Part shown: positions 1 through 25,390 of the stretch, in pieces
Layout of the letters: every line of letters begins with the position of its first letter
Position numbering within the stretch: the first letter of the stretch is position 1
DNA from: Candidatus Adiutrix sp.
Lineage (GTDB): Bacteria > Desulfobacterota > Desulfarculia > Adiutricales > Adiutricaceae
DNA length: 25,390 nt
Assembly (NCBI GenBank): GCA_031273445.1
Contig: JAISRV010000415.1
Span: 1-25,390 of the forward strand
Direction of reading: 5' to 3'
Made by a program: the position numbers and the translations under genes
Notes under the pieces: model-generated
Databases searched by the model: none
Told to the model about the DNA's origin: nothing
Seen by the model: the letters and a program-made list of their open reading frames with translations, nothing else

Positions 1-2573
1 TCCGTCCTGGAGACGCCCTCCGCCACCACGAACTCTTCGTCCAGCGCCATACCCATCATCATCAGCATGCCGCCCTCCACCTGCCGGCGGGCCGCCTCGG
101 GGTTGATGATGACGCCCGCGTCAAGCGCCTCGATCATTTTCAGCACCCTCGCCCTGCCGGTCTCGGGGTCCGCCTTGACGGCGACGGCCAAGGTGACGTA
201 GCTATTGGCGTTATGGATGATATAGTCCTTTTTCGGCACGGCTCCGGCGCTGTTGCAGTCCTCACGCGGCCAGCGGGTCTGGGGAAGCTTGCTGTAGTGG
301 TGCGCCGTCAGGAACACCCCTTTGGACTTGGCCAAGGCGGCCGCCTCGGGCAGCGTATAGAGCTTTTCGCCATGGCGGTAGACGACGCCGCCTTTGAATT
401 CCAGTTCTTCCATCGGACAGACAAGGTACTGCGCGATAAAATCGAGGATGGCCGCCGTCATCTTTTTAGCCGCGCCTATGGCGCTGTGTCCCCACAGGAA
501 GGTGCCGCGGCTGGACATCACCGAACCGCCCCAGGACAGCTTGTCGGTCTCCTGCGGACCCAGCTTGACGCATTCGTAGGGCACGTCCATCGTTTTGGCC
601 GCCATCTGCGCCATGGCCACCTGCGACTCGTTGCCCATCTCCGCCACGCAGATGCGCAACAGGAGGGCGCCGTCGTCCAAAAGATCTATATCGGCATTGG
701 AGTCTTCATCGGGGCCGAGGCCGCCGGAAGTGTGCCGCCAGCCTGAGGCCACGCCGAGGCCGATGGTCGGGTCCTTCTCTTTCATGGGCAGCAATTCTTC
801 CTTCATCCGTTTTTCCACGGCGTCCAGCGTGGCGATGAAGGCGTGTCCTTCGCCAATCACCTGGCCGTCGGCGCACTCGGAACCGGGACGCAGGCCGTTG
901 AGGCGGCGAACTTCAAAGAAGTCCAGGCCAAGCTTGCGGCAGGCCTCGTCGATAAGGCTCTCCACCATGAACAGCGCCTGTGGGGCGCCGTAACCTCGCA
1001 TGGCCCCCGAAGAAACATTGTTGGTGAAGGCCACGGCGCCGGCGGCGTCGAAGTTTTGGATCACATACGGCCCGCTGCTGTAGCAAACAGCCTGCGGCAT
1101 GACCCGAGTGCTGAAGTAGGTGTATGCGCCGCCGTCGCCCAGCAGGTTCACTTTCAGGGCCTTGATCTTGCCGTCTTTGGCGAGGCCCAGCTTTCCCGTC
1201 ATGTAGAACGGATGGCGCTTGTTGTGGTAGCGCAGCGAGTCCTTGCGGCTGAGGGTCACGCGTACGGGGCGGCCGGTCTTCTTGGCCCCAAGGGTAGACA
1301 ACAGCCGACAAAGATGGTCGCCCTTGCCGCCGAAGGAGCCGCCGACCTGCACTTGCACGAAGTTGACCTTGTCCTCCGGCAGGCCCAAAAGGCGCGCGCA
1401 GTTGCTGCGGGCGGAGAAGGCGGCCTGCGAGTTGCTGTACTCGACGTAACGTCCGTCCGGCTGGGGAATGGTGATGGAGCATTCCGGCTCGATATAGGCG
1501 TGTTCAATGCGCTGGGTGAAGAACTCCTCCTCCAGCACCAGGTCCGACTCTGAAAAGGCCTTGTCCACGTCCCCTTTGCCGATATGGAGGCGGAAGGTTT
1601 CGTTGCCGTCTTTCGTGATCGGAGTCGCGCCTTCCTTCAGCGCGTTCTGCGGGGTAAACAGGCCGGGCAGAACCTCATAGCTGATCTTTACCCGCTTGGC
1701 CGCCTCGTCGGCCTGGTCCTGGGTCTCGGCCAGCACCAGCGCCAACGGTTCCGCGCGGCTGCGGATGCGGTCGCCGCAGAGCAGGGGGCTGTCTTGAACC
1801 AGCGGCCCGTACATAAACCCGTCGGTATCCTCGTGGGTCAGCACGCAGGCCACGCCGGGCATCTTTTCCGCCTCTTCCTTGTCGAGGCTCTTGAGGATGG
1901 CGCTGGGCTCTTCGCTCCAGACGACCTTGCCGCACAGCATGCCGGGGGCATAATAATCGTCCACGTACTTAAGTCGGCCCGTCACCTTGCCCACGGCGTC
2001 GATCATGGGATAGGAGCGGCCGATCATATCGCCGGAGGCGCGGTCTTCGTCGCCCCATTCCTCCCCGCGCATGATGGTCGCCGCCCTGTTGATCGCCCGG
2101 ATGACCCGGGGGTAGGAGCCGCAGCGGCACAGAACGCCGCGGAAGGCCTTGTCGATCTCCGCCCTTGCGGGCTTCAGCGTTTTGTTCAGAAGTCCAATAA
2201 CGGCCATAATCTGACCGGGCGTGCAGAAGCCGCACTGCATGACTCCCTCCACGATAAAGCTCTCCTGCACCGGGTGAAGCCGGCCCCCTTCGGGGGCCAA
2301 TCCTTCCACCGTGAGTATCTCCTGGCCGTCCAGCTTAGCCGTCTTGTAAAGGCAAGAGCGCCTGCAGTCGCCATTGATGATGACGTTGCAGCTCCCGCAA
2401 TGCCCCTGGCCGCATCCGCATTTGGATCCGGTGAGGAACAGCGCCTCCCGCAGGTAACGCAGCAGAGACCATTCAAGATGCTCCCCGGTTATCGCATGGG
2501 AGGCGCCGTTGATCACCACCCGCACGCCGGCCGCGTCGCCCTTGGCTTCCGCCGAAGCCCGTTCTTTGTCCAT
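1..2573 (-). CDS. Molybdenum hydroxylase, fused [2Fe-2S] + molybdopterin subunit (candidate nicotinate dehydrogenase), C-terminus cut by window edge
   Basis: The gene starts at ATG 2573 after a GGAGGA site and stays open for 857 codons to the left edge, where the last part is lost. Residues 1-170 form a two-cluster ferredoxin-like domain: plant-type cysteines C54, C59, C62 and C74, then C114, C117, C149 and C151 (CGFCTPGQ and CRCGSYPR). From about residue 185 the xanthine dehydrogenase-type molybdopterin domain follows, with GGSFGGK at 411-417 and RGYGAPQ at 526-532. The usual MGQG motif reads MGNES at 646-650, which is unusual. The catalytic Glu lies beyond the edge. The layout resembles Desulfovibrio aldehyde oxidoreductase (Mop) and selenium-dependent xanthine dehydrogenase; no FAD domain is visible. 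Its position beside a nicotinate fermentation cluster suggests it hydroxylates nicotinate to 6-hydroxynicotinate. That substrate is inferred; xanthine or another N-heterocycle is possible. Confidence 0.88.
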   Translation of the reverse strand, partial: MDKERASAEAKGDAAGVRVVINGASHAITGEHLEWSLLRYLREALFLTGSKCGCGQGHCGSCNVIINGDCRRSCLYKTAKLDGQEILTVEGLAPEGGRLHPVQESFIVEGVMQCGFCTPGQIMAVIGLLNKTLKPARAEIDKAFRGVLCRCGSYPRVIRAINRAATIMRGEEWGDEDRASGDMIGRSYPMIDAVGKVTGRLKYVDDYYAPGMLCGKVVWSEEPSAILKSLDKEEAEKMPGVACVLTHEDTDGFMYGPLVQDSPLLCGDRIRSRAEPLALVLAETQDQADEAAKRVKISYEVLPGLFTPQNALKEGATPITKDGNETFRLHIGKGDVDKAFSESDLVLEEEFFTQRIEHAYIEPECSITIPQPDGRYVEYSNSQAAFSARSNCARLLGLPEDKVNFVQVQVGGSFGGKGDHLCRLLSTLGAKKTGRPVRVTLSRKDSLRYHNKRHPFYMTGKLGLAKDGKIKALKVNLLGDGGAYTYFSTRVMPQAVCYSSGPYVIQNFDAAGAVAFTNNVSSGAMRGYGAPQALFMVESLIDEACRKLGLDFFEVRRLNGLRPGSECADGQVIGEGHAFIATLDAVEKRMKEELLPMKEKDPTIGLGVASGWRHTSGGLGPDEDSNADIDLLDDGALLLRICVAEMGNESQVAMAQMAAKTMDVPYECVKLGPQETDKLSWGGSVMSSRGTFLWGHSAIGAAKKMTAAILDFIAQYLVCPMEELEFKGGVVYRHGEKLYTLPEAAALAKSKGVFLTAHHYSKLPQTRWPREDCNSAGAVPKKDYIIHNANSYVTLAVAVKADPETGRARVLKMIEALDAGVIINPEAARRQVEGGMLMMMGMALDEEFVVAEGVSRT

Positions 2574-2701
2574 ACGCGCTCCTCCTTCGCCCGTATGATA
2601 AACAGCGACAGCCGCCGCGGGGCGTTGTCCGCTCAAAGCTGTTTGATTGCAGCTTGGTCATGAAACCGGGGCTTGCCGCCTCCCGGCGCCGGCGCCGAGA
2701 G

Positions 2702-4246
2702 TTATTTGGCGGCGGGGTCAACGATATAGAGCTCGTTCAACCCCGCGACCATGTCGGCGTGATACTTTTTGTTTTCCTGCCCGGGCTTGTAGGTGATCAG
2801 GGAAACGAAAATCATGGCGATGAAGGAAAACAGCATGCCCAGCGCGCCGTAGTAAGTGCCGCCGTTTTTCAGCACCATGTACTGTATCCAGATGCCGATC
2901 ATGCCGGCGATAATCGCGGCGACGGCGGCGGGGGTGGTGGCTTTCTTCCACCAAATGCCCATGACGAGAACGGGCCACAGCGGCATGGTGATGCCGATGG
3001 AGAACATGATCAAGTCGACGATCAGCCCCGGGGGGTTGATGGCCATGATGACGCCCGCCAGACCGATGACGAAGATGGTGATGCGGCCGACCAGGGTTCT
3101 GGTTTTGTGGGTGAGCTTGACGCCGAATATCCCGATGATGAAGTCGTCGGCGACGATGGAGGCGGCCGACAGCAGATACGAGTCGGCTGTGGAGATGCCC
3201 ACGCCGCAGGCGCCGCAGAAGAAAAGAATCATCAGGACATGCGCGAAAATCGGGTTGTTCGGGAAGACGGCGCCTTCGATGAGGTAGGGGATGACGTACT
3301 CGGCGGACTTGCCGTCAAGGCCGGGAAGCGCGCCGAAGCAGACCAGGCCGATGACGAAGCAGGCGCCCCAGACCAAGAAGCGGACGACCGGCGTCCAGGT
3401 GGTCAATTTGCGCTGGGCCTTCAAGTCGCGGCTGGCGTAGCAGGCGCGAACGAAGATGTGCGGCAGCATGACCGAGTAGCCGATGATCAGCGCAAAGGGA
3501 TAGCCGAAGCGGTAGCCGTATGATTCCCACTTGTTCGGCCCGGGGTAGGAGAAGAAGACGCCGTCGTCAGTGTTGTAGACCTCTTTGAAGGCCTTGAAAT
3601 AACTGCCGTCATACATATAGAACACGACCACCAAGGATATCAGCCACAGGACGCAGAAGAACAGGACGCCCTGGATGGTGTCGGTGAGCGCCACCGACTT
3701 GAAGCCGCCAATGGCGGTGAACAGCACCATCGAGATGCCGAGGGTCAAGCTGATGGACGCATAGCTGATGCTTCCGTCGGACACGCGAATGCCGCCGTGG
3801 GCGATGGCCGCGATGACCGAAGTGATATAAGGGAAGGCCGAAATGAGCATAACCAGACCGACCAGGCCCCGCAGGACTTTGGAGCCAGGCCCCTGGAAGC
3901 GGTCGCAGAAGCTGTCGGCCGGGGTGATGTATTGCCGTTTGCGGCTGAGCGCCCAGATGCGGTTGGTGATGAAGTGGGCCGACAGCGCGAAGACCGGCAG
4001 CCAGATCATTTCACTGATCCAGTAGGTGAAGCCGCCCTTGTAATACCCCGCCGGGCCGGCGAAGAAAACCCACACGCTCATCAGCGAGGCGATATAGGTC
4101 ATGACGGCCTGGAACCAAGGCAACTTGCTGGCGAACAGGCTGGCCCCGGGGTTTTTGCTGCGCTGGTGATTGATGAACCCGCCTATGCCAAGAATAAAAA
4201 ATATATACAGTACTATGGTGACCCATAATTCGGCGAACGACAGCAT
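2702..4246 (-). CDS. Sodium:solute symporter (SSS) family permease, candidate nicotinate importer
   Basis: A 514-residue very hydrophobic protein with about 13 predicted membrane helices, the usual size and layout of the SSS family (PanF/MctC/ActP-like). The N-terminus holds a first helix and then a GPAGYYKGGFTYWISE segment typical of the substrate and Na+ site region of this family. The start ATG at 4246 follows GAAGGAGG with a slightly long 10-nt spacing. It lies 53 bp after the small membrane protein gene and 128 bp before the molybdenum hydroxylase. No convincing terminator separates it from the hydroxylase, so the three probably share one transcript. SSS carriers of this branch move monocarboxylates or pantothenate. 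Nicotinate as substrate is inferred only from the divergent nicotinate genes. Confidence 0.85.
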   Translation of the reverse strand: MLSFAELWVTIVLYIFFILGIGGFINHQRSKNPGASLFASKLPWFQAVMTYIASLMSVWVFFAGPAGYYKGGFTYWISEMIWLPVFALSAHFITNRIWALSRKRQYITPADSFCDRFQGPGSKVLRGLVGLVMLISAFPYITSVIAAIAHGGIRVSDGSISYASISLTLGISMVLFTAIGGFKSVALTDTIQGVLFFCVLWLISLVVVFYMYDGSYFKAFKEVYNTDDGVFFSYPGPNKWESYGYRFGYPFALIIGYSVMLPHIFVRACYASRDLKAQRKLTTWTPVVRFLVWGACFVIGLVCFGALPGLDGKSAEYVIPYLIEGAVFPNNPIFAHVLMILFFCGACGVGISTADSYLLSAASIVADDFIIGIFGVKLTHKTRTLVGRITIFVIGLAGVIMAINPPGLIVDLIMFSIGITMPLWPVLVMGIWWKKATTPAAVAAIIAGMIGIWIQYMVLKNGGTYYGALGMLFSFIAMIFVSLITYKPGQENKKYHADMVAGLNELYIVDPAAK

Positions 4247-4299
4247 AAGTCAGATGCCTCCTTCTTTAGGAAGAGTTGACGAAATCGAGCGACGACCGC

Positions 4300-4599
4300 T
4301 TACCGCCCCGCTTTTCGGGGCTTTTCCGCCTCGATTTCCGCTAACGCCTTTTCGTTGGCCAGGCGGTCCATTTCAAGGTTTTCAGCCAGGAAGTCCTCAT
4401 CGGACATGCGGGGCCGGTAAATCTTGTAAATCCGGGCATTGACCGAGTAGTGCACGACCCAGGAAACGATCAGGCCGCCGAAACACCATAGCAGGGCGCC
4501 CTGAACGTCGCCCTGGGGCGGAAGGCCGGGGATGTTCCAGACGACAAAGAGCGCTACAGTGAAGATGAGCCATATTTTTTCAATCCTCAAAAGTTTCAT
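4300..4599 (-). CDS. Small two-helix membrane protein, YhdT/DUF997-like symporter partner
   Basis: A 99-residue protein with two hydrophobic segments (about residues 8-26 and 34-52), the second ending in a Trp/His-rich stretch. A charged cytoplasmic-type tail rich in Glu, Lys and Arg follows. Start ATG 4599 has an excellent AGGAGG site six to eight bases upstream. Small proteins of this shape are commonly encoded directly before SSS permeases, the best-known pair being YhdT beside PanF in Escherichia coli. Here it precedes the symporter by 53 bp in the same direction. It is therefore probably an accessory subunit or stabiliser of that carrier. The exact family is assigned by size, topology and context, not by a diagnostic motif. 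Confidence 0.72.
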   Translation of the reverse strand: MKLLRIEKIWLIFTVALFVVWNIPGLPPQGDVQGALLWCFGGLIVSWVVHYSVNARIYKIYRPRMSDEDFLAENLEMDRLANEKALAEIEAEKPRKAGR

Positions 4600-4610
4600 A
4601 TTTGCTCCTC

Positions 4611-4667
4611 CTAAAACAATGCGAACATAATCCTTCTGACTACGCTTAGGCCGGTTCCCGTCCTCAT
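4611..4667 (-). CDS. Putative 18-residue leader peptide, coupled to the symporter operon
   Basis: In the leader of the leftward operon a very strong AGGAGG (4680-4685) precedes ATG 4672 by seven bases. That reading frame is only Met-Leu-stop (ATGTTATGA), and its stop overlaps a second ATG at 4667. The second frame encodes 18 residues (MRTGTGLSVVRRIMFALF), and its TAG stop (4611-4613) lies inside the ribosome site of the 99-residue gene (TAGGAGGAG). The arrangement suggests translational coupling or a regulatory leader. There is no homology support, and the strong ribosome site may simply be fortuitous. Confidence 0.4.
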   Translation of the reverse strand: MRTGTGLSVVRRIMFALF

Positions 4668-4789
4668 AACATATCCTGTCCTCCTTTTTTGGCTCGCTTG
4701 GCGCGTTTTGACGGCTACAATGAGGTTGATTGGTCCGCAGCGGAGTTCAAAAAGGCCGAGGCAGCTTAGTGAGAAGCATCACCATGCAT

Positions 4790-4803
4790 ACCAGTATACC
4801 GGT
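4790..4803. promoter_or_regulatory. Near-palindrome, candidate operator in the leftward leader
   Basis: ACCAGTATACCGGT is a 14-bp inverted repeat with one mismatched pair. It lies about 30-43 nt downstream of the predicted start of the leftward transcript. The GTATAC core resembles operators of GntR-type repressors. A related palindrome (CCGGTATTATCGG) sits just downstream of the rightward promoter at 4982-4994. No regulator gene is present in the window, so the binding protein is unknown. Confidence 0.4.
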
Positions 4804-4839
4804 TTTGAAAAAATACGGCCCTCTACTTTTGATATATTC

Positions 4840-4867
4840 ATTATACTCAGGGCCTCAAAAATGTCAA
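4840..4867 (-). promoter_or_regulatory. Sigma-70-type promoter for the leftward transport/hydroxylase operon
   Basis: On the minus strand TTGACA (4867-4862) is followed after 16 bases by TATAAT (4845-4840). Both hexamers match the consensus exactly, although the spacing is one base short of optimal. The predicted transcript starts near 4833, leaving a leader of about 230 nt before ATG 4599. Confidence 0.75.
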
Positions 4868-4934
4868 CACCATTCAGGTCAAGAGCATTTCGGCCGGGCC
4901 GACATTATGTTCCTTGCCGAAATTTTTTCAAGGC

Positions 4935-4964
4935 TTGACTTGATTCATGAAATATGATTATAAT
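4935..4964 (+). promoter_or_regulatory. Sigma-70-type promoter for the rightward nicotinate operon
   Basis: TTGACT (4935-4940), an 18-base spacer and TATAAT (4959-4964) in AT-rich DNA. The predicted start is near 4971, giving a leader of about 89 nt before ridA at 5060. No other promoter of this quality was seen between here and the terminator at 18253, so it probably drives the whole rightward cluster. Confidence 0.75.
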
Positions 4965-4981
4965 TTTTCCATAACAACATT

Positions 4982-4994
4982 CCGGTATTATCGG
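4982..4994. promoter_or_regulatory. Near-palindrome, candidate operator downstream of the rightward promoter
   Basis: CCGGTATTATCGG is a 13-bp inverted repeat with one imperfect pair, about 11-23 nt downstream of the predicted transcript start. It shares CCGGTAT with the minus-strand reading of the palindrome at 4790-4803. A repressor bound at both sites could block both divergent transcripts. This is inferred from position and similarity only. Confidence 0.38.
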
Positions 4995-5059
4995 TTTGTC
5001 CAAGTCCGCTCCCGCCTTTAGGCAAGCGCAAAATACAACTGCGAAAAGAGGCCTGTATT

Positions 5060-5449
5060 ATGGAAAAGAAAGTCATCGCCGGAAAAGGCATCAAAACGGC
5101 CGTTCATAAACTCAGTTCGGTCATCCAGATCGACAACGTCATCATCTCTTCCGGCATATCCCCCAAAGATTTCGTCACCGATGAATGGGCGGTCGGCATC
5201 CGAGAGCAGACCTTCCAATGCCTGAAAAACATCAAAATCATCCTCGAGGCGGCCGGCGCCGCGCTGGAAGACCTGGCGGCGGTGGAATGCTTCATCAATG
5301 ACGTCCGTTGGTACAAGGATTACAATGACGCCTGGAACGAGTTCTTCGCCGACGTGCAGGTTCCGCCCACCCGCTCCACCTTCCAGGTCGGCCTATTGGC
5401 GCCCAACATGAACATTGAAATGAAGATCGTCGCCGTCAAACAGAAATAA
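5060..5449 (+). CDS. ridA: RidA/YjgF/YER057c-family enamine/imine deaminase
   Basis: A 129-residue protein of standard family length. It ends with the catalytic signature PPTRSTFQV (Arg105) followed by IEMKIVAV with Glu120. These are the same numbers as the Arg and Glu that bind the substrate carboxylate and water in Escherichia coli RidA. Active members hydrolyse reactive enamines and imines to a carbonyl compound plus ammonia in the cytoplasm. It is the first gene of the rightward operon, with an AGAGG site nine bases before ATG 5060, and it lies 108 bp before the enamidase. Enamidase chemistry should release an enamine of 2-formylglutarate, so RidA may finish the deamination or remove a toxic by-product. 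The family is certain; this pathway role is inferred. I do not recall ridA as part of the described E. barkeri cluster. Confidence 0.9.
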   Translation: MEKKVIAGKGIKTAVHKLSSVIQIDNVIISSGISPKDFVTDEWAVGIREQTFQCLKNIKIILEAAGAALEDLAAVECFINDVRWYKDYNDAWNEFFADVQVPPTRSTFQVGLLAPNMNIEMKIVAVKQK

Positions 5450-5461
5450 TTCCTTCGCCAA

Positions 5462-5479
5462 AGCCGCCGGACGGCGGCT
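5462..5479 (+). other. RNA hairpin between ridA and the enamidase gene
   Basis: AGCCGCC-GGAC-GGCGGCT can form a 7-bp GC-rich stem with a 4-base loop 13 nt after the ridA stop. No run of T follows, so it is not a typical terminator. It may protect or process the message, or set the expression ratio. A weaker stem (CCGCTT 5488-5493 with AAGCGG 5509-5514) lies just after it. The remaining intergenic bases show only the AAGGGG ribosome site of the next gene. Confidence 0.4.
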
Positions 5480-5557
5480 GGCCTGATCCGCTTGGACTGT
5501 TTTCGGAAAAGCGGCTGTTGAGGACTTCGTTTTTATTTATAAGGGGATGCGACAGTT

Positions 5558-6721
5558 ATGAGCAAGACGTTGATCAAGAATATAGGCTGCCTATTTTCCG
5601 GCGATATTGCCCGGCCGGTCTTGGACGCCGATGGCCTCCTCATTGAGGACGGAAAGATACTGAAGGTCGGGCGGGCTCTGTCGGCCGACGGCGTCGAGGC
5701 GGCCTACGACGCGGCTGGCCTCACCCTGATGCCCTGTCTGGTGGATAGCCATGTCCACGTGGCCATCTCCGAGTGGGCGCCCCGGCAGAACGCCATGGAT
5801 TGGCTCGGCGCCTACGCGGCGGCCGGCATCACCGGCATCATTTCCGCCGGCGAAACCCATATCCCCGGCCGCCCCTCCGACCCGCAGGGGGTCAAGGCGC
5901 TGGCGACGCTGACCCGGAAAATTTTCGCGGAGCTCCGCCCAGGCGGCGCCAAGGTCTACGCCGGGGCCGTCATCCCCGTCGTCGGCCTCACCGAGCAGGA
6001 CTTCAAGGACCTGGCCGACATCGGCGTCAACCACACCGGCGAAATTGGCCTCGGCGACGCCGTCGACCCCGAGACCGCCGGCCCCATGGCCGAGTGGGGC
6101 CGCAAATACGGCCTGCGCACCTTGACCCACACCGGCGCCGCCTTCCTGGCCGGCTCCGCCGGCATGAACGCCGACCGTATTGTCGGCATCAAGCCGGACG
6201 TCGTCTGCCATGTGGCCGGCGGCGGCATCCCCGTCGAGGGCATGCGCCGCCTGGTCGAGGAACTGCCCGCCTATATGGAGATCTGCGCGGTGAACCGATC
6301 AAATCCGAAATTCATGCGGGCGCTCGTCGATATCCTGAGGGAAAACGACGCCTTTTCCCGCTTGATCCTTGGCACCGACAGCCCTTCCGGCTACGGCGTT
6401 TTCCCGCACGGGGTGTGGGAAGTGATGGCCCTGTTGTGCGGCGCCTGCGGCCTCGAACCCGAAATTGCCGTGGCCGCCGGTTCCGGCAATACCGCCGCCT
6501 GCTATGGCCTTGAGTCCAACATGATCAAGGAGGGCTACGCCGCTGATTTGATCCTTTGCGACGCGCCGCTGGGCGCCGAGCAGGACACGGCGGCCGACAG
6601 TCTGCGCGCCGGCACCGTTCCCGGCGTCAGCATGGTGTTCATGGACGGCGAGGTTCTCGTTTCCGGCGCGAAGGTCAACACCGCCCCGCCCAAACGCGTC
6701 GCCGTCAGTCAGCGGCCATAG
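5558..6721 (+). CDS. ena: Enamidase (1,4,5,6-tetrahydro-6-oxonicotinate amidohydrolase)
   Basis: A 387-residue amidohydrolase-superfamily protein closely resembling E. barkeri enamidase in length and local sequence (IKNIG start, APRQ after the HxH motif, GRP, PPKR near the end). The binuclear metal ligands are all present: His65 and His67 (DSHVHV), Glu162 (GEIGLGD), His191 (HTGAAF), His218 (CHVAGG) and Asp274 (GTDSPSG). The E. barkeri enzyme is an Fe-Zn protein that hydrolyses tetrahydro-6-oxonicotinate to ammonia and (S)-2-formylglutarate. The ATG at 5558 follows AAGGGG with ten bases of spacing. It is cytoplasmic, with no signal peptide. The next gene is a diverged copy 22 bp downstream, and the reductase making its substrate follows. 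Dihydroorotase- or imidazolonepropionase-type activity is less likely given the neighbours. Confidence 0.93.
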   Translation: MSKTLIKNIGCLFSGDIARPVLDADGLLIEDGKILKVGRALSADGVEAAYDAAGLTLMPCLVDSHVHVAISEWAPRQNAMDWLGAYAAAGITGIISAGETHIPGRPSDPQGVKALATLTRKIFAELRPGGAKVYAGAVIPVVGLTEQDFKDLADIGVNHTGEIGLGDAVDPETAGPMAEWGRKYGLRTLTHTGAAFLAGSAGMNADRIVGIKPDVVCHVAGGGIPVEGMRRLVEELPAYMEICAVNRSNPKFMRALVDILRENDAFSRLILGTDSPSGYGVFPHGVWEVMALLCGACGLEPEIAVAAGSGNTAACYGLESNMIKEGYAADLILCDAPLGAEQDTAADSLRAGTVPGVSMVFMDGEVLVSGAKVNTAPPKRVAVSQRP

Positions 6722-6743
6722 AAAGATAAGGAGAGGACGGTTC

Positions 6744-7907
6744 ATGAACAAAACCATCATTCACAACATCGGAACCATCGTCACCGGCGATTATGAAAAA
6801 CCTGTCGCCGAAGGCGACGCCATCTGCGTCGACGGCGGCAAAATCGTCTTTGTCGGCTGGAAGGCGGACGCCCCAAAGCTTGATTATACGGTGGACATCG
6901 ATGCCGTGGGGCTGACCGTCTGCCCCGGCCTGATCGACGCCAACACCCATCCGCCGCTGGCCAACTACCTGCCCTTGTACAAAGCCTACGACTGGGTGGA
7001 CAACTACGCCGGCGCCGGCGTCGCCGGCATGGTCAGCACCGGCGGCTTCGCCTTCCCCGGCGCCGCCGCCGATGCGCCTTCCGCCAAGGCGCAGGCCGTC
7101 TTCGGCAAGTACATGTGGGACCACTACCATCCCTCTTTCGTCAAGGTGCACGATGAATGCGTGATGCTGCAACATGGTCTGACCGAGGCCGACTTCGCGG
7201 AGCTGGCCGCCGCGGGCATCCGCGTAGTCGGCGAGATCGGTCTGAGCGCGGTTAAGGCCCCCGCCGAGGCCGCCCGCCTGGCCGGCCTGGCCAAAAAGCA
7301 CGGATTTACCGTCACGCTGCACGCCGCCGCCCCCGTCAGCGCCGACGGCGTGGCCTACACGCTGGATGAAATTGAGCAGATTAACCCGGACGTCTTGTGC
7401 TGCCTGAACGGCGACCCCACCCCGCTGAAAGAAGACTGGGTGAAACGGCTGGTGCAGAGCGGCAAATACTGGTTCGACTGCGTGTCCAACGGCAACGAGA
7501 CGCTGCTTATAAAGATCGCCGCCTGGGCCAAAGAGGCCGGCACTTTGGGCAAGATGATGCTGGGCACCAACGTCCCCTCCATGTCCGGATTTTCGCCGAT
7601 GGGCCTGTGGATCCAGATGGCGGCCCTCGCCCAGAACGCCGAGGTGGACCCGGCCGTGGCCGTGGCCATGGGCAGCGGCAACGTGGCCCGGCGCTACGGC
7701 CTCGAACACGGCATCCTCGCCCCGAACATGGCCGCCGACTTCATGTTCGCCTCCACCGGCAGCATCATGCCCGACATGCTGAGCACCATCTCCTACGGCC
7801 GGGCGCCCAGCGTGGCCGGGACCTACATCAACGGCGAGGCAGGTCTGGCCAACTGTAAAAATATGGCCCCGCCCAAAAAACGCCCTGTCGTCGCCAGTCT
7901 GGCTTAA
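6744..7907 (+). CDS. Enamidase paralogue with degraded metal site
   Basis: A 387-residue tandem paralogue of the preceding enamidase, identical in length and alignable end to end (NKTIIHNIG start, GEIGLS, PPKKRP end). Three of the six expected metal ligands are changed: the first His of HxH is Asn67 (DANTHP), the fourth ligand His is Cys220 (LCCLNG), and the metal Asp is Asn276 (GTNVPSM). His69, Glu164 and His193 remain. A standard binuclear site is therefore unlikely. It keeps a strong AAGGAGAGG site, sits 22 bp after ena and 23 bp before hnr, and has no frameshift, so it is under selection. It could be a non-catalytic partner forming a mixed enamidase oligomer, a mononuclear enzyme for another ring intermediate, or a regulator. 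Confidence 0.85.
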   Translation: MNKTIIHNIGTIVTGDYEKPVAEGDAICVDGGKIVFVGWKADAPKLDYTVDIDAVGLTVCPGLIDANTHPPLANYLPLYKAYDWVDNYAGAGVAGMVSTGGFAFPGAAADAPSAKAQAVFGKYMWDHYHPSFVKVHDECVMLQHGLTEADFAELAAAGIRVVGEIGLSAVKAPAEAARLAGLAKKHGFTVTLHAAAPVSADGVAYTLDEIEQINPDVLCCLNGDPTPLKEDWVKRLVQSGKYWFDCVSNGNETLLIKIAAWAKEAGTLGKMMLGTNVPSMSGFSPMGLWIQMAALAQNAEVDPAVAVAMGSGNVARRYGLEHGILAPNMAADFMFASTGSIMPDMLSTISYGRAPSVAGTYINGEAGLANCKNMAPPKKRPVVASLA

Positions 7908-7930
7908 GACCGGGAGGCTGAGGAAGAAGA

Positions 7931-9481
7931 ATGGGAAATCTTTGTCGCATCATCACCGATAACTGCGTCGGCTGCGGCATTTGCCGGCGCAACTGCCCAA
8001 CCGGGGCGATCACGGCGGAAAACCGCAAGGCCAGCATCAGCGACGCCTGCGTGGGCTGCAACATCTGCTTTAAAGTCTGCCCCAAGGACGCGGTGGAAAA
8101 AATCGAGGCGACGGCCGGCAACATCCAGTGCGACTGCTGCCCGGTGCGATGTCAGGTGCCCGCGGGCGGCTATGGCGCGTGCCGGCGCTACCGCAACGAC
8201 GGCGGCGAACTGGCGCGCATTGAGCCGCTCAACGTTGTGGACCCAAAGGAAATCAGGGCCGACCCGCTCACCGGCCTGCCTGACCGTCCGCTGATGCTGG
8301 GCTTTGGCGCCGGCACCAATCTGTACTCCACCAACGTGCCCGCCAAGGTCGTCGCCGGGGCCAAGGTCGGCGATTTGGACGTGGTCTCCTGCATCACTGA
8401 GGCCGTCCTCTCTTTCAACGGCGCGCGGGTCAAGGTCGACACCGATGTGAACATCGGCTCCAATGGACAGCCCATCCGCCGTCACGGCGTCATCGTGGGC
8501 TATGTCAACACCTCCGAGTACGGCTCCCATATGCTGTACTTCGGCGGCGCGGAGTTGAACACCGGCCCCGGCGGTTTCATGGTCGCCCGCACCGTCAGTG
8601 ATCTTTTGAACAAGAAAGCCGTCGCCGTCAGCACCGACATGGTCAAAAAACTGACTCTCCAGCATGGAAAACCGCCCATCATAGACGGCGAGTGCGCCAA
8701 GTATATGCGCATCGGCTGCGGGTCCATGGTTTCTTCCGCCTTTGCCCTGCACTGGATGAAGGTCGTGGACGAATGCATCGCCATCGACTACGACGTCACC
8801 GCCAAAATGTCCACTCACACCACCAGCGGCCTGCGCTACGGCCTGCCCGACAGCGGCATCACCCCGGCGGGCGTCTACAGTTCCCCAGGGCGTTGGTTCG
8901 GCGAGCCGGGCGCCGGCTGGGGCGGCTCCAACATCATGAATCCGGAAGATGTTTTTGCCGATGTGGACAAGACGAAAGTCTGGCCCGGCATGCGGGTGGT
9001 CGTCACCGAGCCGACGCTGGAGCGAGTGGCCTATTACGAAGCCGACGCGGACCGTAACTTGGCGGAAAAACCCATTCCGCCCAAGGTGCGGGAGGTTATA
9101 GACCTGATCCACGGCAACTGCGAGCCCTGCCGCTGTAACGTCTCGGTTTGCGCCGGCTTCGGCGGCGGCGTGCGCAACGTCATCTCCAAGGTCAGCCCCA
9201 TTCTGGTCAACAAGGCCCTCAAGGCCGGCAAAGTCATGCTCACCATCTGCGGCCGCCCCGTCCACATCTGGGAGGGCGGCGGCATCACCGCGGAGTGCAG
9301 CGTGGAAGAGTGTCCCGAAGGCGCCTTTTCCTGGGTTCCCACCCCCGCGGGCGTCACGCCGCTGGAGGTCACCATGACGCGCGAGACCTATGAGGGAATC
9401 GGCGGCTATATGGAGGCCATCCGCCCGGTTGAGGAAATCCGGAAGACGGAACGCGCCAAAACAGTTTCGCTGAAGCGCTAG
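7931..9481 (+). CDS. hnr: 6-hydroxynicotinate reductase (iron-sulfur flavoprotein)
   Basis: A 516-residue protein. Residues 10-51 are a bacterial-ferredoxin domain with two CxxCxxCxxxCP motifs (C12, C15, C18, C22 and C40, C43, C46, C50). A Cys-rich stretch follows (CDCCPVRC, then GACRR). The rest matches no common oxidoreductase fold by eye but carries another Cys group near residues 395-405 (CEPCRCNVSVC). The E. barkeri enzyme reduces 6-hydroxynicotinate to 1,4,5,6-tetrahydro-6-oxonicotinate with ferredoxin and has two [4Fe-4S] clusters, one [2Fe-2S] cluster and a covalently bound flavin. The cysteine content here is consistent with that. ATG 7931 follows GAGGAAGAAG. Its product is the enamidase substrate, and the next gene is ApbE-like. 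The assignment rests on the architecture plus the full pathway around it. Confidence 0.9.
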   Translation: MGNLCRIITDNCVGCGICRRNCPTGAITAENRKASISDACVGCNICFKVCPKDAVEKIEATAGNIQCDCCPVRCQVPAGGYGACRRYRNDGGELARIEPLNVVDPKEIRADPLTGLPDRPLMLGFGAGTNLYSTNVPAKVVAGAKVGDLDVVSCITEAVLSFNGARVKVDTDVNIGSNGQPIRRHGVIVGYVNTSEYGSHMLYFGGAELNTGPGGFMVARTVSDLLNKKAVAVSTDMVKKLTLQHGKPPIIDGECAKYMRIGCGSMVSSAFALHWMKVVDECIAIDYDVTAKMSTHTTSGLRYGLPDSGITPAGVYSSPGRWFGEPGAGWGGSNIMNPEDVFADVDKTKVWPGMRVVVTEPTLERVAYYEADADRNLAEKPIPPKVREVIDLIHGNCEPCRCNVSVCAGFGGGVRNVISKVSPILVNKALKAGKVMLTICGRPVHIWEGGGITAECSVEECPEGAFSWVPTPAGVTPLEVTMTRETYEGIGGYMEAIRPVEEIRKTERAKTVSLKR

Positions 9482-9527
9482 CCAGGCGCGAGAGCGACTG
9501 GCCGAAAACGGAAGCAGGGGAGAGGTT

Positions 9528-10406
9528 ATGGCCCAGCCGAGGCCGAAGGGGCGGACTTCAGGACGGGTTTTGGCGCCCGGAAAGGTTTATTTCGACTATG
9601 GGCCGTCCTCCATCGTGGTCATGGCCGACAAGGACGGCGAACCACTGACCGACCTGTGCCGTCGGGCCTTTGACGTCATTGACGCTTCCCTCGCGGAAAT
9701 AGCCGCTGCGCTGAGTTGGTTGCGCCGCTGCCCCGCACAGATCCCCGCCGGGCAGCTAAGCGGTTTGCCGCGCCGGATGCTGGAGGCGGCGCTGGTCGTG
9801 GGCGAGCCGACGCTGACGCCGATGGCGGCCGTCGCGGGCTGCGTCTCCGACGCGGTGGCCGACTGGCTGTTCGCGCAGGGCGCCAGCCGCGTCATAGCCA
9901 ACAATGGCGGCGATGTCGCACTGCGCCTCGCTCCCGGGACATCGGCGAAAATTGGGCTCATGACCAGTCTGTGGGCCGGCCAAGTCGACCAGGCCGTCAC
10001 CATCAAGGCGGAGGACGGCATCGGCGGCGTCGCCACCAGCGGTCTGGGAGGCAGAAGCCTGACGCGCGGCGTCGCGCGGGGCGTCAGCGCCTTTGCGCGG
10101 CGTTGCATCCTTGCCGACGCCTTGGCCACCCATCTGGCCAACTGCTCCTACATTCCGTCTGACCAGGTGTTGACCATGAAGGCCGGCGAGGTGGATCCAA
10201 ACAGCGACATCGGCGACCTTGCCGTAGTCGTCGACGTGGGCCGACTTGATCACAAACTGACGAAACAGGCGCTGCGTCAGGTGGAGCGCGAGGCGAGGCG
10301 ACAAAAAGAGAAGGGCAATCTGATTGCGGCCTGCGCACGCGTGCAGGACGATTCGCTGAACTTTGAAATGCCGGCCGAGGCCTGTGCGCCTGATGGTCAA
10401 GAGTAA
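9528..10406 (+). CDS. UPF0280-family ApbE-like protein, candidate flavin transferase or maturation factor for Hnr
   Basis: A 292-residue cytoplasmic protein with features of the ApbE-like fold: NNGGD at 125-129, TSG at 170-172 and ADALAT at 196-201. These correspond to the GG(D/N), TSG and ADAL(S/T)T motifs of FAD:protein FMN transferases. UPF0280 proteins are related to ApbE in structure but have no established reaction. ATG 9528 follows AGGGGAGAGG, 46 bp after hnr, and the gene ends 13 bp before hgd. Because the homologous 6-hydroxynicotinate reductase contains covalent flavin, a role in attaching that flavin is attractive. This is inference. The protein lacks the lipoprotein signal and periplasmic location of classical ApbE. 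Confidence 0.8.
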   Translation: MAQPRPKGRTSGRVLAPGKVYFDYGPSSIVVMADKDGEPLTDLCRRAFDVIDASLAEIAAALSWLRRCPAQIPAGQLSGLPRRMLEAALVVGEPTLTPMAAVAGCVSDAVADWLFAQGASRVIANNGGDVALRLAPGTSAKIGLMTSLWAGQVDQAVTIKAEDGIGGVATSGLGGRSLTRGVARGVSAFARRCILADALATHLANCSYIPSDQVLTMKAGEVDPNSDIGDLAVVVDVGRLDHKLTKQALRQVEREARRQKEKGNLIAACARVQDDSLNFEMPAEACAPDGQE

Positions 10407-10419
10407 TCGGGAGGATATT

Positions 10420-11307
10420 ATGAAGGTGGGCTTTATAGGTTTGGGAGCGATGGGTCGTCCGATGGCGAAGCGGCTGAGGGGGGCTGGATTTGAGCTGTCG
10501 GTGTATGACGTGATGGCGGCGGCGGCGGAGGAACTGACCGCGCTGGGGGCTGTGGCCAAGTCCAACCCGGGCGAAGCGGCGGCCTCCTCGGAGCTTATCT
10601 GCTTAAGCCTGCCGAACTCGGCGATCCTGAAGGAGGTCATGTTGGGGGAGAACGGGGTGATCAAGTCTTTGGAGCCCGGTTCTCTGGTCGTCGACCTGAG
10701 CTCGGTGGAGCCGCAGGTCAGCCGCCGACTGGCCGAAGCGGTTGAAGCCCAAGGCGGCGCCATGATCGACGCCCCGGTGTCCGGGGGAGTGGTCGGGGCC
10801 GAAAACGGCGCGCTGACCATCATGGTCGGCGGCAAGAAGGAAGATCTGGACAAGGCTCAAGAAGTTCTGAAACACCTGGGCAAGAAGGTTTTCCACGTGG
10901 GCGGCCCCGGTTCCGGGCAGGCCGTCAAGCTGGTCAACAATCTGCTCCTGGGGGCCAATATGGCCGCCGCGGCCGAAGCTTTGACCCTGGGCAAAAAGCT
11001 GGGCTTGACCCCGGAAACCATGCTGGAGGTCATCAGCCAGAGCTCAGGGGCCAGCTATGCCTTGTCGGCCAAGGCCGAGAAGTTTATCTACCCGGGCAGG
11101 TTCGAGCCTGGTTTCGCCGTGGACTTGCAGTACAAGGATTTGGAGTTGGCCGTGAGCACGGCCAAGAGTCTGTCGATGCCGCTGCCGATGGGCAATACGG
11201 CTCAACAGCTTTATGAGATCGCCCGGGCCGGCGGCCGTGGACGCGAAGACATTTCCTCGGTCATAAAATTCTATGAGGAAATGGCCAAAATCGAGGTGCG
11301 GTCCTGA
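10420..11307 (+). CDS. hgd: 2-(Hydroxymethyl)glutarate dehydrogenase
   Basis: A 295-residue member of the 3-hydroxyisobutyrate/6-phosphogluconate dehydrogenase family. The N-terminus has the dinucleotide-binding GLGAMGRPMA motif. Residues 117-123 read DAPVSGG with the substrate-binding Ser121. The catalytic Lys170 lies in GSGQAVKLVNN with Asn174 after it. E. barkeri Hgd, about 300 residues, reduces (S)-2-formylglutarate with NADH to (S)-2-(hydroxymethyl)glutarate. I chose ATG 10420 because GGGAGG precedes it by six bases and the Rossmann motif begins at once. An upstream in-frame ATG at 10363 would overlap the previous gene and add a non-conserved tail. The next gene starts two bases after the stop. 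Tartronate semialdehyde reductase is the main alternative, but the neighbours argue against it. Confidence 0.92.
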   Translation: MKVGFIGLGAMGRPMAKRLRGAGFELSVYDVMAAAAEELTALGAVAKSNPGEAAASSELICLSLPNSAILKEVMLGENGVIKSLEPGSLVVDLSSVEPQVSRRLAEAVEAQGGAMIDAPVSGGVVGAENGALTIMVGGKKEDLDKAQEVLKHLGKKVFHVGGPGSGQAVKLVNNLLLGANMAAAAEALTLGKKLGLTPETMLEVISQSSGASYALSAKAEKFIYPGRFEPGFAVDLQYKDLELAVSTAKSLSMPLPMGNTAQQLYEIARAGGRGREDISSVIKFYEEMAKIEVRS

Positions 11308-11309
11308 TC

Positions 11310-12734
11310 ATGAAAGATTTTGAGGCTATCGTGAGAGAAGAGGGTTTGACTCTGGGCCAGTTGACTTTCGGCGACGTCTGCCGCCTGGCGGGCGAGACCG
11401 GGCGCAGCGCCGGGGAGATCGCCGTTTTGGAAGCGGCCCGGGCTAATAACATCAGCGAGGATGAAGTCGGCGAGGCCATCTGGCGCGAGTTTCAGCACAA
11501 TCTCAGTGCTCTGGAAAAAGGCCTGGCCGAAGACGGCCGCAGTTTTTTGTTCGGCCAAGTGGCCGGCGAATTGAACCGACCCGGCGTGCCGCCGGTAGCC
11601 GGAACGCCGCTGCTGGACAAGGCGGTTAAGTACACTTTGGCCACGCAGGTCGGAAACCATTGCCTGGGCTTGCGTCCCTGCGCCGGAACCGGCGATTCCT
11701 GCCCTTACGCGGGGATGGCCCGGGCCATGAAAGAGGAAGTGGCCGACGAAAAACTGACGGTCAAGGCTCTGGCCATCATGATGAAGATCGGCGTCCTGTT
11801 CCGGGTGGCCAAGACCACCACCGGCTGCAACCTCGAGGGTTACGGCGCGGGAGCGGCCGGCGCGGCGGCGGCCTTTTCCGAAATTTTCGGAGCCACGCCC
11901 GAACAGACCAGCCGGGCGGCGGCGCTGGCCATCTCTCCGACCATCGCTGTGCCTTGCACGCCAAGGGTTATGGTTCCGGGGCTGTGCGCCGCCCACATCG
12001 GCGGGGCCATCATGGTCGGCTGGCTGTCGGCCTGGATGAGCCGCAATTCCAATATCCCGGTGAACGTGCCGGCGGATTTTATGATCGCCATGGCCGCCGC
12101 CGTCCACCCGGTTTCGGGCAAGGAAGTGACGCCGGTGGTCATTAAATATATGGAGCCCTTCTTCAAGGTCAACCCCAAGGTTGAGGACTTCGTCGCCGAC
12201 GAAGTCAAGAGCGCCGACCAGGCCCGTCGGGACGAGATAAGCCGGCTGGCGCAACAGCAAGCTCGGGCCATGGCCGCCAAGGCCGGTTCTATTATAAAAC
12301 CCTTCGGCGACGTGGTGGTGGGCGGCAGCAGCCAGGCCGTGGGTTCCCCGGCCAACACGGCTCGCTTGGCTCACGAACTGGCCAAGGGTAAAATCGCTAA
12401 AATCAAAATTGAGCTTTATCCCGAGCTCTTCGCCCGCCGGGCCATCAACGTTCCGGCTATCATCATGTGCGGCGTCTACGGCGCGTCCACCGAGGACGGC
12501 CAGAGCTACGCCGAGGCCCTGGACAAAGTCAAGGCCGATGGGGTTGAGGTTGAAATACTTGAGGTTCAGGAACACCAGTTGCAGAGGGTTACTCTCGCCG
12601 CCGCCGAAGGCGATTCCATGGCGGCCGCCTTGAACCGGGGCGGAGCCCGGCTGGCGCTGCTGGACGCTTCCCCCAGCCGGGAGGAAGCCCTGTCCGCCGC
12701 CGCGCGGCTGGGCATTGTCGTCGTCGACAAATGA
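11310..12734 (+). CDS. [4Fe-4S] serine-dehydratase-like 2-(hydroxymethyl)glutarate dehydratase
   Basis: A 474-residue single-chain protein related to the alpha subunit of iron-sulfur L-serine dehydratases ([14 protein letters not shown] at 122-135, [11 protein letters not shown] around 170-179). Cysteines at 118, 124, 131, 173, 216 and 226 can supply three ligands of a catalytic [4Fe-4S] cluster. The family removes water from beta-hydroxy acids through the open iron site. In nicotinate fermentation such an enzyme was predicted to convert (S)-2-(hydroxymethyl)glutarate to 2-methyleneglutarate, exactly the step between the flanking genes hgd and mgm. It starts two bases after hgd and its TGA overlaps an ATG that enters the mgm frame. 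A true serine dehydratase would normally also have the beta domain, which I do not see. Confidence 0.87.
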
Positions 12735-12748
12735 TTCAGGAGCCGCTG

Positions 12749-14605
12749 ATGCAGGAAAAAACCCAGAAAATAATAATTGAAGACGAAAAAAGCTTGCGGG
12801 CTTTTGAAGACGCCTTTGGCGCGCCCATGCCCACCGTCGGGCCGGACGGCTCGGTCAAGGGCCTGCCCGCGCCGTATCCCCGCATGGTCAGCGGGGCGGA
12901 GCGCAGCGGCTATCGCGTTTATGAACTGGCCAAGCGGGCCAAGGCCACAGGCATTCCCATAATGAACCCCATCCTGGGCCGCAACTCAGCCGAGGAGACT
13001 TATAAGGAAGCCCTTGAAATGTATGCCGTCCCCGAGAAATTGGGGCTGGATATCTTTCACTTCGTCCACGCCGAGGCCACCCGCCATATCGACCCTCTGG
13101 CCGGCCGGGAACTGATCGACCAGTCGCGGGGCAAGGGCGGCATCACCCCCATGGGCGAGCGGGAACTGACGGCCCTGGGCGGCGGCATGCGTCACCCTAT
13201 GCGCATCAACGCCACCGGCGACACGCCGCACCTGTCCATCATCAACGCCCTCATTGCCGGGTTTGACGGCTCCGACATCGGGCCGGTCATTCACGTCCAC
13301 TTCGGCGGCCGGGGCGTCCACGATTACAAGACCAAGGTGCTCAACGGCTTTAAGGCGCTGCAGATCTGCGCGGACAACAACATCTTTTCGCAGACCGATT
13401 CCCACAAGCACCTCAACAACCTCGACGGCGCCGACGGCATGGCTCTGGCCATGTGCCTTCTGGCCGAAGGTCTGGCCGTGCTGGCCGAATTGCCCAGGGA
13501 ACTGTCGGCCATCCAGATGAACGTGGCCGGCATCAACATCCTGGCCGACCTGGCCCTGATGAGGGCTTTTAAGGAAACCCTTTGGAGCGGCTCGCTGATC
13601 GTGGTTCCCGAGACCTTTCAGAGCCCTCCGGGCGACCTCGTCGCCGAGGCGGCCCACTTCGCCCGTATGGCCATCAGCGCCAAGCTCGGCGGCGCGGACT
13701 TCTTTCGGCCCAAGGCGGCCGAATCGGTGGGCATTCCCACCGGCGGCTCCATGGGCAAAGCCATCTGGGGGGCCCAGGACGTTTTCAACCGCACTTGCAA
13801 GGTGACCATCAACGATCCCTACATCGACCGACGCAAGGATGAAATCCTGGCCGAAGCCATGGAAGTGCTGACCAAAGTGTTGCATCTCGACCAGTCCCTC
13901 GCGCCGAGCGATATTGATGAAAAATTCTGGAAGCGGTTCGAGGTCGGGGAACTGATCGACAAAATAGTGGCCGGGGGCAAATCCGGGCTGATGGACGCCC
14001 CCCGGGCCGGCGGCTGGGATCTGAAGCGCCACGTCCAGACCCACCGCGACGAGGACGGCATCCGCCGCTACCTCGACGGCTATTCGCCCTTGGGGCTGGA
14101 CCCGTCCAAACTGACCTTCGCCAAGAGCGACGTCAAGCCCATCATCACTCAAGTCCCGACCCGCAAGCAGAAGATCGTGCTGGCCACGGTCGGGGCCGAC
14201 GCCCACGCGGCCGGCATCAACTGGGCTCGCCAGACTCTGGAGCAGGCCGGCTTCGACGTGGTCTTTCTCCGGGGCATGAATCTGCCGGAAACCGTGGCCG
14301 AGGTGGCCGCCGAAACCAAGGCCGACCTCATCGGCGTCAGCAATCTCCTCGGCCTTGGCCAGCAACTGTTCCCGCGAGTCGGCCAGCGGCTGGCCGAGCT
14401 TGGTCTGCGCGAGCGGATCGGCGTCGTGGCCGGGGGCCGCATTGCCGAAAAGGAAGAAGAGCACCAGTTCTACGAGGATAAAATCAAAAACGAAGGCCCC
14501 GGCTTCATGGGCGTGGACGCCTTCTTCGGCCCCGGCACGGAAGAAAATGAATTCCTGGCCGCCATTGAAAACGCTTTAAATCACGGAAAGGAAGCAGTGA
14601 ACTAA
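12749..14605 (+). CDS. mgm: Coenzyme B12-dependent 2-methyleneglutarate mutase
   Basis: A 618-residue adenosylcobalamin mutase, close to the roughly 614 residues of the E. barkeri enzyme. The long N-terminal part is a TIM-barrel of the glutamate/2-methyleneglutarate mutase type. The C-terminal 140 residues are a cobalamin-binding domain with DAHAAG at 484-489 (His486 is the lower cobalt ligand), GVSNLLG and VVAGGRI, matching the DxHxxG...SxL...GG pattern. It rearranges 2-methyleneglutarate to 3-methylitaconate through radicals. I prefer ATG 12749, seven bases after AGGAG; an ATG at 12731 overlapping the previous stop would add six residues. The stop overlaps the ATG of mii. A MutL/GlmL-type reactivator is encoded two genes downstream. 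Both barrel and B12 domain are on one chain, unlike the split glutamate mutase. Confidence 0.93.
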
Positions 14606-15738
14606 TGTCGGCACAGAGAAGAATTTTCTGCGTCATCGCCCGCTGCGGCACCAGCAAAGGCATATTCATCAAGGGTAATCACCTGCCTCAGGATCAGGCC
14701 GAGCGCGACAAGACCATCTTGGCCATTTTCGGCGGCCTCGACGTGCGGCAGATCGACGGCCTGGGCGGCGCCGATCCCCTGACCAGCAAGCTGGCCATCA
14801 TCGACCCGCCTTCGCGCCCGGACGCCGACGTGGATTACACCTTCGGCCAGGTCAGTTTCAAGGCCCCGCTGGTGGACTATTCCGGCAACTGCGGCAACAT
14901 CTCTTCCGGCGTCGGCCCCTTCGCCATTGACGAGGGCCTGGTCAAAGCCGTGGAACCGGTCACCACCGTGCGCATCCACAACACCAACACCGGCAAGATG
15001 CTCATCGCCGAAGTGCCGGTCAAGGACGGCTATGCTCAAGTCGAGGGCGACTGCGCCATCGACGGCGTGCCCGGCGCCGGGGCCAGAATCATGCTCGACT
15101 TTGCCGACGCCAAAGGTTCGGCCACCGGCAAGCTGCTGCCGACGGGCCAGGCCAAGGAGATGCTGAAAACTTCGGCCGGGGAGTTCGAAGCATCAATGGT
15201 CGACTGCGCCAACGCCATGGTTTTCGTCAAAGCCTCATCAGTGGGCATGAAAGGCGCCGAAGACCCCAAAGAGATCAATGGCGACAAAGCCTTGCTGGAC
15301 AAGCTCGAAGCCATTCGCGGCGCCTCGGCCGTGGTCATGGGCCTGGCCGCCAGCGAGGAGGAGGCCCTGGCCAAGACTCCGGCCTTCCCCATGATTGCCG
15401 TGGTCAGCGAACCGGTCGACTATGCGTCTTACTCCACCGGGCAAACCGTTAAGGCTGAAGACATGTCCTTCGTGTCCCGGCTGATGTTCATGCAGACGCT
15501 GCACAAGACCTACGCCGGCACCGGCGCCTGCTGCACGGGCGTGGCCGCCTGCATTCCGGGAACCGTTGTGGCCGAAGTGAAAGCCGACCGTCCGGCCTGG
15601 GGCCGGGTCATCAACATCGGCCACCCCTGCGGCCTCATTGATGTTGAAGTTGAAGTCGAAAACGGCGAAGTCAAGCGGGCCGCCTTCTCCCGCACCGCCC
15701 GCCGCATCATGGAAGGCTACGCCATGACCAGGGCATAA
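14605..15738 (+). CDS. mii: 3-Methylitaconate delta-isomerase (PrpF family)
   Basis: A 377-residue PrpF-family protein, similar in size to E. barkeri Mii. The N-terminus has CGTSKG (residues 14-19) that binds the substrate carboxylate. Lys62 lies in PLTSKLAI and Cys96 in DYSGNCGN, positions that by memory match the catalytic Lys and Cys of Mii. The diaminopimelate-epimerase-like fold is duplicated in this family. The enzyme moves the double bond of (R)-3-methylitaconate to give 2,3-dimethylmaleate without cofactors. The start codon overlaps the mgm stop (TAATG), which indicates coupled translation. PrpF-type aconitate isomerase is the family alternative, but the position directly after the mutase makes Mii by far the best reading. 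Confidence 0.92.
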   Translation: MSAQRRIFCVIARCGTSKGIFIKGNHLPQDQAERDKTILAIFGGLDVRQIDGLGGADPLTSKLAIIDPPSRPDADVDYTFGQVSFKAPLVDYSGNCGNISSGVGPFAIDEGLVKAVEPVTTVRIHNTNTGKMLIAEVPVKDGYAQVEGDCAIDGVPGAGARIMLDFADAKGSATGKLLPTGQAKEMLKTSAGEFEASMVDCANAMVFVKASSVGMKGAEDPKEINGDKALLDKLEAIRGASAVVMGLAASEEEALAKTPAFPMIAVVSEPVDYASYSTGQTVKAEDMSFVSRLMFMQTLHKTYAGTGACCTGVAACIPGTVVAEVKADRPAWGRVINIGHPCGLIDVEVEVENGEVKRAAFSRTARRIMEGYAMTRA

Positions 15739-15800
15739 CCCTGGCCCCCCGGATACTTGCAGCATAGGGCTGACGCTTTTGATGGCTGGTCATACGGCAA

Positions 15801-17255
15801 ATGGCTGAGAGTTATTTGATATATGACGTCGGCAGCACTTACTCTAAAGTGGCCGCGTTTAAAAGAAGCGAAGCGGGTCTTGAGTTTCTCGGGCGCGCTC
15901 AACGCCGCACCACTGTTGACGACATCATCAAGGGGCTGGACGAGGCCCGGGCGGCTCTCGGCCCTGAGGCGATGTCCGCGACTTCCGAAGCGGCGGCGCT
16001 GGCCTCCTCCAGCGCCGCCGGCGGCTTGCGTATGGCGGCCATGGGCTACATGCCCAAGGTCACGGCCAAGGCGGCCAAGGAAGTGGCCATGAACGCCGGC
16101 GCCAGGGTGCTGGAAGTGGTTTCTCACGATGAACCCGCCGAATACCGCCTGGAGATTTTGCGGGAGATTCGCCCGGATATTATTCTTCTGGCCGGAGGAA
16201 CCGACGGCGGCGAAAGCGAATCGTTGCCGGAAAACGCTTCGCTGATCGTCAAGGCCGGGTTGAAATCAAAAGTCATCATCGCCGGCAACATCGCCGCTCA
16301 GCCCCAAGCCGCGCAAATCCTTAAGGACGCGGGCATGCCGTTCATCAGAACGGGCAACGTCATGCCCACCATACATGATCTCAATGTGCGCCCGGCCCGC
16401 ACGGCCATCCACGCCGAATTCATCAAACAGATTACCCGCGCTCCGGGCCTGGCCCGCCTGGCCGAAGCGGTTGAGGGCGGGGAGGTTATTCCCACTCCGG
16501 CCGCCATTTTAATGGGCGCGGAATTGCTGGCCAACGGCGCTTACAATCAGGGCGGCGTGGGCGGGGTGCTGGCGCTGGACGTGGGCGGGGCCACCACCGA
16601 CGTCCATTCGGTCATGCCCGAGTTGAACGATCTGCGCCCTGAAGAGCGCGGGCTGGTCATCAACAACGACAAACAGGCGGCCTTCCGCACGGTGGAGGGC
16701 AATCTCGGCCTGCGGGTCAGCGCGTCCGGCATTGTGGAAACCGTTGGCCCGGCTGGAGTTCTGACTCTCAGAGATCGTCTGTCGAATAAAAACAAAACGG
16801 CTGGCGGCGTCGATCAGAATGAAATGAGCCGTCTGGTCGATTATGCCGCTTTCCTGGAAAAAAATACCGAACATCTGCCCGTCGATCAATGGGAACGCGA
16901 TATTGAACCGGCTCTGGCCACGGCGGCCATGGAGACCGCTCTGAGGCGGCATGCCGGATATTGGGCGACCGAGTTCAACCCGACGCTCGGTTTGGCCCCC
17001 GGCAGCCCGGTGGGGCGCGATTTGCGCGGAATCAAATGGGTGATCGGCGTCGGCGGGTTTTTTAGCCACAACCGCCCTGAGCTCGGCTTGCAAGCATTGC
17101 GGGAAATCTTTAAAAACCCCGGCTATTATTTGTTTCCGGAAAGTCCTGAATTTCGCCTTGATTCGAATTATCTGCTATATGCCGTGGGCCTTTTGGGAAA
17201 AATATGCCCTGAGCAAGCCTTAACCTTCGCCAAAAATTATCTTGAAATGGAGTGA
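15801..17255 (+). CDS. MutL/GlmL-family ASKHA ATPase, likely reactivator of the B12 mutase
   Basis: A 484-residue protein with two actin/Hsp70-type nucleotide motifs: YDVGSTYSK at 8-16 (phosphate 1) and LDVGGATTDVHS at 259-270 (phosphate 2). This is the GlmL/MutL family found beside glutamate mutase genes; it is unrelated to DNA mismatch-repair MutL. Members are thought to act as ATP-driven chaperones that release damaged cobalamin from carbon-skeleton mutases. The ATG at 15801 has no good ribosome site, and the gene follows mii after 62 bp, so its expression may be low. Its end touches the start of dml. The partner is almost certainly the 2-methyleneglutarate mutase in the same operon, since no other B12 enzyme is present. 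Confidence 0.85.
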   Translation: MAESYLIYDVGSTYSKVAAFKRSEAGLEFLGRAQRRTTVDDIIKGLDEARAALGPEAMSATSEAAALASSSAAGGLRMAAMGYMPKVTAKAAKEVAMNAGARVLEVVSHDEPAEYRLEILREIRPDIILLAGGTDGGESESLPENASLIVKAGLKSKVIIAGNIAAQPQAAQILKDAGMPFIRTGNVMPTIHDLNVRPARTAIHAEFIKQITRAPGLARLAEAVEGGEVIPTPAAILMGAELLANGAYNQGGVGGVLALDVGGATTDVHSVMPELNDLRPEERGLVINNDKQAAFRTVEGNLGLRVSASGIVETVGPAGVLTLRDRLSNKNKTAGGVDQNEMSRLVDYAAFLEKNTEHLPVDQWERDIEPALATAAMETALRRHAGYWATEFNPTLGLAPGSPVGRDLRGIKWVIGVGGFFSHNRPELGLQALREIFKNPGYYLFPESPEFRLDSNYLLYAVGLLGKICPEQALTFAKNYLEME

Positions 17256-17260
17256 TCATC

Positions 17261-18136
17261 ATGACCCCGACTCAGAAGTTACGTAAGCTTTTTCAGGACC
17301 TTAAACTGGTGACGGCGCCCGGCGCTCACGATGCCCTGACCGCCCGCGTCATTGAAAAATGCGGCTTTGAGGCTGTCTACATGACCGGTTACGGCCAGTC
17401 CGCCAGCCATCTGGGGCGCCCGGACGTGGGCCTTATGTGCTATTCCGAAATGTTGGACAGAGCCGCCAATATCGTTGAAGCCACCGGACTTCCTGTTCTG
17501 GCCGACGCCGACGCCGGCTTTGGCGACGCGGTCAACGTCATCCGCGCCGTGCGCGGCTATCAGAAGGCCGGAGCGGCCGCTATTCAGCTTGAGGATCAGG
17601 TTTCGCCCAAACGTTGCGGTCACATGGCCGGGCGCGAAGTGATCAGCAAGGAAGAAATGCTGGGCAAGATCAAAGCCGCTGTCGACGCCCGTTTTGATCC
17701 CGACTTCATGATCATCGCCCGCACCGACGCCCGCACTGTTCATGGCTTGAACGAAGCGCTTGACCGCGCCCTGGCCTACGAGGAAGCCGGAGCCGACATC
17801 ATTTTCGTCGAGTCCCCGGAGAGCGCCGACGAGATGAAGGCCATCAACGCCGCCATCACCAAAGCTTTCACTTTGGCCAACATGGTTGAAGGCGGCCGCA
17901 CCCCGCTGACGCCCAACCATGAGTTGGAAGCTCAGGGCTACCGCATCGTGATCTACCCCACCGCCTCAACCTATATGACCGCCAAGGCCATGATGAATCT
18001 GATGAACGCTCTGATGAAAGACGGAACCACCAAAGGCATGATGGATCAGATGGCGACTTTTGACGAATTTAACGAGTTGATAGGCCTGGGTCAGGTTAAT
18101 GAACTGGCCGCCAAATACGGCGCGGGCAAGAAGTAA
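17261..18136 (+). CDS. dml: 2,3-Dimethylmalate lyase (isocitrate lyase/PEP mutase superfamily)
   Basis: A 291-residue protein matching the length of E. barkeri Dml (about 289). Family motifs are present: TGYGQSAS near 42-49, DADAGFG at 82-88 with the Mg2+-binding aspartates, and KRCGHMAGREV at 117-127 with catalytic Cys119. The enzyme cleaves (2R,3S)-2,3-dimethylmalate to propionate and pyruvate, the last step of the pathway. I chose ATG 17261 because GGAG lies eight bases upstream; a GTG at 17252 overlapping the previous stop would add three residues. 2-Methylisocitrate lyase is the nearest alternative, but the pathway context decides. A terminator follows 117 bp downstream of the stop. Confidence 0.92.
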   Translation: MTPTQKLRKLFQDLKLVTAPGAHDALTARVIEKCGFEAVYMTGYGQSASHLGRPDVGLMCYSEMLDRAANIVEATGLPVLADADAGFGDAVNVIRAVRGYQKAGAAAIQLEDQVSPKRCGHMAGREVISKEEMLGKIKAAVDARFDPDFMIIARTDARTVHGLNEALDRALAYEEAGADIIFVESPESADEMKAINAAITKAFTLANMVEGGRTPLTPNHELEAQGYRIVIYPTASTYMTAKAMMNLMNALMKDGTTKGMMDQMATFDEFNELIGLGQVNELAAKYGAGKK

Positions 18137-18140
18137 GGCT

Positions 18141-18224
18141 AAAATCGGCAAAAGCGTCAAAATACTCCTGGATATCGACCGCATTCTGGCCGTGGAGGCC
18201 CTGCCCGACCTCCTGGGCTTCTAA
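18141..18224 (+). pseudogene. CheW-like C-terminal fragment
   Basis: Just after dml an open stretch of 27 codons ending in TAA encodes VKILLDIDRILAVEALPDLL. That resembles the end of CheW-type chemotaxis coupling proteins (consensus like VKILLDIDKVL). It has no start codon or ribosome site and no upstream CheW domain, because its frame runs into dml in a different phase. It looks like the tail of a gene destroyed when the nicotinate cluster joined its present neighbours. The match is short, so chance remains possible. Confidence 0.42.
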
Positions 18225-18252
18225 AAGCGCCTGTTCGGCGAAAACTTCGCCC

Positions 18253-18278
18253 TCCGGGCGCGGCCCGGACGATTTTTT
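18253..18278 (+). terminator. Rho-independent terminator of the nicotinate operon
   Basis: TCCGGGC-GCG-GCCCGGA forms a 7-bp GC-rich stem, followed by CGA and six T (18273-18278). It lies 117 bp after dml, where the two convergent operons meet. A second stem, GGCGAA-AAC-TTCGCC, at 18237-18251 could serve the opposite strand, but no T-run was seen for it. Confidence 0.75.
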
Positions 18279-18309
18279 CCAGGCCGGGCCGGCTTCCGTC
18301 GCCCGGCCG

Positions 18310-19398
18310 TTATATGGCTGCTGAAAGGAATTTAGCGTAAGCGGATGTATCGACTCCGTATTTAACCGCGGAAGCCCGCATGTCCGCGAGAACCTGAGAG
18401 GGAATTTTCACGCCGTTCATTTTTGCGTCCGCCTCGACCTTCGCCTCGATTTCTCCAGGGAACATGATCGGCGCCGCGCCATGTCTTGACGGAAGCCCAT
18501 GCAAATAGTCGATATATTCGTCGACATTCTTCCTGTAATCCGCCGGATCCATAAAGGCGTCGATCCTCATCGCTCCGAAGCAGTGACAGAGCGGGAGCTG
18601 TTCCTTAGTGAACCCGACGTATTGTCTGTGAAAGGCTCCGCCCGACAAGCCCGAGGTCAGCATCTCCAAGACGACGCCGAGGCCGAAGCCCTTATGCATG
18701 CCGAACGGGATCATGACGTATTCTTCAAGCGCGAATTTGTTTGGATCCGTAGTGACCTCTCCGTCCGGACCTAGCCAGAAATCGTCCGGGAAGGGTTTGT
18801 TTAAACGCTTATATTCCCATATTTTCCCTTGGGCCATGTTGCCCATCGAAATGTCAAGGCAGAGGTTTGGATGCATTTCAGCGGGGACCGCAATCGAAAT
18901 GGGGTTGCTTCCGATCGCCCTCCCGGCGCCCGTCGGAGCCGCGACTATCAAAATGGAAGTGGTGGAGGTAAAGCCGATCAAATCCTTATCCTCCGCAATC
19001 ATGGAGGACCAGAGCCCCGCCGCGCCGTAATGGTTGCTGTTTCTGACCGCCGTAAAGGCGATGCCGTTTTCCCTGGCCTTTTTCTTCGTCAGTTCGACGC
19101 TTTTATAGCTAGCGACCGAGCCCAGACCGTTATTCGCGTCGAGCACGGTTGAAAAGAGCGTCTCGCGGACCGCGTCAAGCCTCGTCTCTTTCGAAAACCT
19201 GCCGTTCTCAAACTGATCGACGTAGCTCGGCACCCGGACTACCCCGTGGCTCATGATTCCCCGAGCGTCCGCGCGCGCCAGGGATTCCGAGAGCATATGG
19301 GATTCTTCCCGGCCGACGCCGCAGGCGATGAAAATCTCTTCCGCCAGGCCAACGACTTCGTCGAACTGAATCCTCACTATTGTTTCGTTGCCCGCCAT
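18310..19398 (-). CDS. LDH2/MDH2-family NAD(P)-dependent 2-oxoacid/2-hydroxyacid dehydrogenase
   Basis: A 362-residue protein of the malate/L-lactate dehydrogenase 2 family (YiaK, AllD, ComC). Conserved elements include SHG with His51, SNHYGAAG with His123 near the active site, the GSNPISIAVP segment, and GMHKGFGLGVVLEML. The family reduces 2-oxoacids or oxidises 2-hydroxyacids with NAD(P)H, for example 2,3-diketogulonate, ureidoglycolate or sulfolactate. ATG 19398 follows GGGAGGG. It is the last gene of the leftward sugar operon, 22 bp after the epimerase, and ends at the convergent junction. The substrate cannot be read from sequence; the neighbours suggest a sugar-acid intermediate. Confidence 0.85.
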   Translation of the reverse strand: MAGNETIVRIQFDEVVGLAEEIFIACGVGREESHMLSESLARADARGIMSHGVVRVPSYVDQFENGRFSKETRLDAVRETLFSTVLDANNGLGSVASYKSVELTKKKARENGIAFTAVRNSNHYGAAGLWSSMIAEDKDLIGFTSTTSILIVAAPTGAGRAIGSNPISIAVPAEMHPNLCLDISMGNMAQGKIWEYKRLNKPFPDDFWLGPDGEVTTDPNKFALEEYVMIPFGMHKGFGLGVVLEMLTSGLSGGAFHRQYVGFTKEQLPLCHCFGAMRIDAFMDPADYRKNVDEYIDYLHGLPSRHGAAPIMFPGEIEAKVEADAKMNGVKIPSQVLADMRASAVKYGVDTSAYAKFLSAAI

Positions 19399-19420
19399 TG
19401 CTTATCCCTCCCGCCTTTGT

Positions 19421-20476
19421 TCAGCGTGTTGAAAATCTATATTCGGTCGCGTTGTGATATTTCTCGCCAGGCCGAAGAACCGTCGAGGGGAAATTCGAGT
19501 TGTTCAGCGCGTCCGGGAAGAACTGCGGCTCAAAAGCTATGCCGGCGTAGGCCAGGTAGACCGCGCCGTCCTTGCCCTTGAGGCCCTCGAATCCGTTTGC
19601 GGCGTAAACCTGCATCCCGGGCATAGTCGTAAAAATATCCATATGGCGGCCGCTCCCCGCGTCGTAAAGCGCGGCGCCGAATTTCATCCCTTCCTCGCCG
19701 TCCAGCACGTAATTCTGGTCGATTCCCCCGAAGGCCTTCATCTGTTCTTCATTATTTTCTATCCCGCGTTTGATCGCGTCGCCGATATTGGCCGGCGCGG
19801 AAAAGTCAAGAGAGGATCCAGCCAGGGGCGCGATCTCCCCGGTGGGCAGGCCGTTTTTATGGACCGGCGTGAAATGTTTTGCGTTTATCGTCAAAACCTG
19901 CGAGAGGACGCAGCCGGAGGAGTGACCGGCGAGGTTGAAGTATGAGTGGTTAGTCAGATTGACGACCGTCTCGGCGTCGGTCTGGGCGTCGTATTCAAGC
20001 GCCAGCCTGTCGTCGTCCGTAAGACTGTAGGTAACTGTAACGGTTACATTACCCGGATAGTTCTCTTCGCCGTCGGGACTAAAATGCCGCAAAACGAGGC
20101 GATTTCCGGAAAACTCCTCCGTCTCCCAGAGAACCCTGTGAAAGCCCCCCGCCCCGCCGTGGATATGGTTCTCCCCGAAATTGCAGCCAAGCTGATAATC
20201 TTTCCCTCCGACGCGCAGCTTCCCCGCCTTTATCCTGCCGGCGCATCTTCCTATGACCGCGCCCAAGAACCAGGCGTCTTTCACGTAGGCCTCCAGGCTA
20301 TCGAAGCCCAAGGCGACGTCCGCGAACGCGCCGTTTCTGTCCGGCGCGAAAAGAGAGACGATGATTCCTCCGTAATTGCTTATCAGCGCTTCGAGCCCAT
20401 TGTTGTTTTTTAACGTATACAAACTTACGGCGGAGCCGTCCGGCAGTTTCCCGAAGTCTTTTCCAGCTATGCTCAT
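19421..20476 (-). CDS. galM: Aldose 1-epimerase (mutarotase)
   Basis: A 351-residue galactose mutarotase-type protein of normal length. It has GENHIHGG with substrate-binding His106, TNHSYFNLAG with the catalytic acid His177, sugar-binding Asp253 and the catalytic base Glu316 (AFEPQFFPDA). It interconverts alpha and beta anomers of aldoses in the cytoplasm. ATG 20476 follows GGGAGGG. The gene lies between a Cyclase-family hydrolase and an LDH2-family dehydrogenase. In this operon it would supply the anomer used by the aldo/keto reductase. The sugar is not determined. Confidence 0.93.
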   Translation of the reverse strand: MSIAGKDFGKLPDGSAVSLYTLKNNNGLEALISNYGGIIVSLFAPDRNGAFADVALGFDSLEAYVKDAWFLGAVIGRCAGRIKAGKLRVGGKDYQLGCNFGENHIHGGAGGFHRVLWETEEFSGNRLVLRHFSPDGEENYPGNVTVTVTYSLTDDDRLALEYDAQTDAETVVNLTNHSYFNLAGHSSGCVLSQVLTINAKHFTPVHKNGLPTGEIAPLAGSSLDFSAPANIGDAIKRGIENNEEQMKAFGGIDQNYVLDGEEGMKFGAALYDAGSGRHMDIFTTMPGMQVYAANGFEGLKGKDGAVYLAYAGIAFEPQFFPDALNNSNFPSTVLRPGEKYHNATEYRFSTR

Positions 20477-20507
20477 ATCGAGCGCCCTCCCTGTCTTCGT
20501 AATGGAT

Positions 20508-21350
20508 TTACACGAGCGCCACCGGGCGCAGCCACGACCCGGTAGCCCCCGCGATTTTCAACGGAAGAGCGATGAACAGAAATTCATACGCCTTATCCGC
20601 CGCTATCTTATCGAGATCCATGATCTCGAGTATGTGTACGCCCGATTCGACCAGCATCGCGCAATGGGTCGTATTCATGCCGTCGGGAAACGGGGCCGGC
20701 TCCGTTGAGGTCGTATCCGTTCCCAGCACGGCCATGCCCTGCTTGTGGAGCCATCTGGCTCCGTCGGGTCCCACGCCCGGCTGCCTCGCAAAATAGTTTT
20801 CGTCTCCCGCGAGAAATTCCGCATATTTCCCGGTGCGCACTAAGACGACATCGCCTTTTTGAAGCGAGAGGCCCTGTCTGTCGAGCGCGGCCTCCAAGTC
20901 CCCGGCCGTGATCTCGAAGCCGTCCTCGATGACGTCGAGGCCGTAGAAGGCCGCCATATCTATGAGCACGCCGCGGCCAATGATAGGCGGAACGGTCTCC
21001 ATGCCGTGCTTTTTCCAGCCGTCCACGCCGAAAGCCGCCCTCATATGTTCGCCGCCGTAAATCATGCCCGAATTCTGGACGTGGATCAGCGCGTCTATAT
21101 GGGTCCCGAGATGCGGGCAGCAGGTCACGACGTCCATCGCGAAATCAAAGCCTTTATAATCAGGGTTAATGAGCGCGTTCGGAAGATGGTGTTGAGTCAG
21201 GGAAAACCTGTGGAAAGTGTCCACGCCGCCTTGCGGCATATCCTTGCTGAGGACGGAGGCGAGATCATAGACCTTTCCCTTCTTGACAAGAGAGAGCGCG
21301 GAAAGGAGCTCGACCTCGCCGATTCTCTCCATCGCGTATTCGGACATCAT
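20508..21350 (-). CDS. Cyclase-family (PF04199, kynurenine formamidase-like) metal-dependent hydrolase
   Basis: A 280-residue protein with the family signature HLGTHIDALIH at residues 80-90, where His80, His84, Asp86 and His90 bind zinc or manganese. Members hydrolyse amides, lactone-like rings or isatin; many are called kynurenine formamidase. No tryptophan genes lie near. In this operon between an aldose dehydrogenase and a mutarotase it could open a sugar lactone, but that role is inferred and unproven. Two adjacent ATGs (21350 and 21347) follow a GAGAGA site, so the exact start is uncertain by one residue. It is cytoplasmic, with no signal peptide. Confidence 0.85.
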   Translation of the reverse strand: MMSEYAMERIGEVELLSALSLVKKGKVYDLASVLSKDMPQGGVDTFHRFSLTQHHLPNALINPDYKGFDFAMDVVTCCPHLGTHIDALIHVQNSGMIYGGEHMRAAFGVDGWKKHGMETVPPIIGRGVLIDMAAFYGLDVIEDGFEITAGDLEAALDRQGLSLQKGDVVLVRTGKYAEFLAGDENYFARQPGVGPDGARWLHKQGMAVLGTDTTSTEPAPFPDGMNTTHCAMLVESGVHILEIMDLDKIAADKAYEFLFIALPLKIAGATGSWLRPVALV

Positions 21351-21386
21351 TATTCTCTCTTTCTGATGCTGAATCCAGCGTCCTGT

Positions 21387-21408
21387 GCGGTTAGTTCCTT
21401 CTAACCGC
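21387..21408. other. Intergenic hairpin upstream of the Cyclase gene
   Basis: GCGGTTAG-TTCCTT-CTAACCGC is a perfect 8-bp inverted repeat with a 6-base loop in the 89-bp gap between the aldo/keto reductase and Cyclase genes. Neither strand has a following T-run, so it is more likely a message-stabilising or processing element than a terminator. Confidence 0.5.
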
Positions 21409-21439
21409 GCACTCCACTAGAGCCTGTCGACATTAAGCG

Positions 21440-22414
21440 TCATTCGACCGGGGTCGGCGCCTTCTCGTTGATAAGGCTTCTCTTTTTGAGCTCGGCCCAC
21501 AGCTCGGGCGGTATTTTGTACTCGAGCATTTCGATGTTCTCCTTCAGATGCTTCGTCGAGCCCGAGCCGATCACCACCGAGGCCACCGCCGGGTGAGCAT
21601 AAGGGAACTGCATCGCCGCCGCCATGAGCGGCACGCCGAACTCCTTGCAGACGCCGTCTATTTCGCGGGCTTTATTTATCCGCTCGCTCTCCGCCGGACG
21701 GTAATTGAACATAGGTTTTTCGGAGTAGGGATTCGTCAGAAGCCCGCTGTTGAAAACGCCTCCGGCAATGACGGCGATGCCCTTTCGCGCCGCCGTCGGC
21801 ATCAGGTCTTCTATCGCCGACTGGTCGAGGAGCGTGTATCGGCCCGCGAGGAGAAAACAGTCGAAATCGCCGTTGTTCGCGAAATCCGTCAACATGGCGG
21901 ACTGATTCATGCCCGCGCCGACGGCGCGTATCACGCCGTCGCGCCTGAGCTTGTCCAGCGCCTTATAAGCGCCACTCATGGCCTCGGCGAACATGTCGTC
22001 GGGATCGTGGATATGCACGACATCGAGGTAGTCCACATGAAGCCGCTTCAAGCTCGCTTCCGCTGATCGCATGATAAAATCGTAGTCGTAAAAGCGCGGC
22101 GGGATATTGGGGGGCAAGACCGTGTCCGGCGTATGCTCCGAGACGTCGTATCCAGCCTTGGTCGCCACCGAAAAGGAAGAACGTTCAAACGACGGGAGAA
22201 CCTCGCCCAAGCGTCGTTCGGATTGAGTCGCGCCGTAGAGCACGGCGGTGTCAAAGAACCTGACGCCGAGGTCATACGCGTCCCTGACGAGCCGAAGCGC
22301 GTCCTCCTCCGCGACCTCTTTATAGAGATACCCAAGCGGAAGGCAACCCAGCCCCAGCTTGGTCACGGGGACGCGGTTTTTGCCCACATACGTCACATCA
22401 CGGTAGTTTATCAT
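21440..22414 (-). CDS. Aldo/keto reductase, aldose (L-fucose/D-threo-aldose-type) 1-dehydrogenase-like
   Basis: A 324-residue aldo/keto reductase with the full catalytic tetrad: Asp55 and Tyr60 (FFDTAVLYGATQSERRLGE), Lys86 (SVATKAG) and His136 (VVHIHDPD). The AVLYG...SERRLG pattern and the IHDPD motif resemble the branch containing L-fucose, D-threo-aldose and L-galactose 1-dehydrogenases. These oxidise a free sugar to its lactone with NAD(P)+. ATG 22414 follows GGAAGG. It lies just downstream of the sugar ABC permease and upstream of the Cyclase hydrolase, consistent with oxidation of an imported free sugar. Exact specificity is inferred. Confidence 0.87.
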   Translation of the reverse strand: MINYRDVTYVGKNRVPVTKLGLGCLPLGYLYKEVAEEDALRLVRDAYDLGVRFFDTAVLYGATQSERRLGEVLPSFERSSFSVATKAGYDVSEHTPDTVLPPNIPPRFYDYDFIMRSAEASLKRLHVDYLDVVHIHDPDDMFAEAMSGAYKALDKLRRDGVIRAVGAGMNQSAMLTDFANNGDFDCFLLAGRYTLLDQSAIEDLMPTAARKGIAVIAGGVFNSGLLTNPYSEKPMFNYRPAESERINKAREIDGVCKEFGVPLMAAAMQFPYAHPAVASVVIGSGSTKHLKENIEMLEYKIPPELWAELKKRSLINEKAPTPVE

Positions 22415-22437
22415 TTCATTATCCTTCCTTTCGCCAT

Positions 22438-22460
22438 GGGGCTTTCGGCTTCAAAGCCCC
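22438..22460. other. Hairpin between transporter and catabolic genes
   Basis: GGGGCTTT-CGGCTTC-AAAGCCCC is an 8-bp inverted repeat in the 84-bp gap between the permease gene and the aldo/keto reductase, just before the latter's ribosome site. No T-run follows on the minus strand. It may set different message levels for transporter and enzymes. Confidence 0.45.
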
Positions 22461-22498
22461 CTTTGCGCTGATATCCGCCGGAACAAGCGATGGGGGGC

Positions 22499-23530
22499 TT
22501 ACGCGCGCTCAGGGGCGGCTTGCTTCTGTCGCTCCGACAGGGCGTGCTTTCTGATCTCTTCCCTTCTGAGAAGGTGATTTTTCGCCGTGACCTTCGCCTG
22601 GTCAAGAACGACCGCCACCAGAATCAACAGCCCTTTTACGCAGTAAATGATGTAGACGTTCGTGCCCAGTAGGATGAGGCAGTTGTCGATGACGCCGAGG
22701 AACAGCACTCCGCCGAACATGCCCAGCGAGCTGCCGATGCCTCCATGGAGACTGACGCCGCCCAGAACGGCGCCGGCAAAGGACAGCATGACCATATTCT
22801 GCCCCATCGAGTTGGTGACCCCTCCCTGACGCCCCGCGGCGAGCAGCCCCGCCAGGGCCGCGAGTATTCCGGAGAGCATGAAAGTCAGGAAGATGATCTT
22901 TTGCACGTTTATTCCGGAGACATAGGCCGCCTTGCGGTTGCCGCCCGTCGCCAGGAGGAACCGGCCGAACTTGACGCGCTTGATGACCACCTCGAACAGA
23001 ATGAAAGCGACTACGAACACGATCACTTCCACCGGGATATTTCCCGGCAGCCTCCCTCCGCCAAGAAACATGTAGACCGGCGGAAGCCCATAAATGGTGA
23101 TCGGAATCAGGAACAGGGTCATGCCGCGCAGAACGATCTGCATAGAGAGCGTCTGAAGAAAAGCGTTGACTTTCATGTAGGCGATGCAAAACCCGTTAAA
23201 TAAGCCGACCAGGGCGCCGATTAAAAGAGTGACTATGATCGCGGCGCCGAAACCCATGCCCGGAAACCATTTTGTGGCCATCAGGACGGCTATGACCGGC
23301 GCGAAGGCCAGCGTGGATTCCGTGGACAGATCAAAGTGGCCGGACATGAGACATATCCCCTGCGCCAGAACAAGGATGCCGAGGATCGCCGAGGCGTCGA
23401 AAATATTGATGATGTTGCCATATTCGACAAAATGCGGCGTGACGATTATATTTACGACGACCAGAATAGCGAGCAGCGCCCAAATCAGGCCGTCGAGGAG
23501 AAAAAGCATGATTTTCGTTGATTTCGACAA
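22499..23530 (-). CDS. RbsC-type sugar ABC transporter permease
   Basis: A 343-residue integral membrane protein with about nine to ten hydrophobic segments and family sequence blocks such as LSTESTLAFAPV in the N-terminal half and GAVLGGVSLHGGIGS in the C-terminal half. The last resembles the AxxLGG(I/V)s...G conserved loop that contacts the ATPase. It belongs to the ribose/galactose/autoinducer-2 permease family (BPD_transp_2). The start is a TTG at 23530, supported by AAGGAG nine bases upstream; no better start is near. It follows the ATPase gene by 21 bp. A single permease gene implies a homodimer. The binding protein is not in the window. Confidence 0.9.
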   Translation of the reverse strand: MSKSTKIMLFLLDGLIWALLAILVVVNIIVTPHFVEYGNIINIFDASAILGILVLAQGICLMSGHFDLSTESTLAFAPVIAVLMATKWFPGMGFGAAIIVTLLIGALVGLFNGFCIAYMKVNAFLQTLSMQIVLRGMTLFLIPITIYGLPPVYMFLGGGRLPGNIPVEVIVFVVAFILFEVVIKRVKFGRFLLATGGNRKAAYVSGINVQKIIFLTFMLSGILAALAGLLAAGRQGGVTNSMGQNMVMLSFAGAVLGGVSLHGGIGSSLGMFGGVLFLGVIDNCLILLGTNVYIIYCVKGLLILVAVVLDQAKVTAKNHLLRREEIRKHALSERQKQAAPERA

Positions 23531-23551
23531 CTTAACACTCCTTTTACAGAT

Positions 23552-25066
23552 CTACATCAGGGCGTAGATTTTTTCCTCGCTAAACTCGCCGCGGAAGAAT
23601 TCATGCACGATCTCCCCTTCGGAGATGACAAGAATTCTGTCGCAGATATCCATCAGCTCGCCGAGGCCGGGCGAGGTGATGACCATGGCCATGGTTTCGC
23701 TGAGCTCTTCCTTGATGAACTTAAGTACGCTGTTTATCGCGTCAATATCAATGCCTTTCGTAGGTTCGTCAAGCAGCAGCAGCTTGGGGTTCCCGGATAT
23801 GACCTTGCCGATGACCACTTTCTGCCTGTTGCCGCCGCTGAGCGTTTGAACCTCCTGTTTCGCGAGGGCCTTGATTTTCACTTTTTTAATTAACGCCTCC
23901 GCCGCCGCCTCCTCCTGACGTGGGGATATGAACAAGCATTTAATAAATCGGTTCAGGATGGAGATCAGGAGATTACTCTCCACCGAATGGTTCAGCACCA
24001 AGCCCTCCGCGTCTCTGTCCTCCGTCAGGTAGACTATTCCGGCCTCCTTGGCCGCCCACGGCGTTTTCATGGCCGCCTCCCTGCCCTCAAACTCTATAGC
24101 GCCGGAATCAAACTTGTCCAGGCCGGATATCGTCCGAAATATTTCCGTCCGACCGCTGCCGCGCAGCCCCGCCAGCCCGAGAATTTCGCCCTTGCGCACC
24201 TCGAAGCTGATGTTATTGAACTTCCCGACGCTGGTGAGCCGCCTGACGGAGCAAACTGTTTCGGCGGCCTCGAGCTTCGCCTTGGCGTCGGCCACGCCGG
24301 CGGCGTCCACCTTGTATTCAGCCTGCCCTACAATATAAGAGGTCAGCTTTGCCTCAGACAACGTCGCGCATTCCTCTGTCGCTATCGATCGGCCGTCGCG
24401 TATGACCGTCACCCGGTCGCAGATCTGCTTGATTTCCTCCATCCTGTGCGTAATATAGAGAATGGTTTTGCCGTTATTTTTCGCCTCGCGGACAATATCG
24501 AACAGGACGTGCTGGTCCTTGGGGGAGATCGAGGCGGAAACCTCGTCGAGTATGACGACCGAGGATTCGTCGATATAAAAAGCCTTGATCAGCAAAATGA
24601 ACTTTTGGAAGCTGATTGACAGATCCCTGTTTTTTATGCCGACGTCGACCTTGAAATTTGTCCCGTCCATGGCCTCCTGCGCCCTCGCGCGGATGCTTTT
24701 CCAGTCGATAAGGCCGTTTTTTTTCAGAAGATTGGGCGAAAAGAGCGTCTCCGCGACCGTAAAGTCAGGGATAAGCTGCGCGTCCTGGGTTATAATCGAT
24801 ATCCCGTTCTCCTGCGCGCTCATCGGGGTCAGATGCGTAAAAGTTCTATCGGCTACCTGTATCTCGCCCTCGGTTGGGACGATGACGCCGGAGATTATAT
24901 TCACCAGGGAGCTTTTGCCGGCCCCGTTTTTTCCTATCAGCCCGTGCACCGCGCCCTTTTCGACGTCAAGGTTTATATCCCTCAGCGCTATGACTCCGGG
25001 ATATATTTTTGATATATTCGACAGCTTCAGCGCGCTCTGCTTATTTCCCATGTCAATCACACTCAC
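23552..25066 (-). CDS. RbsA/MglA-type sugar ABC transporter ATP-binding protein (two nucleotide-binding domains)
   Basis: A 504-residue protein with tandem ATPase domains. Domain 1 has Walker A GKNGAGKSS (45-53), Walker B VVILDE (170-175) and switch His207. Its signature reads LSISFQK (149-155), weaker than the usual LSxxQQQ. Domain 2 has the altered Walker A GLRGSGRTE typical of this family, a canonical LSGGNRQ signature (409-415) and Walker B LLLLDEP (429-435). It energises uptake of a monosaccharide with the adjacent permease. The longest reading frame begins with GTG 25066, but no ribosome site precedes it. ATG 25051 behind GGGTGA is an equally good choice and would remove five residues. 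It is the first intact gene of the leftward operon, and no clear promoter was found in the 100 bp upstream. Confidence 0.92.
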   Translation of the reverse strand: MSVIDMGNKQSALKLSNISKIYPGVIALRDINLDVEKGAVHGLIGKNGAGKSSLVNIISGVIVPTEGEIQVADRTFTHLTPMSAQENGISIITQDAQLIPDFTVAETLFSPNLLKKNGLIDWKSIRARAQEAMDGTNFKVDVGIKNRDLSISFQKFILLIKAFYIDESSVVILDEVSASISPKDQHVLFDIVREAKNNGKTILYITHRMEEIKQICDRVTVIRDGRSIATEECATLSEAKLTSYIVGQAEYKVDAAGVADAKAKLEAAETVCSVRRLTSVGKFNNISFEVRKGEILGLAGLRGSGRTEIFRTISGLDKFDSGAIEFEGREAAMKTPWAAKEAGIVYLTEDRDAEGLVLNHSVESNLLISILNRFIKCLFISPRQEEAAAEALIKKVKIKALAKQEVQTLSGGNRQKVVIGKVISGNPKLLLLDEPTKGIDIDAINSVLKFIKEELSETMAMVITSPGLGELMDICDRILVISEGEIVHEFFRGEFSEEKIYALM

Positions 25067-25163
25067 CCGACAATAATCTGAAAGAGGACGCGGGATACCC
25101 GCTCCGGGCGTGCCGCGCCCTTTGATCAGACCGCTTGAGGCGGTTATTGAGGCTTTTATTCCC

Positions 25164-25283
25164 TCAGAGATTTCCGTCGTAGGCGTCTTGATAAATCCGC
25201 AGGATGTCGTCTCTGGTCATCCTTCTGGGGTTCCAGTTCATGCCGCCATGCTGCATAGCCACGTCGGCCAGCTTAGGATTAGT
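25164..25283 (-). pseudogene. Truncated iron-containing alcohol dehydrogenase (C-terminal remnant)
   Basis: Thirty-nine codons and a TGA stop encode a sequence ending NWNPRRMTRDDILRIYQDAY. It is typical of the last residues of Fe-ADH-family dehydrogenases (an NPRPLT-EDI-YRAAY-like tail, as in FucO or 1,3-propanediol dehydrogenase). The frame is closed by an in-frame TGA at 25284-25286, so about nine-tenths of the gene is missing. It runs in the same direction as, and 98 bp before, the ABC transporter gene, so it was probably the preceding operon member. The adjoining sequence at 25280-25390 is AT-richer and unrelated. Confidence 0.7.
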
Positions 25284-25390
25284 TCAATAATAAGTTGAAC
25301 AACAAGAGCAAAAGAGGTAAAATGCTTCCATCAGATTTTGAGAGGTGGGAGCATTGTTAGAAGAACGAATCCAGCGAATGATGCCGTTAT
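25284..25390 (+). mobile_element. Possible left end of an insertion element interrupting the alcohol dehydrogenase gene
   Basis: Coding sequence of the alcohol dehydrogenase stops abruptly near 25283. The next bases are AT-rich and hold an inverted repeat GTTCAA-TAATAAG-TTGAAC (25282-25300). After it a GAGGTGGGAG ribosome site (25342-25351) precedes TTG 25354, opening a rightward frame (LLEERIQRMMPL) that continues off the edge. This could be the start of a transposase; the few residues faintly recall ISAzo13-type N-termini. A 12-codon frame from ATG 25322 ends at TAG before it. Too little is visible to name the element. Confidence 0.35.

Follow-up and report, generated by a model that had tools for sequence, protein, structure and literature searches.

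A UPF0280 protein encoded next to 6-hydroxynicotinate reductase: a likely cytosolic flavin transferase related to ApbE

The window analysed here is a stretch of 25,390 nucleotides from Candidatus Adiutrix sp., and its + strand carries a cluster of genes in the order RidA, two amidohydrolases, 6-hydroxynicotinate reductase (Hnr), a UPF0280-like protein, Hgd, a serine-dehydratase-like protein, a B12-binding mutase-like protein, a PrpF-like isomerase, MutL and an isocitrate-lyase-family protein. The two amidohydrolases are tandem, different and enamidase-like (5558-6721 and 6744-7907, + strand), and Hgd, which resembles 2-(hydroxymethyl)glutarate dehydrogenase, is encoded at 10420-11307 (+ strand) when its start is placed by eye (the list of open reading frames starts it at 10363). 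We take this gene set to match the nicotinate (vitamin B3) fermentation set of E. barkeri and, judged from the sequences of its members, the cluster reads as a nicotinate fermentation cluster. In the E. barkeri genome record NZ_FNOU01000012.1, the order hnr, UPF0280, hgd is that of the window, and the two UPF0280 proteins are 52% identical over 260 columns. The E. barkeri UPF0280 gene, with its start placed by eye, overlaps the end of hnr, whereas that of the window begins 46 bases beyond hnr and ends 13 bases short of hgd, all three genes being on one strand. The preliminary description had presented the window's protein as a possible founding example of a UPF0280 flavin transferase acting on Hnr, a status it loses given that E. 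barkeri carries the same gene in the same place. The word UPF0280 was not found in the open-access papers searched, among which four contain COG2122 and two contain 6-hydroxynicotinate reductase.

The Hnr homologue (7931-9481, + strand) comprises a 2[4Fe-4S] ferredoxin domain, a third Cys4 site (C67/C70/C74/C84) and a C-terminal part without a family match. It is similar over its full length to the Hnr homologue of E. barkeri (192/507 aligned columns identical, 38%), and it lies in what appears to be a nicotinate operon. The E. barkeri enzyme has reportedly been purified and is said to contain a covalently bound flavin, one [2Fe-2S] cluster and two [4Fe-4S] clusters; by analogy, the window Hnr may be flavinylated in the same manner. 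No account of how Hnr gains its covalent flavin was found in the open-access literature. When the whole of Hnr was used as the query in a structure search (Foldseek, VIA), the ferredoxin domain was the only known fold among the matches listed beyond low-probability rows, and none was seen for the C-terminal part. Matches of this part to Pfam GCV_T_C were weak (E 0.005-0.057, in 4/10 proteins).

The neighbouring gene (9528-10406, + strand) encodes the UPF0280-like protein of 292 amino acids that is proposed here as a cytosolic flavin transferase for Hnr. Its ATG start comes directly after ggggagagg, which is by eye a good ribosome site. By its sequence, the protein is related to the UPF0280/COG2122 family but falls outside the curated cut-off: its top family is the NCBIfam PRK04334 model NF003322 (E 6.4e-57), where it scores 192.8 bits and the cut-off is 290. 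Searching PDB sequences with this protein alone returned chance matches only. Among its relatives, the best 120 of 1051 matches carry the precomputed Pfam label PF27030; many of them are also labelled ApbE, and for one the UniRef name is FAD:protein FMN transferase. The preliminary description had picked out three ApbE-like motifs, and all three are present on the + strand: NNGGD (residues 125-129, 9900-9914), in which GGD aligns with the GGE of ApbE; TSG (residues 170-172, 10035-10043), in which Ser171 aligns with the triad Ser; and ADALAT (residues 196-201, 10113-10130), in which Asp197 aligns with the triad Asp. Asp197 and Thr201 presumably have a metal role. In an alignment of 77 sequences, made up of the window protein and picks from the best 120 of the 1051 matches, D129, D197, A200 and T201 are invariant (77/77) and S171 is kept in all 76 sequences with a letter at that column, so these motifs are not due to chance. 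The cytoplasmic location that had been assigned to the protein also agrees with its N-terminus, in which no hydrophobic signal was seen when the sequence was read by eye.

Structure comparison, which had been suggested as a check, bears out the ApbE-like nature of the protein: the predicted structure of the window UPF0280 has the ApbE fold, and an alignment of UPF0280 with ApbE over 94 columns (E 8.3e-12) establishes homology at the sequence level. By entry titles, Ftp, a bifunctional FMN transferase/FAD pyrophosphatase, is among the best fold matches. The catalytic Ser and Asp of ApbE are thus accounted for by the conserved S171 and D197. The catalytic His, which in ApbE acts as the general base (H257 in V. 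cholerae) and whose counterpart H260 is invariant in 32 aligned ApbE rows, was not found in UPF0280; its HxxxPxTG segment falls in an alignment gap. The place of this segment (RYSHIxxPxTG) is occupied by GGRSLTRG (residues 174-181, 10047-10070, + strand), and UPF0280 is therefore not filed as a classical ApbE. The Pfam family of ApbE, Ftp and FmnB (PF02424) differs from UPF0280, which has a GGRSxTRG loop instead of the catalytic-His segment, shows no signal on reading and has a proposed target without the strict motif. The PF02424 cut-off of 25.6 bits is passed singly by the UPF0280 proteins of two genomes, G449 and G399 (28.7 and 27.4 bits), and by that of E. barkeri only when summed over the frame (30.8 bits); it is missed by the other relatives scored and by the window protein, which matches no Pfam family at E 0.001. 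A cytosolic site of action has a precedent in the sections consulted of a review (PMC12052999), in which the fumarate reductase of Klebsiella is served by a cytosolic ApbE acting, as proposed for UPF0280, on a soluble reductase; that enzyme, however, is called ApbE in the review and its target is the model for the strict motif.

A PF02424 match occurs in 17/17 genomes checked, and in two of these, G639 and G681 (completeness unstated), the sole match is weak and is UPF0280 itself. A single classical ApbE was found in the genome of the window, which is 71.67% complete. This ApbE contains the His segment, and its N-terminus reads as hydrophobic and signal-like. It shares an open frame with an upstream MATE-like transporter (L002:1-2460, by reading), as either a fusion or a mere open frame.

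The strongest result on UPF0280 is its near-obligate pairing with Hnr. Proteins were counted as of the Hnr-linked type at scores of at least 140 bits, a threshold set after the scores had been viewed (the next score is 79). Among 395 genomes of the window's phylum, Hnr is present in 59 and Hnr-linked UPF0280 in 60, with both in 58; in G170, the single genome with Hnr alone, 304 bases separate Hnr from the downstream contig end. UPF0280 lies downstream on the same strand at 57/63 Hnr places in this phylum, the six exceptions being two at contig ends (G113 and G170), one with a partial match (G223) and places in G142, G144 and G023. In the phylum of E. barkeri, Hnr is found in 11 of 299 genomes and Hnr-linked UPF0280 in exactly those 11. 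The arrangement extends to PLSDB plasmids, assigned to alpha- and beta-proteobacteria by organism name, where UPF0280 is downstream on the same strand in 26/26 Hnr records, although 12 of these are from Sulfitobacter and the 26 therefore do not count as independent cases. Among named genomes, the best 80 of 112 UPF0280 relatives form a set biased to the long type, because the query was a long-type UPF0280; 76 of them have an Hnr match (one a fragment), and in 73 of these Hnr ends no more than ~0.7 kb upstream, the distance being greater in L008, L051 and L074. Three of the other four lie within ~400 bases of a contig end and the fourth, L016, is a true orphan, with a TetR-like gene directly upstream and, on the downstream side, a permease-like gene (by reading). 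The co-occurrence analysis therefore supports well, across the window's phylum, the E. barkeri phylum, plasmids and named genomes, the adjacency and the Hnr-tied role that had been suggested for the protein.

Several observations count against a reading that is specific to Hnr. In the window's phylum, Hnr is missing from the 4 kb around five places with UPF0280 of the Hnr-linked type (G113, G142, G144, G184 and G331), and G184 and G331 have no Hnr in the genome; with the orphan L016 and the six unpaired Hnr places, these are departures from the rule. An enamidase-like amidohydrolase is present in 71/80 UPF0280 loci, and L021, which is without one, has molybdopterin-hydroxylase genes of the kind that a nicotinate dehydrogenase would need, so that the UPF0280 loci are of the nicotinate type. 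Since enamidase-like genes are nearly as frequent as Hnr, gene order alone cannot tell whether UPF0280 serves Hnr or has some other part in breaking down nicotinate; the role with Hnr is singled out because of the ApbE fold and the covalent flavin reported for Hnr. The UPF0280 of G331 (L141:1465-2331) is divergent, with GED for GGD and no GGRS, and by reading adjoins a TRAP-transporter-like protein. On a Hydrogenophaga plasmid (L226:2789-6867), an IS1071 transposase gene lies upstream of an orphan UPF0280, accompanied by a 44-residue open reading frame that by eye is like the Hnr C-terminus; this orphan has probably lost its Hnr.

Taken together, the original observation is confirmed and a transferase interpretation of UPF0280 is likely. 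With moderate confidence, we favour the view that the Hnr-linked UPF0280 is a cytosolic, Mg2+-dependent FAD:protein FMN transferase, a variant of ApbE that matures the neighbouring Hnr. The ApbE-like fold, the adjacency and the Hnr-tied role are well supported, and flavin transfer is what we infer from them. UPF0280 would hold FAD in a cleft of the ApbE type and transfer FMN to a hydroxyl group of Hnr, the simplest choice being that of Thr156 in D/E-x-x-S/T-x-x-T-E, with release of AMP; the FMN would then accept electrons from the Hnr iron-sulfur clusters and reduce 6-hydroxynicotinate. The candidate attachment site, D150-V-V-S-C-I-T156 (8378-8398, + strand), has the spacing of the ApbE target motif (DxxS/TGAS/T in the sections of PMC12052999 consulted), that is D-x-x-[S/T]-G-A-[S/T] without the Gly-Ala. 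Across 160 Hnr sequences, the T156 column holds Thr in 158 and Ser in the other 2; an acidic residue (D or E) stands at position -6 in 158, S or T occupies position -3 in all 160, and Glu follows directly in all 160; the relaxed pattern D/E..S/T..S/T is found in 158/160 and T156 is the sole conserved S/T that has it. Random placement of the conserved Hnr columns yields a pattern of this type in 85/20000 trials, against a null that is lenient, as conserved sites cluster and the motif was relaxed after looking. The pairing points to one candidate gene for the covalent flavin of Hnr and, if the proposal is true, protein flavinylation is extended to a cytosolic branch with an altered active site and an altered target.

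Features that count against the transferase reading include the absence of the His segment from UPF0280, the strict DxxS/TGAS/T motif being found in 0/160 Hnr sequences, and the position of Thr156 in a predicted strand, not a loop. The first of these would suit a protein that Hnr needs for another purpose, such as FAD delivery, the trimming of FAD to FMN (as a pyrophosphatase or chaperone) or iron-sulfur insertion, and such a helper would draw on the same pairing evidence and on the presence of the bifunctional Ftp among the best fold matches. We consider it unlikely, in that the covalent flavin reported for Hnr requires some attachment route and UPF0280 retains Ser171 and Asp197.

The main rival to T156 as the flavin site in Hnr is Cys263, which is conserved in 76/76 Hnr sequences, with H296 in 75/76. 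Flavin might attach itself to Hnr through an 8-alpha link to Cys263, His296 or another residue, leaving UPF0280 to act elsewhere in nicotinate breakdown, as its tracking of the enamidase-like genes would also allow. According to the part of the review drawn on here (PMC12052999), FAD proteins with His, Cys or Tyr linkages are reported to attach their flavin self-catalytically. This explanation seems quite improbable, as it leaves unexplained the near-absolute pairing of Hnr with an ApbE-fold protein in at least three phyla.

The window UPF0280 also resembles 2o34, in structure and in sequence, and with it the short UPF0280/COG2122 branch (DVU1097, 2o34), of which we take MA1715 to be a member. 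The short proteins have ~250 residues as against ~290 in the Hnr-linked branch, their partner is HcyBio instead of Hnr, R176 of the long proteins is mostly His in them (13/17), and the Cys of GICTSSG, present in 17/17 of them, is Ala or Cys in the long branch. We know of no sulfur transfer in nicotinate breakdown. COG2122 is described as a sulfur-trafficking protein in the portion of PMC12068725 consulted, following a proposal by Rauch and colleagues that is cited, as far as the excerpts used here go, in Price et al.; the same excerpts report it as required for homocysteine synthesis in Desulfovibrio, with a cofitness of 0.98 with DUF39 (Price et al. 2018). The short branch may carry sulfur, but a sulfur-trafficking or persulfide function for the Hnr-linked UPF0280 is very hard to credit. 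It fits the long branch poorly because the long proteins have no Cys conserved throughout: the GICTSSG position is A in 44/77 and C in 32/77 of the aligned sequences (A in the window); in 11 other rows it is A ten times and C once. Moreover, HcyBio is absent from 8/11 Hnr genomes of the E. barkeri phylum, and those eight hold Hnr-linked UPF0280 only.

The partnership of the short branch with HcyBio (PF01837) can be followed across genomes. HcyBio is found in 98/148 genomes and short UPF0280 in 91 of those 98, with seven further genomes having short UPF0280 without HcyBio. In the phylum of the Dehalococcoidia genome G400, HcyBio is present in 7/61 genomes and all eight of its loci have short UPF0280 within ~1.5 kb. 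In the window's phylum, 0/30 HcyBio loci examined have it close by, although the coordinates place the two side by side in at least G012, G031, G059, G077 and G144; in the window's own genome (G000, 71.67% complete) no PF01837 match was present. Among the 11 Hnr genomes of the E. barkeri phylum, HcyBio occurs in exactly the three with an extra short UPF0280 (G603, G681 and G700), where no more than 0.9 kb separates the two, both on one strand. That each branch has a single partner suggests that this partner is what UPF0280 acts on. It is possible, although on balance doubtful, that UPF0280 proteins are cytosolic flavin transferases in two branches, each tied to an iron-sulfur-linked reductase family, the long to Hnr and the short (COG2122) to HcyBio/COG1900 (the synthases of homocysteine and coenzyme M). 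In that case HcyBio would carry covalent FMN, attached to the Thr in D-V-V-T-T-G-T, and COG2122 would be a maturase and not a sulfur carrier. That motif is present in 33/36 aligned rows, a set that includes at least one wrong-frame row (L164), and its Thr stands five residues before a conserved Cys, which we equate with the essential Cys54. A term search found flavin unmentioned in the text of PMC12068725. If true, the proposal gives a new reading of COG2122, a homocysteine-synthesis gene of Desulfovibrio currently called a sulfur-trafficking protein.

Homology between Hnr and HcyBio themselves was tested for but not shown. A shared run, DVV.....SG followed by GG...DL..GK.V.L, was seen by eye, but hhalign gave no significant match (E 0.16-0.3), and the eye-picked segments scored 15.1, whereas 60 column shuffles reached 18.8 at most and other pairs of segments scored as high as 18.3; the HcyBio set used in these tests included the wrong-frame row.

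No fusion of Hnr with UPF0280 was found among 84 Hnr relatives, all of which have at most 547 residues. Seven proteobacterial Hnr proteins that were read (L221-L228) keep the T156 motif and are without the N-terminal 2[4Fe-4S] ferredoxin domain; the shared Hnr unit is therefore the third Cys4 site with the C-terminal part. A ferredoxin-NADP reductase gene lies near Hnr in two annotated proteobacterial loci (L221 and L222), and genes annotated as 'amino acid synthesis family' follow UPF0280 in L221, L222 and L224. In a Dehalococcoidia genome (L056:7051-9984), the Hnr frame extends to 978 residues. Models for Pyr_redox_2 and the glutamate synthase small subunit match the upstream part of this frame, in which an NAD(P)H reductase and Hnr are perhaps naturally fused.
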